Shown here: positions 1-64,000 of the stretch, in pieces
Position numbering within the stretch: position 1 is the first letter of the stretch
Layout: the number at the start of each line of letters is the position of its first letter
Source: Halobacillus amylolyticus
GTDB lineage: Bacteria; Bacillota; Bacilli; Bacillales; Halobacillaceae
Assembly (NCBI RefSeq): GCF_022921115.1
Contig: NZ_CP095075.1
Coordinates: 1 to 64,000, forward strand
Reading direction: 5' to 3'
DNA length: 64,000 bases
Notes under the pieces: model-generated
What the model was told of the DNA's origin: nothing
The model's database searches: none
Seen by the model: only the letters and a program-made list of their open reading frames with translations
Made by a program: the position numbers and the translations under genes

Positions 1-221
1 AAGTCAGTCGGGAAGAACTTCTCGTTTATTTAAAACAGTACCCTGATCCTTTTCTGAAAAAATTACCGATTGACTTTGGAATTACTCCAGCACTTATTTA
101 TGCGCCAGAAGAGCTTATTATTTATTCAGATCAATCGGGTGATGCGAAACTAGACCTTCTAACAAATTTATTTGAAGAAAAAGCAGTTTGGAAGCCATTA
201 GAAGAATTTCCTTTTAATTAG
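1..221 (+). CDS. ytxC: C-terminus of YtxC-like sporulation protein (partial)
   Basis: Open frame from base 3 to the TAG at 219-221, with its 5' part outside the window. The 72 visible residues end in EEFPFN. Identification rests mainly on position: in Bacillus subtilis ytxC, a gene of unknown biochemical role linked to sporulation, lies directly upstream of thrS. The visible tail has no diagnostic motif. The thrS promoter begins immediately after the stop codon. Confidence 0.6.
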   Translation, partial: VSREELLVYLKQYPDPFLKKLPIDFGITPALIYAPEELIIYSDQSGDAKLDLLTNLFEEKAVWKPLEEFPFN

Positions 222-223
222 GC

Positions 224-252
224 TTGCTTTCGTTCTTGTTTCCGGCTATAAT
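224..252 (+). promoter_or_regulatory. SigA promoter of the thrS T-box leader
   Basis: TTGCTT at 224-229 and a perfect TATAAT at 247-252 are separated by 17 bases, starting just after the ytxC stop. Transcription would start near 260 and run into the T-box leader. Confidence 0.8.
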
Positions 253-259
253 ACTTACA

Positions 260-533
260 TATTATATACTGCATTGATGAGGACAAGGACACTAATTGAC
301 GCTTGGATAGAGAAAGGAGTCATCGGCTGAAAACTCCTTCTTGACGGTTTAGTTGTTTACCACCTCTGAGCACTGTTTGTGAAAAAGTATGAGTAATAAA
401 CAGCGTTTGGTCCGCGTTAAGGATGTAATGAAGCCGCATGAATTTTTGCGGAAATGTTTGGGTGGAACCGCGAGTAATCACGCTCGTCCCTTTTGCTTTT
501 ATGAGCAGGAGGGGCGAGCGTTTTTTATTTTTT
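260..533 (+). promoter_or_regulatory. T-box riboswitch controlling thrS
   Basis: The leader carries the T-box core TGGGTGGAACCGCG at 459-472, which pairs with uncharged tRNA acceptor ends. It is followed by a terminator hairpin (arm CGCTCGTCCC at 481, arm GGGGCGAGCG at 511-520) and a run of T at 521-533. An ACC triplet (threonine codon) lies in the upstream region near 360 and may be the specifier, though I did not fold the RNA to prove that. By family knowledge, uncharged tRNA-Thr stabilises the antiterminator and switches thrS on. Confidence 0.9.
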
Positions 534-552
534 AAAAAAAGGAGTGGCAAAC

Positions 553-2499
553 ATGGCAGAAGCGATTCAAATTACTTTTCCTGATGGCAATAAGAAAGAG
601 TTTTCTAAAGGAACAACGGGAGAAGAAATTGCACATTCAATTTCTCCAGGTCTAAAAAAACAATCCCTAGCTATTAAATTGGATGGAGAAGACTATGATT
701 TAAGACGTCCCATTGAAAGGGATGGAGCGGTTGAGATTCTAACGTATAAAAATCCAGAAGGAATCGATATACTCCGTCATTCCACAGCACATCTAATGGC
801 ACAGGCGATTAAACGTTTGTACGGTGAGGTCAAGCTTGGTGTTGGCCCCGTTATAGAAAGTGGCTTTTACTATGACATCGATCTTGATGTATCGTTAACA
901 CCTGAGGACTTGCCTAAAATTGAGAAAGAAATGCAGCGAATCGTTGATGAGAATCTAGAAATTGAGCGGATCGAATTGTCTCGTGAAGAAGCGATTGAAA
1001 AATATAAGGAGCTTGGTGATGAGCTGAAGCTTGAGCTGATACAAGATATTCCTACAGGGGAGCCCCTGACGATTTATAAGCAGGGAGAATTTTTCGATCT
1101 TTGCCGTGGTGTTCACGTGCCACAAACGAGTAAAATTAAGATTTTTAAATTGTTGAACATCTCTGGAGCCTACTGGCGCGGGGATAGTGACAATAAGATG
1201 CTGCAGCGCATCTATGGCACAGCTTTTGAAAAGCAGGCACAGCTAGATGAGTATTTACATCTGTTAGAAGAAGCGAAAGAACGCGATCACCGTAAATTAG
1301 GGAAAGAGCTAGGATTGTTTACAGTCAATCAACAAGTTGGGCAAGGTCTGCCACTATGGCTGCCTAAAGGTGCGACGATTCGTCGTACTGTCGAGCGTTA
1401 CATCGTCGACACAGAAGAACGTTTAGGGTACGACCATGTTTATACACCAGTTCTTGGAAGTGTTGACTTGTACAAGAAGAGTGGACACTGGGATCATTAT
1501 AAGGACGATATGTTTCCGACACTGGAAATGGATAATGAGGACTTGGTGCTTCGTCCAATGAACTGCCCTCACCATATGATGGTCTATAAAAATGAGTTTT
1601 ACAGTTATCGTAACCTTCCAGTCCGTATTGCTGAACTGGGAACAATGCACCGTCATGAAATGTCCGGGGCGCTTGCTGGTTTGCAAAGAGTACGTGCGAT
1701 GACATTAAACGATGCACACATTTTTGCCCGTCCTGATCAATTAAAAGATGAGTTTAAACGTGTGGTTCGTCTCGTCCAAGAAGTTTATCGTGATTTTGGG
1801 ATTAACGATTACAGCTTCCGTTTATCTTATCGGGATCCAGAGGATAAAGAAAAATATGTTGATAATGACGAAATGTGGGAAAAAGCACAAGCAATGCTTA
1901 AAGAAACGATGGAAGATATGGAGCTTGATTATGTTGAAGCAGAAGGAGAAGCTGCGTTTTACGGGCCGAAGCTTGATGTTCAAGTGAAAACAGCGCTTGG
2001 TAAAGAAGAGACACTTTCTACTGTTCAGCTCGACTTCCACCTTCCAGAACGCTTTGACTTAACCTATGTGGGTGAAGATGGAAAAGACCATCGTCCTGTT
2101 GTCATTCACCGCGGTGTTGTTTCAACAATGGAACGTTTCGTTGCTTTCTTGATCGAAGAATATAAGGGAGCCTTCCCAACATGGCTTGCCCCTGTCCAGG
2201 CGAAGATTATCCCAGTTTCTGCAGAAGTCCATCTTGACTATGCGAAAAAGCTTGAAGATGAGTTGAGAGAAGCGGGGATTCGAGTAGAAGTCGATGAACG
2301 TAACGAGAAAATAGGCTATAAGATCCGTGAAGCTCAGACACAAAAGATCCCATTTCAGCTTGTAGTTGGTGATCGAGAAATTGAGGATCACGCTGTTAAT
2401 GTCCGTCGTTATGGAGAACAAAATTCGGAAACGAAAACTGTTGAAACATTTAAAGAAGAAATCAGAAATGAAATTGACTTAAAACTATTGAATAAATAA
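553..2499 (+). CDS. thrS: threonine--tRNA ligase
   Basis: Class II aminoacyl-tRNA synthetase charging tRNA-Thr in the cytoplasm; 648 residues, normal length. Domains in order: TGS domain (about 4-65), second additional/editing domain with [10 protein letters not shown] (about 75-240), catalytic core with MNCPHHMM near 336 (zinc-binding Cys) and [11 protein letters not shown] (motif 2 region), and a C-terminal anticodon-binding domain ending the protein. The frame can open earlier at a GTG at 544, but the GGAG at 541-544 sits 8 bases before ATG 553, so 553 is chosen. It is expressed from the T-box leader upstream and closed by a strong hairpin terminator. Confidence 0.97.
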
Positions 2500-2504
2500 A
2501 AGAG

Positions 2505-2538
2505 AAAAAGGATGACCTCCCTTTTGGTCACCCTTTTT
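2505..2538 (+). terminator. Rho-independent terminator after thrS
   Basis: Hairpin AAAAAGGATGACC / GGTCACCCTTTTT with a TCCCTTTT loop, ending in a T run, just after the thrS stop codon. Confidence 0.9.
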
Positions 2539-2610
2539 CCATTTTTCTCTTGATTATTTTGATAAACTCTTATACTCTATATTGAGAGACGATGAACATG
2601 TAGTTTGTTA

Positions 2611-2640
2611 TTGACATAAGATATGCAGGCATGCTATTAT
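2611..2640 (+). promoter_or_regulatory. SigA promoter of infC-rpmI-rplT
   Basis: Perfect TTGACA at 2611-2616, an 18-base spacer, and TATTAT at 2635-2640 preceded by TG one base upstream (extended -10). Confidence 0.85.
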
Positions 2641-2649
2641 TATTTAGGT

Positions 2650-2792
2650 AACTGAATGAACGGATCTGAGACAAGAAGAAGCACCCGCTTCTCACCTGAT
2701 CGACGCGATGAGCAGTTGGCAGGTTATTTATCCTTTGTATTCTATAAGGGAAACGTGTGGGTGCAGTATGTGCACCGACACTTTTTTTATGG
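2650..2792 (+). promoter_or_regulatory. L20-type autoregulatory leader of the infC operon
   Basis: About 200 bases separate promoter and infC. The leader holds complementary segments (GCACCCGC near 2680; GTGGGTGC near 2756) and ends in a hairpin GTGTGGGTGCA / TGTGCACCGACAC followed by seven T at 2781-2789. In Bacillus this leader is known to be bound by ribosomal protein L20, which promotes premature termination. Assignment is by position and hairpin pattern. Confidence 0.8.
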
Positions 2793-2858
2793 ATTCAAAA
2801 CCACTTGTCGATGACGGATCTTATATAAGTTTCTAAAATATCTTGGAGGTGGCTGACT

Positions 2859-3377
2859 ATTAGCAAGGATAACATGAATGTTAATGAGAAAATTCGCGCA
2901 CGTGAAGTAAGACTCATTGATGTAAACGGTGAGCAGCTCGGAGTTAAATCTCGTAATGAAGCACTTGACATTGCGACAAATGCCAATCTTGACCTTGTCA
3001 TGGTTGCTCCGAATGCGAAGCCTCCGGTTTGCCGAATCATGGATTATGGTAAGTACCGTTACGAGCAGCAGAAGAAAGAAAAAGAAGCTCGTAAGAATCA
3101 AACGATTATCAAGCTCAAAGAAGTTCGTTTAAGCCCGGGAATTGAAGAGCATGACTTCAACACGAAGTTACGCAATGCTCGTAAATTCTTAACAAAAGGC
3201 GATAAAGTGAAAGCATCTGTCCGTTTCCGCGGTCGTGCGATCACTCACAAAGAACTTGGACAAAAAGTTCTTGAACGTCTCGCTGAAGAGTGCCAGGACG
3301 TCGCTACCATTGAGACCAAACCAAAAATGGAAGGTCGTAATATGTTTATGATGCTTGCTCCTCTTGCGGAGAAGTAA
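2859..3377 (+). CDS. infC: translation initiation factor IF-3 (ATT start)
   Basis: Binds the 30S subunit, prevents subunit joining and proofreads start-codon choice. The product is about 172 residues starting [13 protein letters not shown], with N- and C-terminal IF3 domains joined by the lysine-rich linker ([13 protein letters not shown]). An ATG lies at 2874, but a strong SD (TTGGAGGTGG at 2844-2852) and homology with the Bacillus N-terminus ([17 protein letters not shown]) point to the in-frame ATT at 2859. A rare start codon is typical of infC genes and is thought to allow autoregulation, because IF-3 discriminates against it. First gene of the infC-rpmI-rplT operon. Confidence 0.93.
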
Positions 3378-3405
3378 GTAGAATCAGTAAAAGGAGGAAA
3401 TTGTC

Positions 3406-3603
3406 ATGCCTAAAATGAAAACCCACAAAGGTTCTCAAAAACGTTTCAAGAAAACAGGTAGTGGAAAGGTGAAGCGTTCCCACGCGTTCACAAGCCACTT
3501 ATTTGCCAATAAATCTACGAAGCAAAAACGTAAATTACGTAAGGCTACATTGGTATCTGCCGGAGACTTCCGTCGTATCAAGCACATGCTTCCGAAAAAA
3601 TAA
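3406..3603 (+). CDS. rpmI: 50S ribosomal protein L35
   Basis: Small basic ribosomal protein of 65 residues starting [21 protein letters not shown], a signature of L35. SD AAAGGAGGAAATTGTC precedes the ATG. It lies 28 bases after infC and 34 before rplT in the conserved translation operon. Confidence 0.97.
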
Positions 3604-3637
3604 TAACGAATCAAGATTCATATAGGAGGGAATTCCA

Positions 3638-3994
3638 ATGCCACGAGTTAAAGGTGGAACAGTGACACGTAAACGTCGTAATCGTGTCCTTAAACTAGCA
3701 AAAGGTTATTATGGTTCAAAGCACGCTCTATTCAAAACTGCAAAACAACAAGTAATGAAATCAGGTCAGTATGCATACCGTGACCGTCGTCAGAAAAAAC
3801 GTGACTTCCGCAAACTTTGGATTGCGCGTATTAATGCGGCAGCACGTATGAATGATATTTCTTACAGCCGACTTATGCATGGGCTTAAACTTGCGGGTGT
3901 AGAAGTAAACCGTAAAATGCTTGCAGACCTTGCTGTCAACGATGAAAAAGGGTTCTCAAGCCTAGCAGATCAAGCAAAATCAGCTCTTAAATAA
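3638..3994 (+). CDS. rplT: 50S ribosomal protein L20
   Basis: 118 residues, nearly all-basic N-terminus ([20 protein letters not shown]), the normal size for L20. It binds 23S rRNA early in 50S assembly and, in Bacillus, also represses its own operon through the leader upstream of infC. SD ATAGGAGGG precedes the start. Last gene before the terminator at 4067. Confidence 0.97.
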
Positions 3995-4066
3995 AAAGAT
4001 CAAGTTCTCTGGAAACACGAGATGTTACTGAGTTGCTCTTTCTTGCTCTTGACTCTATATATAGTT

Positions 4067-4103
4067 AAAAAACCATTTCCGATCGGTAGGAAATGGTTTT
4101 TTT
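4067..4103 (+). terminator. Terminator after rplT
   Basis: AAAAAACCATTTCC / GGAAATGGTTTTTTT, 12-bp stem with an 8-base loop and T run. It lies only 19 bases before ysdA and may also give partial read-through. Confidence 0.9.
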
Positions 4104-4121
4104 GATTTCGGAGGTACTAGT

Positions 4122-4406
4122 ATGGAAGTAATCGTATATGTTGTTTTAGGTGGGAGCTTTTTTTGCAATATCGCACTTTTCTTTTTAATGGGGTATGACA
4201 AAAGTAAGGCGAGAAAAGGGCAGTGGCGGGTGAAAGAAAAACACTTGTGGTTATTTGCTTTACTTGGAGGATCTTTAGGAGGGGTAGTGGGCATGCGAAC
4301 TTTCCGCCACAAGACAAAACATGCCCGCTTCAGATTCGGTTGGCCCGTGCTAGCTTTCTTACAGGTTGCATCTCTACTGACACTTGTGTGGTTCTATTTC
4401 CGATAA
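4122..4406 (+). CDS. ysdA: DUF1294 membrane protein YsdA
   Basis: 94 residues with hydrophobic segments at about 4-24, 42-58 and 74-92, and the DUF1294 signature GYDKSKAR...W..KEK.L..FALLGGSLGG. Function unknown. The position directly after rplT matches B. subtilis ysdA. SD CGGAGG lies upstream of the ATG. Confidence 0.85.
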   Translation: MEVIVYVVLGGSFFCNIALFFLMGYDKSKARKGQWRVKEKHLWLFALLGGSLGGVVGMRTFRHKTKHARFRFGWPVLAFLQVASLLTLVWFYFR

Positions 4407-4441
4407 TCCTGTCATATCCTGTAGGCAGGGAGGCGAAGTGG

Positions 4442-5011
4442 ATGGCCGAGACATCAACTGCCGTTCTGGCATGGGTAGAACATCAAGGAGTATGGGCACC
4501 GCTTTTATTTATTGGTATTCATTTGTTGCGACCCTTGTTATTTTTGCCGGTGATGCTCGTTTGTATAACGGGTGGTTTGCTTTTCGGGCCAGTTGCTGGC
4601 ACTGCCTATTCAGTAATTGGAACCCTGTTGTCCAGTTTAATTTTTTACCGTATGATTCGTTTTGTTCCCTTTGGGCTGAAAAAAATGCAGGCTATCTATC
4701 AAAAGTGGAATAAGCGAAGATCGCAACTAACGGTGAGGCAAGTTGCCATTCTAAGGTTAATTCCTTTTATCCATTTTCACCTGTTATCGTATTGCCTGAT
4801 TGAAATGAGTACAGATTTTAAAGATTATACGAAATCATCATTGCTGGCAAACTTTCCTTTGGCTGTCGTGTACACTTCTGTAGGACAGTGGATCACCTTG
4901 TTATCCATTCCGATGTTACTGGTATTATCAGGGGTTCTTGCATGGGCTTGTTATATGGTAAGAAAAAAATATGAAGTTATGATTTGGCAGGATTTTTTCC
5001 AGCCAAGCTAA
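4442..5011 (+). CDS. TVP38/TMEM64 (VTT domain) family membrane protein
   Basis: 189 residues with about five hydrophobic segments and the VTT-domain core (LFLPVMLVCITGGLLFGP.AG..YS.IG). Members are DedA-like membrane proteins associated with lipid handling; the substrate is unknown. The frame is open from 4223, but that stretch overlaps ysdA out of frame. GGGAGG at 4428-4433 lies 8 bases before ATG 4442, so the shorter form is chosen. A bidirectional terminator starts at its stop codon. Confidence 0.8.
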   Translation: MAETSTAVLAWVEHQGVWAPLLFIGIHLLRPLLFLPVMLVCITGGLLFGPVAGTAYSVIGTLLSSLIFYRMIRFVPFGLKKMQAIYQKWNKRRSQLTVRQVAILRLIPFIHFHLLSYCLIEMSTDFKDYTKSSLLANFPLAVVYTSVGQWITLLSIPMLLVLSGVLAWACYMVRKKYEVMIWQDFFQPS

Positions 5012-5056
5012 AAAACAAGTTCAGTTCCTTGAATTCCGGGACCTGAACTTGTTTTT
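5011..5056. terminator. Bidirectional terminator between VTT gene and ysdB
   Basis: AAAAACAAGTTCAG at 5011-5024 pairs with CTGAACTTGTTTTT at 5043-5056, 14 bp perfect. A-rich and T-rich flanks serve both the plus-strand gene and minus-strand ysdB. Confidence 0.88.
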
Positions 5057-5077
5057 ATAGACTCAAATAGCTGATTT

Positions 5078-5479
5078 TCACAAATCGTCATCAATTGGCT
5101 GGATATTCAAACGGTTAATCGGGTATTTCCATTCAATCTTGGCATAAGGATACCTCATTAATACTTGCTCTTCAAGAAAGTATAAGTCATTTCTCTCAAG
5201 TCCCTTTAACTTTTCCGGGTGATGAGCGGAGATGCTTATATTGACGACTTCAAAAGCCTCCTCTGTTGTACCGAGATACTTTTCACCTTCGAAGACCAGT
5301 CCTCTGTAAGTAATTAAAAAATTCTGTTTCGTATTTTTCATTGCGTCGTGAAAATAAAATTCCTGTTTATTCCGGGCATGGTCAAGTTTTCGCCTTGGAT
5401 TGATAATAAACTTGTAGATTGTGTAAATAATGAAGAGTACAGCTATAATTAAGAGTAACCGAAATAGTATAATAATCAT
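5078..5479 (-). CDS. ysdB: YsdB-like sigma-W-type membrane-anchored protein
   Basis: 133 residues: one N-terminal transmembrane segment (about 3-24, MIIILFRLLLIIAVLFIIY) and a cytoplasmic domain. It matches YsdB in size, topology and position (convergent with ysdA, next to ysdC). In B. subtilis ysdB belongs to the SigW cell-envelope stress regulon; function otherwise unknown. No SigW promoter was confirmed here. Confidence 0.75.
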   Translation of the reverse strand: MIIILFRLLLIIAVLFIIYTIYKFIINPRRKLDHARNKQEFYFHDAMKNTKQNFLITYRGLVFEGEKYLGTTEEAFEVVNISISAHHPEKLKGLERNDLYFLEEQVLMRYPYAKIEWKYPINRLNIQPIDDDL

Positions 5480-5588
5480 GGTTATCGTCTCCCTGTGATC
5501 GGTTGTTAGCTCATTTACGTTTTATAGTGCCGTAACGTTTCAAAAAATGATACATTTATATAGAAGAACTTTAACTAGGAGGACAAAC

Positions 5589-6071
5589 ATGAATTGGGAA
5601 CCTTTTTATCACATGCAGCAGCAACTTGACAAACATATTGAATCGACACACAACCTCGAAGCTGTAGATATCGTTGATAATAAAATATTAGCGCTCTTGG
5701 TGGAAATTGGTGAATTAGCTAATGAAACGCGCTGTTTTAAATTTTGGAGCAAAAAAACGGCGAGTTCAAAAAACATTGTGCTTGAGGAATATGTAGATGG
5801 TTTGCACTTTATCTTATCCCTCGGTCTTGATCTTGGCATTCGCTATCAGACATCAACACTTAATGATGTCACAAACGAAACACAAGCTTTCCTTACTATT
5901 TTCACAACTGTCGAGAATTTTAAACGTAAAAAGGATCAAGCAAGCTATACCGAGTTGTTTACTGCCTTTTTATCCCTTGGAGAAATACTTGGATTCCAGG
6001 AAGAGGAATTACAAGAGGCTTATAAGCGTAAGAATGAAGTGAACTTTAAGAGGCAAGATGAAGGATATTAG
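5589..6071 (+). CDS. dimeric all-alpha dUTP diphosphatase
   Basis: 160 residues of the MazG-like all-alpha NTP pyrophosphatase superfamily. The metal-binding acidic motifs are visible: VEIGELANE (E-x2-E) and LEEYVDGLHF (E-x3-D). The family hydrolyses dUTP to dUMP, keeping uracil out of DNA and feeding dTMP synthesis. The ATG at 5589 has a clean SD (TAGGAGGACAAAC); the longer frame from 5547 lacks one. It is a single-gene unit between divergent ysdB and ysdC. Confidence 0.85.
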   Translation: MNWEPFYHMQQQLDKHIESTHNLEAVDIVDNKILALLVEIGELANETRCFKFWSKKTASSKNIVLEEYVDGLHFILSLGLDLGIRYQTSTLNDVTNETQAFLTIFTTVENFKRKKDQASYTELFTAFLSLGEILGFQEEELQEAYKRKNEVNFKRQDEGY

Positions 6072-6081
6072 ACGTAATTTT

Positions 6082-6110
6082 TTGTTAATTCATAATAAAA
6101 CCTATATAAT
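6082..6110 (+). promoter_or_regulatory. SigA promoter of ysdC
   Basis: TTGTTA at 6082-6087, a 17-base spacer, TATAAT at 6105-6110, 35 bases before the ysdC start. Confidence 0.75.
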
Positions 6111-6145
6111 AGGGAATAGTGAGTAAAAAGGAGGAAATGTTACAT

Positions 6146-7231
6146 ATGGCTAAAAAAGATGAAACTTTGGTAATGCTTCAAGATTTAACTGATGCAAATG
6201 GGATACCAGGAAATGAAAGAGAACCCCGTGATGTCATGAAAAGGTACATTACTCCCTATGCTGACGAGGTGTACACAGATAATCTCGGAAGCTTAGTTGC
6301 TAAAAAGACAGGCAACAAAAAAGGTCCGAAAGTAATGGTTGCCGGTCACCTTGATGAAGTAGGCTTCATGGTAACACGTATCGATGACAATGGCTATATT
6401 TACTTCCAACCTGTTGGTGGCTGGTGGAGTCAGGTTATGCTAGCCCAAAGAGTGACCATCATGACTCGAAAGGGCAACTTGACTGGAATTATCGGTTCGA
6501 AGCCTCCACACATTTTACCAGCAGACCAGCGTAAGAAGGCTATCGACATTAAAGATATGTTTATTGACATTGGCGCATCCAGCAAAGAAGAAGCGAGTGA
6601 ATTTGGAGTTGTACCTGGGGATTCCATCGTCCCTTACTTTGAGTTTACACAAATGAAAAACGAAAAAATGTTACTTGCTAAAGCATGGGACAACCGAATT
6701 GGCTGTGCCATCGCAATTGAAGTATTAAAGCGTCTAAAATCTGAGAAGCATCCAAATATCGTCTATGGTGTTGGTACAGTTCAAGAAGAAGTGGGTCTTC
6801 GAGGTGCACGTACCTCCGCACATTTAATCAATCCTGATATCGCTTTTGGGGTAGATGTTGGGATTGCTGGTGATACACCTGGTGTTTCTGACCGTGATGC
6901 TTCAAGCAAAATGGGGGAAGGCCCGCAAATTATTCTATATGATGCTTCAATGGTGTCACATAAAGGATTACGTGACTTTGTCGTTGAAACAGCGGATGAA
7001 AACACGATTCCTTACCAGTTTGCTTCCATAGCCGGCGGCGGAACAGATTCCGGAGCCATTCATTTAAGCCATGATGGTGTACCGGCCCTGTCCATTACGA
7101 TTGCCACACGCTACATTCATTCACATGCAGCGATGCTTCACCGTAATGATTTTGAAAATGCCGTAAACTTAATCGTAGAAGTAATTAAGAATCTGGATGA
7201 TAAAAAAGTAAAAGAAATTACTTTCGACTAG
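6146..7231 (+). CDS. ysdC: M42 family metallo-aminopeptidase YsdC
   Basis: 361 residues. Cytosolic di-metal aminopeptidase of the M42/endoglucanase-M family that forms large tetrahedral particles in relatives. Metal and catalytic residues are in place: GHLDEVGF (His, Asp), KAWDNRIG (bridging Asp), [11 protein letters not shown] (catalytic Glu and metal Glu), and a late [15 protein letters not shown] 6146 lies 11 bases after GGAGG; an in-frame ATG at 6137 is too close to the SD. Followed by a bidirectional terminator shared with sspI. Confidence 0.9.
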
Positions 7232-7244
7232 GTAAAGCCTAAAG

Positions 7245-7274
7245 AAAAAAGCCATCCCTCAAGGGGTGGCTTTT
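7245..7274. terminator. Bidirectional terminator between ysdC and sspI
   Basis: AAAAAAGCCATCCC / GGGGTGGCTTTT with a TCAA loop. It ends at the sspI stop codon. Confidence 0.85.
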
Positions 7275-7275
7275 C

Positions 7276-7494
7276 CTATGCTTGCTTATTTTGTAAGCTT
7301 TGCTCAAGAGTTTCAAGCATCTCTTGTTTATCTTGTTCATTGGCCTCTTTCCAAATCATCTCGAATAAAACACCAAGTCCAGGGAGCATTTTTTCTTCTC
7401 CATTTTGAACAGCATCAACAATTGTAGCTTCAAGTTGTTCAGTGTTGTGACCCGAAACATTGGAAAGGATTGCTTTTCTTAAGTTTAAATCCAT
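7276..7494 (-). CDS. sspI: small acid-soluble spore protein SspI
   Basis: 72 residues starting [17 protein letters not shown], the conserved SspI N-terminus. A minor forespore-made acid-soluble spore protein, which shows the host makes endospores. It lies convergent with ysdC and divergent from ysgA, as in B. subtilis. By family knowledge it is expressed in the forespore under SigG; I did not find a confident SigG promoter by eye. Confidence 0.92.
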
Positions 7495-7682
7495 TTTCTG
7501 ATAACCTCCACTTTGGAATTATGTTTAGTTTGACCAAATGTGAATAAGCTATGTATGATAATAAAGAAATCTATATGATAAGGATCATTCAAAAAGCTAT
7601 CGAATGATAAGTAAAGAATCCTTTCGTGGCTTGTTTTATCGATGTGTTAACTCGTTGAATACGTACTAAAAAGGGGAGCTTT

Positions 7683-8420
7683 ATGCTTACGTCAGTCAAT
7701 AACCCAAAGGTGAAAGAGTGGAAAAAGCTACATAAACGGAAATATAGAGATAAAAGTGGAACCTTTTTGGTCGAAGGTCTCCATTTAGTCGAAGAAGTTT
7801 TAAAAAGTGAATGGAAGGTTCTTGAAATTTTGATTAGGGATGGAGAAAACTTTGATTTGAAATTAAATGAACAGGTTACAATTGTTAATGAGCAAGTGTT
7901 TAATGCTGTTTCACAAACGCAAACACCACAAGGTATTGCTGCAGTCGTTGAACGTAAAACGAATCAGTATCAACCAGCAGCACTTACTTTGCTGGTTGAT
8001 TCTGTCCAAGATCCTGGGAATTTAGGGACACTAATTCGTACGGCAGACGCTGCTGGATTTGATCATGTTGTCATCGGAGAAGGTTCTGTGGATCCCTTTA
8101 ATGAAAAGACGGTTCGTTCAACGCAAGGATCGTTGTTTCATATTCCTGTTTTTCAGGGAAATCTTGAAAGCTTTGTAGATAAGCTAAAAGCAACAGGAGT
8201 GACAGTGCTTGCATCTGCACTTGAGAAAAATGCCACACCTTATAAGCAGCTTTCTAAGCATGATCGCACGGCTTTAATCGTCGGTAATGAAGGCCAGGGA
8301 ATTCGAGGAGAGTTGTTATCCTATGCTGACCAACGGGTGTATATACCGATTTATGGTCAGGCAGAATCTTTAAACGTGGCGATTGCTGCGGCTATTTTAA
8401 TGTATCATCTAAAAGAATAG
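7683..8420 (+). CDS. ysgA: TrmH/SpoU family RNA 2'-O-methyltransferase (YsgA)
   Basis: 245 residues. N-terminal substrate-binding domain (about 5-90) and a C-terminal SPOUT domain with the three family motifs: DPGNLGTLIRTADAAG (motif 1), LIVGNEGQGI (motif 2) and IPIYGQAESLNVAIAAAILMY (motif 3, SAM-binding knot). Probable rRNA methyltransferase using S-adenosylmethionine; the exact nucleotide target is not deducible. SD AAAGGGGAG precedes ATG 7683. It lies just upstream of the pheST T-box leader as in B. subtilis. Confidence 0.9.
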   Translation: MLTSVNNPKVKEWKKLHKRKYRDKSGTFLVEGLHLVEEVLKSEWKVLEILIRDGENFDLKLNEQVTIVNEQVFNAVSQTQTPQGIAAVVERKTNQYQPAALTLLVDSVQDPGNLGTLIRTADAAGFDHVVIGEGSVDPFNEKTVRSTQGSLFHIPVFQGNLESFVDKLKATGVTVLASALEKNATPYKQLSKHDRTALIVGNEGQGIRGELLSYADQRVYIPIYGQAESLNVAIAAAILMYHLKE

Positions 8421-8422
8421 GC

Positions 8423-8451
8423 TTGCATATCTGAATTACTTTCTCTATAAT
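8423..8451 (+). promoter_or_regulatory. SigA promoter of the pheST T-box leader
   Basis: TTGCAT at 8423-8428, 17-base spacer, TATAAT at 8446-8451, only two bases after the ysgA stop. Same layout as the thrS leader promoter. Confidence 0.8.
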
Positions 8452-8457
8452 TAATGA

Positions 8458-8720
8458 ACAGTTATATAGTGAATAGCGAGGAAAGAGCAAAGTAAATGGT
8501 TGCACCATCGATTGAGGGAGGAAATGCCTTGGACTGAAAGTATTTCTATCGTGGCAGCCGTTGAAATTTCACTCTTGAGCTGACATCCTTTATGGGGGTG
8601 TTCCGGATTCTTATCCGTTATCTAAATCTTGAGTGGGCACAGGCAGTGTGTCAACAAGGGTGGTATCGCGAAACGATTAGACAAGTCTCGTCCCTTTTTT
8701 TTAGGGGGCGGGGCTTTTTT
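8458..8720 (+). promoter_or_regulatory. T-box riboswitch controlling pheST
   Basis: T-box core AAGGGTGGTATCGCG at 8656-8670, then a terminator hairpin (AAGTCTCGTCCC / GGGGGCGGGGCTT) and a T run near 8714-8726. A TTC triplet (Phe) occurs in the leader near 8545 within GTATTTCTA and may be the specifier. By family knowledge, uncharged tRNA-Phe promotes read-through. Confidence 0.9.
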
Positions 8721-8748
8721 TATTTTTGACTTTGAAGGAGGAGCATTA

Positions 8749-9783
8749 ATGAAGGAACGTTTGCAGGAGTTAAAGCGAGAAGCATTAACTAAAGTAGAGC
8801 AAGCCAAAGGAGTCCAGGCACTAAAAGATATTCGTGTCGAGTACTTAGGGAAGAAAGGTCCAATTACTGAAGTATTACGCGGAATGGGGAAGTTATCGAA
8901 GGAAGAACGGCCCGTTATCGGACAACTGGCGAATGAAGTCAGGGAAGAAATCGCTGCGGCGATAGATTCTAAACAAACCCGTTTTGAAGAGGAGGAACTA
9001 GAGAAGCAGCTTGAGGCGGAAAGTATTGATGTCACCTTACCTGGACGTCCTGTTCAAGTCGGCGGACCTCATTTGTTAACATCTATTGTCGAGGAAATTG
9101 AAGACTTGTTTATTGGTATGGGATTTGAAATAAAAGAAGGGCCTGAGGTGGAAACAGATTATTATAATTTTGAAGCGTTAAACTTACCAAAGGGTCATCC
9201 CGCCCGTGATATGCAGGATTCTTTTTACGTTACAGAAGAACTTCTTTTGCGGACACATACCTCTCCAGTTCAAGCAAGAACAATGGGGCTGAAAAATGGA
9301 TCAGAGCCTGTGAGAATGATTTGTCCGGGCAAAGTGTATCGTCGTGACACCGATGATGCGACACACTCTCACCAATTTACTCAGATTGAGGGATTGCTGG
9401 TCGATAAACATGTCCGTATGAGTGATTTAAAAGGAGTACTTGATGCTTTTGCCAAAAAAATGTTCGGAGCAGAGCGTGAAATCAGACTTCGTCCAAGCTT
9501 CTTCCCGTTCACAGAACCGTCTGTTGAGATGGATATTTCCTGTAAAATGTGTGGAGGAGAAGGCTGTTCCGTTTGTAAAGGCACGGGCTGGATTGAAATT
9601 TTAGGAGCAGGAATGGTTCACCCAAACGTACTTGAAATGGCTGGTTATGATGCTAACGAGTATTCAGGTTTTGCCTTCGGGATGGGGCCTGAACGGATTG
9701 CTATGCTGAAGTATGGTGTAGATGACATTCGCAATTTCTATACAAACGATCAACGATTCTTAAAACAATATCATAAAGCGTAA
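8749..9783 (+). CDS. pheS: phenylalanine--tRNA ligase alpha subunit
   Basis: 344 residues, the catalytic subunit of the alpha2beta2 PheRS. N-terminal coiled-coil arm (about 1-85), then a class II core with motif 2 ([21 protein letters not shown]) and motif 3 ([16 protein letters not shown]). A Cys cluster [17 protein letters not shown] is typical of bacterial PheS. The frame is open through the T-box from 8629, but GAAGGAGGAGC just before ATG 8749 and the known N-terminus MKERLQEL fix the start. Confidence 0.96.
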
Positions 9784-9795
9784 GGAGGATCATAC

Positions 9796-12222
9796 ATGCT
9801 AGTATCTTTAAATTGGTTAAATCAATACATTAATGTTCGTGATTACAAGCCAGAGGACCTTGCTGAAATCATCACAAAAACAGGCATAGAAGTTGAAAGT
9901 GTAGAAGCTGTTGCCGAAAAGGTGACAGGTGTTGTCGTCGGGCACGTGGTTTCGTGTGACCAGCACCCTAACGCAGATAAGTTATCTTTATGTCAAATCG
10001 ATGTCGGCACAGAAACGTTGCAAATTGTTTGTGGGGCTCCGAACATTGCGGAAGGGCAGTATGTAGCTGTAGCTGTTCCAGGGGCAGTGCTGCCTGGCAA
10101 CTTTAAAATTAAGAAAACAAAACTACGTGGGGAAGAATCTAATGGAATGGTCTGTTCCATGCAGGAGTTTGGCGTGGATGAAAAAGATGTTCCGAAAGAA
10201 TATCAGGATGGCATTTTTGTTTTCCCTGAGGCCGTTACAGTTGGCGACGATGCTGTTTCTTTATTAAACCTAGATGATGTAATTATCGAACTTGGCTTAA
10301 CACCGAACCGTTCAGACTGTCTCAGTATGGCAGGGGTGGCTTATGAAATTGCTGCTGCACTTGATAGGGAGTATGAGCTGCCCGAAGAAGATGTTCATCC
10401 GATTTCAGAGCAGGCCTCTGATTATATTACGGTTAATGTAGAGGATGGCAAGGCCAATCCTTATTACGGTGCCTTTATTATCAAAGATGTAACAGTAGGT
10501 CCTGCACCATTATGGATGCAAAATCGCCTAACTGCTGCGGGTATTCGTCCGATCAATAACGTTGTTGATATCACGAACTATGTATTGCTTGAATACGGAC
10601 AACCACTTCACGCATTTGACTACGATCGTTTTGGGTCAAAAGAGGTCATAACACGCAGAGCGAAAGATGGGGAAACGATTGTTACCTTAGATGAACAAGA
10701 ACGAACATTGACTAGCGACCACTTAGTCATTACGAATGGTATGAAGCCGCATGCAATTGCCGGGGTAATGGGCGGCGGAGAATCGGAAGTGGACAATGAG
10801 ACGTCAACCATTCTGTTAGAGGCTGCTTATTTTGACCCAGCTGTAGTCAGACAATCCTCAAAGGACCATGGACTTCGGAGTGAATCGAGCACACGGTTTG
10901 AAAAAGGCGTTGATCCAAATCGTGTTGAACGTGCAGGGAGAAAAGCATGCGAACTACTAGAAAAATACACTGGGGCAAGTGTACTTTCTGGTGTGGTCAG
11001 CTTTGATGAATTAGACCGCTCCGAGAAGAAAGTAACAATTAATACAGAGCACATTAATGATCGTTTAGGAACAGAGATTACAACTGACGAAATTGCTAGT
11101 ATCCTTAAACGACTGCAGTTCAACTTCAGTGAGTCAGGGGACGATTTCCACATATCTGTTCCCACGCGCAGAGGGGATGTAACGCTTTTTGAAGATATGC
11201 TTGAAGAGGTCGCACGAATTTACGGTTACGATAATCTTCCATATACCTTCCCGTCTGGTGCTTCACAAGTAGGCGGTTTATCACAGACCCAGCAGTTAAA
11301 ACGAAAGATGAAAACGTATTTCGAAGGAGCAGGTTTAAACGAAGCGATCACGTACTCCCTGACAAGTGAACAGAGGGCGTCGATGCTTGTGAGTAAAGAA
11401 ATTGCGGAACAGGCGAAGACACCTGTTAAGCTTTCTATGCCAATGAGTGAAGACCACAGTCATCTCAGGTTAAGCATCCTGCCGGAAATGTTGCAATCAC
11501 TCGCTTATAATGTTGCAAGAAAACAAAGCGATCTTGGTTATTATGAGATTGGAACTGTTTTTGTCAGCGAGGAAGAACGAGTCACAAAACAGCCGAATGA
11601 ACCATTACGTGCTTCTGGTGCTTTAACAGGGGAATGGCTTGCTCATCCTTGGCAACAGGAGAAAAAGCCAGTTGATTTCTTTGTTGTCAAAGGAATTGTA
11701 GAGGGACTAGCAACCCAGTTAGATGTACCTATTACATTTGAAAAAGGTAAGCTTGATCACATGCACCCAGGACGGACTGCTTTTATAAAAACAAATGGTA
11801 CGGTCATAGGGTTCTTAGGTCAAATTCATCCGAAGCTGCAAAAGGAAATGGGCTTGAAGGATACTTATGTATTTGATCTAAATGTGAATGAACTTTTTAA
11901 GTTGTACACGAAAGAAGAAGCATTCCATGCGATTCCAAAATATCCTGCAGTTAGTCGAGACATCGCATTAGTTGTAGATGAAACGATACCTGCAGGTGAG
12001 ATTGAAGAAACGATTCAGTCTGCTGGTGCTCCATTGATTAAAGCAGTTCAAGTCTTTGATGTGTACCAAGGCGAACACCTTGAGTCTGGTAAAAAATCAC
12101 TAGCCTATAACCTTGTTTATTTAAATCCTGAGCGAACATTGAAGGATAAGGAAGTAGAAGAGGCTCATAACAATATTCTAGATGCAGTAAAACTAGCTCA
12201 CCAAGCCGAGCTCCGTGGTTAA
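9796..12222 (+). CDS. pheT: phenylalanine--tRNA ligase beta subunit
   Basis: 808 residues, normal for bacterial PheT. Domains in order: tRNA-binding OB fold (about 40-155), B3/B4 editing domain (about 210-400), B5 domain (about 405-480), catalytic-like core, and the C-terminal ferredoxin-fold anticodon-binding domain (about 715-806, starting PKYPAVSRDIALVV). It pairs with PheS, selects tRNA-Phe and hydrolyses mischarged Tyr-tRNA. It starts 12 bases after pheS with SD AAGGAGG and is closed by the terminator at 12258. Confidence 0.97.
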   Translation: MLVSLNWLNQYINVRDYKPEDLAEIITKTGIEVESVEAVAEKVTGVVVGHVVSCDQHPNADKLSLCQIDVGTETLQIVCGAPNIAEGQYVAVAVPGAVLPGNFKIKKTKLRGEESNGMVCSMQEFGVDEKDVPKEYQDGIFVFPEAVTVGDDAVSLLNLDDVIIELGLTPNRSDCLSMAGVAYEIAAALDREYELPEEDVHPISEQASDYITVNVEDGKANPYYGAFIIKDVTVGPAPLWMQNRLTAAGIRPINNVVDITNYVLLEYGQPLHAFDYDRFGSKEVITRRAKDGETIVTLDEQERTLTSDHLVITNGMKPHAIAGVMGGGESEVDNETSTILLEAAYFDPAVVRQSSKDHGLRSESSTRFEKGVDPNRVERAGRKACELLEKYTGASVLSGVVSFDELDRSEKKVTINTEHINDRLGTEITTDEIASILKRLQFNFSESGDDFHISVPTRRGDVTLFEDMLEEVARIYGYDNLPYTFPSGASQVGGLSQTQQLKRKMKTYFEGAGLNEAITYSLTSEQRASMLVSKEIAEQAKTPVKLSMPMSEDHSHLRLSILPEMLQSLAYNVARKQSDLGYYEIGTVFVSEEERVTKQPNEPLRASGALTGEWLAHPWQQEKKPVDFFVVKGIVEGLATQLDVPITFEKGKLDHMHPGRTAFIKTNGTVIGFLGQIHPKLQKEMGLKDTYVFDLNVNELFKLYTKEEAFHAIPKYPAVSRDIALVVDETIPAGEIEETIQSAGAPLIKAVQVFDVYQGEHLESGKKSLAYNLVYLNPERTLKDKEVEEAHNNILDAVKLAHQAELRG

Positions 12223-12257
12223 AGTGGAGGAGCTGGGGGAGGGACATGAAACAGATC

Positions 12258-12295
12258 AAAAACAAGAAGCGTGCCATGACACGCTTCTTGTTTTT
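12258..12295. terminator. Bidirectional terminator between pheT and rnhC
   Basis: AAAAACAAGAAGCGTG / CACGCTTCTTGTTTTT, 16-bp perfect stem with a 6-base loop. It overlaps the rnhC stop codon on the minus strand. Confidence 0.93.
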
Positions 12296-13214
12296 AGGTT
12301 AATCTACGAGCTTTTTCCAATGTAGCAAAGTGTACCTTTGCAATTTCACGAAGTTTCTCTTCACCGTATACATTAATAATTTTTGCTGCAGCTTTATCAA
12401 CAGTGCCGGAAGCACCTTTAGGAATAGGGAGTCCTGTATCCATTTCTATTTGATCCATGGCTTTAACGAAACTAGATCTTGCTATAATAGAAGCAACCGC
12501 AACTGAAGTGGAATAGCTTTCTGCTTTTGTCATAAAATAAATGTCTTTTTGAAGTGTTTTTCCTTCTGATTTCAGGTGCTTTTGATACACGGTTGGCTGA
12601 GAGAACTGATCGACTAAAATAGCTGGTTTTTCTGGAAATATTTTTGTAAGTAAACTCTCTAATGCTTTGTGATGGAGCATTGTTTTCATTTTACCTTGTG
12701 TCCATCCCTTTTCTTGCCAACTATTATATTTCGAGTTATTTAAACGCAGGAGACTGTATGGGATGTTCATGTCAACAATTTGTTTGGCTATATGAGTAAT
12801 TTGCTTGTCGGATATATGCTTTGAGTCTTTGACTCCAATAGCTTTCAGCTGGCCAATTTGATGGTCTTTTACATAGGCGGCAGCCACCGTAATAGGCCCG
12901 AAGAAATCGCCCGTACCTGCCTCATCTGAGCCAATATGAGACTCGGAAAATAGCGAATCAGATGGATGAAAACGATGTGTTTTTGTACTGCTTGAGGGGG
13001 AGGAAGGTGTGGATTTACCCCACCTATTGGATTCCGCTTCAGGGGCTTTACCTTGAAAAAGTACTTTGCCTGACTGATAGGCTGTAATTGTACAGTTGGT
13101 TGTTTTTGCTGCAAAGGCAGCATTGACAGGTGTATTTGCTTTTAGATCTTTTTGATAAAATTGCTTCATTTCCTGAAGTTTATTTTTAGGTATGGTTAGT
13201 ACAACTTGTGGCAT
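12294..13214 (-). CDS. rnhC: ribonuclease HIII
   Basis: 306 residues. Cleaves RNA in RNA-DNA hybrids. N-terminal TBP-like substrate-binding domain (about 1-85, starting MPQVVLTI), then the RNase H fold with the D-E-D-D type catalytic residues: IGSDEAGTGDFFGP (Asp, Glu), GVKDSKHISD (Asp) and a later Asp in PAILVDQFSQ. The frame extends to 13322, but that extension is a hydrophobic stretch overlapping the zapA upstream region. GAGAGGACATGAAT precedes ATG 13214, so the shorter start is used. Confidence 0.93.
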   Translation of the reverse strand: MPQVVLTIPKNKLQEMKQFYQKDLKANTPVNAAFAAKTTNCTITAYQSGKVLFQGKAPEAESNRWGKSTPSSPSSSTKTHRFHPSDSLFSESHIGSDEAGTGDFFGPITVAAAYVKDHQIGQLKAIGVKDSKHISDKQITHIAKQIVDMNIPYSLLRLNNSKYNSWQEKGWTQGKMKTMLHHKALESLLTKIFPEKPAILVDQFSQPTVYQKHLKSEGKTLQKDIYFMTKAESYSTSVAVASIIARSSFVKAMDQIEMDTGLPIPKGASGTVDKAAAKIINVYGEEKLREIAKVHFATLEKARRLT

Positions 13215-13359
13215 ATTCATGTCCTCTCTATTGAAAAGTATAGAAATAGTATAGCAAATGAAGAGCATAAACAGAACAAGGATCAAAAATAGCTTTTTGG
13301 TTTCCCAAATGTTTCGCTTCATGTTACTATTATGCTTAGGACTTGAGAATCAAGGGGGT

Positions 13360-13644
13360 ATGGATGTGTCCCAATCAGATAAAAACAGAAGAAGAATCAC
13401 AGTTGAGATTAACAATCGATCCTATACAATCATTGGTCAAGAAGAGCCGCACCATATCCGCATGGTATCTAGTCTTGTTGATCAGAAAATGCGTGAAATA
13501 CATGAAGCTAATCCCAGTTTAGATACAGCTAAACTTGCTGTTTTAACAGCAGTAAATACAATGAATGAATATATTAAATTGAAAGAAGAATGTACAGAGT
13601 TGATGAATTATATAGATAAGATAGAGAAAGAGGACGACAACTAA
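13360..13644 (+). CDS. zapA: cell division protein ZapA
   Basis: 94 residues. Binds FtsZ and bundles protofilaments at the Z ring. N-terminal ZapA beta domain (TVEINNRSYTIIGQEEPHHIRMVSSLVDQKM) and a C-terminal coiled coil rich in Glu/Lys. The open frame reaches back to 13258, but upstream codons encode an unrelated hydrophobic stretch. The ATG at 13360 sits right behind GGGGG; an in-frame GTG at 13366 has better spacing, so the exact start is uncertain by two residues. Overlapping operon with cvpA follows. Confidence 0.9.
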   Translation: MDVSQSDKNRRRITVEINNRSYTIIGQEEPHHIRMVSSLVDQKMREIHEANPSLDTAKLAVLTAVNTMNEYIKLKEECTELMNYIDKIEKEDDN

Positions 13645-13645
13645 C

Positions 13646-14197
13646 ATGATTATTGATTTACTACTTCTCATTATTTTATTTCTCGGAGTTATGGTGGGAT
13701 TTAGAAGGGGCTTTATTCTCCAGTTGTTTCATTTAATTGGATTTATAGCTGCTTTTATCGTCGCTGTAATGTACTACGACAACTTAGCGCCTAAACTTAT
13801 TCTCTGGGTGCCATACCCTGAACTTCCAGAAGGAGCTTCCTGGGCGATATTTATGGAAAGCTTGCCGCTCGAGCAAGCGTTTTATAATGCCAGTGCCTTT
13901 GCCATATTGTTTTTTGGTGTGAAAATTATTCTGCAAATCATTGCCTCCATGCTGGATTTTGTTTCAGAGTTGCCTGTACTGAGTTCGCTAAACAGTTTGC
14001 TCGGCGGTATTTTAGGTTTTGTAGAAAGATACTTTCTATTATTTATTCTTTTATACATAGCGGCACTAGTACCCTTAGGAGTTGTTCAGAACGCCTTGGA
14101 TGGTTCATTTCTTGCCCAGTTTATTATTGAGAAAACACCAATACTCTCAAGCCAGATAAAGACAATGTGGGTTGAACAAGTGATTACCTTGTTATAA
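13646..14197 (+). CDS. CvpA family membrane protein
   Basis: 183 residues with four hydrophobic segments (about 1-20, 25-45, 80-100, 118-145) and the CvpA signature at the N-terminus (DLLLLIILFLGVMVGFRRGF). Corresponds to B. subtilis YshB. The family is named from colicin V production, but its role in Bacillus is unknown. It starts one base after the zapA stop, so translation is coupled. Confidence 0.88.
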   Translation: MIIDLLLLIILFLGVMVGFRRGFILQLFHLIGFIAAFIVAVMYYDNLAPKLILWVPYPELPEGASWAIFMESLPLEQAFYNASAFAILFFGVKIILQIIASMLDFVSELPVLSSLNSLLGGILGFVERYFLLFILLYIAALVPLGVVQNALDGSFLAQFIIEKTPILSSQIKTMWVEQVITLL

Positions 14198-14225
14198 AGG
14201 AAAAGGAACGCTATTTCTATTTGTA

Positions 14226-14297
14226 GCGCAAAAGCCTTAGATGATTGCGCTTTTCTAAGAAGAGGTCGCTGTGAAAAATTCATAGCGGCCTTTTCTT
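14226..14297 (+). terminator. Two tandem terminator-like hairpins after cvpA
   Basis: First hairpin GCGCA / TGCGC followed by TTTT (14226-14254). The second, stronger one pairs AGGTCGCTGTGAA with TTCATAGCGGCCTTTT (14263-14295). Confidence 0.7.
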
Positions 14298-14343
14298 TGT
14301 TCTTAAGTATAAAATTATTTGTATGAAAGGAGAGGGTGAATGT

Positions 14344-16059
14344 ATGACTATTGATAAAAAGAAAGTGGTTAAACTACTCGAAACCATTGCCATTTACTTA
14401 GAACTTAAAGGGGAAAATCCATTTAAAATCTCTGCTTACCGTAAAGCTGCCCAGGCACTAGAAAGAGATGACCATTCATTAAACGAAATTGATGATTTTA
14501 AAAAAATGAAAGGGATTGGTAAAGGTACAGCAGCAGTCATTGATGAGTACATTGAAAATGGAGAATCAGAAACCCTTCACCAATTACAGGCAGAAGTGCC
14601 GGCAGGATTAATCCCATTACTTGATATTCAAGGGTTAGGCGGAAAAAAACTAGCAAAGCTTTACCAACAGTTAGGCGTAACAGATGCCGAATCATTAAAA
14701 GAAGCACTAGAGCAAGGGAAGGTGGAAGAACTTGAAGGCTTTGGCAAAAAGTCTGCGGTGAAAATACTAAAGACATTAAACGAAGCCGGCTCAAGGCCTG
14801 AGCGGCTGCCAATCGCGCTGATGCTGCCGATCGCAGAGAAAGTCGAAACCTTTTTAAAACAGGCAAAAACAATTAAACGTTTCTCACGTGCAGGTAGTTT
14901 ACGAAGAATGAGAGAGACGATTAAGGACCTCGACTTTATCATTGCTTCAAACAATCCAAATCAAACAAAAGACGAATTGTTAGCCTATCCGGAAGTGAAA
15001 GAAGTGGTCTCTTCGGGTGAAACGAAAGTGTCAATTATCGTTAATGAAGGCTATGATATCGGCATTGATTTTCGAATCGTTGCATCACATGAATTTGCCT
15101 CAACTTTGCATCACTTTACTGGCTCCAAAGACCATAATGTAGCGATGAGACAGTTAGCTAAACAAAAGCAGGAGAAAATCAGTGAATATGGAGTGGAGAA
15201 TGCGGAAACAGGTGAAATTCTTACCTTTGAAACGGAAAAACAGTTTTTCGATCACTTCGGTCTCCACTTTATCCCGCCTGAGGCTCGTGAAAATACGGGA
15301 GAAGTCGATGCATTCAAAGAACCAATCACGCTTCTTAAGGAAAGTGATATCCGTGGCGATCTTCATATGCACTCAACATGGAGCGATGGTGCACAATCGA
15401 TTCGAGAGATGGCGGAGCAAAGTAAGGCGATGGGGTATGAATACATTGCCATTACAGATCATTCCAAGTATCTACGAATAGCCAATGGTCTAAATGAAGA
15501 GCGGTTACGTATGCAAAGGAAAGAGATTGAAAAAATAAATAAAGAGATAGAAGACTTCCATATTTTTGCCGGTATCGAAATGGACATTCTTCCTGACGGC
15601 TCGCTAGACTTTGATGATGACTTCTTAAAAGAGATGGATTATGTAATCGCGTCGATTCACTCAAGTTTTAATCAGTCAGAAGAACAAATCATGAAGCGGC
15701 TATTTTCGGCACTTGAAAACCCGCATGTGGACATGATTGCCCATCCTACTGGCCGGTTAATTGGCCGCAGAAGTGGCTATAGCGTTCAATTGGACAAGTT
15801 GATTGAAGGGGCGAAGCAAACAGGAACAATTCTTGAATTGAATGCTAATCCAAACAGACTGGATTTAAGTTGGGAATGGATAATGAAAGCACAAGAAGCC
15901 GGTGTCATGATAGCTATTAATACGGATGCTCACAGTTATTCAATGCTCGAACATATGGAAATAGGTGTGGGAGCAGCACGAAAAGGATGGCTGCGTAAGG
16001 AATCGGTTCTCAATACCATGACGAAGAAACAACTGATGAAACGCCTTGGCATCAGCTAG
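14344..16059 (+). CDS. polX: DNA polymerase/3'-5' exonuclease PolX
   Basis: 571 residues, the usual length for bacterial PolX, a base-excision-repair gap-filling polymerase. Helix-hairpin-helix region with FKKMKGIGKGTAAVIDEYI and IQGLGGKKLAKLYQ (about 45-140), nucleotidyltransferase core with AGSLRRMRETIKDLDFI (metal-binding Asp pair), and a C-terminal PHP exonuclease domain (about 335-570) beginning GDLHMHSTWSDG with further His residues in ITDHSKY, IASIHSS, IAHPTGR and NTDAHS. ATG 14344 follows GGAGAGGGTGA. Corresponds to yshC and precedes mutS2. Confidence 0.95.
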   Translation: MTIDKKKVVKLLETIAIYLELKGENPFKISAYRKAAQALERDDHSLNEIDDFKKMKGIGKGTAAVIDEYIENGESETLHQLQAEVPAGLIPLLDIQGLGGKKLAKLYQQLGVTDAESLKEALEQGKVEELEGFGKKSAVKILKTLNEAGSRPERLPIALMLPIAEKVETFLKQAKTIKRFSRAGSLRRMRETIKDLDFIIASNNPNQTKDELLAYPEVKEVVSSGETKVSIIVNEGYDIGIDFRIVASHEFASTLHHFTGSKDHNVAMRQLAKQKQEKISEYGVENAETGEILTFETEKQFFDHFGLHFIPPEARENTGEVDAFKEPITLLKESDIRGDLHMHSTWSDGAQSIREMAEQSKAMGYEYIAITDHSKYLRIANGLNEERLRMQRKEIEKINKEIEDFHIFAGIEMDILPDGSLDFDDDFLKEMDYVIASIHSSFNQSEEQIMKRLFSALENPHVDMIAHPTGRLIGRRSGYSVQLDKLIEGAKQTGTILELNANPNRLDLSWEWIMKAQEAGVMIAINTDAHSYSMLEHMEIGVGAARKGWLRKESVLNTMTKKQLMKRLGIS

Positions 16060-16085
16060 TTGTAAAAAAAGGAGACTAAACTGAC

Positions 16086-18434
16086 ATGAATCAACGGATC
16101 TTTCATGTTTTAGAATACAAGAAAATTATTGATCAATTAAGTAACCAAGCCGCTTCAACTCTAGGAAAGGAGCGGGCCCTGGCATTAAAACCTTCAACTG
16201 AACTTGATGAGGTTATTCAGTGGCAGAAAGAAACAGATGAAGCAGCACAAGTCATTCGGCTCAAAGGTCATGTTCCTCTTGGAGGAATTTTTGACATTAA
16301 ACCTAGTTTAAAACGGACAACCATTGGCGGTGTGTTAAGTCCAGTTGAATGTTTGGACGTTGCCAGTACTGTTTATGGTGGACGCCAGCTAAAACGTTTT
16401 GTCGAGGATATGGAAGAACCAGAAATGCCGATTTTACGGGAACTAGTAGAGGGGATCGTCCCTTTACATGAACTAGAAAGGAAAATAAGAGGCTGTATTG
16501 ATGACCATGGCGGGGTTATGGATGGAGCTTCTGATAAATTGCGTACGATTCGGTCAAAAATTAGGACATCGGAAAGCCGTGTCCGTGATAAAATGGAAAC
16601 GTTCACGAGGTCAAAAACCAAAATGTTGTCTGATGCCATTGTGACGATTAGAAATGAACGCTATGTATTGCCGGTAAAACAAGAATACCGTGGTTCGATT
16701 GGCGGGATTGTACATGACCAGTCCGCATCAGGGGCGACACTTTTCATTGAGCCGCAAGTGGTTGTTGACTTGAATAACCAGCTCCAGGAAGCACGTGTAC
16801 AAGAACGACAAGAAGTGGAACGTATTTTAACAGAGTTATCCCAGGAGATTGCCGAAGAGCAACATGCTCTCTATTTTAATGTAGGTATACTTGCCCATGT
16901 TGATTTTATGTTTGCGCGAGCGAAACTGGGCAGGGAAATGAAAGCATCCATGCCGAAAATGAACGATCAAGGCCGTGTTAATATCAAGCAGGCCAGACAC
17001 CCGCTCATCGCCTCAGAAGAGGTTGTGCCAAACGATATAGAAATGGGTGTAGACTTCACATCTATCGTCATAACCGGACCAAACACTGGTGGTAAAACCG
17101 TTACGTTGAAGTTACTTGGATTGTTTACTTTAATGGCGCAGTCTGGACTTCAGGTACCAGCTATGGATGGTTGTGAACTGGGAGTTTTCGAACAAGTATT
17201 TGCAGATATAGGTGATGAGCAATCGATTGAACAAAGTTTATCTACCTTTTCTTCTCACATGACTAATATTGTGGGTATATTGAAGCATGTAAATGACCGG
17301 ACCCTCGTTCTATTTGATGAACTCGGTGCAGGTACTGATCCTCAAGAAGGTGCAGCTCTAGCGATGTCCATCCTGGATGAGGTAGTTAGCCGCGGAGCAA
17401 GGGTGATTGCAACAACACACTACCCTGAATTAAAGGCGTACAGTTATAATCGTGAAGGAGTTACCAATGCCTCTGTAGAATTTGATATTCAAACATTGAA
17501 ACCGACCTATCGTCTGCTGATAGGTGTGCCAGGACGCAGTAATGCATTTGAGATTTCCAGAAGACTAGGGTTAGACGAATCCATTATTGAAACAGCTAAG
17601 CAGCAAGTAGGTGTGGATTCTCAGAGTGTTGAAAACATGATTGCTTCTTTAGAAGAATCAACGAGAAATGCAGAACAGGATTATGAGACGGCGGAAAGAA
17701 CATTAACAGCATCGGAAGAGTTATATCATGACTTACAGACTCAGTGGAGACAGTTTGAAGACAAACGGGAACAACTTTACAAAAAAGCTGAGGCTAAAGC
17801 AGAAAAGGCTGTTGAGAAAGCACGCCAAGAGGCTGAGGAAATTGTCCATCAACTTCGTCAAATGAAAAACCAAGCAGAGATTAAAGATCATGAATGGATT
17901 GAAGCACGTAAAGCATTGGATGAAGCCAAACCGGAATTAGCAAGCAAAAAGAATGAAGATACCAAACCGCAAGCTGGACGAGGAACAAAGGAATTAAAGT
18001 CTGGTGATGAAGTTAAACTGCTTACATTAAATCAACAAGGCGTGGTGCTTGAACAAACGAATAGTAATGAGTATCAAGTCCAGGTCGGCGTGATGAAAAT
18101 TAAAGCAAAACGTAAAGAGCTTGAATTTATCAAGGCAAAGCAACCTTACAAAGAAAAACCTATGGCCACCGTTAAAGGGAAAGGTTACCATGTGAAAACT
18201 GAGCTTGACCTTAGAGGGGAAAGGTATGAAGAAGCATTGAATCAGTTGGAAAAGTATATTGATGACGCGCTGCTGGCTAACTATCCGAGCGTTTCGATAA
18301 TACATGGCAAAGGAACGGGGGCTTTAAGAACAGCCGTCCAAAACTATGCTAAAAACCATCGTCAAATCACCTCCTATCGTGCTGGCGGAATGAATGAAGG
18401 GGGGAGTGGGGTCACTGTCCTTGAACTAAGGTAA
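16086..18434 (+). CDS. mutS2: endonuclease MutS2
   Basis: 782 residues. Suppresses homologous recombination and, in Bacillus, also acts in ribosome-collision rescue. MutS core and lever helices, ATPase domain with Walker [13 protein letters not shown] at about 330-341 and Walker [17 protein letters not shown], long coiled coil (about 520-640), KOW-like region, and a C-terminal Smr nuclease domain with [11 protein letters not shown] and [11 protein letters not shown] (about 700-782). It lacks the mismatch-recognition domain of MutS, as expected for MutS2. SD AAAAGGAG lies before ATG 16086. Confidence 0.96.
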
Positions 18435-18457
18435 AGTCTTATAAGGGAGAGCTTATC

Positions 18458-18865
18458 ATGACAGGATTTTGGGAGCACGCACTCGTTGAGACAGCTGCAA
18501 GTTATAGTGTTGTTGTACTATGCTTGGTCGTATTTATGGCTGTATTCGAATTAGTAACAACGTATAATAACTGGAAAGAAATCAAGAAAGGAAATATGGC
18601 TGTCGCAATGGCGACGGGTGGCAAAATATTCGGCATCGCTAATATTTTCCGTTTTTCTATACAAGAAAACGATTCATTGGTCCAAACGATGGGCTGGGGT
18701 TTGTTCGGATTTCTGTTGTTGGTTATCGGATATTTTATTTTTGAATTCCTTACCCCGTCATTTAGGATCGACGAAGAAATTGCAGAAGATAACCGTGCGG
18801 TAGGTTTCATTTCTTTTATAATTTCTGTTGGATTGTCTTACGTCATCGGAGCAAATATTATTTGA
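18458..18865 (+). CDS. yshE: DUF350 membrane protein YshE
   Basis: 135 residues with four hydrophobic segments (about 17-36, 52-70, 76-98, 112-133), the usual layout of two DUF350 repeats. Conserved K-G-N-...-A-x-ATGGKIFG between segments. Function unknown. It follows mutS2 by 23 bases as in B. subtilis. Confidence 0.82.
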   Translation: MTGFWEHALVETAASYSVVVLCLVVFMAVFELVTTYNNWKEIKKGNMAVAMATGGKIFGIANIFRFSIQENDSLVQTMGWGLFGFLLLVIGYFIFEFLTPSFRIDEEIAEDNRAVGFISFIISVGLSYVIGANII

Positions 18866-18878
18866 AGGGTGGAGTAAA

Positions 18879-18956
18879 ATGGAAACCCTCGCGAAGATTT
18901 TGATCGTAATCGCAGCACTTTTTATAGTAATCGGGATTGCCTACATGCTGCTATAA
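18879..18956 (+). CDS. 25-residue single-span membrane microprotein
   Basis: ATG 18879 to TAA 18954-18956 encodes METLAKILIVIAALFIVIGI followed by AYMLL: one membrane helix and almost nothing else. A strong SD (AAGGGTGGAG at 18866-18874) lies at good spacing, and the terminator stem begins at the stop codon, so it looks like a deliberate last gene of the mutS2-yshE unit. It resembles the N-terminal helix of DUF2905 proteins (inference). Confidence 0.55.
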   Translation: METLAKILIVIAALFIVIGIAYMLL

Positions 18957-18988
18957 AGAAGCTCTCCTTGTATAAGGGGAGCTTCTTT
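18955..18988 (+). terminator. Terminator after the mutS2-yshE unit
   Basis: AAAGAAGCTCTCC / GGGGAGCTTCTTT with a TTGTATAA loop. Confidence 0.88.
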
Positions 18989-19018
18989 CAAATAAATATT
19001 CAAAAGATTTAAATTATA

Positions 19019-19047
19019 TTCAAATTTGTTGAGGATACCCGTATAAT
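19019..19047 (+). promoter_or_regulatory. Probable SigA promoter of lcfA
   Basis: TTCAAA at 19019-19024, 17-base spacer, perfect TATAAT at 19042-19047, 32 bases upstream of the lcfA ATG. Confidence 0.65.
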
Positions 19048-19078
19048 AATAGTAATACGAAGTGGGAGGGATTTGTTT

Positions 19079-20788
19079 ATGGAAAGTGCTCAACGACCGT
19101 GGCACAAAAATTACCCGCCTGAAATTCCGGTAACGATGCAATATGATAAACGACCATTGCATCGTTTCCTGGAGGAAAGCAGTACGTTATACGGAGAAAA
19201 GAAAGCGCTTCACTTCATGGGGAAAGAGATGACCTTTAGCGAAGTATTTAAAGAAACACAACTCTTTGCGAGCTATTTACAAAAGCTTGGGATTGAAAAA
19301 GGTGACCGTGTTTCAGTTATGCTTCCGAACTGCCCACAGTCGGTCATTGCTTATTATGGAATCCTGATGGCGGGCGGTATCGTTGTGCAGACCAATCCAT
19401 TGTATATGGAACGCGAACTTGACTATCAGCTTAAAGATTCTGGGGCAAAAATGATCGTTTGTTTAGATGTTTTGTATCCAAAAGTGGCTAATGTCAAACC
19501 GAATACTTCTTTAGAACATGTCATTGTAACTGGCATTAAAGACTACCTCCCCTTCCCTAAAAACAAACTCTACCCTTTTATTCAAAGACGTCAATATCAA
19601 CTATTAGTAAAACCAGAGCAATCTCATGATACTCATTTATGGAAGAACATCCTAAAAAATAGCAGTGGGCAAGTATCGCCTGTAGATATTGACCCTGTTG
19701 AAGATCTGGCTTTACTGCAATACACTGGTGGGACTACGGGCTACCCGAAGGGAGTCATGCTTAGTCATTATAATTTAGTTGCTAACACACAAATGTCGAT
19801 GGCCTGGATGTATAAATCTCAAAAAGGCCAGGAAGTTGTTCTGGCTATTTTGCCATTCTTCCACGTTTACGGGATGACATCAGTAATGAATTTATCTGTC
19901 ATGATGGGCTCAAAAATGATCTTGATGCCTAAGTTTGAACCTGAGGATGTATTAAAAGCAATCGAGAAACAAAAGCCATCCCTATTTCCAGGAGCTCCGA
20001 CTATTTATATTGCTCTGTTAAATCATCCTGACTTGAAGAAATACGATTTATCTTCTATTGAGGCCTGTATTAGCGGTTCCGCACCTTTGCCTGTTGAAGT
20101 ACAGGAGAATTTTGAGAAAATTACCGGCGGGAAGCTTGTTGAGGGGTATGGTTTAACAGAAACATCCCCTGTGACACACTCTAACTTTATTTGGGGAAAC
20201 CGGGTGAATGGAAGTATCGGTGTACCGTGGCCAGATACAGATGCCAAGATTTATAATATGGAGACGGATGAGGAAGTTGAACTTGGCGAAATAGGTGAGA
20301 TTGTCGTAAAAGGGCCACAAGTTATGAGAGGATATTGGAATCGTAAAGAAGATACAGACCAAGTACTCAGTACTGAGGGCTGGTTCCGTACAGGTGACAT
20401 GGGTTATATGAATGAAACAGGTTATTTTTACGTAGTTGACCGCAAAAAAGATATGATTTTAGCGGGAGGATTTAATATTTATCCTCGGGAGGTAGAAGAG
20501 GTCCTCTATGAGCATGAAGCTGTGCAAGAAGCTGTGATTATCGGTGTCCCGGATGCTTACAGAGGAGAAACAGTGAAGGCATTTATTGTAAAGAAGCAGA
20601 ACATGGATGTGACTGAAGAGGATTTAAATAAGTTTTGCCGCGACAATATGGCAGCATTCAAAGTGCCGCGGATCTATGAGTTCCGTGAAGAATTGCCAAA
20701 GACTGCGGTTGGTAAAATCCTGCGCCGCACACTTGTTGATGAAGAAAAGAAGAAGCTGGAAGAAACTGAGCCTTTGCAAAACTCATAG
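19079..20788 (+). CDS. lcfA: long-chain fatty acid--CoA ligase
   Basis: 569 residues. Activates fatty acids to acyl-CoA with ATP, the entry step for beta-oxidation. ANL superfamily motifs: P-loop-like YTGGTTGYPKGVMLSH, VEGYGLTETSPVTH, GWFRTGDMGYMNETGYFYVVDRKKDMI, and the C-terminal catalytic lysine in PKTAVGKILRR. Start ATG 19079 follows GGGAGGGATTTGTTT. It heads the cluster lcfA-fadR-fadB-etfB-etfA; fadR has its own promoter immediately downstream. Confidence 0.95.
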   Translation: MESAQRPWHKNYPPEIPVTMQYDKRPLHRFLEESSTLYGEKKALHFMGKEMTFSEVFKETQLFASYLQKLGIEKGDRVSVMLPNCPQSVIAYYGILMAGGIVVQTNPLYMERELDYQLKDSGAKMIVCLDVLYPKVANVKPNTSLEHVIVTGIKDYLPFPKNKLYPFIQRRQYQLLVKPEQSHDTHLWKNILKNSSGQVSPVDIDPVEDLALLQYTGGTTGYPKGVMLSHYNLVANTQMSMAWMYKSQKGQEVVLAILPFFHVYGMTSVMNLSVMMGSKMILMPKFEPEDVLKAIEKQKPSLFPGAPTIYIALLNHPDLKKYDLSSIEACISGSAPLPVEVQENFEKITGGKLVEGYGLTETSPVTHSNFIWGNRVNGSIGVPWPDTDAKIYNMETDEEVELGEIGEIVVKGPQVMRGYWNRKEDTDQVLSTEGWFRTGDMGYMNETGYFYVVDRKKDMILAGGFNIYPREVEEVLYEHEAVQEAVIIGVPDAYRGETVKAFIVKKQNMDVTEEDLNKFCRDNMAAFKVPRIYEFREELPKTAVGKILRRTLVDEEKKKLEETEPLQNS

Positions 20789-20792
20789 ATTG

Positions 20793-20821
20793 TTGACAGA
20801 AGATTTTTTAATCTGTATCAT
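20793..20821 (+). promoter_or_regulatory. SigA promoter of fadR
   Basis: Perfect TTGACA at 20793-20798, a 17-base spacer, TATCAT at 20816-20821. Confidence 0.85.
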
Positions 20822-20828
20822 GAAGGTG

Positions 20829-20846
20829 TGAATGACCATTCATTCA
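20829..20846 (+). promoter_or_regulatory. FadR operator
   Basis: TGAATGACCATTCATTCA: 7-base arms TGAATGA and TCATTCA around CCAT, the known form of the Bacillus FadR site. It sits 7 bases after the -10 box, over the expected transcription start, so binding should repress fadR-fadB-etfBA; long-chain acyl-CoA relieves this in B. subtilis. Confidence 0.88.
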
Positions 20847-20875
20847 TTTTCACAATAAATAAGGCAGGAGATATT

Positions 20876-21475
20876 ATGAAGAAAAACAAACCTAAATACA
20901 AACAAATTATTGATGCTGCGGTCGTTGTTATTGCTGAAAATGGATATCACTCTTCGCAAGTTTCAAAAATAGCTAAAAAAGCAGGAGTGGCGGATGGGAC
21001 CATTTACCTTTATTTTAAAAATAAAGAGGATATTTTAATCTCTTTATTTCAGGACAAAATGGGTCAGCTCATAGAAAGAATTGAACAAGAAACAACTTCC
21101 AGGCAGACAGCTGAAGAGAAATTGCTCACCTTAGTACAAACGCATTTCGAACAGCTGGCTGCCGATCATCACTTAGCTATTGTTACACAACTTGAGCTTC
21201 GTCAATCGAATAAAGAGCTTCGTTACAAGATCAATGAAGTGTTAAAGGGCTACATGGTAGTGATTGATCAAATCTTAGATGAAGGCATCAAAGAGAAGAT
21301 TTTTCGCGACAACTTAAATCGAAAGCTAGTACGGCAATTAATTTTTGGTATGATGGATGAAGCGATAACTAACTGGGTTATGAAGGAGCAGCGTTATAAC
21401 ATAGTAGATCAGGCGAAAGATGTCCATAGCTTTATTATTAATGGACTGGCCCTTTCGCGAGACGTAAAGGAGTGA
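20876..21475 (+). CDS. fadR: TetR family fatty-acid metabolism repressor FadR
   Basis: 199 residues. N-terminal TetR helix-turn-helix (about 8-55, IIDAAVVVIAENGYHSSQVSKIAKKAGVADGTIYLYF, cited in part) and a C-terminal ligand-binding helical domain. Represses beta-oxidation genes and is released by long-chain acyl-CoA. The frame opens at 20828, inside the operator, but GCAGGAG before ATG 20876 and the conserved N-terminus give the true start. Its operator overlaps its own promoter, so it is autoregulated. Confidence 0.93.
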   Translation: MKKNKPKYKQIIDAAVVVIAENGYHSSQVSKIAKKAGVADGTIYLYFKNKEDILISLFQDKMGQLIERIEQETTSRQTAEEKLLTLVQTHFEQLAADHHLAIVTQLELRQSNKELRYKINEVLKGYMVVIDQILDEGIKEKIFRDNLNRKLVRQLIFGMMDEAITNWVMKEQRYNIVDQAKDVHSFIINGLALSRDVKE

Positions 21476-21481
21476 AAGCTA

Positions 21482-22255
21482 ATGTCGACTGTTCAATTCC
21501 AAAAAGAAAATCACCTTGCACAAATTACCATTCAAAGCCCGCCGGCAAATGCTCTCTCTAGTACATTACTACATGATCTAGCAGAAATAATGGACGAAAT
21601 AGAGAAAGATAGCAGCATTAAAGCCATCCTTATTAAAGGCGAGGGGAAATTTTTCTCAGCAGGGGCAGACATTAAAGAATTTACCTCCTTCCAAGATGCT
21701 TCAGATTGTGAGAAGCTATCTAGTGAAGGACAAGAACTTTTTAACCGTATTGAGAACTTCCATATCCCAGTAATCGCTGCTATTCATGGTGCTGCCCTCG
21801 GTGGAGGACTTGAATTAGCGATGTCCTGCCATATTCGTTATGTAGCAGAAGATGCGAAGTTGGGCCTTCCAGAATTAAACTTAGGAATTATCCCTGGTTT
21901 TGCCGGCACCCAGCGTCTTCCTCGTTACGTTGGAGCACCCAAGGCTTACGAAATGATTTTAACAGGTGTACCTATTAACGGTAAGGAAGCAGTTGCTGCA
22001 GGGCTTGCTAACAAAAGTTTCCCTGTTGATGAATTGTTCGGGGCAGCTGAGGCGCTTGCTTTACAAATAGCAGCTAGAAGCGGCCCTGCCATTCACCAGA
22101 TTATGAAGCTAGTTCCTTACGCCCACACAAGTCAATTTCCAGAGGGCGGTAAAGCGGAGGCTCGAGCGTTTGGGGAAGTCTTTGGAAATGATGATGCGAA
22201 GGAAGGCATCAAGGCCTTTATGGAAAAAAGAAAACCAGCATTTAAAGATCAATAG
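21482..22255 (+). CDS. fadB: enoyl-CoA hydratase
   Basis: 257 residues of the crotonase fold. Hydrates trans-2-enoyl-CoA to 3-hydroxyacyl-CoA in beta-oxidation. Oxyanion-hole and catalytic segments are present: SAGADIKEF, HGAALGGGLELAMSCH and the Glu-containing LPELNLGIIPGFAGTQRL. It lies 6 bases after fadR and 17 before etfB, in one operon; in B. subtilis this gene is called fadB. Confidence 0.92.
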   Translation: MSTVQFQKENHLAQITIQSPPANALSSTLLHDLAEIMDEIEKDSSIKAILIKGEGKFFSAGADIKEFTSFQDASDCEKLSSEGQELFNRIENFHIPVIAAIHGAALGGGLELAMSCHIRYVAEDAKLGLPELNLGIIPGFAGTQRLPRYVGAPKAYEMILTGVPINGKEAVAAGLANKSFPVDELFGAAEALALQIAARSGPAIHQIMKLVPYAHTSQFPEGGKAEARAFGEVFGNDDAKEGIKAFMEKRKPAFKDQ

Positions 22256-22272
22256 TTTAGGAGGAAATCATA

Positions 22273-23046
22273 ATGAATATTTATGTATTGCTTAAACGTA
22301 CTTTTGACACAGAGGAAAAGATTTCGATCAGTAATGGCCGCATTGAAGAGGATGGTGCAGAGTTCATCATCAATCCTTATGATGAATATGCGGTAGAGGA
22401 AGCTATTAACCTTCGTGATGAGCATGGCGGGGAAGTTACTGTTGTGACAATAGGAGAAGAAGACTCTGAGAAACAACTGCGTACAGCGCTTGCGATGGGA
22501 GCAGATAAAGCCGTATTAATTAATACAGAAGATGATCTAGAAGAAGGGGATCAATATACAACCGTTAAAATCCTTGAAGCTTTCTTTGCAGATCGTGAAG
22601 TTGATATCATTCTAGGAGGAAACGTAGCGATTGATGAAGCGAGTGGGCAAGTTGGACCTCGCCTAGCTGAACGCTTAGATATTCCTTTTGTTACAACGAT
22701 TACGAGCATTAAAGTTGATGGAGAAAAGGTTCAGATTGAACGCGATGTAGAAGGAGATGTTGAAAAAGTAGAGACAACCCTACCTTTACTTGTAACATGC
22801 CAGCAAGGACTGAACGAACCCCGGTATCCTTCCCTCCCAGGAATCATGAAGGCGAAGAAGAAGCCGCTTGAAGAACTTGAAATTGATGATCTGGACCTAG
22901 ACGAGGACGATGTTGAACCAAAAACGAAAACAACTACAATCTTCTTACCACCTGAAAAACAGGCAGGTAAAGTATTAGAAGGCGAAACAGAAGACCAAGT
23001 AAAGGAACTTGTATCTCTATTAAAAACGGAAGCGAAAGTACTTTAA
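22273..23046 (+). CDS. etfB: electron transfer flavoprotein subunit beta
   Basis: 257 residues. Forms a heterodimer with EtfA and takes electrons from acyl-CoA dehydrogenases. Starts MNIYVLLKRTFDTEEKI; central nucleotide-binding (AMP) fold with ALAMGADKAVLI and DIILGGNVAIDEASGQVGP. The C-terminal recognition-loop region LPGIMKAKKKPLEE is intact. Notably acidic. SD TTAGGAGGAAAT lies before the ATG. Confidence 0.95.
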   Translation: MNIYVLLKRTFDTEEKISISNGRIEEDGAEFIINPYDEYAVEEAINLRDEHGGEVTVVTIGEEDSEKQLRTALAMGADKAVLINTEDDLEEGDQYTTVKILEAFFADREVDIILGGNVAIDEASGQVGPRLAERLDIPFVTTITSIKVDGEKVQIERDVEGDVEKVETTLPLLVTCQQGLNEPRYPSLPGIMKAKKKPLEELEIDDLDLDEDDVEPKTKTTTIFLPPEKQAGKVLEGETEDQVKELVSLLKTEAKVL

Positions 23047-23073
23047 TAAACGGGATAGGAGAGGAGACTTGTT

Positions 23074-24054
23074 ATGAGTAAAAAGGTAGTAGTAATCGGA
23101 GAAGCACGTGAAGGGTCCCTTAGAAATGTAACCTTTGAGGCCATTGCTGCAGCTAATATTGTCAGTGATGGAGGCGAAGTTGTAGGTGTGCTCTGTGGAG
23201 ATGGCGATTTAAGTGAAATGGGCCAAGAAATGGTGTACTATGGAGCCGATCGGGTGATCACTGTTTCAAACGAAGAATTGAAAACGTATACATCTGAAGG
23301 GTACGGTCAAGCCGTTTACGCGGTTATTGAAGATGAGTCACCTGACGGGATTATTATGGGCCACACGTCGCAAGGGAAGGATTTAACACCGAAACTTGCC
23401 AGCAAACTTGAGTCTGGACTGATTTCCGATGCAACAGAAGTTGTGGCGGAGGGCGGAAACATTGTATTTACAAGACCAATTTATTCAGGTAAAGCTTTTG
23501 AGAAAAAGGAAATGACGGATGGGCTTGTGTTTGCAACCATTCGTCCAAATAATATTCCGGCACCAGAGAGAGATGATTCTCTTGCAGGTGCAGTCACAAC
23601 AAAGGATGTTGAAATTAAAAGCATTCGTACCATCGTCAAAGATATCATTCGTAAATCTTCGGATGGTGTGGATCTTTCTGAAGCTAAAGTCATCATTGCT
23701 GGTGGACGCGGTGTGAAAAGTGCCGAAGGATTTGAACCTTTAGAAGAACTTGCAGAGGTTTTAGGTGGTACGGTCGGGGCGTCAAGGGGAGCCTGTGATG
23801 CTGGATATTGTGACTACTCATTGCAAATTGGTCAAACGGGTAAAGTCGTAACGCCTGATTTGTATATTGCTTGTGGGATTTCAGGAGCGATTCAGCACTT
23901 GGCTGGAATGTCCAACTCCAAAGTCATTGTCGCGATTAATAAAGACCCTGAAGCGAACATCTTTAATGTCGCGGATTATGGTATTGTTGGTGACCTTTTT
24001 GATGTCGTGCCAAAACTTATTGAAGAAGTTAAACAAATGAAAGTAAATGCATAA
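23074..24054 (+). CDS. etfA: electron transfer flavoprotein subunit alpha
   Basis: 326 residues. FAD-carrying partner of EtfB, delivering electrons from beta-oxidation towards the quinone pool. The C-terminal FAD domain is clear: GGRGVKSAEGFEPLEELAE, GGTVGASRGACDAGY, QIGQTGKVVTPDLYIACGIS and GAIQHLAGM. SD GATAGGAGAGGAG lies before the ATG. Last gene of the beta-oxidation operon, followed by a hairpin at 24067. Confidence 0.95.
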   Translation: MSKKVVVIGEAREGSLRNVTFEAIAAANIVSDGGEVVGVLCGDGDLSEMGQEMVYYGADRVITVSNEELKTYTSEGYGQAVYAVIEDESPDGIIMGHTSQGKDLTPKLASKLESGLISDATEVVAEGGNIVFTRPIYSGKAFEKKEMTDGLVFATIRPNNIPAPERDDSLAGAVTTKDVEIKSIRTIVKDIIRKSSDGVDLSEAKVIIAGGRGVKSAEGFEPLEELAEVLGGTVGASRGACDAGYCDYSLQIGQTGKVVTPDLYIACGISGAIQHLAGMSNSKVIVAINKDPEANIFNVADYGIVGDLFDVVPKLIEEVKQMKVNA

Positions 24055-24066
24055 TTTATTTAAATA

Positions 24067-24098
24067 CGGCCAAAGCTAAGCAATGCTTACTTTGGCCA
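24067..24098 (+). terminator. Terminator after etfA
   Basis: GGCCAAAGcTAAGC / GCTTACTTTGGCC with an AAT loop, nearly perfect, followed by ATTTAATATTTATT (interrupted T tract). Confidence 0.7.
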
Positions 24099-24168
24099 TT
24101 TAATATTTATTAGAAATAATCGCTCCATTGCATCTTTAAACATATTGTTAGTCACTAAAAACAGAAAA

Positions 24169-24177
24169 TGATATACT
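24169..24177 (+). promoter_or_regulatory. Extended -10 promoter of trxA
   Basis: TGATATACT (TG-n-TATACT), 35 bases before the trxA ATG. The -35 is weak (TTAGTC at 24148-24153, 18-base spacer). In B. subtilis trxA has both SigA and SigB promoters; no SigB site was confirmed here. Confidence 0.5.
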
Positions 24178-24211
24178 CATATCAGACTTAATGGTCGAGG
24201 AGGAATGAAAG

Positions 24212-24526
24212 ATGGCAATTGTAAAAGGAACAGATCAAAACTTTACAGAAGAAACAAATGAAGGTCTTGTTATTGCAGATTTTTGGGCACCTTGGTGTGG
24301 ACCATGCAAAATGATTGCACCAGTTCTTGAGGAAATAAGCGAAGAACAAGGCGATCAAGTGAAGATTGTAAAATTAGACGTTGATGAAAACCAAGAGACG
24401 GCAAGCAAGTTTGGAGTAATGAGTATTCCAACACTTCTTCTTTTCAAAGATGGAAAAGTTGTAGATCAAGTCATCGGATTCCAACCTAAGGAATCTCTGG
24501 ACGAATTAATTACAAAACATTCTTAA
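24212..24526 (+). CDS. trxA: thioredoxin
   Basis: 104 residues, standard thioredoxin fold with the redox centre [14 protein letters not shown] and the cis-proline loop [12 protein letters not shown]. Cytosolic disulfide reductant for ribonucleotide reductase, peroxiredoxins and other targets. SD CGAGGAGG lies before the ATG. It has its own promoter and terminator. Confidence 0.97.
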
Positions 24527-24540
24527 TTGAAAGTAGAATT

Positions 24541-24575
24541 AAAAAGAGCCACGTTGCTGAGCAGCGTGGCTTTTT
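24541..24575 (+). terminator. Terminator after trxA
   Basis: AAAAAGAGCCACGTTGCT / GCAGCGTGGCTTTTT with a two-base centre. Strong stem and T run. Confidence 0.9.
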
Positions 24576-24660
24576 ATCGCAAATTTAAGTAGGCCCCGCT
24601 TCAAGATATAAATGTGTTACGTTGCTGCGAGAACGTCTAACAAGTTGGAGTGATACGAAC

Positions 24661-26451
24661 ATGAACACGAACATTAAGGAGAAGCTTGCCGTTTTACCTG
24701 ATCAGCCTGGGTGCTATCTTATGAAAGATAAGAACGAGACAATTATTTATGTAGGAAAATCGAAGGTATTAAAAAATCGGGTCCGCTCCTATTTTACAGG
24801 AGCCCATGATGGGAAAACGCAGCGGCTGGTAAGGGAAATTATTGATTTTGAATACATTGTGACAACTTCGGATATGGAAGCTCTAATTTTAGAAATGAAT
24901 TTAATAAAAAAATACGATCCAAAATACAATGTGCTTTTAAAAGATGATAAAACGTATCCCTATTTAAAGGTAACAGCTGAAAGACATCCGAAGTTGATCG
25001 TGACGAGAAAGGTGAAGAAAGATAAAGGAAAATATTATGGCCCCTACCCGAACGTCATTGCAGCTAGGGAGACGAAGAAACTGCTCGACCGTTTATATCC
25101 ACTCAGAAAGTGTAATACGATGCCTGATCGTGTATGTCTTTACTACCACATGCATCAATGTTTAGGTCCATGTGAATTTCCTGTATCGAATGAGACCAAC
25201 CAGGAAATTGTTCAAAGCATTACCTCGTTTCTAAGTGGTGGCCATAAAGAAATAAAGAAAGACTTGCAGCAACAAATGTATAAAGCATCGGAAGAGCTGG
25301 ATTTTGAACGGGCAAAAGAATTACGCGATCAGATTGAGCATATTGAGTCAGTTATGGAGCAGCAGAAAATGACATTAAATGATGAAGTCGATCGGGACGT
25401 ATTTGGGTATTCCTATGATAAGGGATGGATGTGTGTTCAGGTTTTTTTCATAAGACAAGGAAAGTTGATTGAGAGAGATGTAGCTTTATTCCCGTTTTTC
25501 GATGATCCCGAAGAAACGTTCCTCAGCTATGTAGGGAGATTTTATCTGCACCAAAATCATCCTTATCCAAAGCAGGTCCTTGTTCCGGTTGGGACGAATT
25601 CAGAAGTCTTAGAGGGCGCCATTGATACAAAGGTTGTTATCCCGATGCGTGGTCGAAAAAAGGAGCTCGTAAAATTAGCTAAGAAAAATGCGAATCTAGC
25701 CCTAGAAGAAAAATTTGCTCTAATCGAAAGGGATGAAGAGCGGACTATAAAAGCGGTGGAAACATTGGGGGAGCATTTAAATATAGAAACACCCCACCGT
25801 ATTGAAGCCTTTGATAACTCTAATATCCAAGGCACAGATCCTGTATCAGCTATGGTCGTGTTTATTGACGGGAAACCAAGTAAAAAGGACTATCGTAAAT
25901 ACAAGGTTCGTGATGTGAAAGGCCCTGATGATTATGACACGATGAGAGAGGTTATTCGTAGGCGGTATACCCGCGTGCTCAAAGAAAACCTTCCTTTACC
26001 GGACCTTATTGTGGTTGATGGAGGAAAAGGGCAGATGACTGCAGCGATGGACGTACTTGAAAATGAATTAGGTCTTGATATTCCATTGTGTGGGCTTGCT
26101 AAGGATGATCAGCATAAAACGAGTGAATTACTCTATGGCGAGACACCTTTACTAGTCAACCTGGATCGAAATTCTCAAGAATTTTACCTGGTTCAGCGTA
26201 TCCAGGATGAAGTTCACCGTTTTGCTATTTCTTTTCACAGACAGCTTCGCGGCAAAGGGGCCATACAATCGGAACTGGATGATATCCCAGGGGTAGGTCA
26301 AAAACGCAGAAGGTTGTTGTTGCGTCATTTCAAATCAGTAAAAGATATAAAAGACGCCTCTATTCCGGATTTAACCCGTCTGGGAATTCCAGAACCAGTA
26401 GCTGATCAAATTTTAACACACTTAAATGAAGAGGAAGAGCCAGCTGAATAA
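24661..26451 (+). CDS. uvrC: excinuclease ABC subunit C
   Basis: 596 residues. Makes both incisions in UvrABC nucleotide excision repair. N-terminal GIY-YIG nuclease domain ([20 protein letters not shown], about 9-85), UVR motif binding UvrB (about 205-240, [14 protein letters not shown]), RNase H-like C-terminal nuclease domain with the D-D-H residues ([31 protein letters not shown]), and tandem helix-hairpin-helix near the end. ATG 24661 with GTTGGAGTGATACGAAC upstream is preferred over the TTG-initiated frame from 24622. Confidence 0.95.
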
Positions 26452-26465
26452 TCAGCTGGCCCACC

Positions 26466-26900
26466 TCACCCTTTTATTGCAGTGATCTCAACCATACTAT
26501 CCTTAACATGCTTTTCTTCTACACATTCATATGTATCACTAGTAATTACCTGGATTATTTGTGCTAAAAATCCACATTCTAATCGAAAATCAACTTGAAA
26601 CAGTTTTTGATTTAACCGTTTTTCAATAATGTGTCCTTTTAATTGAAAGATGATTTCTTTTTTCTTTTCTTTTATAAGTGTGAGCTCTCCCCATCCCATG
26701 TACTGGAAGAATTCATAGAGTTCATCCCATGTGGTAAGGGTAGTTTCGCGAGCGATATTTTTCCCCATATAATATAAAAGATAGGGGGCATCTTTACCAA
26801 GAAAATCGGGCAACGTATAGTAACGCAGTAAATCAAAACCTGCACCAGTTGCCACCAGTGATGAGATATTGTCTGTGGATAGCTTAGCTGTTTCTCTCAT
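26466..26900 (-). CDS. yslB: DUF2507 (YslB-like) protein
   Basis: About 144 residues. Member of the DUF2507/V4R-like (TRAPP-Bet3-type) group, starting MRETAKLSTDNISSLVATGAGFDLLRYYTLPDFLG. Function unknown; a possible small-molecule or hydrophobic-ligand binding fold is inferred from the family. ATG 26900 has AAAGGA 9 bases upstream; a second ATG at 26909 is too close to it. Convergent with uvrC and upstream of sdhC, as in B. subtilis. Confidence 0.8.
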   Translation of the reverse strand: MRETAKLSTDNISSLVATGAGFDLLRYYTLPDFLGKDAPYLLYYMGKNIARETTLTTWDELYEFFQYMGWGELTLIKEKKKEIIFQLKGHIIEKRLNQKLFQVDFRLECGFLAQIIQVITSDTYECVEEKHVKDSMVEITAIKG

Positions 26901-27019
26901 GGCGCTCATTCCTTTCTACACAATTATTATCGCTTGAATTAATAAAAGTCGCAACAGTAATTCAGAGATTTTATCTATTTAAGAATTGTGTACATTCGAG
27001 CAATTTTTAGTTCGTTTTC

Positions 27020-27048
27020 TTGACGCTATTACATGATAGAAGTACAAT
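27020..27048 (+). promoter_or_regulatory. SigA promoter of sdhCAB
   Basis: TTGACG at 27020-27025, 17-base spacer, TACAAT at 27043-27048. The 140-base leader before sdhC contains the sequence TTTTTAAAGCGCTTTAC near 27120; AAAGCGCTTT there is a 10-base palindrome that could be a catabolite-type or other operator (not proven). Confidence 0.75.
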
Positions 27049-27188
27049 AAACGTGTCACAAATTGTACATTTGCCAGTTTTGTGTCAGGAATAAGGAGCT
27101 TTCCTATATTTTTAATGCGTTTTTAAAGCGCTTTACTATCTGAAAAATGTACATAATACTAATCGTTATCATCTTGAGGGGGGTAAAC

Positions 27189-27809
27189 ATGGCAGGAACA
27201 CGCGGATATGTTAACCGGAGATTACATTCATTATTAGGAGTAGTACCCATTGGGATATTCCTACTTCAGCACTTAACTGTGAACTATTTTGCAACTCGTG
27301 GACCGGAATCTTTTAATGCAGCAGCTCATTTTATGGAGAGCTTGCCGTACCGTTATGTATTGGAGATATTTATTATCTTCTTACCACTATTATTCCATTC
27401 TATTTATGGAGTTTATATTGCATTCACAGCAAAAAGTAACTTGTCAAACTTTGGGCATTTCAGAAACTGGATGTTCATGCTCCAACGTTTCACGGGTATT
27501 ATTACGCTCATTTTTATCGCTTGGCACGTATGGGAAACCCGTATCGCTATTGGGTTAGGCTGGGCAGAGCTGAACTATCAGTTGATGGAAGGCATTCTTA
27601 CGGAGCCGTTTTTCTTCTGGTTCTACATAATAGGTGTCATCTCAACTACATTCCACTTTTCTAATGGTCTATGGTCATTCTTCGTTAGCTGGGGGATTAC
27701 AGTTTCTCCACGCTCACAACTTATTATGACTTATGCGAGCATCATCATTTTCGTAGCGATTTCTTACGTGGGTGTTCGTACGTTAATTCAGTTTGCTTAC
27801 GGTGTTTAA
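27189..27809 (+). CDS. sdhC: succinate dehydrogenase cytochrome b558 subunit
   Basis: 206 residues with five transmembrane helices (about 14-31, 60-82, 92-118, 135-160, 175-200), the Bacillus-type single-subunit, di-heme membrane anchor that reduces menaquinone. Helical His residues for heme ligation are visible (HLTVNYF, FHSIYG, AWHVWET, TFHFSNG). ATG 27189 is placed behind GAGGGGGGTAAAC; the longer frame from 27147 lacks an SD. First gene of sdhCAB. Confidence 0.95.
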   Translation: MAGTRGYVNRRLHSLLGVVPIGIFLLQHLTVNYFATRGPESFNAAAHFMESLPYRYVLEIFIIFLPLLFHSIYGVYIAFTAKSNLSNFGHFRNWMFMLQRFTGIITLIFIAWHVWETRIAIGLGWAELNYQLMEGILTEPFFFWFYIIGVISTTFHFSNGLWSFFVSWGITVSPRSQLIMTYASIIIFVAISYVGVRTLIQFAYGV

Positions 27810-27870
27810 AACTTGATCTTTATTTTTTCGAACGTAGATATATTGAAAGTTAAGGGAGTGAGTTTGAATC

Positions 27871-29622
27871 ATGTCAAATAAAAATATTGTTATCGTTGGT
27901 GGAGGTCTTGCCGGGCTGATGGCAACAATTAAGGCAGCAGAACAAGGCGTACATGTCGATATGCTGTCAGTAGTTCCAGTTAAACGTTCTCACTCTGTTT
28001 GTGCCCAAGGCGGTATCAACGGTGCCGTTAATACAAAAGGTGAGGGTGACTCACCTTGGGAACATTTTGATGATACGGTTTATGGAGGAGACTTTCTAGC
28101 GAACCAGCCTCCTGTTAAAGCAATGTGCGATGCAGCACCAAGCATCATCCACTTGTTAGATCGTATGGGGGTTATGTTCAACCGAACACCAGAGGGATTA
28201 CTTGATTTCCGTCGTTTCGGTGGTACACAGCATCACCGTACAGCTTTTGCTGGGGCTACAACTGGTCAGCAGCTGCTTTATGCACTTGATGAGCAGGTTC
28301 GTCGCCATGAAGTAAATGGATTGGTTACCAAATATGAAAATTGGGAATTCCTTTCTGCTATCGTTGATGAACAAGGTGTCGGCCGTGGAGTCATTGGGCA
28401 GAACTTGAAGGATCATGAAATTAAGGCTTTCCCTGCTGATGCTGTGATTATGGCATCAGGAGGACCTGGAATTATTTTCGGTAAATCAACCAACTCTGTC
28501 ATTAATACAGGATCTGCTGCTGGTGCTCTTTATCAGCAAGGTGTTAACTATGCGAACGGTGAATTTATTCAAATTCACCCGACTGCCATCCCTGGTGATG
28601 ATAAACTGCGTCTTATGAGTGAATCAGCTCGTGGTGAAGGTGGACGAATTTGGACTTATAAAGATGGTGAGCCTTGGTATTTCCTAGAAGAGAAGTATCC
28701 AGCATATGGTAACCTTGTTCCACGTGATATTGCTACACGTGAAATTTTTGATGTGTGTGTGAATCAGAAGCTGGGAATTAACGGTGAGAACATGGTTTAT
28801 CTTGATCTTTCTCATAAAGATCCTAAAGAATTAGATGTTAAGTTGGGCGGAATCATCGAAATTTACGAGAAATTCGTAGGAGATGACCCTAAGAAAGTAC
28901 CAATGAAAATTTTCCCTGCTGTTCACTATTCTATGGGCGGTATGTGGGTAGATTTCGACCAGATGACAAACATTCCTGGGATCTTTGCTGCTGGGGAATG
29001 TGATTATAGTCAACATGGCGGGAACCGCTTAGGAGCAAACTCATTGCTTTCTGCCATTTATGGCGGGATGGTCGCCGGGCCTAATGCTGCGAAATATACA
29101 GAAGGTCTTGAAACATTAGCAGATGACATGAGTTCGACATTATTTGATGAAAAAGTAAAAGAGGAACAGGACAAATTTGAAGCAATCATGAGCATGGACG
29201 GCGATGAAAATGCCTATCAAATTCACAAAGAGCTTGGTGAATGGATGACAGACAATGTAACAGTTGTCCGTGAAAATGAAAAGCTTCTGAAAACAGATGA
29301 AAAAATTGTAGAACTAATGGAACGCTATAAGAGGATTAATATAAATGATACTTCCCGGTGGAGTAATCAGGGTGCCATGTTCACACGTCAGCTTTGGAAC
29401 ATGCTTCAATTAGCTCGTGTGATAACACACGGTGCGTACAATCGTAACGAAAGTCGTGGAGCTCATTACAAACCCGAATTCCCTGATCGTAATGATGAAG
29501 AGTTTTTGAAAACTACAATAGCTAGTTATGATAAAGAAAATAATAAACCTGTGATCAGTTACGAGGAAGTGGATACATCTCTGCTCGAGCCGCGTAAACG
29601 CGATTACTCGAAAAGTAAATAA
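27871..29622 (+). CDS. sdhA: succinate dehydrogenase flavoprotein subunit
   Basis: 583 residues. Oxidises succinate to fumarate with covalently bound FAD. FAD-binding GGGLAGL at the N-terminus, flavinylation His segment KRSHSVCAQGGINGA, and substrate-site regions QIHPTAIPG, SARGEGG and the catalytic Arg region with HYSMGGMWVD, AAGECDYSQHGGNRLGANSL. Length typical of the Bacillus type (about 586). SD AAGGGAGTGAG lies before the ATG. Confidence 0.97.
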   Translation: MSNKNIVIVGGGLAGLMATIKAAEQGVHVDMLSVVPVKRSHSVCAQGGINGAVNTKGEGDSPWEHFDDTVYGGDFLANQPPVKAMCDAAPSIIHLLDRMGVMFNRTPEGLLDFRRFGGTQHHRTAFAGATTGQQLLYALDEQVRRHEVNGLVTKYENWEFLSAIVDEQGVGRGVIGQNLKDHEIKAFPADAVIMASGGPGIIFGKSTNSVINTGSAAGALYQQGVNYANGEFIQIHPTAIPGDDKLRLMSESARGEGGRIWTYKDGEPWYFLEEKYPAYGNLVPRDIATREIFDVCVNQKLGINGENMVYLDLSHKDPKELDVKLGGIIEIYEKFVGDDPKKVPMKIFPAVHYSMGGMWVDFDQMTNIPGIFAAGECDYSQHGGNRLGANSLLSAIYGGMVAGPNAAKYTEGLETLADDMSSTLFDEKVKEEQDKFEAIMSMDGDENAYQIHKELGEWMTDNVTVVRENEKLLKTDEKIVELMERYKRININDTSRWSNQGAMFTRQLWNMLQLARVITHGAYNRNESRGAHYKPEFPDRNDEEFLKTTIASYDKENNKPVISYEEVDTSLLEPRKRDYSKSK

Positions 29623-29637
29623 AGGAGGACAATCATC

Positions 29638-30402
29638 ATGAGCGAAAATAAAACGATTACGTTTGTCATTACGCGTCAAGACGATCCCGATTCTAGTCCT
29701 TATGAAGAAACCTTTAAAATCCCTTACCGTCAAAATATGAATGTCATTTCTGCATTAATGGAGATTCGCAGAAACCCGGTTAATGCTGATGGAAAAGAAA
29801 CGACACCTGTCTTTTGGGAAATGGGATGTTTAGAAGAAGTTTGCGGAGCATGCTCCATGGTTATTAACGGAACGCCGAGACAATCTTGTACAGCCCTTGT
29901 TGATCAATTAGAACAACCTATTAAGTTAGCACCTATGACAACTTTTCCTGTCAATCGTGATTTGGCAGTAGATCGCAGCCGTATGTTTGACTCATTGAAA
30001 AAAGTGAAAGCATGGGTGCCAATTGATGGAACTTACGATCTCGGACCAGGACCAAAAATGCCTGAAAGCAAACGGCAATGGGCATATGAATTATCTAAAT
30101 GTATGACTTGTGGTGTGTGTTTAGAAGCTTGCCCTAACGTAAATAGCAAGTCTGACTTCATCGGACCTGCTGCCTTATCTCAAGTTCGTCTGCATAATTC
30201 ACATCCAACAGGCGCTATGAATAAGAGTGAGCGTTTGCAAACGATCATGGATGAAGAGGGCTTAATGGGATGCGGGAATGCACAAAACTGTGTACAAGCT
30301 TGCCCTAAAGGAATTCCTTTGACGACATCCATTGCTGCACTTAACCGAGATACAGCCATTGAATCGTTCAAGAGCTTCTTCGGAAGTGACCAGCGCGTTT
30401 AA
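29638..30402 (+). CDS. sdhB: succinate dehydrogenase iron-sulfur subunit
   Basis: 254 residues. Passes electrons from SdhA to the membrane subunit through three Fe-S centres. Cys motifs: 2Fe-2S region CLEEVCGACSMVINGTPRQSC, 4Fe-4S region CMTCGVCLEACP and 3Fe-4S region CGNAQNCVQACPKG. It lies 15 bases after sdhA with SD AAAGGAGG. A strong terminator follows. Confidence 0.97.
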   Translation: MSENKTITFVITRQDDPDSSPYEETFKIPYRQNMNVISALMEIRRNPVNADGKETTPVFWEMGCLEEVCGACSMVINGTPRQSCTALVDQLEQPIKLAPMTTFPVNRDLAVDRSRMFDSLKKVKAWVPIDGTYDLGPGPKMPESKRQWAYELSKCMTCGVCLEACPNVNSKSDFIGPAALSQVRLHNSHPTGAMNKSERLQTIMDEEGLMGCGNAQNCVQACPKGIPLTTSIAALNRDTAIESFKSFFGSDQRV

Positions 30403-30420
30403 TTCAAACCTTAAATAAAA

Positions 30421-30457
30421 ATGCCACTGTATCCCATCGATACAGTGGCATTTTTTT
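30421..30457 (+). terminator. Terminator after sdhCAB
   Basis: ATGCCACTGTATC / GATACAGTGGCAT with a CCATC loop, 13-bp perfect, followed by TTTTTTT. Confidence 0.95.
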
Positions 30458-30523
30458 GTTTTATGTCGCTTATTGTCATAGTATAATAGATAGGATTGAT
30501 CTCAAGTAGAGGTGAAGAAAGTG

Positions 30524-32851
30524 ATGCGCGTGCTAAATTGGAAGCAAATGTTACTTGTTTTATTTATTATACTCTCGGCATGTTATATTACATTTATATC
30601 CGTAACTCAACCCTTAATAGGGATTGATCTAGAGCAAAATAGTAATGATGAATGGATCATTACCCAGATTAAAGGGGAGAGCTGGGCTGATGAGAAGATG
30701 ATTCCTGTTGGAGCAGAACTAATATCTGTTGAAGGAGCAGCCCCTGGCGAACATTATACGGTTCGAATGTTTGGGGAGTTAGAGAATGCAAAATCATTCA
30801 CAGTTAAAGGTTTGAATGAGAAGGTGAGCTATTCATCAATCAATGAATCGACTTTCTTGCATTGGACATTGTTTATCATTCTGCCTCTATTATTTTTATG
30901 TGCGACATTTTGGATTTCCAAGATTGTGCAGAGCAAAGTGGCTAAACGCTTCTCTGCAAATCAGCTTATGCTTTTCTTTTTGTTAATTGCCCTTGGTTAT
31001 TTGAGTAATAGCGGGGCTGTACGTGATGACTTATACAGTATCTTTCTCAATTCCATATTGTTTCTCATATCGCCAGTCGTACTCATCCATTTTCTCTATA
31101 ATTACTTCTCGGAGCTTAAAGTATATTGGTTTTCGAGAAAGATTTATCAAGTATTATATATTCTCGTTACTCTAGTTACAGCTGTAGAAAGTTACTTTCT
31201 AATAACAACTAGGTATCCACCTTTCTTTTACCATGTACCTGGAACAATGCTTTTTATACTTTATATCATTTTATTTTTCATTATCTTTAAAGGGTTATCG
31301 ATTTATAAGGATACGTCTGTAGGAACGGTATTTAAATATATGAGTGTAGGAATGTCAGTTGCCTTTTTCCCCTACATTTTTCTTTATTTAACGCCTGCCT
31401 TAACTATTCACGCAAAAATTATTCCCCTGGAAATAGCGGCTATATTTTTAATCGCTTTACCAGTGACGTTTATGTATTTAGTGACACGTGAGCGATTGAT
31501 CGATATCCATTTTGTGATCGGACGCCTTCGTTATTATGCATTACTATCCGCCCTGCCTAGCGTATTTGTACCTATAATGATTTCAATGTTTGTTGAAAAA
31601 GATCTTACGATGATTGACCACCTGCAGATCTATTTAACCACCCATCTCCTGCTTATTATATTGCTGTCTATTAAAGAAATACTTGATTTTCGCTTGCAAA
31701 AATTTCTGTTCGTTGCAAGGTACAGTTATCAGGAAAGTATGCATAGAATTTCTAAAGAAATGAAAGATCAATCGAATGCCGTTGATCTTATGAAAGTGAT
31801 GCGTAAAGAAATTGGCAATGTATTAAAAGTGAGAGAGATGTATATCTATTCCATACACAACGAACGTAAGATGTATTGTGTGTATGACCCTATTCCTGAT
31901 GATATATTAAATCACTTTGATGATTATTTTCCTAATCGTCACTATGATGTTGGAACAATTCTCGAAACCGGTAAAGGCTTTGGAGTGATTGTTGGTTTTA
32001 CTTTAGATAAAATCACAATGCTTTGGTGCAGGGGGAAAAAAGATTATACTAGTTTAAACCGGGACGAGAAAACATACTTGCAAACCGTTGCGCAAAACGC
32101 GAACATTGCTATAGAAAATATGAATTTAATTGCAGATTTAGTTAAGGAGCTCCGTACATTGAGGAGTGATCAAACCCATAAATATCCAACCTGGCTTTCA
32201 AGGTTGCTCTTTACTATTGCGGAGAACCAAAGGAAACAGCTATCCATTGATCTCCACGATACGGTTCTACAAGAACAACTCTATCTGTATAGACGAATGG
32301 ATGATTTATTGAGCAAGCGATCGGACTTACCAAAGACATTAGATGCAGAACTTTCCATGTATAAGGAGTCCCTTCTAGATAACATTCATTTAATTCGGGA
32401 GACATGCAACGAGTTACGTCCAGCATTTATTGAAGAGATAGGACTCGTTCACTCATTAGAAACGTTAATAGAGCAATATCAGCTTCGATCGAATTTCACG
32501 GTTTATTTTACAAGTGAAGGATTTAATGCGAAACTCGATCAGGAACATGTATTGTCCATATTCCGAATTGTTCAGGAGCTTTTAACCAATGCGATGAAGC
32601 ATTCTAATGCTAAAATCGTTAAACTTAGCCTTTCCAATAATGATCATCAAGTTATGCTTTTATATTCAGATGATGGAAAAGGAATGGATTATTCCTTCCA
32701 GCGTGACCTTTTTTCTCATATTGGGCTATCCGGAATCGAACAACGAGTAAATGGACTGAACGGTCATCTAAAAATAGAGACGGCTCCGGACGAGGGCTTT
32801 AAATCAATTATTACTTTTCCCTATAAGGTTACAAAGGAGGTTGAAGTATGA
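30524..32851 (+). CDS. ComP-like sensor histidine kinase
   Basis: About 775 residues. N-terminal TM helix (about 6-28), an extracytoplasmic PDZ-like segment (GAELISVEGAAPG), then about seven to nine further TM helices (110-380), a GAF-like linker, and a NarL-class kinase core: HisKA_3 with LSIDLHDTVLQE (phospho-His near 577), N box ELLTNAMKHS near 685, G box DDGKGMDY near 717. Length, topology and the core (WLSRLLFTIAENQRKQLS) closely match B. subtilis ComP, receptor for the ComX peptide pheromone. Starts at GTG 30521 or ATG 30524 behind AGAGGTGA. It overlaps the response regulator by 4 bases. No comQ/comX lies upstream. Confidence 0.85.
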   Translation: MRVLNWKQMLLVLFIILSACYITFISVTQPLIGIDLEQNSNDEWIITQIKGESWADEKMIPVGAELISVEGAAPGEHYTVRMFGELENAKSFTVKGLNEKVSYSSINESTFLHWTLFIILPLLFLCATFWISKIVQSKVAKRFSANQLMLFFLLIALGYLSNSGAVRDDLYSIFLNSILFLISPVVLIHFLYNYFSELKVYWFSRKIYQVLYILVTLVTAVESYFLITTRYPPFFYHVPGTMLFILYIILFFIIFKGLSIYKDTSVGTVFKYMSVGMSVAFFPYIFLYLTPALTIHAKIIPLEIAAIFLIALPVTFMYLVTRERLIDIHFVIGRLRYYALLSALPSVFVPIMISMFVEKDLTMIDHLQIYLTTHLLLIILLSIKEILDFRLQKFLFVARYSYQESMHRISKEMKDQSNAVDLMKVMRKEIGNVLKVREMYIYSIHNERKMYCVYDPIPDDILNHFDDYFPNRHYDVGTILETGKGFGVIVGFTLDKITMLWCRGKKDYTSLNRDEKTYLQTVAQNANIAIENMNLIADLVKELRTLRSDQTHKYPTWLSRLLFTIAENQRKQLSIDLHDTVLQEQLYLYRRMDDLLSKRSDLPKTLDAELSMYKESLLDNIHLIRETCNELRPAFIEEIGLVHSLETLIEQYQLRSNFTVYFTSEGFNAKLDQEHVLSIFRIVQELLTNAMKHSNAKIVKLSLSNNDHQVMLLYSDDGKGMDYSFQRDLFSHIGLSGIEQRVNGLNGHLKIETAPDEGFKSIITFPYKVTKEVEV

Positions 32852-33498
32852 CCCGGATTTTAATTGTTGACGATCATCCTGCTGTAGGTGCAGGGACGAA
32901 GGCTATGCTCGAACAGGAAGAAAATATGAAAGTAGATGTAACCGACAGAGCAAACGAAGTAGAAACTTTAATGAAGAAACAAGCTTATGACATCTTGCTC
33001 CTAGATTTATACATGCCTGGCATCAGTGGTGTGGACCTTGCTAAAACATTAAAAAAAGATGCCCCGGATTTGACCATTTTAATCTATACAGGGTTTGATT
33101 TAAATACACATTTTAATATGCTTGTTGAGGCAAATATAAACGGGTTCGTCAGTAAGACAGCGACAAGTGACCAGTTGGTTACATCGATACGTTGTGCGTT
33201 AAGAGATGAGGTCGTCATTCCACTTCACTTATTCAAACAGCTTAGAAGATCGGAGGCAAGTACCAACCAACCATCTGATAAGGAACAAGGGACAGGCCCT
33301 TCCTTAAATGAAAAGGAACAATCGATCCTTAAGGAAGTGGCATCAGGTTTGACTAACCGTGAAATAGCCCAGTCTTTGCATATGTCTCAACGCAGTGTTG
33401 AATACACACTAACAGGAATTTTTAATAAACTAGCAGTGAAATCGCGAACCGAAGCGTTATTTAAAGCACAAGAGCTTGGCCTTGTTTCAAAGTCATAA
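32848..33498 (+). CDS. ComA-like response regulator
   Basis: 216 residues. Receiver domain with DDHPAVGAGTKAML at the N-terminus, phosphoacceptor Asp in LLLDLYMPG (about residue 53) and Lys in SKTATSDQ; C-terminal LuxR/NarL helix-turn-helix (about 150-210, EKEQSILKEVASGLTNREIA and MSQRSVEYTLTGIFNKL). The ...SKRSIEYSLTSIFNKL motif of B. subtilis ComA is nearly reproduced. Partner of the kinase just upstream with ATGA overlap. Targets are not visible; ComA binds an inverted TTGCGG-type site in B. subtilis. Confidence 0.87.
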   Translation: MTRILIVDDHPAVGAGTKAMLEQEENMKVDVTDRANEVETLMKKQAYDILLLDLYMPGISGVDLAKTLKKDAPDLTILIYTGFDLNTHFNMLVEANINGFVSKTATSDQLVTSIRCALRDEVVIPLHLFKQLRRSEASTNQPSDKEQGTGPSLNEKEQSILKEVASGLTNREIAQSLHMSQRSVEYTLTGIFNKLAVKSRTEALFKAQELGLVSKS

Positions 33499-33592
33499 AC
33501 GGCCGGCACAGGGTCATGTTTTTCCACATAAGATGTAATGACTAAATAATTCCCCTCATGCACAGCTCTAGACAACAAGGAGGGGTACGCTT

Positions 33593-33784
33593 GTGAAGGA
33601 AGACGGCTACAGGCCAACACAAATTTTAACCAAGCGGGAGCGGGAAGTTTTCGAGCTTCTAGTGCAAGACAAAACAACAAAGGAAATTGCAAGTGAACTG
33701 TTCATTTCTGAGAAAACAGTTCGCAATCACATTTCCAATGCAATGAGTACCATTTGCGAACCGCAAGAAAGCCCGATGGGATAA
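33593..33784 (+). pseudogene. gerE: gerE truncated at the accessory-element junction
   Basis: GTG start behind AAGGAGGGG. Residues through ISEKTVRNHISNAM are essentially GerE, the small LuxR-type regulator that acts last in the mother cell (SigK stage) to control spore-coat genes. After that Met (DNA about 33748) the protein continues STICEPQESPMG and stops at 63 residues, whereas GerE is 74 residues with a final QKLGVKGRSQAVVELL...-type helix. The last helix, used in dimerisation, is missing, so function is doubtful. The breakpoint marks where chromosomal synteny (next gene expected: murI/racE) is replaced by mobile DNA. Confidence 0.85.
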
Positions 33785-33802
33785 GGTTTCCTAGTCGCGG
33801 CT

Positions 33803-33940
33803 TTATCTTTGTTTATTCAGCTTATATTGGATTTCATGCTCTTTTATTTGAGTCAGCCTTTTTTCGCATAGTTCCGAGGTGACCCTAAAATCTTTGGCCA
33901 GCGATCAATAATGTAAGTATCGCTTATATCTGATTACAGC
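33803..33940 (-). pseudogene. 3' fragment of an ImmA-like gene
   Basis: Read on the minus strand, this encodes LAKDFRVTSELCEKRLTQI followed by KEHEIQYKLNKQR and a stop, closely matching the C-terminus of the intact ImmA-like gene at 38323-38826 (AKDFRVTTELCRKRLQQI, then KERETQYRLNKQR). Preceding codons (DISDTYIIDRW) also align but are one base out of frame, so it is broken by a frameshift as well as truncated. The loss of similarity near 33940 coincides with the apparent left end of the IS21 remnant. It is a decayed paralogue, not a copy of the intact gene. Confidence 0.8.
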
Positions 33941-34930
33941 CAATGAAATGTACCAAACCCGCCATATTTTTACCACCAAGTGACAAAAAATGCACCATTA
34001 ACTGCCAAGCCTTTACCACTTTTCATACCTCTGTATAAATAATAAGCACACCTACGGGTGTGACATTATTTATATGGGAGGTATTTTTTGTATGATTCAT
34101 TATCAAAAGATATTGGAATTGTACGATGAGGGAATCAGTCTTAGAGTCATTGCCGCAAGCACGGGTAACTCTCGTCAAAAAGTAACAGAGGTCATTAGTC
34201 TGGCAGAAAAAGAAGGGATTAGTCTGTCCAATAGAGGAAGAAATGACGGATCAATGGATTGAGGAGTTTTTCTTTCCGGAAACACTGTGGAGGCTTCTGG
34301 ACGACGACCTTTGAACTTTGATTATATTCATGAAGAGTTAGCGAAGCCTAATGTGACGCTTTCTCTTCTCCATCATGGTTGCTTCCGCATACAATAATTG
34401 ACTGCACGGCAGTGTCGCAACGAAAACATACGCCTTTACTTTCTCCCCAGTATCTCTATCAATGACGAAAGATGCGGATCCTGCCCAATCGACTTCCATG
34501 ATTTCAGCCGGTTTTCTACGAATGCGTAAAGTGGCTATACCGATGGATTTGCATTCATGGATTAATGCACACAACCATGTATGATTATTTTGGTGGCACT
34601 ACACAAATTATAGTCATGCCTGCACGGGTTCGTACACCAAGGATAAAGCAAGTGTTGAAGCCTCTGCTAATGTTATCTCTACACATGGATCATCGCAGCT
34701 TTAAGAAATACACATTGCTTCAGTATCGATGAATTGAACGAAGAAGTTTGGAGGAAATTAGCCGAATTCAATTAGCGCCCTTTTACTCGCAAAAAAGGTA
34801 TTGTTTGTCGGCATCTGAAGACGAGAGGGGACCTAGAGAAACGAAGGATTACTATCACTGGGTTGGTTACAAAAACTGGTGCCCATTCCTTGAGGAACTA
34901 AAGGCAAAGCTTTTGGGTGTCTATGGCAAA
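33937..34930 (+). mobile_element. Degenerate, internally inverted IS21-family element
   Basis: Between the ImmA-like fragment and 34930 lies a wrecked IS21-type insertion sequence. The 5' part (33937-34050) carries short repeated ACC-type blocks (TTTACCACCAAG, TGCACCATTAACTGCC, TTTACCACTTTT), as expected for the multiple terminal repeats of IS21 elements. Then come istA fragments (see next entry). No istB (ATPase) gene and no convincing right terminal repeat are visible. A perfect hairpin CACACC-TACG-GGTGTG at 34050-34065 precedes the istA start. Confidence 0.75.
34092..34930 (+). pseudogene. istA transposase remnant with inverted middle segment
   Basis: ATG 34092 (SD GGGAGG) opens MIHYQKILELYDEGISLRVI, the IstA N-terminal helix-turn-helix, but the frame stops at 34262. 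Further degenerate plus-strand codons give YIHEELAKPNVTLSLLHH near 34330-34375. From about 34376 to 34560 the transposase sequence is on the minus strand: KPAEIMEVDWAG and IDRDTGEKVKAYVFVATLP, the catalytic-domain start with its Asp. From about 34560 the plus strand resumes (INAHNH, MYDYFGG, PARVRTP, then DELNEEVWRKLAEFN) with frameshifts and a stop. So a segment of about 185 bases has been inverted in place within a dead gene. Confidence 0.8.
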
Positions 34931-35230
34931 GGGACCTTTCCCTCATAGATGAACTGAGAGGGATATTTATGACGGTTCCAGAAAAATGATCATTGATTAC
35001 TTCGAAAACAATTCTAACTGATTGCAAAAGAAAGGTCCTAGTTTATCAAAAATATTAATCCGTAGGCAGATTTCATTCATTGGTAACCAACATTGGTGAA
35101 AAACATGTAAAGGGTGGTAAAATCTAGTGACCGTAATCACTGTTCGGGCTTGTTCCTTGTCTGTTACTATTTATCAAATTAAGATCATTTTATTTAAGTT
35201 AGTCCATTGCCATACTGGAATCCAATAAAA
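34931..35230. other. Non-coding stretch between IS remnant and the three-gene operon
   Basis: About 300 bases with no supported gene, RNA or strong hairpin. The right end of the IS21 element should lie in or before this stretch but I could not place it. Confidence 0.4.
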
Positions 35231-35252
35231 AAACCAGGCAATAATTGCCTAG
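35231..35252 (-). terminator. Terminator of the three-gene minus-strand operon
   Basis: On the minus strand CTAGGCAAT / ATTGCCTGG followed by TTTTTTT. It overlaps the TAG stop of the last gene. In plus coordinates the stem is CCAGGCAATAATTGCCTAG. Confidence 0.85.
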
Positions 35253-35896
35253 TTATCATTTGTTACAATAGATGAATCTTTAACCGTATTTATCTCTTCT
35301 AACATTAAATTAATTATTTTTTTTATAGAGTATTCATTTCTATATTCATTTAACAACCCCATTAGCTGATGTACGACTTTCACTTTCTTCCATATAAGTT
35401 TTTGCTCATCGTATTTAGCGTCACTTAAACTGTCAACGTGCGAATTATAAGCAGTAAAATTCAATGTAGTAAACGAAATTAAAACCGTTTCTTTTATTTC
35501 ATTATCTTCAGACAAGATTAACTTAACTAAAGCATCTTTATCCTCATCAATAAATGCTTCATAAACCTCTGAAATGTTCTTTAGGTTTTCCTTAAACTCA
35601 TTTTGGACCATTTCATACCTGGATTTTTCTCTTTCACTTACTTCTCTAGATTCTTCAGCATTTTTTAAGAAATGTAGAACGAATGCAACAAGTCCTGTAC
35701 AAATACTACCTATTAAAAAGAGGGATGACTTCATAACCCAGTCAACAAAGTCGTAGTTTTTTGAGTTAATCAAATATGTTTCAGCTGAAAAGGAGGTGAT
35801 TAACATAATGTTAACTATAAGTGTACCTAAGATGGTTCCAAGTAAGAAAAGAAATGCTACAGTAAAAAGAAAAGTCTTGTTAATGTGTTTAAGCAT
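35249..35896 (-). CDS. Two-TM membrane protein of unknown function, operon gene 3
   Basis: About 215 residues, not recognised. Two transmembrane helices near the N-terminus (about 8-32, FLFTVAFLFLLGTILGTLIV; about 57-77, SLFLIGSICTGLVAFVLHFL) separated by a short polar loop, then a long charged cytoplasmic helical region (about 80-215), starting with a coiled coil (EESREVSEREKSRYEMVQNE). ATG 35896 lies 4 bases after the stop of gene 2, implying translational coupling; a TTG at 35914 would give six more residues. Topology is that of many membrane effectors in abortive-infection systems, which is inference only. Last gene before the terminator. Confidence 0.75.
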   Translation of the reverse strand: MLKHINKTFLFTVAFLFLLGTILGTLIVNIMLITSFSAETYLINSKNYDFVDWVMKSSLFLIGSICTGLVAFVLHFLKNAEESREVSEREKSRYEMVQNEFKENLKNISEVYEAFIDEDKDALVKLILSEDNEIKETVLISFTTLNFTAYNSHVDSLSDAKYDEQKLIWKKVKVVHQLMGLLNEYRNEYSIKKIINLMLEEINTVKDSSIVTNDN

Positions 35897-35900
35897 TGAA

Positions 35901-36518
35901 TTAGGCAGTTCCAAGTTTTTGACGCAATCGATTTCTTAGGGCATCCAGTGATTCGTCCCTAACGATTTCTTTACCTTGTTCATCTTGGCCTTTGTTAAAT
36001 TCAAAAGCTCTTTTCAGGCTTAACTCAGAGTGCGAGTCAACTTCTTTCTCCTCCTTTGAAGAATTAGATTTGTAAGTAGGACTATCAAAGGAGGCGTGCG
36101 CCTTTAAATCCTTCATTGCCTCTTCATAAAAGATATCTTTTAACTTAAACAATAGTTTAACATCCGACAGAAATGAGGAGTTAGAAAGATCACCAGGTTT
36201 ATTGCATTCTTGACATTCAAAATTCATTAATTCATCTTCAGATTTTAAAATATTTAATTCGTCGCAATTGTCACATTCGTACTTATAGAGTTTAGAAAAT
36301 ATCCCATTCTTATCTGATAGAGATAGAAAAAAACTAACAGAACTATTTACATCAATTCCAAACATATGCGCAAATCTGAATGGACTAAAGAAAGTAGCTC
36401 CTAACCGAAGTTCTTGGGTAATAAAATGATTCATTCTAGGATAATAAGTTTCTAGAGGGAATTTGGATTCTAAAAACTTTTTTCTGCTATATATATTCTT
36501 TAATTCGGTGTAAAACAT
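35901..36518 (-). CDS. Zinc-ribbon protein of unknown function, operon gene 2
   Basis: 205 residues, not recognised. The N-terminal half looks like a winged-helix-type domain (FRFAHMFGIDVNSSVSFFLS...GIFSKLYKYEC) leading into a treble-clef or zinc-ribbon pair: CDNC at about 84-87 and CQEC at about 104-107. The C-terminal third is polar and probably disordered, with a short basic end (LDALRNRLRQKLG). The frame is open to 36575, but ATG 36518 after GGAAAGGAG is preferred; this overlaps the upstream gene by 32 bases. The tight coupling suggests the product works in a complex with its neighbours. Confidence 0.72.
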   Translation of the reverse strand: MFYTELKNIYSRKKFLESKFPLETYYPRMNHFITQELRLGATFFSPFRFAHMFGIDVNSSVSFFLSLSDKNGIFSKLYKYECDNCDELNILKSEDELMNFECQECNKPGDLSNSSFLSDVKLLFKLKDIFYEEAMKDLKAHASFDSPTYKSNSSKEEKEVDSHSELSLKRAFEFNKGQDEQGKEIVRDESLDALRNRLRQKLGTA

Positions 36519-37650
36519 ACTCTTCTTTAACTCTCCTTTCCTTAGCATTATAATAATGTATTTCAAGACACCCATATTTCTCTCTAATACTTACTTCGAC
36601 AAAAGAGAAGTCTTCACCTTCAGGAGTCTCATCAAAATCATTCTCATTGAATCTCCAATACATTGAAACTTCAGATACTTCCTCATACTCATGAATTAAA
36701 TCTTTTAGATTCCAATATAATTTCGTCTTATATATGGGGTCCTTATTAGAATTTCTAGTAGAAGATTTGGTGATTTGTCTATCAAAGAAGGTAAACCCAA
36801 ATATAAAACCTTCGTAAAACAAATGATCAGGTAAGTGCATTGCTCGATCCTGATAAAATGCTGCTGTTACCCTATCTACGTAATGTGAAGGGTTATGTAT
36901 TTCCAGATCATTTTCAAGAAACTCCATTATTTTTGTGTTTAGTTGAGTTTCTGTTAAACCTCCTAAGTTTGCCTTTATTACCTCTTCTGCATGTTGGGAC
37001 TCTTCACTGTAAAGTTGGTATAGTATGTCAGAATGTATAGTAGCTTCGTTGTATCTAGAGATACTTACATCTGCGTCCAAAGTGTTTAGGAAATGGCTAA
37101 GGTGAGTAAGGATTCCTTTTAAGTTAGTGTTAGCCCTACTTAGGTAATGTTTTCTAAGTTTAATTCTAACTGAATTTTTATCAAAGTCCAGAATTATAGG
37201 TGTATAAAAATTAGCCTTATCCTCAGTTTGACCCAGATAGACACTTTCATATTTATATAAAATTACTACACTGTTTCCATTTTGTCTAATAGATATCACT
37301 TTTTCATCACTAGCAATTGTCTGAGCTACTTTTCGGTTAAAGGCAGGCGAGTCTGAATAACGCTCCATTAATTCATCTTCATCGATGTCTGATTCTAAAT
37401 TTATTACGTAAGTATGATCTTGTTTATCAAATACTAATCTATTGAAAATAAACTCATCAAGATTAGAATCTTCATATCTTCCTTGTTCAATCTCTTGATT
37501 GACCAGATTCTGCATCTTTTGCCATCCATTATCCCCGGTGATTTCTTCATATTTTCTATTAAAGTCATGCATATCCACTCTTAAAAATGGTTTTAAATCA
37601 TGAGTGATCTCTAAGTTCCTTAGTAAAGTTGCAGTATAAGATTGTGGCAT
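36487..37650 (-). CDS. Large soluble protein of unknown function, operon gene 1
   Basis: 387 residues, not recognised and without a motif I can name. No signal peptide or TM helix. Mixed alpha/beta composition; acidic; aromatic-rich middle (HLPDHLFYEGFIFGFTFFDR at about 278-297). Start ATG 37650 is preceded by GGGAGGGCAATT, a strong SD; the upstream in-frame ATG at 37689 has none. First gene of a three-gene operon. Low GC and AT-rich codon use relative to the core genome fit horizontal acquisition. A sensor role is a guess from the operon layout (soluble protein plus zinc protein plus membrane protein). Confidence 0.72.
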   Translation of the reverse strand: MPQSYTATLLRNLEITHDLKPFLRVDMHDFNRKYEEITGDNGWQKMQNLVNQEIEQGRYEDSNLDEFIFNRLVFDKQDHTYVINLESDIDEDELMERYSDSPAFNRKVAQTIASDEKVISIRQNGNSVVILYKYESVYLGQTEDKANFYTPIILDFDKNSVRIKLRKHYLSRANTNLKGILTHLSHFLNTLDADVSISRYNEATIHSDILYQLYSEESQHAEEVIKANLGGLTETQLNTKIMEFLENDLEIHNPSHYVDRVTAAFYQDRAMHLPDHLFYEGFIFGFTFFDRQITKSSTRNSNKDPIYKTKLYWNLKDLIHEYEEVSEVSMYWRFNENDFDETPEGEDFSFVEVSIREKYGCLEIHYYNAKERRVKEEYVLHRIKEYI

Positions 37651-37689
37651 AATTGCCCTCCCGTATTTTTTAATCGTTCTAATTTTCAT

Positions 37690-38322
37690 TTATTATTTAA
37701 AAGTGGGGAACGGTACGACTACTATGTGTAGGAAAGGTAATATACTTTAAACAACCCTTCCCTCTTTCAATTTTATAATAATTCATACAAAAATCCTACA
37801 CATTCGACAAATTAAGACAAAACACATTCATAAGATTAGCTATAGTAATTAGGACTAAATATTTGGTGACAGGGGTTTAGTTGTAACCATCTGATAACTC
37901 TTAACACTTTTTGTTAAATTGAAATGAACACTTTACTGGAAATTAGAACGTGCACAATATCACTTTATATGGAGCCTCTGCGGGCAAGGTCATGAGCCGT
38001 GCAGCCAAATGCTTCAAGGGATTTGGCTAAGTCGATGCAGGCTATCATATTCAGCACTTTCGGATAAGAAAGTGTTTATTTACACTTGGCGGTCAAATTA
38101 GTCTAAGGGAGAATCATTATAAGGTAAGGGATCAAATGCTATTTCCCGATCTATATCGGGTACCCAGTGGATACTAAACGCATCTAAAATTCTTAGGAGA
38201 TGATTTAATGGGACTTATATGAGTAGCTTAGCCGTTGACTGTTACCAAAGGATTCTAACACCAAATGAAATGGGCGGACATCAAACCACAACAAGTCCAA
38301 GGAAACATGGCTAACCTTCGGG
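37690..38322. other. Gene-free region upstream of the operon
   Basis: About 630 bases with no supported gene. The part nearest the operon is very AT-rich and must hold its minus-strand promoter; I could not choose one. An inverted repeat TGTAGGA / TCCTACA lies at about 37727 and 37793. The part from 38003 to 38160 holds three perfect hairpins (separate entry). Confidence 0.5.
38003..38160. repeat. Cluster of three perfect hairpins
   Basis: AGCCAAAT / ATTTGGCT at 38003-38028; CACTTTC / GAAAGTG at 38055-38074, followed by TTTATTT; CCCGAT-CTAT-ATCGGG at 38145-38160. Three perfect stems of 6-8 bp within 160 gene-free bases suggest a structured RNA, a replication or nick site, or a remnant; which one cannot be decided by eye. 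Confidence 0.5.
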
Positions 38323-38826
38323 CTATCTTTGTTTATTTAACCTATATTGGGTTTCTCTTTCTTTAATTTGCTGAAGTCGTTTCCTGCATAACTCGGTTGT
38401 TACTCTAAAATCTTTTGCCCACTGATTTACTAGGTGCGGGTTGTTAATGTCGTATTGTGAAATCATATGGTAGGGAAGGGCTGCATAAAAAGTAAAATGT
38501 CTGGCATCTCGTTCTTGGAGTTTACGAAATGCATCAGTCATCATAGTTTGTTTGCCTACATGTCTAAGAACATGGCAGAACTCATGATAAAATTGCTCAC
38601 GTTGAACTTCTTTAGTACGTCTTGAATCAACTGTAATGGCACGGAACCTTCCAAACACTTCATAGTGTGGGGAAACAGGCTTACGGTGTAAAAAAGTTTC
38701 GTACTTCCGAGCGATGGTATAAGCCATGAGTTGTGAGGGTGTAGTTATATGTAACTTTAGATACCAATCTGAGACCCAATCCTCTAAATGGGTTGTTGTA
38801 TAAGTTGGAAAATACAAGATAAGCAC
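38323..38826 (-). CDS. ImmA/IrrE-family metallopeptidase
   Basis: 167 residues. Zinc protease signature QFYHEFCHVLRHVG (HExxH) at about 87-100. In ICEBs1 and related elements ImmA cleaves the neighbouring repressor ImmR after an SOS or cell-cell signal and so releases the element. It lies downstream of an ImmR-like XRE gene on the same strand, although 254 bases separate them. Start is uncertain: GTG 38826 is close behind AAGGA. Its C-terminal region is duplicated as a decayed fragment beside gerE. Confidence 0.83.
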   Translation of the reverse strand: MLILYFPTYTTTHLEDWVSDWYLKLHITTPSQLMAYTIARKYETFLHRKPVSPHYEVFGRFRAITVDSRRTKEVQREQFYHEFCHVLRHVGKQTMMTDAFRKLQERDARHFTFYAALPYHMISQYDINNPHLVNQWAKDFRVTTELCRKRLQQIKERETQYRLNKQR

Positions 38827-39080
38827 CGTCCTTGCTAATTATTATAAGAACAAATGTTCGATTTATCAATAAAAAAATAAAGCATATTTAATGCCTTATT
38901 AAGGTAACCCTATTGTATTTTCTATATGAGTATATTTATAATCTACTGTTAATAAACCTTTTTCCTAGAGTGCCTGCATTGATAAAGATCCTAGCCTTCA
39001 CAGATATACAAATAAGTGTTTACTTTACTGCTAGTGGGTAATTATTAGTTGCCGAGGCAGACGTTATTATTTTCTTCAGT

Positions 39081-39503
39081 TTAAATATCATCAACCTCTT
39101 TATGATCTTTACTCTTAAGATTTTTATCCCTACTCTTATTATATAAATAATCAAAATAATCCTCTAAACTACGAATATCTTCAGGAGACATCTCTTTCCA
39201 TTTTTCAATATCCCAAAAACCAGCATCCTCAACTCCGTATTTTATAAAGAGGTTATTCGTTTCCCTAATAGGATCAAAGTTACTGTGAGTATCGTTATAT
39301 TGATATTGCTCTTTTCCTAATAAATAATCAATTGAGCAGTTAAAGAAGTCAGAAATTTCCCTCAGTGTATTATAGTCAGGTTGACGATTGCCAGATTCAT
39401 ATTTTGAAATTGCTGAGTAAGATAATTCAAGTTTCTTTGCAAGGTCTTCTCTAGATAATTTCTTTTTCTTCCTCAAAAGCGTTAACCTTTTATGAAAATC
39501 CAT
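39081..39503 (-). CDS. ImmR-like XRE repressor
   Basis: 140 residues. N-terminal XRE helix-turn-helix (about 2-60, FHKRLTLLRKKKKLSREDLA then LSYSAISKYESGNRQPD), C-terminal region of unknown fold rich in acidic and aromatic residues. Start ATG 39503 behind GGAGGGTTGCCG; the TTG at 39509 is too close. Divergent from the small XRE gene at 39668, with GGAC/GTCC palindromes between them. Probable master repressor of the integrative element, with the ImmA-like protease as antirepressor. Confidence 0.85.
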   Translation of the reverse strand: MDFHKRLTLLRKKKKLSREDLAKKLELSYSAISKYESGNRQPDYNTLREISDFFNCSIDYLLGKEQYQYNDTHSNFDPIRETNNLFIKYGVEDAGFWDIEKWKEMSPEDIRSLEDYFDYLYNKSRDKNLKSKDHKEVDDI

Positions 39504-39550
39504 CGGCAACCCTCCGTTTTAGACATTATAATATAATTTAATTTTACCCT

Positions 39551-39650
39551 ATTTGTCCAATTTGATAAATAATATTGGACAAATTGGGGATTTTTTATTG
39601 ACAATGGACGTTATGTCCATTAAGATTTTCTTTAACAGGACGAATTGTCC
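39551..39650. promoter_or_regulatory. Operator cluster in the divergent regulatory region
   Basis: Three palindromes built from the half-site TTGGAC/GTCCAA: ATTTGTCCAA and TTGGACAAAT (39551-39560, 39575-39584, 14-base spacer, outward half-sites); AATGGAC-GTTAT-GTCCATT (39603-39621); GGAC-GAATT-GTCC (39638-39650). The last ends 18 bases before the TTG start at 39668. Likely binding sites for one or both flanking XRE proteins. Confidence 0.75.
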
Positions 39651-39667
39651 AATGAAGGAGGGATAAT

Positions 39668-39892
39668 TTGAGAATTAAACTTAAGTCTGTTCGCTTGGAA
39701 AAAGGCTTGAAGGATGTAGATTCATTAGCAGGAAAGATTGGTATTTCGGCATCGTATTATTACAAAATTGAAAAGGGATCTCGAAATCCTGGTATTGATT
39801 TAGCGAAAAAAATTGCAGATGAATTAGATCACACTGTTGATGATCTTTTTTTAAATCCGGATTTGGACACTTCGTCCAATGATGTTGTTTAG
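39668..39892 (+). CDS. Small XRE-family regulator
   Basis: 74 residues, almost entirely a helix-turn-helix domain (IKLKSVRLEKGLKDVDSLAG then ISASYYYKIEKGSRNPGIDL). TTG start behind AAGGAGGGATAAT. It is the Cro- or Xis-like divergent partner of the ImmR-like repressor. A further perfect TTGGAC-N5-GTCCAA palindrome lies inside its own 3' end (39863-39879). Confidence 0.83.
   Translation: MRIKLKSVRLEKGLKDVDSLAGKIGISASYYYKIEKGSRNPGIDLAKKIADELDHTVDDLFLNPDLDTSSNDVV
39863..39879. promoter_or_regulatory. Intragenic operator
   Basis: TTGGAC-ACTTC-GTCCAA, a perfect 6-base-arm palindrome with the same half-site and 5-base spacer as the intergenic sites. It lies within the last codons of the small XRE gene, upstream of the next genes. 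Confidence 0.65.
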
Positions 39893-39961
39893 CTAGTTAT
39901 CTAAAGATTGATAGGGCTGTCCTTATTGATCCGTAGCATACACATAAAACGAGGTGATGAT

Positions 39962-40102
39962 ATGGCTAAACAAAAACAAAAGCAGTCGCCACTTAAGCTT
40001 GTGAAAGAAACGTTTGGTGATGTCCCAGCCAAGAAAGCTTTTCAACATGCTTTAGCCCCTTATTTCGATAAGAAGGAAGAGTATCAGACTAGCACTAAAT
40101 AG
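39962..40102 (+). CDS. 46-residue basic protein of unknown function
   Basis: Start ATG 39962 behind CGAGGTGATGAT. Lys-rich N-terminus (MAKQKQKQSPLKLVKETFGD), no recognised family. Small genes of this kind commonly follow the regulator in phage and ICE early regions. The frame opens at 39908 but without an SD there. Confidence 0.55.
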   Translation: MAKQKQKQSPLKLVKETFGDVPAKKAFQHALAPYFDKKEEYQTSTK

Positions 40103-40175
40103 TCATCCTGTAAAAATTTTATATTGGCCCACTGTATTTTAGAACAGGTCCCAAAATACAAAAAAGGAGGGGGCC

Positions 40176-40697
40176 ATGAACTTTGGACAAGCTTTAAAAC
40201 AACTAAGAGCAAGGCAAGGACTCACACAGGAACAAGTTGCGCATGACTTAAACATCAGTAAGCAGTTAGTATCACATGTAGAAACAGGAAGACGAATGCT
40301 ACATGAAGAAATAGCAAGAAAATCACTAAGTTGCTATGACGATCCCATATACGCTATGAACGTTATGTATGAATTCTCAAATGGTTTTACAGCACCTCAA
40401 CTTACTGGGACAAGCATTGAATGGCATCGGTTATGTATTAAGGAAATTGCTGTTAGAGAAATGGAAAAGGCTTTGGGTATTCTAAATGAAATCAACCTAT
40501 GTAAACCACCGAAGGAAACAGACCAGGAAGAGAGAAAGAGGATCGCTAGCGCGGTTGATGAGCTCCTAGACACTGAAATCGCTATAAGTAATATGAAAGT
40601 AATTTTAGCCTCTGAGTATTCGATTTCATTAAGAAAACATATGAGTAGAAAAATTCCAGATTGGAAAAAGAAGGGCTGGATTAGGGGACAGATTTAA
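40176..40697 (+). CDS. XRE-family transcriptional regulator with helical tail
   Basis: 173 residues. N-terminal helix-turn-helix (about 3-55, GQALKQLRARQGLTQEQVAH then ISKQLVSHVETGRRML), then a long alpha-helical region with a Glu/Arg-rich stretch; of the kind found in phage and plasmid early regions. Strong SD AAAGGAGGGGGCC before ATG 40176. Target unknown. Confidence 0.75.
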   Translation: MNFGQALKQLRARQGLTQEQVAHDLNISKQLVSHVETGRRMLHEEIARKSLSCYDDPIYAMNVMYEFSNGFTAPQLTGTSIEWHRLCIKEIAVREMEKALGILNEINLCKPPKETDQEERKRIASAVDELLDTEIAISNMKVILASEYSISLRKHMSRKIPDWKKKGWIRGQI

Positions 40698-40847
40698 AAG
40701 CTATGAAGGAGCAAGAGACTTAACGATCATCATCCTTTACTAGCCGCATTAGCCATGCTGTATCGAAAAAAAGTTTTTAGAGGAAGTAAAGTTAACTGCC
40801 AGAAATCTTATTAAGTTCACTTGAAGAAATTGAAAGGGAGGAATTAT

Positions 40848-41114
40848 ATGACAGAAAGGGAAGTTCTCAATCCTATAAATATCATTGCACATCAGTATGA
40901 CGAGATCTTAACTGAGAGAGAATTGCATGTATTTGAAAAGGTGCGTGATCAACTTTTTATAGGTATGGTGAATGTCGCAACGGAAAGAGGGCTGAAGGTA
41001 GGAGCTTCAATATCACCGGAAAATTTACAGTATTTTATGGAAAGAGCAGTTGACGGAGCATTGGTCATAAATAATCTCAAACATAAAAAAACCGTTCAGG
41101 GCTGCAACCCATAA
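40848..41114 (+). CDS. 88-residue hypothetical protein
   Basis: ATG 40848 behind GAAAGGGAGGAATTAT; the frame also opens at 40821. MTEREVLNPINIIAHQYDEI then LTERELHVFEKVRDQLFIGM. Helical, no recognised domain. It sits in the early region between the regulators and the replication gene. The 254 bases after it (41115-41368) hold no gene I can support. Confidence 0.55.
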   Translation: MTEREVLNPINIIAHQYDEILTERELHVFEKVRDQLFIGMVNVATERGLKVGASISPENLQYFMERAVDGALVINNLKHKKTVQGCNP

Positions 41115-41368
41115 ACGGCACGTCAGTATTTAAAATATATCATGCATGGTTTGTCATCACAAGTTGTTGGGAGATGATGAAGCGAAGTAGTGAAGCACAT
41201 TTCATTCCACTTATAGGGTGTATTAATTAGCTGGAAAATGAACCTTTATCAGGTATTTTATCACATTAATAATGGATACATTTTCCGGGGTACGTATAGA
41301 GACAGCTTATTATTAAAAGTATTATTTCACTCTGCTAAAGAGGATAATGCTCAGAAGGAGGGGTATCA

Positions 41369-42394
41369 TTGCAAGGCTGGGTAAAATTACATCGAAAGAT
41401 CCTTCATAGTGAAATATTTGAGAATGAAAAGATGTTGAAGGTTTTTATATACTGTTTAACAAAATCAAGTCATAAGGAAGCAGAAATAAGGGTAGGAAGA
41501 CAGAAGGTTCAACTGGAGCCTGGTCAATTTATCTTTGGCAGAAAAAAAGCTTCTGCCGAATTAAATATGAATGAATCAACAGTTCGAGATTATCTGAAAA
41601 TCTTACAGGAGGACGGTGTAATAACCATCCATTCCACCAACAAATATAGTGTTATAACCGTTGACAATTGGGCAATCTATCAATCTAACGAAGAAGATGA
41701 CGACAACAAAACAACACCAGAAAACCAGCAAAAAGACAGCACCCTACCATCAAAAGGACAGCAAAAAGACACATTCAAGAATGAACAAGAACTTAAAGAA
41801 GTTAAGAATGTAAAAGAATTTATACCTACTTCTACAACTGGGCACGCACAGGGGGATGCGATTCAATTTTATCAAACTAACTTTGGCATGATTCGTCCTC
41901 AAATCTCTGAGGAGCTCTTAACTTGGACTGAGGATCTTGGAGAGCAAATGGTTATTGAAGCCATGAAACGTTCTTTGGACCGCAATAAACCAAGCTGGGG
42001 CTATGTCAAAAGTATTCTCCACTCTTGGGTGAACAAAGGTGTGGAAAGTCTCGATCAGGCTCAGGGTGAAGAGGTTGAGTATAAAAATCAGCAAAATAGC
42101 CGGGCTTCGTTCTCCAAACGAACATATAACCAAGAAGTCTTGCCAGAGTGGTTTAAACCACGTGACCAAAAACAAACAGACGAAAAACCGAAGGAACAAC
42201 CAAGTCTTGAGAGTACGGCCCGAACCATTGAACTTGGAATAAAGTTAAAACGATCTCTAGGGGATATTCTTGAAGCAATTGATTACAGGTACGACCTATC
42301 AAAAGGGGATATTATTGCTATTGGTGAAGGGAGAAGATCAGCAATAGAAATCTTACAATTCAAATCAAATCTAAGGATTGTAGGGGATCCCTGA
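41369..42394 (+). CDS. DnaD-domain replication initiation protein
   Basis: 341 residues, TTG start behind AAGGAGGGGTATCA. N-terminal winged-helix initiator domain (about 1-110, WVKLHRKILHSEIFENEKML and NMNESTVRDYLKILQEDGVI), polar linker (about 115-155), DnaD C-terminal domain (about 165-235, DAIQFYQTNFGMIRPQISEE and WGYVKSILHSWVNKGVESLD). Similar proteins start replication in Gram-positive phages and plasmids. Its presence suggests the element replicates autonomously at some stage. No DnaC-like partner is next to it. Confidence 0.8.
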   Translation: MQGWVKLHRKILHSEIFENEKMLKVFIYCLTKSSHKEAEIRVGRQKVQLEPGQFIFGRKKASAELNMNESTVRDYLKILQEDGVITIHSTNKYSVITVDNWAIYQSNEEDDDNKTTPENQQKDSTLPSKGQQKDTFKNEQELKEVKNVKEFIPTSTTGHAQGDAIQFYQTNFGMIRPQISEELLTWTEDLGEQMVIEAMKRSLDRNKPSWGYVKSILHSWVNKGVESLDQAQGEEVEYKNQQNSRASFSKRTYNQEVLPEWFKPRDQKQTDEKPKEQPSLESTARTIELGIKLKRSLGDILEAIDYRYDLSKGDIIAIGEGRRSAIEILQFKSNLRIVGDP

Positions 42395-42439
42395 AACTTA
42401 ATTCAGTATTTTCTAAAGGAATATGAGGAGGGGAATTAT

Positions 42440-42673
42440 ATGGGAAAGTGGAAGAAACACTTCGCTTTTTATGACATTTCATCTCAAGCCGATAACATCA
42501 AAACCTTTGAAGGAAAACGTTATGATGTACATGGTCTTTGGGCCATTGATAAAGATGGTCATTATGAGAAATTGGCGAGTATTTATTATCGTATTCGAAC
42601 GGTAAAGGATAAAAAGTTTAGGACGATTGCCAAACGTCGAAATCCTAAAAGTGAGTTACAACAAGTCATATAA
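42440..42673 (+). CDS. 77-residue hypothetical protein
   Basis: ATG 42440 behind TGAGGAGGGGAATTAT. MGKWKKHFAFYDISSQADNI..., basic C-terminus (RTIAKRRNPKSELQQ). No recognised family. A second frame (42423-42605) overlaps it but lacks the SD. Confidence 0.6.
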   Translation: MGKWKKHFAFYDISSQADNIKTFEGKRYDVHGLWAIDKDGHYEKLASIYYRIRTVKDKKFRTIAKRRNPKSELQQVI

Positions 42674-42699
42674 TATATAACGATTCTAATACGTGCTTA

Positions 42700-43113
42700 A
42701 ACTAGCACCCTTTGATCTTTGAAAAATACATATCTATGCTAGGGACGGAACGGTCACAGGACATTCCTAGCAGTCGATAAGCGTTCGATGCGTGGTACGT
42801 GAAATGCATCTAGTGACCGGTATGCGTTGTATTGATGATGGTGGCCTTTGCGAAGATGAGGTGAGATTCCGACGAAATCTTCTAAAGAGCAACCTAGATA
42901 CATAAAGTTCTTCGTATAAGCTAGAAACGTTGTACATTGCAGAGCTTCATGAAATTCATGATGCAATCTGCATAGGGTTGATTGTATCCAGCCATAAACA
43001 ATCACTTATTTAAAGAAAACAGAGTGACAATTTGCTGTTAAAACATCTAACAGTCAGTTTGAGCATTTCTGCTTTAAGATGGTCCTACGTTTCTTTCCAA
43101 AACGTGGATTTTT
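42700..43113. other. Gene-free, hairpin-rich region (candidate ncRNA or origin)
   Basis: About 400 bases without a supported gene. Paired segments: GGTCAC near 42752 with GTGACC near 42813; GAAGAT near 42853 with ATCTTC near 42879, enclosing AGATT-CCGACG-AAATCT; GCAGA near 42940 with TCTGC near 42967, enclosing TTCATGA/TCATGA. It ends in a terminator-like hairpin at 43084. The pattern suits a structured non-coding RNA or a replication/transfer origin. I could not match it to a known RNA family. Confidence 0.5.
43084..43113 (+). terminator. Terminator-like hairpin ending the structured region
   Basis: CCTACGTTT / AAACGTGG with one bulge and a 7-base loop, followed by ATTTTTG. It would end a plus-strand transcript from the region upstream. 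Confidence 0.6.
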
Positions 43114-43114
43114 G

Positions 43115-43142
43115 TTTGAGTAGGTGTTAGAATCGTTATACA
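43115..43142 (+). promoter_or_regulatory. Possible promoter of the transfer operon
   Basis: TTTGAG at 43115-43120, 16-base spacer, TATACA at 43137-43142, 24 bases before the lipoprotein start. It is the only plausible promoter seen ahead of the transfer genes. Confidence 0.45.
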
Positions 43143-43166
43143 ACCACTCAAGAAGGGATTGATCCG

Positions 43167-43595
43167 ATGAAGAGACGATGGATCGGTGGTTTGGCTGGAT
43201 TACTGTTGGCCTTTATCCTCGGAGGTTGTGGAGCCACAGGTCAAGTCGAGTCTTTATCACCAGAAGAAATGGAAAGTTACATTAAAGATAAAGAAAAAGC
43301 TTATATATTGCTTAATAATACTGAAGATAAAGAAGAGCGTAAGGCAAATATTGAGCTTGTAGAAAAAACCATTGAATCTATTAATGTGATGGAAATAAAC
43401 GCTAAGTCAGAAGATATGCTTGATAATGGTTTAAAACCTAAAGATTTAGGCCTAAAGGATATTCAATTTGGTACTTTAGGTATTTATAAGGACGGAACTT
43501 TAGAGGAATATGTATCTTTAAGAAATGCCGATCATCCTACCGAAGATGAAAAAGAGAAGGCACTTCAACAATTTATTGACAATATAAACTCTTAA
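43167..43595 (+). CDS. Small lipoprotein at the head of the transfer region
   Basis: 142 residues. Signal peptide MKRRWIGGLAGLLLAFILGG with a lipobox LGGC (Cys near 21), then an acidic helical domain (about 30-142). Probably membrane-anchored outside the cell. Start ATG 43167 behind AAGAAGGGATTGATCCG. No recognised family; a role in entry exclusion or mating-pair contact is possible by position only. A terminator-like hairpin follows. Confidence 0.65.
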   Translation: MKRRWIGGLAGLLLAFILGGCGATGQVESLSPEEMESYIKDKEKAYILLNNTEDKEERKANIELVEKTIESINVMEINAKSEDMLDNGLKPKDLGLKDIQFGTLGIYKDGTLEEYVSLRNADHPTEDEKEKALQQFIDNINS

Positions 43596-43597
43596 CG

Positions 43598-43632
43598 CGA
43601 AGGGATCTTTTTAAGGTCGCTTCTTTTTTTAT
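43598..43632 (+). terminator. Terminator-like hairpin after the lipoprotein
   Basis: GAAGGGATC / GGTCGCTTC with one mismatch and a TTTTTAA loop, followed by TTTTTTT. It may attenuate transcription into the transfer genes. Confidence 0.65.
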
Positions 43633-43662
43633 GTCTAAATTCCTTGAAGGAGGTGATAAACA

Positions 43663-43854
43663 ATGGGAGCAACGAACCGCGAAGTCAAACAATCGAAAGA
43701 CCTTGTCCAAACACTTTTAACAGTTCAGGACTTTTCTTACAACGATTGGCTGCATGAGAAGCATCAGGAGTACATTCGAGAGAATCAAGATGTTGTGATG
43801 GAATCCCTGATACGGTACAAGGAATTGAAAGAAGAGAAAGACCACAAATACTAA
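43663..43854 (+). CDS. 63-residue protein, first of the transfer gene run
   Basis: ATG 43663 behind AAGGAGGTGATAAACA, a near-perfect SD. Soluble, charged, helical (MGATNREVKQSKDLVQTLLT...). Not recognised. It lies 29 bases before the VirB2-like gene. Confidence 0.6.
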   Translation: MGATNREVKQSKDLVQTLLTVQDFSYNDWLHEKHQEYIRENQDVVMESLIRYKELKEEKDHKY

Positions 43855-43883
43855 TATTAAAAATCAAAAGGGGAGAATCCAAG

Positions 43884-44147
43884 ATGAATGTGTTTATGAA
43901 TTACATTGCGTTATCTGCGATTAGTAACTTACAGGCCACCGGCGCTTCCATTCTGACGGCGATGCAGCTACTTGGAATTATTTCTGCGGCCATTGCCTTT
44001 GGAATTGGGGCTTATCACTTAATATGGGGAGGTGTTCGAGGACGCCAAAGTTCTCTTGTATGGTTTATTGGCGGTTCGGTTGGTTTAGTGGTCTTGATGG
44101 GGGCCACGGCAATCGCCGAATACATTGATAGTCAGGTCGTCTTTTAA
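43884..44147 (+). CDS. VirB2/TrbC-like small membrane protein
   Basis: 87 residues with two hydrophobic segments (about 20-45, 58-78) around a short GVRGRQS turn, the layout of conjugative pilin or TrbC/VirB2-like proteins in Gram-positive type IV systems. ATG 43884 behind AGGGGAGAATCCAAG. Family assignment rests on size, topology and position directly upstream of other transfer genes. Confidence 0.6.
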   Translation: MNVFMNYIALSAISNLQATGASILTAMQLLGIISAAIAFGIGAYHLIWGGVRGRQSSLVWFIGGSVGLVVLMGATAIAEYIDSQVVF

Positions 44148-44161
44148 AGGAGGAAATACGA

Positions 44162-45271
44162 ATGCGAGTGTTATTTACCTCGAAGTTAGATGGAGAAATT
44201 AATAGCTTTCAACCCTATTCTTTTCACGAAGCCGTTGAAAAAACAGAGGAGTTGGACACAAAATGGAAGAAGAAAAACGCTGAGCCGGTCTCCCTTGATT
44301 TTATGATCTCTAATGATGAGGGGGACAAATTGTATAATGGAACATATGTTGTAGGATCCGGAGACACGACGAATATCTACGATCATGTATGTCGAAGGCT
44401 TATCCAGATGCCGATGAACCATAAACAACAAGAAACTGAACGCGACATCCTTCTGCAAAATTTAACGGCACATACGCCCACGACTTATCAGCTTGATGTA
44501 ACGGAACTCCTAAAAGAGGATAGATCGAATCAAACGGGGTGGAAAACCTTAAGCAAACGTCAAAAAACCATGACTGGTTCCTTTGCGGGCCTTGTCATTG
44601 TAACGATCGTCATGTCCGTGGCTCTCGTCTTAATGTTGCGAAGTCAATCGCAAGCCATGCAACAGATGGATCAGGAGCTAACTGAAGTAAAAGCTACGAA
44701 AAATGTTTATAAAACGGCCGTAACGGGTGATATAACGGAGGCTATTGACAAGCTTCAAGCTCAAAGAAAGCTTAGTGATAGCGAACAAGAAGCGCTTATT
44801 CACTTTCATTTATCAAAAAAGAATTATGAAGAAGCTATCAAGGAAGCTGGAAAGGAACAAACTTCGTTCTTAGCTGGCCAAATTATGCAACTGCATGGAG
44901 TCGAAGAACTCCAAACCTTCCAAGAATCGTATCCAAGCCCGACTGGTGCGTTTGAAATCGCGTATCATTCGGAAGCTTATGAAGAGACTATAGCTGTTGA
45001 GGACGTTCCGATGACAACAGAACGCTATAAGGAAAAAGGAATGGCATATTTAAAGCTTGGTCAACTGGAAGAAGCGAAAAAAATGGCCAGCGAAGCAAAA
45101 AGTGATGGGCTGAATGAAAAAATAAGCTCATATGAACAGTTAGAACAAAAAATAACTCAGATTAACAGCCAAATCAAAACAGAGAAGCAATCAGATGAAA
45201 AGGACCAAGATAAAATTAAAGAATGGGAAGAACAAAAAAGCGAGCTTCAGAACAAACAAAATAATTTGTAG
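44162..45271 (+). CDS. Membrane protein with EssB/YukC-like layout
   Basis: 369 residues. N-terminal cytoplasmic domain (about 1-130), one TM helix (about 141-160, GLVIVTIVMSVALVLMLRSQ), short coiled coil (165-185), then a TPR-like helical extracytoplasmic region (about 190-325, with SKKNYEEAIKEAGKE and MAYLKLGQLEEAKKMASEAK) and a Lys/Glu-rich coiled coil at the end. This order resembles EssB/YukC, the pseudokinase-TM-helical component of type VII secretion; sequence similarity cannot be confirmed by eye. It sits between the pilin-like gene and the coupling ATPase, 12 bases from the latter, so a structural role in the transfer machine is likely. Confidence 0.6.
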   Translation: MRVLFTSKLDGEINSFQPYSFHEAVEKTEELDTKWKKKNAEPVSLDFMISNDEGDKLYNGTYVVGSGDTTNIYDHVCRRLIQMPMNHKQQETERDILLQNLTAHTPTTYQLDVTELLKEDRSNQTGWKTLSKRQKTMTGSFAGLVIVTIVMSVALVLMLRSQSQAMQQMDQELTEVKATKNVYKTAVTGDITEAIDKLQAQRKLSDSEQEALIHFHLSKKNYEEAIKEAGKEQTSFLAGQIMQLHGVEELQTFQESYPSPTGAFEIAYHSEAYEETIAVEDVPMTTERYKEKGMAYLKLGQLEEAKKMASEAKSDGLNEKISSYEQLEQKITQINSQIKTEKQSDEKDQDKIKEWEEQKSELQNKQNNL

Positions 45272-45283
45272 GGGGCGATCATC

Positions 45284-47779
45284 TTGAAATCATTCGTCGC
45301 TAAAAGGCAGGTGCTTATTCCATTGAGCATCTGCCTTTTTATGATCACGATACTCGCAGCCACATTTATATTGAACTTGGGATTTGCGATGTGGGCCACG
45401 GTTCAAACTTTTCCGGAGTTTAGTCAACCGTTCGTCATGAAGGCAGCGTACCTCACAGATGTTCACTTTAAACAGTATCCATCGTTTTACGCCACAGCAT
45501 CCGCGATTGGTCTGGTGGGTATCGCGTATATCAACTATAAACTGCGCAGTAACTTCCATCCTATTGGAACGGATGAAAAAGGGTCCCAGCGTTTTGCGAC
45601 ACGCAAGGAAATCAAAAAACAATATAAATCGATACCAGATCGTACGCAAACCTACCAGGGCCAGGGAGGTCCTGTGTTAGCTAGAAAAGCAGATAAGGCA
45701 TACATTGATCCATCGCCAGTGAATAACTTGATTATCGGAACAACGCGAAGTGGGAAGGGACAAACCTATGTGATCCCAACCATCGATGCCTATTCCCGTT
45801 CGGAAGATCAGCCTTCCTTAGTCATCAATGATCCCAAAGGGGAGCTATTCGCCTCAAGCCGACAAACACTGGAGAGTCGAGGCTATGAAGTGAAAGTGCT
45901 CAATTTGATGAATCCGATGCAAAGCATGAGCTTTAATTTGCTAGAACTTGTTAAACAATCCTATTTGGATGGAGATTATTCAACAGCTCAAACGCTCTGT
46001 GAAACAATCACCCATATGTTGTATCACAATCCTCAAGCGAAAGAGCCCATGTGGGATGATTCCGCAAAATCGCTTGTTAATGCGATGATCCTCGCGATTA
46101 CCGAAAAAAGTATCACCGAAGGAACCGAAGATAAAATCACCATGTACGCTGTTGCCAATATGCTATCTGAACTAGGAACGAAAAACGAAATTGATGATAA
46201 TGGTCAGGAGTATAATGCGCTCGATCAATACTTTCAAGAGCTGCCGCAAGCGCATGTGGCTAAGGAACAGTATGCGACGAGTAACTTTTCCAAAGGAAAT
46301 ACACGATCCAGTATCTTTACGACCGCCATGAATGGTTTGACGAAATTTACCATGAGTGAGACAGCTAAGATGACAGCGAAGAACTCATTGGATTTGAAGA
46401 AGGTTGGTTTTGGACAATCCATGAAAGGTCGGGGTACACCGTTTTCCAAAGTGTATGTTATGTTCCCTGATGGTGCAACTGAAGTCAATCAGTCTGGAGA
46501 GAGTGGAACATGGACGATCAACTTCTCCTCCAAATTGAAGCCGGGAGATACCCTTACGATATGGCAAGATCATGAGCCGTTATCTGCGAAACAAAAACGG
46601 AAGCAACCCGAAGAGCCATGGAAACCCCTAGAAGGAAAAGAAAGAAGTCTGCTCAAGGTTCAAGTGAAGGAAGTGGATGAGGAATCTGGGAAGGTTTACT
46701 TTTCCCTCCCATCCGGTTCCGTTCACGATCTAACGGTTGATCAGATCTGTTATTTTATCAAACCGATTGCGCTTTTCATGGTTACTCCGGACTACGATAC
46801 ATCGACTCACGCGATCCCATCGATCTTTGTGAGTCAGTTGTATTACGTCTTATCGAAAAATGCAGCGATTGCCAAAGGGCAAAAGTGCTTGCGTGAAGTG
46901 GTATTTATGTTAGATGAATTTGGTAATATGCCGGCCATTGCGGATATGGATAATAAGATTACAGTGTGTCTGGGGCGAAACATTCGTTTTCATTTGGTTG
47001 TTCAGTCCTACGCGCAATTAAAAGAATTATATGGAGAAGATGGACAGGCAACCATCCGTGGAAACTGTGGGAATGAGATTTATATTTTAAGTGCGGATTA
47101 TGATTCCGCATCTTATTTTTCTTCCAAACTGGGCAAACAAACACTAAATACGCAGACCCGTTCAGGATCCACCTTTTCGCTCGACAAATCAAAAACTGAA
47201 AGCACTGAAGGACGGGATCTCTTAACGGCCAATGAACTTCAGGAGTTAGAAGAAGGGGACACCGTAGTCCGTCGTGTATTGAAACGTCGCGATAAGAGAG
47301 GGAGGAAAATCCGAGCGTTTCCCATTTACAATACGGGCAAGCACAGCATGAAATATGCGCATACGTACTTGAGTCAGGACTTTGATACGAGTAAGGCGAT
47401 TACGGAAGAAGAGATTGATACACCGCATCGGGGTGTTCGACCGCAGGACTTAGTGATCGATTTTACTTCCAAAGCTATAGCTGAAAAGGAAAGAAAGAGG
47501 TCTATAAAGGCCGATGAAGAACATACAGACGAAGGTCAGCCATTTCATGAAGACTCATGGAAGCAACAACAAAAGGTTGGTCAGTTTTTCGATGCGGCTA
47601 CTCTTCACATGATTCAAAAGCATATTGCTCCTCAACTGGATCACAGTGAGGAAGAGATGAATGAAGAGCCGTTGGAGGTTTTTCTATACAATTTGAAAAT
47701 GTTGGGGGATGGCCAGGAAATCAGTCGGCAAGTTTATGACCATATTCGTAAACAAATTGATAAATTAAGTCAGGAATAA
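45284..47779 (+). CDS. VirD4/TraG-type conjugative coupling ATPase
   Basis: 831 residues. Two N-terminal TM segments (about 10-35, 65-85), then the coupling-protein ATPase with Walker A GTTRSGKG (152-159), VINDPKGELFA just after it, Walker B FMLDEFGNMPAI (about 540) and the downstream FHLVVQSYAQLKELYG motif. It brings the relaxase-DNA complex to the channel and drives export. An unusual insertion of about 100 residues (about 387-490, beta-rich, with VKEVDEESGKVYFSLPSGS) interrupts the ATPase between the K-VGF segment and KPIALFMVTPDYD. A polar C-terminal tail of about 120 residues follows the ATPase. TTG start behind GGGGGCGATCATC. Confidence 0.92.
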   Translation: MKSFVAKRQVLIPLSICLFMITILAATFILNLGFAMWATVQTFPEFSQPFVMKAAYLTDVHFKQYPSFYATASAIGLVGIAYINYKLRSNFHPIGTDEKGSQRFATRKEIKKQYKSIPDRTQTYQGQGGPVLARKADKAYIDPSPVNNLIIGTTRSGKGQTYVIPTIDAYSRSEDQPSLVINDPKGELFASSRQTLESRGYEVKVLNLMNPMQSMSFNLLELVKQSYLDGDYSTAQTLCETITHMLYHNPQAKEPMWDDSAKSLVNAMILAITEKSITEGTEDKITMYAVANMLSELGTKNEIDDNGQEYNALDQYFQELPQAHVAKEQYATSNFSKGNTRSSIFTTAMNGLTKFTMSETAKMTAKNSLDLKKVGFGQSMKGRGTPFSKVYVMFPDGATEVNQSGESGTWTINFSSKLKPGDTLTIWQDHEPLSAKQKRKQPEEPWKPLEGKERSLLKVQVKEVDEESGKVYFSLPSGSVHDLTVDQICYFIKPIALFMVTPDYDTSTHAIPSIFVSQLYYVLSKNAAIAKGQKCLREVVFMLDEFGNMPAIADMDNKITVCLGRNIRFHLVVQSYAQLKELYGEDGQATIRGNCGNEIYILSADYDSASYFSSKLGKQTLNTQTRSGSTFSLDKSKTESTEGRDLLTANELQELEEGDTVVRRVLKRRDKRGRKIRAFPIYNTGKHSMKYAHTYLSQDFDTSKAITEEEIDTPHRGVRPQDLVIDFTSKAIAEKERKRSIKADEEHTDEGQPFHEDSWKQQQKVGQFFDAATLHMIQKHIAPQLDHSEEEMNEEPLEVFLYNLKMLGDGQEISRQVYDHIRKQIDKLSQE

Positions 47780-47845
47780 GATGCAACGGTTACTGGGGAA
47801 AGAGAACAAGCCGAACTATAGTTTGGAGAGAAAGGAGATATGAAT

Positions 47846-48034
47846 ATGACACAAACTCTGGACCAGGTGATGGATCTGTATAAAAACAACATCGAAGGTG
47901 GGGAAGAGGTGATTATTACGTTGCATGATGCAGTCGTTAAACTATTTGAAGGGAACGAGACGCCGGTGGTAGTGGTAGTCGAACCGACGACAGATCATGT
48001 GAACACTACCCTTGTCGCCTTCTTAGATCAATAA
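47846..48034 (+). CDS. Small acidic protein of the transfer operon
   Basis: 62 residues (MTQTLDQVMDLYKNNIEGGE...). Beta-rich, acidic, no TM. Start ATG 47846, with AAGGAG 8 bases upstream; the ATG at 47840 is too close to it. Not recognised. Confidence 0.55.
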   Translation: MTQTLDQVMDLYKNNIEGGEEVIITLHDAVVKLFEGNETPVVVVVEPTTDHVNTTLVAFLDQ

Positions 48035-48049
48035 GAAAGGAGTGAGCCA

Positions 48050-49948
48050 ATGTCGGATGAAGAACTATTAGAGAAACTCCTCCAATTTTCAGAAGTCCTT
48101 CATACCAACAACATTTTTAGTTCGGGTCTCCGCATCATGGCATGGGGGATCATACTTTTCCTGAAAATGATTGTAGATAGTCTAGAAGGTATGGTAGATA
48201 GTGTGTTGACGTTGACTCATTTCTTTAGGAGTGAACCAGTGAAATCCTTTCTGGAAACGATTCAACCGGTCCTTTATATTTTGTTGGCTTTTTCTTTAGC
48301 AATGATCGGGTTGCGTTTGATCTTCAATAAGGAGAAAAATCGGGCGGAGATCCCCATGAACATCTTTATCTCGATCATGACGATATCACTTTTAACATTT
48401 GGGATGGGGAAAGTCGATGAATTTACTGGAGATGCAATCGATGTTGCCCAGGTTGATACAGAGTCTTTTACAACTTCAGATCGGGTGATGATGAAGTATA
48501 TTACAGACATTGCGGTCTATGATGAAACTGGATGGGAAACATCGGATATAGAAAAACGACATCACGTCAGCCCAGATAACATCGACAAAATTTCTATAAA
48601 TGAGATGATCACGAGAGAGTTTGAAAAAGCAAATGGTGAACAACTATCATCTGAAGGAAAAGAAATTCTAATGAACAAAGTTGGTTTGGAATCAAACGGC
48701 GAAAAGGGTCTAGTTGAGCTAGGCAAAAGTAGTCTATTTGATTTTTTACCCGAACACTATTATCGCTGGGATGTGGAGTGGTTCACCGCGATAGTGACGC
48801 TCGGGGTTATGGCTTTTACGATGGTCTTGATTTCGATTAAGGTCGCGAAACTTTGTTTCGAGCTTGGATTTAATCACATCGTGGCGCTTATTATGGCGTA
48901 TGCTGATATTTCTACCGGTCAACGCCTTAAAGCGATCATTAAAAACATTGGCAGCATTTTTGCATCGCTGATTATGATTTTCTTAAGTTTACGCGTCTAT
49001 ATGTATTACACCACTTTTATCGGTGACCACTTAGATGGTATAGCTTATTTAATTGCCCTTGTGGCAGGGAGTTTGGCTGTAATCGATGGACCAAACATTG
49101 TCCAGAAGCTCTTTGGTATTGATGCTGGACTAAAAAATGCCTGGCATGTAGCCATGGGCGGTTACTTGGCATCGAAAACGATTGGTCCACCAGCGAAGAA
49201 GGCTGTTGGAGCTGTAGCTAGTGGAGGAACTAGTGCGGTGATGCATTCAGGAGCTGGTGCAGCTGGAGCCCTTGCCGGTATGGCTGGTGGTAAAGGAAAA
49301 GGGTCTTCTCAGAATGTTGAAAGTCCTAGTCCTACTCAAGGAACATCAGGAAAAGACTTTGGAGAGAAACTTGATCAAAAATCTGGAATTATTAAGTCCG
49401 ATAAGGGTTCTGAACAACACTCTCAGCCCGCCTTACAGAAAAGCAAACGGAGTCAACAACTAGGTGAAGCTTCTTCTATTCCACGGAATCAAAAGCAACA
49501 ACCAGATCATGTATCTGGTGGCTCCACACCTTCTATTCATGAAGAAATGCGGGACGAAGAACGAAAGCAACAATTGCCTAATGATAGCCCAACCCCTCGC
49601 CTACATGAGGATATGAAACAAGGCAATCGACAAGTGGCTGCTTCCATAGAAGCTAAGGAGCCAGTAGATCAACGCTCAAGCGTGATGCCGTTCGTTGAAC
49701 AGGGGCAGAAAAGTCAACAAGCAATTCATGGAGATCAATCGAAGGCTCCAACAAGTACAGACGATATTCCCATGCCGAATCAGCATCGCACCGAACAGCG
49801 CACTATGGGTCAATATATGAAAGACCGGGTGAAGGACCGATTTAACAACAATCACAAGGTTCAGGGTGCTAAACGCACTTATAACCTATCACGCAATACC
49901 ACGGAAAACTGGAAACATAAAATCCAAAAACGCGAACGAGGCTCTTAA
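48050..49948 (+). CDS. TrbL/VirB6-like polytopic transfer protein
   Basis: 632 residues. Six or so TM helices between 20 and 385 (including ILLAFSLAMIGLRLIF, AIVTLGVMAFTMVLISIKVA, IFASLIMIFLSLRVYMYYTT, IAYLIALVAGSLAVIDGP), a Gly/Ala-rich stretch (about 385-420), and a long hydrophilic, probably disordered tail (about 425-632). Layout and position match TrbL/VirB6-like channel proteins of Gram-positive conjugation systems. SD GAAAGGAGTGAGCCA lies before ATG 48050. Confidence 0.82.
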   Translation: MSDEELLEKLLQFSEVLHTNNIFSSGLRIMAWGIILFLKMIVDSLEGMVDSVLTLTHFFRSEPVKSFLETIQPVLYILLAFSLAMIGLRLIFNKEKNRAEIPMNIFISIMTISLLTFGMGKVDEFTGDAIDVAQVDTESFTTSDRVMMKYITDIAVYDETGWETSDIEKRHHVSPDNIDKISINEMITREFEKANGEQLSSEGKEILMNKVGLESNGEKGLVELGKSSLFDFLPEHYYRWDVEWFTAIVTLGVMAFTMVLISIKVAKLCFELGFNHIVALIMAYADISTGQRLKAIIKNIGSIFASLIMIFLSLRVYMYYTTFIGDHLDGIAYLIALVAGSLAVIDGPNIVQKLFGIDAGLKNAWHVAMGGYLASKTIGPPAKKAVGAVASGGTSAVMHSGAGAAGALAGMAGGKGKGSSQNVESPSPTQGTSGKDFGEKLDQKSGIIKSDKGSEQHSQPALQKSKRSQQLGEASSIPRNQKQQPDHVSGGSTPSIHEEMRDEERKQQLPNDSPTPRLHEDMKQGNRQVAASIEAKEPVDQRSSVMPFVEQGQKSQQAIHGDQSKAPTSTDDIPMPNQHRTEQRTMGQYMKDRVKDRFNNNHKVQGAKRTYNLSRNTTENWKHKIQKRERGS

Positions 49949-49964
49949 CCTTGTTGGCGTTTTT
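49926..49964 (+). terminator. Intra-operon terminator-like hairpin
   Basis: AAAAACGCGAACGAGG / CCTTGTTGGCGTTTTT with a CTCTTAA loop, followed by GTTTTA. It overlaps the stop of the TrbL-like gene, so downstream transfer genes may be expressed at a lower level. Confidence 0.65.
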
Positions 49965-49987
49965 GTTTTAGAAAGGGAGATGGTACC

Positions 49988-50290
49988 TTGCATTATAAAA
50001 TTCCTTCTGAAATCGGAAGTGAACTGAAGATCAACCGTCTGTTTTACCTGACAGACTTACTTGTCGTTTTAATTCTGGGAGGGATCGGTTTTACCTTGCG
50101 TTATGTCGTCCATCCCTCTTTGATTTGGTATTACGCAATCTTTTGGATCATCTTGATGTTGACATGGCTTGTGCGGCCAAAATCTAACCCAAAAATGCGT
50201 ATGGTGAAGGCTTTGAGTTTAGCTGTGTTTCGGAATCGCCTTACCTATTGTTCTATGGATACGGAAGAAAAAGGGAAAGGAGAGTCCTAA
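49988..50290 (+). CDS. PrgI/TcpE/VirB3-like membrane protein
   Basis: 100 residues, TTG start behind GGGAGATGGTACC. N-terminal YKIPSEIGSELKINR followed by two TM helices (about 22-40, 45-62) and a basic tail, the arrangement of DUF5592/PrgI/TcpE proteins that dock VirB4 to the membrane. It lies immediately upstream of the VirB4 pair, with the next start one base after its stop. Confidence 0.75.
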   Translation: MHYKIPSEIGSELKINRLFYLTDLLVVLILGGIGFTLRYVVHPSLIWYYAIFWIILMLTWLVRPKSNPKMRMVKALSLAVFRNRLTYCSMDTEEKGKGES

Positions 50291-50926
50291 ATGGCTTTTT
50301 CTGAAGAACACGAAGAACAGCACGCCCTCTTTGATGAACAGCCGTTCAAGAAACGAAAAAAGAGACACAAAGGATCAAAGTCTCAGAAGAAAAAGCGATC
50401 GCAGGTCAAAGCGTCTATTGCTGATATTCTACCGATTCGAGACATGACCGATGATGGAGCTTTTCAACTTCAAGGAGATAGTGGTTATATGGATATGATG
50501 CAGCTGCAAAGCAAGGATATATACTCACCTTCTATGGATGAAACGGAATACGACATCATGGTGATGGCTAAGTTTTTTCAGTCCTATGCCTCTAACATCA
50601 AGATTGTATCTATGAATTTTCCGGTGGATATGCAACGACAGTTAGACGCGGTGGATCGGAAGATCAAACGAAACACCTCCCCCTTGTATGAACGATTTTT
50701 ATTGAAGAAACGCAACGAATTAGCGTTTTTAGAACAACACCGAACGAACCGAGAGTTTTATTTATACATGTACGCCTCAAGCATAAAGCAACTATCAGAA
50801 TATCGGAACAACTGCCAGCGTTATCTCGGCCAGATTTCCCCATTACTTCCTTTAACGGAAGAGAAGAAACTTGATTTACTCTATAAGCTTTATAACCAAA
50901 ATTCCAAACTGGAAAAGAGGGGGTAA
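50291..50926 (+). CDS. Separate N-terminal domain of VirB4
   Basis: 211 residues. Very basic N-terminus (FKKRKKRHKGSKSQKKKRSQ at about 19-38), then sequence typical of the start of TraE/VirB4 proteins: IADILPIRDMTDDGAFQLQG... and helices with ...YERFLLKKRNELAFLEQHR. The ATPase domain follows as a separate gene 6 bases later. Split VirB4 arrangements occur in Gram-positive elements; here the two halves should assemble. Confidence 0.72.
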   Translation: MAFSEEHEEQHALFDEQPFKKRKKRHKGSKSQKKKRSQVKASIADILPIRDMTDDGAFQLQGDSGYMDMMQLQSKDIYSPSMDETEYDIMVMAKFFQSYASNIKIVSMNFPVDMQRQLDAVDRKIKRNTSPLYERFLLKKRNELAFLEQHRTNREFYLYMYASSIKQLSEYRNNCQRYLGQISPLLPLTEEKKLDLLYKLYNQNSKLEKRG

Positions 50927-50932
50927 AGAACC

Positions 50933-52855
50933 GTGTTTCAATTTTTACAACCAAAAACGGATCAAGAAAAAACAAAGGCTAAGGGCTACAATCCATATTT
51001 GCTGGCTCACATCCAACCGCAAGGGGGGATTAACTTCCAGGAGTCTTTTATCCGAAAAGGGGATGGGTACGAGGCATGTGTTCATGTGTATGCCTTTCCC
51101 AAAAATGTATCGGACTTCTGGTTAGAGCCGATCTTCAATATGGAGAATGTGATCACAACCATGGATGTTGTATCGGATGATCGGTACAAAGTACGCGATG
51201 GGCTAAACAAAGGGATGGCGGAACAAAGCTCTCGAATGATCAATGAAAAAGACAATGCTGGTACCATCGAAGCTCAAAACAATTACGACGATTTAAGAGA
51301 ACTCTACAATCAAGTGTCAGAGCAAGGAGAAATCGTTAAGCGTGTGCATCTCCGCCATTACGTAAGCGCACCAACGATAGTTGAATTAGAGGTTAAAGTG
51401 AAGGTTGTCCTATTGACATTGCAAGACGAGAATTTTCGAGGATCAATTTTCTTAAATGAACAAGAGTACGAATGGAAAGCTCTTCTATCAAGTTACAGCG
51501 ATCAGTCCTCGTATCACAATAAACGGGAGGGGCAGCCTATACCGGCATTAGGGTTAGCTGGCGGTTTTCCATTTCACTTTACGAGTTTACATGATCCTTA
51601 CGGAACGTTCTATGGAACAACTTTGACTGGGGGAAACGTTGTGTTTGACCTGTTTCACCGTGACAACCAGCGCAAGAGTTATAACGGTGTCATGGTCGGG
51701 GCCATGGGGGCTGGAAAATCAACCACACTCAAGAAAATCATGCTGGATAATGCCATTAAAGGATACAAAGTACGGACCTTTGACGTAACGGGCGAATTTG
51801 CGGAATTAACGGAAGCTTTGGGTGGAAAACAAATTTCCTTAGATGGATCGGACGGGGTGATTAATCCGTTGCAAGTGTATCGGACAGCTGAAGATGAAAC
51901 CACATCGTTTACGCAGCATTTATCTAAGCTGACGACGTTTTATAAGTTCTTGGCCCCGGAAGCCAATGATAGTGAACTAAAAGAGTATGAGAATCTTTTA
52001 CGAAAACTCTACGAAACTACTGGTCTTTGGAACGAGGATGAGGATTCAACCATCACCCAGAAACCGGTGCATCATTATCCGATCTTTTCCGATTTTCTTA
52101 CCTTTATTCAAGGTCAGCTATATGAAGACATCGGAGAAGGAAAGCAATGGGAAAAAGTTAGCCCGGAACGAAAAAGGCGTCTCGAAAGCATTGAGTTAAA
52201 TATCCGTAACCTTGTAGAAACCTACGCCCACTTGTTTAATGGCACATCTACGATTGAACACTTTAATGAACAGCAAGTGGTCACCTTCACGCTACGCGGT
52301 TTATCGCAAATGCGCGCTGAAGTCTTTCAGGCCCAATTGTTTAATGTGTTGAATCTCCTTTGGGATTCGATGCTCACGAATGGCGCACCTCAATTCGAAG
52401 CTTACAACCGGGGCGAGTTGGCGTTTGAAGATGCGGTTCGTTATTTGATTTTAATGGACGAAGCTCATCACATTATAAATACGAAAAAGAAAAGTGAAAG
52501 TGCCCTAGAATTTCTCACGAAATTTAGCCGGGAAGCTAGGAAATACTTTGGTAGTTTGTTGTACGCGAGTCATACCATTCGTGACTTTGTACCGGAGGGA
52601 TCCGATCAAAGCATGGTGGAAGAAATTAAGAAGCTCTTTGAACTCACGCAATACAAGATCATCATGCAGCAAGACAGTAATAACTTAGAGATGATGCAGC
52701 AAATATTCGCCGGTCAATTAAGTCAAAGTGAGTTACATGAGATCCCGTATTTGCAGACCGGAGATACAATGCTGAGTATCCGTGCGGTTGAAAATATTCG
52801 CTTTAATGTGGAGGTATCGGACGAAGAATTAGCTTTATTTGGAGGAGGTGCTTAA
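50933..52855 (+). CDS. VirB4/TraE-type conjugation ATPase
   Basis: 640 residues, GTG start behind GAGGGGGTAAAGAACC. N-terminal part (about 1-230) continues the VirB4 fold; the ATPase has Walker A GAMGAGKST near 256, a DVTGEFAEL segment just after, Walker B LILMDEAHHII near 505, and RDFVPEGSD...EEIKKLFELTQYK in the usual place. It powers assembly and substrate transfer of the type IV machine. The wall hydrolase gene begins 3 bases after its stop. Confidence 0.93.
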   Translation: MFQFLQPKTDQEKTKAKGYNPYLLAHIQPQGGINFQESFIRKGDGYEACVHVYAFPKNVSDFWLEPIFNMENVITTMDVVSDDRYKVRDGLNKGMAEQSSRMINEKDNAGTIEAQNNYDDLRELYNQVSEQGEIVKRVHLRHYVSAPTIVELEVKVKVVLLTLQDENFRGSIFLNEQEYEWKALLSSYSDQSSYHNKREGQPIPALGLAGGFPFHFTSLHDPYGTFYGTTLTGGNVVFDLFHRDNQRKSYNGVMVGAMGAGKSTTLKKIMLDNAIKGYKVRTFDVTGEFAELTEALGGKQISLDGSDGVINPLQVYRTAEDETTSFTQHLSKLTTFYKFLAPEANDSELKEYENLLRKLYETTGLWNEDEDSTITQKPVHHYPIFSDFLTFIQGQLYEDIGEGKQWEKVSPERKRRLESIELNIRNLVETYAHLFNGTSTIEHFNEQQVVTFTLRGLSQMRAEVFQAQLFNVLNLLWDSMLTNGAPQFEAYNRGELAFEDAVRYLILMDEAHHIINTKKKSESALEFLTKFSREARKYFGSLLYASHTIRDFVPEGSDQSMVEEIKKLFELTQYKIIMQQDSNNLEMMQQIFAGQLSQSELHEIPYLQTGDTMLSIRAVENIRFNVEVSDEELALFGGGA

Positions 52856-52858
52856 CTC

Positions 52859-53959
52859 ATGCCATGGTCGTTAGTGCTGGGGCTTGTCTCGAGAAAAGTG
52901 TGGCTAGGGTTGGTTGGATTGGTCATGGTTCTTTTTCTCCTTCAAATGGTCTTATATGCATCTACTATCGTTACGTTAATCGGCTTTCAAAAGAGTAAGG
53001 CTAGTGAAGATGTTCAATCGGTCGATGTGGTGAATGGGACCGCCCAAGTTTCAGCTGCCGTGGAACAATACCGTCCATTGTTTGAAAAGTATGCAGCCAA
53101 ATATGGGGTCTCCGATTACGTGGAGCTGTTGCTGGCCAAGACAATGCAAGAATCTGGTGGGAAGCTTGACGATGTGATGCAGGCCAGTGAATCTCTAGGG
53201 TTACCTCCCAATACAATTGAGGACCCCAAACGAAGCATTGATGTCGGGGTTCAATATTTTGCAGATATGTTAGAGAAAGCCGGGGGAGATGTGAAGTTAG
53301 CTCTTCAAGCGTACAACTTTGGAGGAGGGTTTATTGAGTACGCCAAGGAACATAACCACGGCGAATATAGCAAGGAATTAGCGATCGAATTTTCTCAGAT
53401 GAAGTATCAAGAGTTGAAGCATACGGGGATGTATTCATGCATTAGTCCAGAGGCAGCTGCCCTTCAAGCTTGTTACGGCGATATTGGATATGTGGAAGCT
53501 GTTCTTCGTTATCTTAAAGGAGATGTTGTCGAAGGAGATATACAGCCAACGGGAGAGTGGGTACGTCCGATTGCAGGAACCTTAAACCAAACATCTAACT
53601 ATGGGATGAGGAGTGATCCCTTCAATGGAACATCGACGATGCATCGAGGGATCGACTTTGCTTGTACCAACGCCGTGACCCCTATTCGAAGTGTTGATCA
53701 TGGCCAAGTCGTGAGAGTCAGTAACGGAGGAACAGGCTACGGAAATAGCGTGATCATTAAACATGATGATGGTTTATATAGTCACTATGCGCATCTCTAT
53801 TCAGTGTATGTTGATCAAGGGGGTGTGGTTCAAAAAAGTGAAGAAATAGGGAAGTGTGGAACCACCGGAAACTCGACTGGTCCCCACTTACACTTTGAAG
53901 TATTAACGAAAAACCAATATCGAACGGACGTAAATCCGACTCCTTATCTTGATCTGTAA
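52859..53959 (+). CDS. Bifunctional wall hydrolase: lysozyme/transglycosylase-like plus M23 peptidase
   Basis: 366 residues. N-terminal TM anchor (about 15-40), lysozyme-like/SLT domain (about 60-190, with LLAKTMQESGG, VGVQYFADML, ALQAYNFGGGFI), and C-terminal M23 domain (about 240-366) with zinc residues in TMHRGIDFAC, HYAHLYSV and GPHLHFEV. It opens the peptidoglycan for the mating channel. ICEBs1 CwlT and Tn916 relatives pair the first domain with NlpC/P60; here the peptidase is M23 instead. SD GGAGGAGGTGC lies before ATG 52859. Confidence 0.9.
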   Translation: MPWSLVLGLVSRKVWLGLVGLVMVLFLLQMVLYASTIVTLIGFQKSKASEDVQSVDVVNGTAQVSAAVEQYRPLFEKYAAKYGVSDYVELLLAKTMQESGGKLDDVMQASESLGLPPNTIEDPKRSIDVGVQYFADMLEKAGGDVKLALQAYNFGGGFIEYAKEHNHGEYSKELAIEFSQMKYQELKHTGMYSCISPEAAALQACYGDIGYVEAVLRYLKGDVVEGDIQPTGEWVRPIAGTLNQTSNYGMRSDPFNGTSTMHRGIDFACTNAVTPIRSVDHGQVVRVSNGGTGYGNSVIIKHDDGLYSHYAHLYSVYVDQGGVVQKSEEIGKCGTTGNSTGPHLHFEVLTKNQYRTDVNPTPYLDL

Positions 53960-53990
53960 ACAGATTGTATACAGGGAGGGAAGTGAATGA

Positions 53991-54569
53991 ATGAATAAAC
54001 GAGTCGTTTTCGGTTTGTTGCTAGGCTTTTTAATCACAGTGACAGGGTTTAATGTGTACACCCAAATCACTACCTCAGCCAATGAATTACAAACTGAAAT
54101 TCAACGTCTGAAAGCAGACAAACAACAAGTATTGAACGAAAATCAGGAACTGAGACAGACGATCGATCAACAAAATCCAGCTAAAATTCAAGCCCATCAT
54201 CGAACATTAGTGGATAAAGTAAATGCGTTTATAGAAACGGCATTTGTGCATAGCGAAGAGACTTACCAGGAACGAAAAAAGCAAGCTCAATCGATCATGA
54301 GTGATGAGCTGATCAACACATTTTTTCCTACAGAAACCTATAGAGGAGAAACGAAATCGAGTGTGGAGGATGTTCAAATCTATATTGAAACGAGCAATCT
54401 TATAAGCAACCATGCAACGGTCCTTGCTCGGTTCCATCACACCCTCCATTCTTTACAGAATGACCAGGAACAAGTTTCTAACGTGTTCTTAGAAATAGAC
54501 GTCCAACGTCAAGGTGAGCAATGGATGGTGATGGACTTTATGGAAGCAATGAGGGAGGGAAATAAATGA
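53991..54569 (+). CDS. VirB8-like membrane protein
   Basis: 192 residues. TM helix at about 5-22 (VFGLLLGFLITVTGFNVY), coiled coil (about 25-60), then a mixed alpha/beta domain (about 65-190) ending in FLEIDVQRQGEQWMVMDFM, which is the typical last-strand pattern of NTF2-fold VirB8/TcpC-type domains. Assignment is by topology and position. It overlaps the next gene by 4 bases. Confidence 0.65.
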   Translation: MNKRVVFGLLLGFLITVTGFNVYTQITTSANELQTEIQRLKADKQQVLNENQELRQTIDQQNPAKIQAHHRTLVDKVNAFIETAFVHSEETYQERKKQAQSIMSDELINTFFPTETYRGETKSSVEDVQIYIETSNLISNHATVLARFHHTLHSLQNDQEQVSNVFLEIDVQRQGEQWMVMDFMEAMREGNK

Positions 54570-55429
54570 AGAAACAAACGAATTTGGTGAGGGAAGGCAC
54601 GTCAAAAATGTACTTAATTGGACTAGGCACCATGACGGCGGCCCTTCTCTTTTTCTTATGTTCCGGTTTTGTATTTGGAAGTCAAAATCAGGGGAACGTT
54701 CAACAAACTCTGTTGAATGAACAGCTAAACTTGAGTGGATCGGGAGACATGGTCATTGAAAAATGGATCTATAATCCGAACCGACAGCTGATGGTTGTCA
54801 CCCTAAATATAGATAAATCTACAGACCTTTCAGGTGATCCATTGACCTTTATTGCCCAGGAGAAAGCGAACCCCCACCGAAAGATACCAACGAAGATTGA
54901 GTACCATGAAGAAGGCCAATATGTCATCAGTATTCGAGACGTGAGCCCTTCATTTGAGGTGATGGCGTTAGACATTCTTAAGCAAAAACAAAAAGATCAA
55001 ACAGTCCTTGCGGACGTTCAACAGGAACCCAAAAAGGATGAAGAATCTAAACAGTTGGCACGCATCTATACCGATCAACGAAAAGTCAAAACCGACCCAA
55101 CATTGACCATCCAAAAGGAACAAGAATATGAAATAGCTGCCCTATCAATAAATATTAAAAAGGTTCAAGAAACGATCCAAGATAAGGAAAAACAGATTCA
55201 AAAGATCGAGCAAAAACTCAATGACATGGATCAAGATCTGGTGGAATTAGAATCAGAACGTCTGTATGAAACGGGCGAGGAAAAGGAACAAACCAACGCT
55301 CGAATTCGTCAACTAGAAAACGATAAAGATCGACTCAATCGAAAAGCCACAGAGAACGAAACGACAATTCAAACATTACAAGAGAAGCTCAAGATGTTGA
55401 AAGGAAAACGAGACATGATTGATAGCTAA
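54566..55429 (+). CDS. Membrane-anchored coiled-coil transfer protein
   Basis: 287 residues. TM helix at about 16-38 (TMTAALLFFLCSGFVFGS), extracytoplasmic beta-rich domain (about 45-145), and a long coiled coil (about 185-287, AALSINIKKVQETIQDKEKQ and beyond). Not recognised. It lies directly upstream of the probable oriT as the last gene of the channel block. Confidence 0.6.
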   Translation: MKKQTNLVREGTSKMYLIGLGTMTAALLFFLCSGFVFGSQNQGNVQQTLLNEQLNLSGSGDMVIEKWIYNPNRQLMVVTLNIDKSTDLSGDPLTFIAQEKANPHRKIPTKIEYHEEGQYVISIRDVSPSFEVMALDILKQKQKDQTVLADVQQEPKKDEESKQLARIYTDQRKVKTDPTLTIQKEQEYEIAALSINIKKVQETIQDKEKQIQKIEQKLNDMDQDLVELESERLYETGEEKEQTNARIRQLENDKDRLNRKATENETTIQTLQEKLKMLKGKRDMIDS

Positions 55430-55679
55430 ACTCTCACAAATTGAGAAAAAGCATCAACACAAGGACCATACATCCCCTGTGCAGGGATCACACAACCAGA
55501 CCAAAACACGAAGGTTTGTTCCTATTTTGGCAACACAGTGACCGCACTTTTGGGAATTTTCTTGTGCCCTCGTTTCGCCCGGCTCTGCCGGGATTCACAC
55601 GCTAAGTGGGAACAAAAACCCCTTATGCTCTTCTCTCTGTTTACTAGTTTTAGACCCTGAATCATGAGGAGGGATTTTC
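55430..55679 (+). other. Probable origin of transfer (oriT) region
   Basis: 250 gene-free bases between the channel genes and the relaxosome genes, with dense inverted repeats: ATCCC / GGGAT (55472-55488), CCAAAA / TTTTGG (about 55501-55528), GCAC / GTGC around TTTTGGGAATTTTCTT (about 55545-55567), CCCGGC-TCT-GCCGGG (55578-55592) and TAAGTGGG / CCCCTTA (55603-55625). A ribbon-helix-helix gene and a relaxase follow at once, the standard layout of a MOB region. The nick site is not assigned. Confidence 0.65.
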
Positions 55680-55937
55680 ATGGAAATAAGAATTCGATAT
55701 ATGGATCCAAAAACTGTTCAAAAAATTGACGAGTTTGCCAAAGAAAAAGGAGTGAGTCGGCAAGAATTTTTACACGCACAGCTGCATCAGTTAGCTGTCT
55801 TTCGAGAAGAGAATAATCGTGAACAAAGACTTCAGCAGTTGGTTGATCGCAACATTCAAGCGATGGCTCATTGTTATACAGCGATTCGAGAAATGAATGA
55901 CCTTTTACAGTTTGAAGAACCGGGTGAAGAAGCATGA
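55680..55937 (+). CDS. Ribbon-helix-helix relaxosome accessory protein
   Basis: 85 residues. N-terminal ribbon-helix-helix (MEIRIRYMDPKTVQKIDEFA then KEKGVSRQEFLHAQLHQL) followed by a helical tail. Likely binds the adjacent oriT repeats and recruits the relaxase. SD GAGGAGGGATTTTC lies before ATG 55680; its end overlaps the relaxase start by 4 bases. Confidence 0.78.
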   Translation: MEIRIRYMDPKTVQKIDEFAKEKGVSRQEFLHAQLHQLAVFREENNREQRLQQLVDRNIQAMAHCYTAIREMNDLLQFEEPGEEA

Positions 55938-57097
55938 GTGAAACCATTACGCCTGGGGTGGTTTTAAAAACAAAATTCGTGACCGCCAATAAGAAAGGCT
56001 TTGAAGATTACGTCCAATATGTAGACCGCGAAGAGGCCAAAGGAAAGGGGAAAGCACATCGGTCCATGTTTAGTTTGTATAATCACTACATGGATGATCC
56101 CGATAAAACATCGGCTCTCTTCACACAACAATCGGATCGATTATCTCTGGAAGGAAAACAAGGCATTAAATCATTATTTGAACAAGCCCAAAAGAAGAAC
56201 AGTATCATGTGGCAGGACGTGATTACGTTTGATAATGATTGGCTTCAAAAACGAGGCGTTTATGACTCCAAAAGCCACACTTTAGATGAAGATGCTTTAA
56301 AACAAGTGACACGAAAATCCATGCAGGCGATGATGAAAAAAGAAGGATTACAAGAGAGTGCTGTCTGGTCAGCGGCCATTCACTATAACACCGATAACAT
56401 TCATATTCATGTGGCCACAGTCGAACCCAATCCGACTCGGGAGCGGGGTAAGCGAAAACCGAAAACGTTAGATACGATGAAAGGTGAAGTCGTAAATGGA
56501 TTGTTAGATCGAGCGCAGGAACGCAATCACATTAACTCGCTGATCCGGGATCATATGGTAAATACGAAGAAAGAAAATAGCAGCACAAAATGGAGGAATA
56601 GAGAAATGAAACCTTTGTTCCTCGACGTGTATAATCATTTGCCTCAAGATAAACGCCAATGGCATTATGGCTATCAAATCCTGAATCCAATTCGATCGAA
56701 GATTGATGAACTTACGACAAGGTACTTAAACAAATATCACCCAAAAGATATGAAGCAACTGCATCGAAAACTGGATCTAGAGGTGAATGAATTAAAGCAA
56801 GCCTATGGGGATGGACCAAAGGACAAAAAACGATATCAACATTATAAACAAAACAAGATCGATGATCTCTATAAAAGAATGGGAAATGCGTTCTTACAAG
56901 AAATGAAAACTTATGATAACCAACGTATTCATGCTCATGAACCACGTCATTTTTCTTCCCATAGACCAGTGCCTCCGGGTGTTCATTTACAACAATCGTT
57001 TCGAAGGATTCAACGCTCCATGGGTCAAACCTATGAGCAGTTTATGAACGACTTGGACCATCAGAAATTGGAACGAGACATTGAAAGAGAAAGGTAG
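55934..57097 (+). CDS. MobP-family (MobP2-like) relaxase
   Basis: 387 residues. Nicks oriT and pilots the strand into the recipient. Conserved three-His metal motif HYNTDNIHIHVATVEP at about 150-165 (H-x-D-N-x-H-x-H). The N-terminal region (KTKFVTANKKGFEDYVQYVD) holds a Tyr that could be the nicking residue. Size and sequence pattern suit the MobP2 group found in Gram-positive elements. It overlaps the accessory gene by ATGA and is followed closely by another ribbon-helix-helix-type gene. Confidence 0.85.
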   Translation: MSETITPGVVLKTKFVTANKKGFEDYVQYVDREEAKGKGKAHRSMFSLYNHYMDDPDKTSALFTQQSDRLSLEGKQGIKSLFEQAQKKNSIMWQDVITFDNDWLQKRGVYDSKSHTLDEDALKQVTRKSMQAMMKKEGLQESAVWSAAIHYNTDNIHIHVATVEPNPTRERGKRKPKTLDTMKGEVVNGLLDRAQERNHINSLIRDHMVNTKKENSSTKWRNREMKPLFLDVYNHLPQDKRQWHYGYQILNPIRSKIDELTTRYLNKYHPKDMKQLHRKLDLEVNELKQAYGDGPKDKKRYQHYKQNKIDDLYKRMGNAFLQEMKTYDNQRIHAHEPRHFSSHRPVPPGVHLQQSFRRIQRSMGQTYEQFMNDLDHQKLERDIERER

Positions 57098-57107
57098 GTT
57101 GTTGATC

Positions 57108-57563
57108 ATGAGGCAACGTCAAAATGTAACACTCCATGAGGAAACCATTAGATTAATTAAAGAGTACCAGGAACAACATCATATTCGTTATCCAGGGGAA
57201 GCTTTGGACCGGATGGTTGCGGAGTGGGAAGAACAACAATTCAAGGATCATTCCCAAGAGTATGTTATGGGGTTGATGGCTCAACGTTTTCAGGAGGTGT
57301 TTTCCAATGAGATGAAACGGTTAAAGTTGGCAGCCAATCAAAGTGATAAAAACACGCAAGTTCTGCTTGAATTGATGAATGGATTTGCGATGGATCAAAA
57401 CCTAGAAAGTTGTGTGACGACTCCAATATTTGAAAGTCAGGCGATGAAAGATGCCAAGGAAGCTGTCGAAGAACGAATCAGCAACCAAAGGCAAAAAAGA
57501 ATCAGCACCAGGGAGTCACAAGCCCATCACTCTAACCAACCATCGGTGCATTTAGCCGATTAA
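57108..57563 (+). CDS. Ribbon-helix-helix-type DNA-binding protein
   Basis: 151 residues. N-terminus QNVTLHEETIRLIKEYQEQ with IRYPGEALDRMVAEWEEQQ fits a second ribbon-helix-helix domain; the rest is helical and the C-terminus polar and His/Gln-rich. Possibly relaxosome or partition-linked; no specific family recognised. ATG 57108 behind AAAGGTAGG; the frame from 57081 overlaps the relaxase. Confidence 0.6.
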   Translation: MRQRQNVTLHEETIRLIKEYQEQHHIRYPGEALDRMVAEWEEQQFKDHSQEYVMGLMAQRFQEVFSNEMKRLKLAANQSDKNTQVLLELMNGFAMDQNLESCVTTPIFESQAMKDAKEAVEERISNQRQKRISTRESQAHHSNQPSVHLAD

Positions 57564-57598
57564 TTAAGATTGTAAAAATGACCAGAGGAGGAGATTTT

Positions 57599-57880
57599 AT
57601 GATGTTGTTTAATAGCCGTTATGAAGTAGGCGTGTTTAAAAGTTTAGGGGATAACCAAGAGCTCGTGATCGAAGTTGGCCAAAAGGAATACACCTTAACG
57701 TTGAGTGATGATGAAATGGCTGATGTGGAGCAGCATTTGGTTAATCAAGAAAACTTACTCATCCCGTTCGATCAAAAGAGCAAGCAGCTGATGTTAAACA
57801 CAGATCCAAACTATGAGGAAGAGGATATGGAAGAACTCATGAACATCAGCGAGGGAGGTGATGTTCATGGCCAAAAGTAA
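57599..57880 (+). CDS. 93-residue protein coupled to the antirestriction gene
   Basis: ATG 57599 behind CAGAGGAGGAGATTTT. Beta-rich N-terminal half (YEVGVFKSLGDNQELVIEVG) and a strongly acidic C-terminal part (NYEEEDMEELMNISEGGD). Not recognised. Its 3' end overlaps the next gene by 14 bases. Confidence 0.6.
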   Translation: MMLFNSRYEVGVFKSLGDNQELVIEVGQKEYTLTLSDDEMADVEQHLVNQENLLIPFDQKSKQLMLNTDPNYEEEDMEELMNISEGGDVHGQK

Positions 57881-59846
57881 ACGTACCTATCCCAAAAAGT
57901 CACCCGAACAGGTTCAAGAGGAGATCAATAGACTGACAGAAGGAATGGAAGAACGTATCTCGAACCACTTTCATTCGCCCGATCAGCTGAAAGAGTATTT
58001 GGATTTTATGGGAAAGTTTTACCGGTATTCCCCCAAGAACACCGCGCTTATTGATTCACAGTTTTCTGGTGCTGAAGCTGTTGGCTCGTTTGCCTTTTGG
58101 AAAGAAAAAGGGTTCCCTGTTAACAAAGGTGAACAAGGCATTAAAATTCTCGTACCGAACCGATTGGGCCAGCAATTTAAAAACAATGAAGGGGAATGGA
58201 AGTCCTTAAAACACGCCACCAAACAAGAGAAGGAACAGGTTAAAGACGGTCAACTCGACAAACGAGAGGGCCGTCTTGTTTTTTCTATCGGGAGTGTTTT
58301 TGATGTGTCCCAAACGAGTGCGTCCCAAAAAGACCTCCCTCACATATTCCCGAACAAATGGATCGATGGGAAGATCGAAAACTATAATGCGTTGCGTCGA
58401 GGCATGGAGGCTATTGCGGATAAGAACAACATTCAAATCGTTAAACCTTATGAAGAGCTAGGGGCTGCCAAAGGAGTGAGTTACACCGAGAGAGGCGAAG
58501 TCGCCCTCAACCCTCGGAACTCAGAACGTCAGGATACGAAAACCCTGTTGCATGAACTCACGCATGCGAAGCTCCACACGGAAGAAAAACGAGATCATTA
58601 CACCAAGCCGGAAAAGGAATTTCAGGCAGAAATGACAGCCTATACGGTGTCGTCCTATTTCAATATTGATACCACCGATTATTCCCTAGATTACCTTCAT
58701 CAGTGGACGAAAGATCATGAGTTTAAGGATTATGAAGGGTTATTGCAGGAAGTTCAAACAACGGCCAAAGAGTTTATTTCAACGATTGAAGATTCATGGG
58801 AAAAAGAACAGGAAGGGGATAAAGACATGAAAATGACAACACCGTCCAACGAAAAAAGAGAGCGGAATATGGGCCAACAGATCCAGGTGCAGGAAAACAA
58901 CCAAGAGAAAGAAAAGGGAGTCTTCGATCCACTGCCAAATCCCAAACCTTATCAAGAAATGATCATCCTGGTAAATAAAGAGAGTCAGAATGTTAAAACC
59001 GTATCCATGGAAAGTCTTATAGACGTAGCCACACAACAGGTAGAGCAAAAAGAAATCAAACCGTTAGGGAACATCAGTTATCCGCAAGTTAAGCAAGATG
59101 AGCTGGTCAAAAAATTTAATCAAGCTAACGAAAAGGGCAAGGGTGCCTATGTCGCTCTTAGTCCCGAACACCAAAAGAACCCGGAAACATTGCCTTATTC
59201 TATGAGGAAGGCGATTGAAGGCATTTCAATCTCTTCTGAAACATTCAAGGAAGCCGATGCAAACAACGTAGCTCCGGAGCACCCTTCTTTACAAAGATCA
59301 CACCCATCCATCGAAAAAGAACCAAAGCGGGAAGAGAAAAAACTACCGTCGGAGAAGCTACGTGACATGTACCGCCGGCAAGTCAGCACAACTGAACGAA
59401 ACGAGAGCCCTTTTGAACCCAAAGCTGAAAAGGAAAAAGGGGAGAATGAACTCGATAACCAAGCCTATAAAGATGCCTATAAAAAAGAGTTGATGAACTT
59501 TATTGAACCGAAGGTAGGCAAGGGACTGGATCAAGAGGAAAGCAACGATCGACAAGAACGTCTGAACCAAATGCGTGTCTTTGAAATGACACAGAGCATG
59601 GAATCCGTTTATAAACTAAAAGAAGAATCACTGCAGGAATTAAAAGAGCTGCCGTTATCCGAACATGGTCAACAACGTTTAGTCCAGGTAGAAAGGACAT
59701 TAGATCAGGCATTTAGCGATCAGAAGGGGAAAACCGGAGAAAAGAGGAAAGGCAAGTCTGTAGAAGAAAAAGCAGATGAAAGTAAACAGGGACCTTCCCA
59801 ACCAAAGCATAAAAAGCAACGGCAAAAAGTTGAAATGGAACGCTAG
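57867..59846 (+). CDS. ArdC-like antirestriction protein with metallopeptidase domain
   Basis: About 659 residues. N-terminal ArdC-type ssDNA-binding domain (DUF1738-like, about 5-130, with FYRYSPKNTALIDSQ and FAFWKEKGFPVNKGEQGIKI), then a zinc metallopeptidase region with LLHELTHAKLH (HExxH, about 228-238) and a downstream Glu region; a region starting near 360 (LPNPKPYQEMIILVNKES) and a long charged C-terminal tail follow. ArdC proteins enter or act early in the recipient to protect incoming single-stranded DNA from restriction. ATG 57867 sits behind GGGAGGTGAT. A strong terminator follows. Confidence 0.82.
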   Translation: MAKSKRTYPKKSPEQVQEEINRLTEGMEERISNHFHSPDQLKEYLDFMGKFYRYSPKNTALIDSQFSGAEAVGSFAFWKEKGFPVNKGEQGIKILVPNRLGQQFKNNEGEWKSLKHATKQEKEQVKDGQLDKREGRLVFSIGSVFDVSQTSASQKDLPHIFPNKWIDGKIENYNALRRGMEAIADKNNIQIVKPYEELGAAKGVSYTERGEVALNPRNSERQDTKTLLHELTHAKLHTEEKRDHYTKPEKEFQAEMTAYTVSSYFNIDTTDYSLDYLHQWTKDHEFKDYEGLLQEVQTTAKEFISTIEDSWEKEQEGDKDMKMTTPSNEKRERNMGQQIQVQENNQEKEKGVFDPLPNPKPYQEMIILVNKESQNVKTVSMESLIDVATQQVEQKEIKPLGNISYPQVKQDELVKKFNQANEKGKGAYVALSPEHQKNPETLPYSMRKAIEGISISSETFKEADANNVAPEHPSLQRSHPSIEKEPKREEKKLPSEKLRDMYRRQVSTTERNESPFEPKAEKEKGENELDNQAYKDAYKKELMNFIEPKVGKGLDQEESNDRQERLNQMRVFEMTQSMESVYKLKEESLQELKELPLSEHGQQRLVQVERTLDQAFSDQKGKTGEKRKGKSVEEKADESKQGPSQPKHKKQRQKVEMER

Positions 59847-59873
59847 ACAGGGAGTTTTATTCCCTGTCTTTTT
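59845..59873 (+). terminator. Terminator of the transfer operon
   Basis: AGACAGGGA / TCCCTGTCT with a GTTTTAT loop, then TTTTT. It begins at the TAG stop of the antirestriction gene. Confidence 0.92.
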
Positions 59874-59920
59874 TAATTTTTTCTATTTGACATTGACATT
59901 CAAAAAGGAGGAAGTGCTGC

Positions 59921-60865
59921 ATGGTGAAGCATGTAAGCGCGTCACAAGTGGAAATCGCACGAAATGTAGATTTGATAGACTACTTGCAGCGTAAAGGAGA
60001 ACCGTTGAAAAGAGAAGGAAGGTATTACCGCCATCAAAAACATGACAGCTTAGTGATTAAAGATCAAATGTATGCCTGGAACTCGCGGGAGGAAAAGGGG
60101 GCTGGTGTGATAAACTTTGCCAAAATGTTTTATGGCATGAGTTTTCCAGAAGCTGTGTTAGATTTAAATGCTCAAGGTTATAAAATGAAAACCGATGGAC
60201 AAGAGAGAAAATCGAAAGAACCCTATTACTATCCCGAGCAGTATGAGGTAGCCGGCAAAGAGAAAGCCAAAGACTATCTCACTAAGGAACGGAAGATCCA
60301 CCCTAAAATCGTCGAATGGCTTGATCAAAAAGATTTAATTGCAGAAGACAAGCTCGGCAATGTCATATTTAAGTGGAAGCAACGTGGAGAAATCGTTGGT
60401 GCTGATCGTCAAGGTACTATCCCGATGAAAGATGGTAATATGTTTAAAGGAATTGATAGAAATAGCCACGGATCAGCTGGCTTTTCAATAGATATTGGAA
60501 AGCCGAATTCAATTTACTTATTTGAAAGTCCGATTGATGCTCTATCTTATTGGAGTATTAAGCAAGCAAGGCTTCAAAATACTCGCTTAGTTTCCATGTC
60601 CGGCTTAAAACGCCAAACGATGATCGATGAGATCAAACGCTTGGGGAAAGAAGGTCATACGGTTCGTCATGTAACTTTTTGTACTGATAATGATAAAGCT
60701 GGTTATAATTTTGCCAAGAAATATCAAAGGGTAATGACGGAAAACTTGTGTAGTACTAGCCTGCCAACATCTAAAGATTGGAATGATGAGCTGAAGAAAA
60801 GAGACAAACTAGGAAATGCAGCAAAAGAAAGTCGGAAGGATCAGTTGGGAATAGAACGGGGATAA
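59921..60865 (+). CDS. DUF3991/Toprim-domain primase-like protein
   Basis: 314 residues. N-terminal zinc-finger-like or DUF3991 segment (about 10-100, RNVDLIDYLQRKGEPLKREG and YAWNSREEKGAGVINFAKMF), then a Toprim domain (about 190-300) with SIYLFESPIDALSYWS (Glu) and VTFCTDNDKAGYNFAKKY (Asp-x-Asp). TraC/LtrC-type primases of this kind prime second-strand synthesis after transfer. SD AAAGGAGGAAGTGCTGC lies before ATG 59921. Confidence 0.85.
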   Translation: MVKHVSASQVEIARNVDLIDYLQRKGEPLKREGRYYRHQKHDSLVIKDQMYAWNSREEKGAGVINFAKMFYGMSFPEAVLDLNAQGYKMKTDGQERKSKEPYYYPEQYEVAGKEKAKDYLTKERKIHPKIVEWLDQKDLIAEDKLGNVIFKWKQRGEIVGADRQGTIPMKDGNMFKGIDRNSHGSAGFSIDIGKPNSIYLFESPIDALSYWSIKQARLQNTRLVSMSGLKRQTMIDEIKRLGKEGHTVRHVTFCTDNDKAGYNFAKKYQRVMTENLCSTSLPTSKDWNDELKKRDKLGNAAKESRKDQLGIERG

Positions 60866-61033
60866 TGTGGTGTTTTAATTTAGTAGTACAGAACGGGCAG
60901 CCATATGGTATTCTTTATACATTGAAATGGCAACCGTGGTATATTGTAAATTTGAAATCTTGTTGATCACTGTGAAACAAAATAAATGATCAGGTTAGTT
61001 TTATTACTCGCTTGATATTGGGGAGGTACTTGG

Positions 61034-62127
61034 ATGAATAGAACTAGTGAGAGTGACATAGTCTTATCATCAATATCTAATCTTAGAAAGGACTATGATG
61101 AAGTATTAGGTTTGCTCCGCGATGAGGACAATAGACAACGTAATAACACACTACTTTGGATTTTCAAGCCTTTCTTGAGGGCTTTATTTAATTACACTCC
61201 GTTCATGCCGAAAGATAAAAGTACTGTGACAACAAAAATTACATCCTCATCTCTCCTACAACACTTAGGTATTATAGGGATTATTTTTAATAACAGTAAT
61301 TTATTAAATAATCTACTATGGATAGCTGCAATAGTATTTTTTATCATATCGGTTGTGATAAATTTTAAGAGAGAAGTAACTATATATGATGAATACTTTG
61401 ATATCTCTGCTTTCAGAAATTTAGAAAAAGTAATTCATACAAAGTTAGTATCAAAGTATGTTGAATCTGCTCCCTTTACGTTTAATTTACTATACGACTA
61501 TATTAGGGATTTAATTCAAAATTCAAGTGATCACTTGGCTCAAATGATTAAAGACAACAAAGAAAAAGAGGAAGAGAACAGTAACCTACGCCAGGAGTTA
61601 GAGAAGGCAAAAGTGACAGTAAGTTCTATGAGGAAATCTCTAAACCATCAAATCAACCTTCAAAGCCACTTAAACCGTACGATTTTAAGGATAACTGAGG
61701 GAACATTTGATAAAGATGATTTGATGATAGTATGTGAATTTTCTTTATTTAAGGAAGAAGGGACAAGCTTACTCTTGATTCATCCCATGGTCTGACAAGG
61801 ACACCTACTGAACTAAAGATTGACGAATTATCTGATGGGCAAGAGGATTGGGCTGTTATTCGTGCATATTTAGACGAAAAAGAGGGAATATATGATGATG
61901 AATCTCATAACAGAAAAGTTGTTTCAAAACGTTTTCGAATGACGGACAATACAATATATGTATATAGCTTCCATTACGATAGCAACCGCGAGAACGATTA
62001 TGGTATAATAAAGACACAAGAATCCATTAAGACATTATACACTCTCATCTCTTTCTGGCATTCTCAATACACCATATCAGAGGAGGGCAAACATGATGAA
62101 AACCGAAGTATTAAGAAAAGAAACTAA
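61034..62127 (+). pseudogene. Frameshifted two-TM/coiled-coil membrane protein
   Basis: ATG 61034 behind GGGGAGG. The first frame (253 residues) has a membrane hairpin (about 70-110, LGIIGIIFNN and LLWIAAIVFFIISVVINF), then a long coiled coil (about 170-215) and stops at 61795. Sequence in the next frame from about 61770 continues without a stop to 62127 (DSSHGLTRTPTELKIDELSD ... MTDNTIYVYSFHYD ... ESIKTLYTLISF), giving what looks like a GAF-like sensor domain joined to LRITEGTFDKDDLMIVCEFS of the first frame. A single-base loss between 61753 and 61790 explains it, either a mutation or a sequencing error. Function unknown. Confidence 0.65.
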
Positions 62128-62308
62128 AAAAGTCGATGCCGTAACCTCATCCTGGGATATATTAAAGTCTGCCAAAGAATTGGAAAAGAGAATTGATATT
62201 ACTTTAGGTTCTAAATCAAGAAAAAAAGATCCTCAATCTTCTCAAAAACATGAACAATTTTTAAGTGAACTACAGGAAATGGAAAAATTCCTTGCTCACA
62301 GTAATTAA
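62093..62308 (+). CDS. 71-residue helical protein
   Basis: ATG 62093 behind AGAGGAGGGCAAAC. MMKTEVLRKETKKVDAVTSS followed by WDILKSAKELEKRID, charged and helical. It overlaps the end of the frameshifted membrane protein by 35 bases. It shares a short SSW-x-LK-type segment with neighbours. Not recognised. Closed by a strong terminator. Confidence 0.6.
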   Translation: MMKTEVLRKETKKVDAVTSSWDILKSAKELEKRIDITLGSKSRKKDPQSSQKHEQFLSELQEMEKFLAHSN

Positions 62309-62312
62309 CCAA

Positions 62313-62349
62313 AAAGAACTATCCTTTTATTTGGATAGTTCTTTTTTTT
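62313..62349 (+). terminator. Terminator of the membrane-protein cluster
   Basis: AAAGAACTATCC / GGATAGTTCTTT with a TTTTATTT loop and a T run, 12-bp perfect stem. Confidence 0.92.
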
Positions 62350-62396
62350 ATGCGGGATAATACCATAATAAGGAATAGACAATTAGGAGTGTCCCC

Positions 62397-62555
62397 ATGA
62401 TGAGCAAACAGAAGTCTTCAAATGTTATTCAATTGTTCCCAAAAGCAAAACAGGTGGAAGTAACATCTGCTAAAGACTTATTGAAGGAAGCTGATCTTTT
62501 AATTAAAGACATCGATGAGTTATTAAATGATGACAAAAATAAGAATAATAGGTAA
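62397..62555 (+). CDS. 52-residue helical protein
   Basis: ATG 62397 (or 62400) behind TTAGGAGTGTCCCC, stop 62553-62555. MMSKQKSSNVIQLFPKAKQV then EVTSAKDLLKEADLLIKDID and an acidic end. The middle resembles the 71-residue neighbour upstream (TSSWDILKSAKELEKRID), suggesting related small proteins. No known family. The 195 bases after it hold no gene I can support. Confidence 0.5.
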   Translation: MMSKQKSSNVIQLFPKAKQVEVTSAKDLLKEADLLIKDIDELLNDDKNKNNR

Positions 62556-62750
62556 TAAATGGGCTTATTCTACCTAATTTTATCCCTAAACAAAAATGTC
62601 TCTTACACAATCTAAAAGGAAGGGTAGTTGGAGGAAAGCATTCATTTGATGTGTTTTTATTACTGAAATATGACAGAAATTATGAAGAGCTAGTGTTAAG
62701 ATGGTCTACATTGATTTTGCCTCTCATATGTTCTCAATAACTGTTAAGTT

Positions 62751-63326
62751 ATGGGGGTATTAAAATTGACTAGGAAATTTTCAATTATGCTAAGCAAAAG
62801 TAAATATAGCTGGTCCTATCTTGCAAGTTATATTGAAAATGAAGAAGTGCAACCATCTTTGACAATCTATAGTAAATCTTCCGAGGGAGATCACTATATA
62901 AAACCAACTACAGCTTTGACTTTACGTGGGGAGGAATCAATTAGAAGTTTGTATGATTATTTAATTTTGTTAGATGAGAAACACGATTTCTTTAATAAAA
63001 GCAAGTTCAGTAATTTAACAGAAACCTTTCGTCCATGTACTTTAGCTGTTAAAGACCCTTTTACTATTATAGCTCTCAACAGAGGGGATTTAGTATTTAT
63101 TGAATCAGACTATTGCACAGAGAGTTATTACAAGCCGCCCAAAGAAATAAGCCTTAATTTTAATGCTATTGATCAACTATATTTCTTACTACAGCATATT
63201 TATGGGGTTCCTATTTACACGAATCCTGGTACTAAAGAAAATAAAAGTGATAAGGAAACAACTTCTTCTAATAGTGAAAATAAACAGATGTCTAAAGTTC
63301 AATCTGGATGGGGACTCCTAAAGTAA
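62751..63326 (+). CDS. 191-residue hypothetical protein
   Basis: ATG 62751 lacks an SD; a TTG at 62766 (start of LTRKFSIMLSKSKYSWSYLA) has GGGGGT at good spacing and may be the true start. Mixed alpha/beta. LRGEESIRSLYDYLILLDEK resembles TQESIKTLYTLISFWHSQ in the second half of the frameshifted membrane protein, and it ends SGWGLLK, recalling SSWDILK in the 71-residue protein. Not recognised. The terminator overlaps its end. Confidence 0.6.
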   Translation: MGVLKLTRKFSIMLSKSKYSWSYLASYIENEEVQPSLTIYSKSSEGDHYIKPTTALTLRGEESIRSLYDYLILLDEKHDFFNKSKFSNLTETFRPCTLAVKDPFTIIALNRGDLVFIESDYCTESYYKPPKEISLNFNAIDQLYFLLQHIYGVPIYTNPGTKENKSDKETTSSNSENKQMSKVQSGWGLLK

Positions 63327-63340
63327 AAGGGGTTCTTTTT
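63312..63340 (+). terminator. Terminator overlapping the end of the 191-residue gene
   Basis: GGACTCC / GGGGTTC (with G-T pairs) around TAAAGTAAAA, followed by TTTTT. Confidence 0.65.
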
Positions 63341-63493
63341 AGTTTCTGCTAAACATTTTGAAAAATTGCATACAGGATTGAATTCGTTTTTTACATAAAA
63401 CCCCAAAGGAGTACCTGATAGACTCTTCACAAAATCTCCACAAAGTCAGTTTATACTCTTTATAGAAAGTAACTCTTATTAAGGAGAATGTTT

Positions 63494-64000
63494 ATGAAGA
63501 AGAAATTTTTGTTTTTTGCGCTCATTTTAATTACTGTTATAACAGGCTGTAGCCAGGCTGACTCTAGCGATCAAGGGGCCTCTAAGGAGATAATGTCTCC
63601 TTTCCAAGGAAAAGTGGAACATGTTCATGGGATGGGATATTTAGATGAGGATACACTTGCCTTTGCTTCTCATACCGGATTAAAACTCTATCAGGATGAG
63701 AAGTGGGCCCAAACAACCTCACATAAAAACGATTATATGGGCTTTAATGTGGTTGACGAGGGTTTTTATACTTCTGGTCATCCAGGGCAGGAAAGTAATT
63801 TACCCAACCCTATTGGTATCCAAAAGGCAGCAGGTATTGATAAGGGGCTAAAAAGCCTGGCATTAGAAGGTGAAAGTGATTTCCATGCCATGGGTGTAGG
63901 TTATAGAAATCATTCGATTTATGTACTAAATCAACGCGCGAACTCACTAATGGATCTAGGACTTTATAGAAGCTTCGATGATGGAGAGACATGGGAGAAA
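63494..64000 (+). CDS. Lipoprotein with Asp-box repeat (F510_1955-like), partial
   Basis: ATG 63494 behind TAAGGAGAATGTTT; runs off the window after 169 residues. Signal peptide MKKKFLFFALILITVITGCS with lipobox ITGC, then KVEHVHGMGYLDEDTLAFAS and a sialidase-type Asp-box SFDDGETWE at the visible end, suggesting a beta-propeller. Resembles the F510_1955 family of BNR-repeat lipoproteins, which often accompany heavy-metal (copper) resistance genes; that neighbourhood lies outside the window. Upstream TATACT at 63452-63457 could be its -10. Confidence 0.7.
   Translation, partial: MKKKFLFFALILITVITGCSQADSSDQGASKEIMSPFQGKVEHVHGMGYLDEDTLAFASHTGLKLYQDEKWAQTTSHKNDYMGFNVVDEGFYTSGHPGQESNLPNPIGIQKAAGIDKGLKSLALEGESDFHAMGVGYRNHSIYVLNQRANSLMDLGLYRSFDDGETWEK

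Follow-up and report, generated by a model that had tools for sequence, protein, structure and literature searches.

Three adjacent genes, which we call A, B, and C, lie on the minus strand of the window (the 64-kb stretch of Halobacillus amylolyticus DNA that we analyzed). Gene A (36487-37650) encodes 387 amino acids, gene B (35901-36518) encodes 205, and gene C (35249-35896) encodes 215; these coordinates and sizes agree with a first-pass annotation of this DNA. As that annotation also said, A shares 32 nt with B, and 4 nt separate B from C. It placed a single terminator at the end of the operon, and a terminator-like hairpin indeed lies where C ends (35254-35232, minus strand). Because two such hairpins were found in the region and 1.7 were expected, it is the position of this one that supports the call.

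Upstream of A, and outside the trio, the minus strand carries an M78 (ImmA/IrrE) peptidase gene (38323-38826), which is probably the induction protease of the element, and an XRE/HTH_3 repressor gene (39081-39509). The plus strand encodes a T4SS coupling protein, a pLS20_p028-like protein, a VirB4-like ATPase, and a MobP2 relaxase. Because of these plus-strand genes, the carrier looks like an ICE. When we searched for the end repeats of such an element, there were no exact direct repeats of at least 16 nt between 33301-35300 and 56001-100000. The trio had been said to sit in a cargo position; the regulators upstream and the transfer genes on the opposite strand are where they were said to be, and the “dead IS” on its other side was read by eye only. 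Beyond the window, at about 63.5-97 kb of the same contig (G000:C1; L043 and L044), we noticed by eye apparent genes for metal P-type ATPases, two-component regulators, and a transposase, which are possible ICE cargo.

Searches of Pfam, NCBIfam, PHROGs, and PADLOC gave no credible match for any of the three proteins, and none of them matched a known housekeeping or transfer family. We treated weak matches with E values of 0.02-1 (Hemocyanin_N, INTS5_N, FtsX, InaC, and similar models) as noise. PDB sequence searches with profiles of A, B, and C2 (an alternative third protein that is described below) also gave no credible relative, the best match being mitochondrial uS9m at 0.0077. Among the open-access papers listed by our literature searches, none described the trio. 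The first-pass annotation had recognized no family for any of the three, and this stands for A and C, while B appears by profile comparison to be related to DUF5939.

A is soluble and acidic, as had been stated: its pI is 5.05 and it lacks transmembrane (TM) windows. Structure prediction gives it an N-terminal helical bundle (residues ~7-74) and two TBP-like beta-sheet domains. This predicted tandem architecture may be like that of RdgC, CENP-L-CENP-N, and TBP-fold proteins; the structures of CENP-N and CENP-L are themselves reported to resemble RdgC and TBP (PMC4080450). The likeness of A to RdgC would be one of predicted fold, with no detectable similarity of sequence: A has no match to the Pfam RdgC family, and hhalign gave a score of 18.1, which is not significant because the maximum from 60 comparisons with shuffled columns was 23.5. 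Any likeness to CENP-L and CENP-N likewise comes from the predicted fold. Unlike all of these proteins, A shares an operon with a membrane-protein gene. We propose, on the strength of the predicted fold, that A is a DNA-binding sensor.

B has the CxxC...CxxC ribbon that had been ascribed to it (C82xxC85...C102xxC105). The four cysteines are invariant across all 12 B proteins that we aligned, with the first pair spaced as CxxxxC in 8 of the 12. The predicted structure is a winged helix, as had also been suggested, with the zinc ribbon at its wing, and then a low-confidence linker and a C-terminal helix. The winged-helix/zinc-ribbon region is homologous to the DUF5939 module by hhalign (E = 3.3e-10 over 106 columns); the B of the window taken alone (P0002) has no Pfam DUF5939 match, and the distant B' scores 0.002, which is below the cut-off. 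The same module is found in class III adenylate/guanylate cyclases that contain DUF5939, but B is free standing and has no cyclase domain. For example, DUF5939 is present in the cyclase-like protein of L080 (Pfam E = 3.5e-22). In the 397 genomes of the order, the B profile matched 14, namely 6 genomes with the trio, 6 with cyclases, G065 (see below), and G101, whose match (2.1e-4) looks unrelated by eye. The open reading frames at L080-L085 (~610 amino acids) are class III cyclase-like; their N-termini look SRPBCC-like by eye, and they have a DUF5939 module as in B. The Pfam scan of this set covered L080. The name DUF5939 is absent from the open-access literature that we searched. We also treated Cas12 zinc-ribbon models that matched the B of L009 (0.025) as noise. 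Our proposal is that B is an adaptor.

The C protein of the window, our proposed membrane effector, has two TM windows (~5-36 and ~55-77) and a long soluble tail, in keeping with its earlier description as a two-TM protein. It (P0003) has no SLATT match in Pfam or PADLOC.

We searched for A in 44 genomes of the family (3 matches, including the own genome and a false one), 397 of the order (7 matches, including the own genome and the same false one), 398 of the class (3 matches, including the own genome), and 344 of a second order (5 matches). These draws overlap, and we added scans of contigs and plasmids. When the genome, contig, and plasmid searches are combined, a true A is present at 18 distinct loci: the window, L009, L010, L011, L012, L013, L017, L023, L025, L026, L027, L028, L031, L039, L040, L041, L042, and L004. 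(L016, L018, L019, L029, and L030 repeat L011, L012, L013, L028, and L026, respectively.) The named hosts are Priestia taiwanensis, Evansella tamaricis, Litchfieldia salsa, Bacillus solitudinis, and Priestia megaterium, and the last of these accounts for the sole match in the plasmid collection, a decayed copy (L004). A scan of genome contigs with a single sequence found none; among viral contigs, none matched P0001 and none matched an alignment of B proteins used as the query. We rejected a match of A in G036, a 552-amino-acid reading frame that we take to be a DAK-type protein and whose locus shows no significant match to B or C.

At all 18 loci B follows A (B is split in L004, and A in L042), and a membrane-protein gene comes third in 17 of the 18, L031 ending before that point. 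The first two genes overlap by 32-53 nt in 18 measured loci if B is started at its conserved first Met; this set comprises the window, the distant L079, and all of the other 17 loci but L004. The start of B in L040 was set by hand, and its overlap is 38 nt as printed, 41 nt from an internal Met, or 74 nt from the first possible start. The trio is conserved as a unit elsewhere, with the same genes in the same order on mobile DNA, and because of this recurrence we do not believe that it is a chance grouping. Neither of the two outcomes that the first-pass annotation had named as refuting its reading was observed. G065 carries a more distant trio with the same gene order (L079). Its A' aligns to A over 355 columns by hhalign with E = 5.6e-5 and a probability of only 66, and HMMER gives no alignment; we view A' as a probable relative and keep it outside the count of 18.

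Some copies have features that we record for their own sake. L023 and L024 (contigs C1 and C3 of G685) are two copies of the trio with equal scores and sizes, identical A proteins, and alike prophage-like settings, and a trypsin-like gene (Trypsin_2) lies right after C2 on the opposite strand in L024. In the P. megaterium plasmid, YolD-like and Y-family polymerase genes are just upstream of the decayed trio (L004, 5576-7187), and by eye, YolD-like or Y-family genes seem to be repeated near the trio in L017, L024, L028, and L042.

The third gene is not always the same. It is of the window's type, C1, in 13 loci, window included; P0003 alone missed the C1 proteins of L013 and L004, which were therefore placed at first by their position and appearance, and both then entered the profile. 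In four loci (L023, L027, L028, and L041), the third gene instead encodes C2, a protein of 152-169 amino acids that is unrelated to C1. Comparison of C1 with C2 by hhalign gave E = 0.089 over 26 columns, and the window's C does not match the C2 profile. All four C2 proteins match the PADLOC RTasSLATT model (L041, 9.2e-7; L023, 6.9e-5; L027, 0.0015; L028, 0.014) and the PADLOC 2TM Effector model (L041, 0.00044; L023, 6.2e-6; L027, 0.00061; L028, 0.0029). Their matches to Pfam SLATT and DUF4231 models (best E = 1.7e-4; weakest best matches, 0.022-0.025) are all below the curated cut-offs, with best scores of 22.4 versus 24.7 bits (DUF4231, L041) and 20.4 versus 29.5 bits (SLATT_5, L023). In a tree of 16 A proteins, the C2 copies are nested among the C1 copies and two label changes are needed; C2 formed a single clade in none of 200 bootstrap trees, yet the well-supported branches alone allow one origin. 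The C1 profile matched 30 genomes, of which 7 are trio genomes (including G065) and 23 are outside that set. The seven of these 23 that we inspected (G422, G165, G281, G134, G338, G399, and G333) had solo 2TM proteins or unrelated ones, such as a TetR-like protein at L088, and we made no use of these matches. At L090 (8023-10122), two solo C1-like 2TM proteins of 253 and 247 amino acids are neighbors, and we saw no A or B beside them.

SLATT proteins are predicted to form pores, and one of them is required for defense by DRT10, according to a preprint (PMC12632851). In our view, the exchange of C1 for a SLATT/2TM-type protein is the strongest sign that the third slot holds an effector. The first-pass annotation had guessed at a soluble sensor, an adaptor, and a membrane effector, and two findings strengthen this reading, namely that C can be replaced and that the predicted folds of A and B are DNA-binding ones. 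Two other explanations convince us less. A and B might bind the DNA of the element while C anchors it to the membrane, so that the excised or replicating element is kept. This tether or partition device seems very unlikely to us: a SLATT-type replacement is hard to reconcile with it, Pfam finds no ParA-like ATPase in the trio, and most copies sit in integrated elements. Or C might be a membrane toxin that is held in check by A and B, as in a toxin-antitoxin system, and that preserves the mobile element by addiction. The mobile setting, the tight operon, and the membrane protein would suit such a module, but a small antitoxin is missing, the three proteins are sizeable and include a predicted DNA-binding architecture, and decayed copies persist (L004 and L042). 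We think it quite improbable.

The trio can also be compared to known defense systems. DRT10 combines a UG17 reverse transcriptase and an ncRNA with a SLATT protein, and it would resemble the trio in coupling a side that makes or handles nucleic acid to a membrane protein of the type that C2 matches (PADLOC RTasSLATT). However, no reverse transcriptase family was matched in the trio, and the window copy has C1 rather than SLATT. CBASS systems with a 2TM/SLATT effector also have a membrane protein of 2TM type, but neither A, B, nor C matched a CD-NTase-like nucleotidyltransferase family, so we do not classify the trio as CBASS. We file it as a variant of membrane-effector abortive systems, outside any named system.

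How the trio is controlled bears on what it does. Seven loci come from another order or group there on the A tree (L023, L027, L028, L039, L040, L041, and L042, of which L042 is outside the tree); we made this grouping after a first look at the data, and we suspect that the seven are Paenibacillales. Scanning with a motif that we take to be that of LexA, we found that six of the seven have a LexA-like box, with no more than one mismatch in the core, in the 150 nt before A. Five of these six boxes lie 80-98 nt upstream of A, followed by TTG. This is an enrichment: in first-order resamples, a mean of 0.195 loci had a box and none of 1,000 reached six. Of 454 tiles (300 nt each) from the seven loci, 71 contain such a box. 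No box is present in the remaining 12 upstream regions, among them those of L079 and L004. In the window, a LexA-like sequence (AGAACAAATGTTCG, 38847-38860) lies ~22 nt upstream of the start of the M78 gene. The 64 kb contain two perfect LexA-like cores, which is near chance, so it is only the position of this one that is suggestive; it could put the ICE induction protease under SOS control.

At 3 of 18 loci, namely the window, L025, and L031, HTH and M78 genes precede the trio; in the latter two the HTH gene was identified by eye. L012 and L013 have M78 and recombinase genes after C, and L026 has an HTH_3 gene before A. The L025 M78 protein matches PADLOC capP (2.6e-9). CapH with CapP, and CapW, are reported to link immune operons, among them CBASS, Pycsar, BREX, and DISARM, to DNA damage (PMC13373217). 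The pairs just upstream of the trio recall operons controlled by CapH and CapP, but they may be the element's own ImmR/ImmA. As for a possible defense-island setting, genes of the N6 methylase, HsdM, and Mrr types lie near L009, and this is the one copy beside which we saw restriction-modification genes, the other neighborhoods having been inspected by eye or covered by partial scans.

RdgC counters RecA, and A might act on recombination intermediates in a similar way, with B and C tuning the induction, replication, or lysis of the element. Such an SOS-induced helper of phage or ICE development is the most serious rival, because SOS control and a prophage position fit it too. It would also account for the cell-wall hydrolase genes within ~2 kb of 6 of the 18 loci (L017, L023, L028, L039, L040, and L041), for the XRE, M78, or recombinase genes that adjoin 6 of the 18, and for the RdgC-like predicted fold of A. 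Nevertheless, we consider it unlikely. Copies of the trio also occur on an ICE and a plasmid, in other islands, close to restriction genes, and at two distinct positions in prophages; conflict systems typically show exchanges such as that of C for a SLATT-type protein; and A is not a common phage gene, as three A queries matched none of 50,697 GenBank phage records.

We lean towards the view that the trio is a defense module borne by mobile elements, of the superinfection or abortive-infection kind. In a quiet lysogen or ICE host, the trio would be repressed, and its expression would rise upon DNA damage or infection. The LexA-like operator would keep expression low and tied to damage in the other-order copies, and the XRE repressor and M78 protease would do so in several copies from the window's order. 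A, with its predicted tandem TBP fold like that of RdgC or CENP-L/N, would bind or encircle DNA and sense a structure that arises during infection or damage. B, which is encoded in an overlapping frame, would couple A to the third protein, and C would act on the membrane and halt or kill the cell before the invader is made. The conservation of the trio, the gene overlap, the exchange of the third gene, the enrichment of LexA-like boxes, and the mobile setting are computational results; the folds of A and B are predictions; and DNA sensing, signaling through B, membrane damage, regulation by LexA or by XRE and M78, and phage defense are inferred. A more specific version is that this is an undescribed immune module of mobile elements in these Bacilli, with a DNA-clamp sensor of the RdgC/CENP-L/CENP-N type that has a CENP-N-like N-terminal helical domain, B as the adaptor, and an exchangeable membrane effector. 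We put this forward as a tentative and rather doubtful idea.

If the defense reading is true, prophages and an ICE would carry a new multi-gene immune module whose membrane effector is driven by a DNA-binding sensor of clamp type and can be swapped from one family to another. SOS control, DNA recognition of the recombination type, and abortive infection would then be connected, and the uncharacterized DUF5939 module, which B has in common with class III cyclases, would gain a function. A would offer a bacterial counterpart of the CENP-L/N-RdgC fold that can be tested. The more specific version would add a new type of sensor to nucleic-acid-gated membrane immunity and perhaps a bacterial relative of a kinetochore component.
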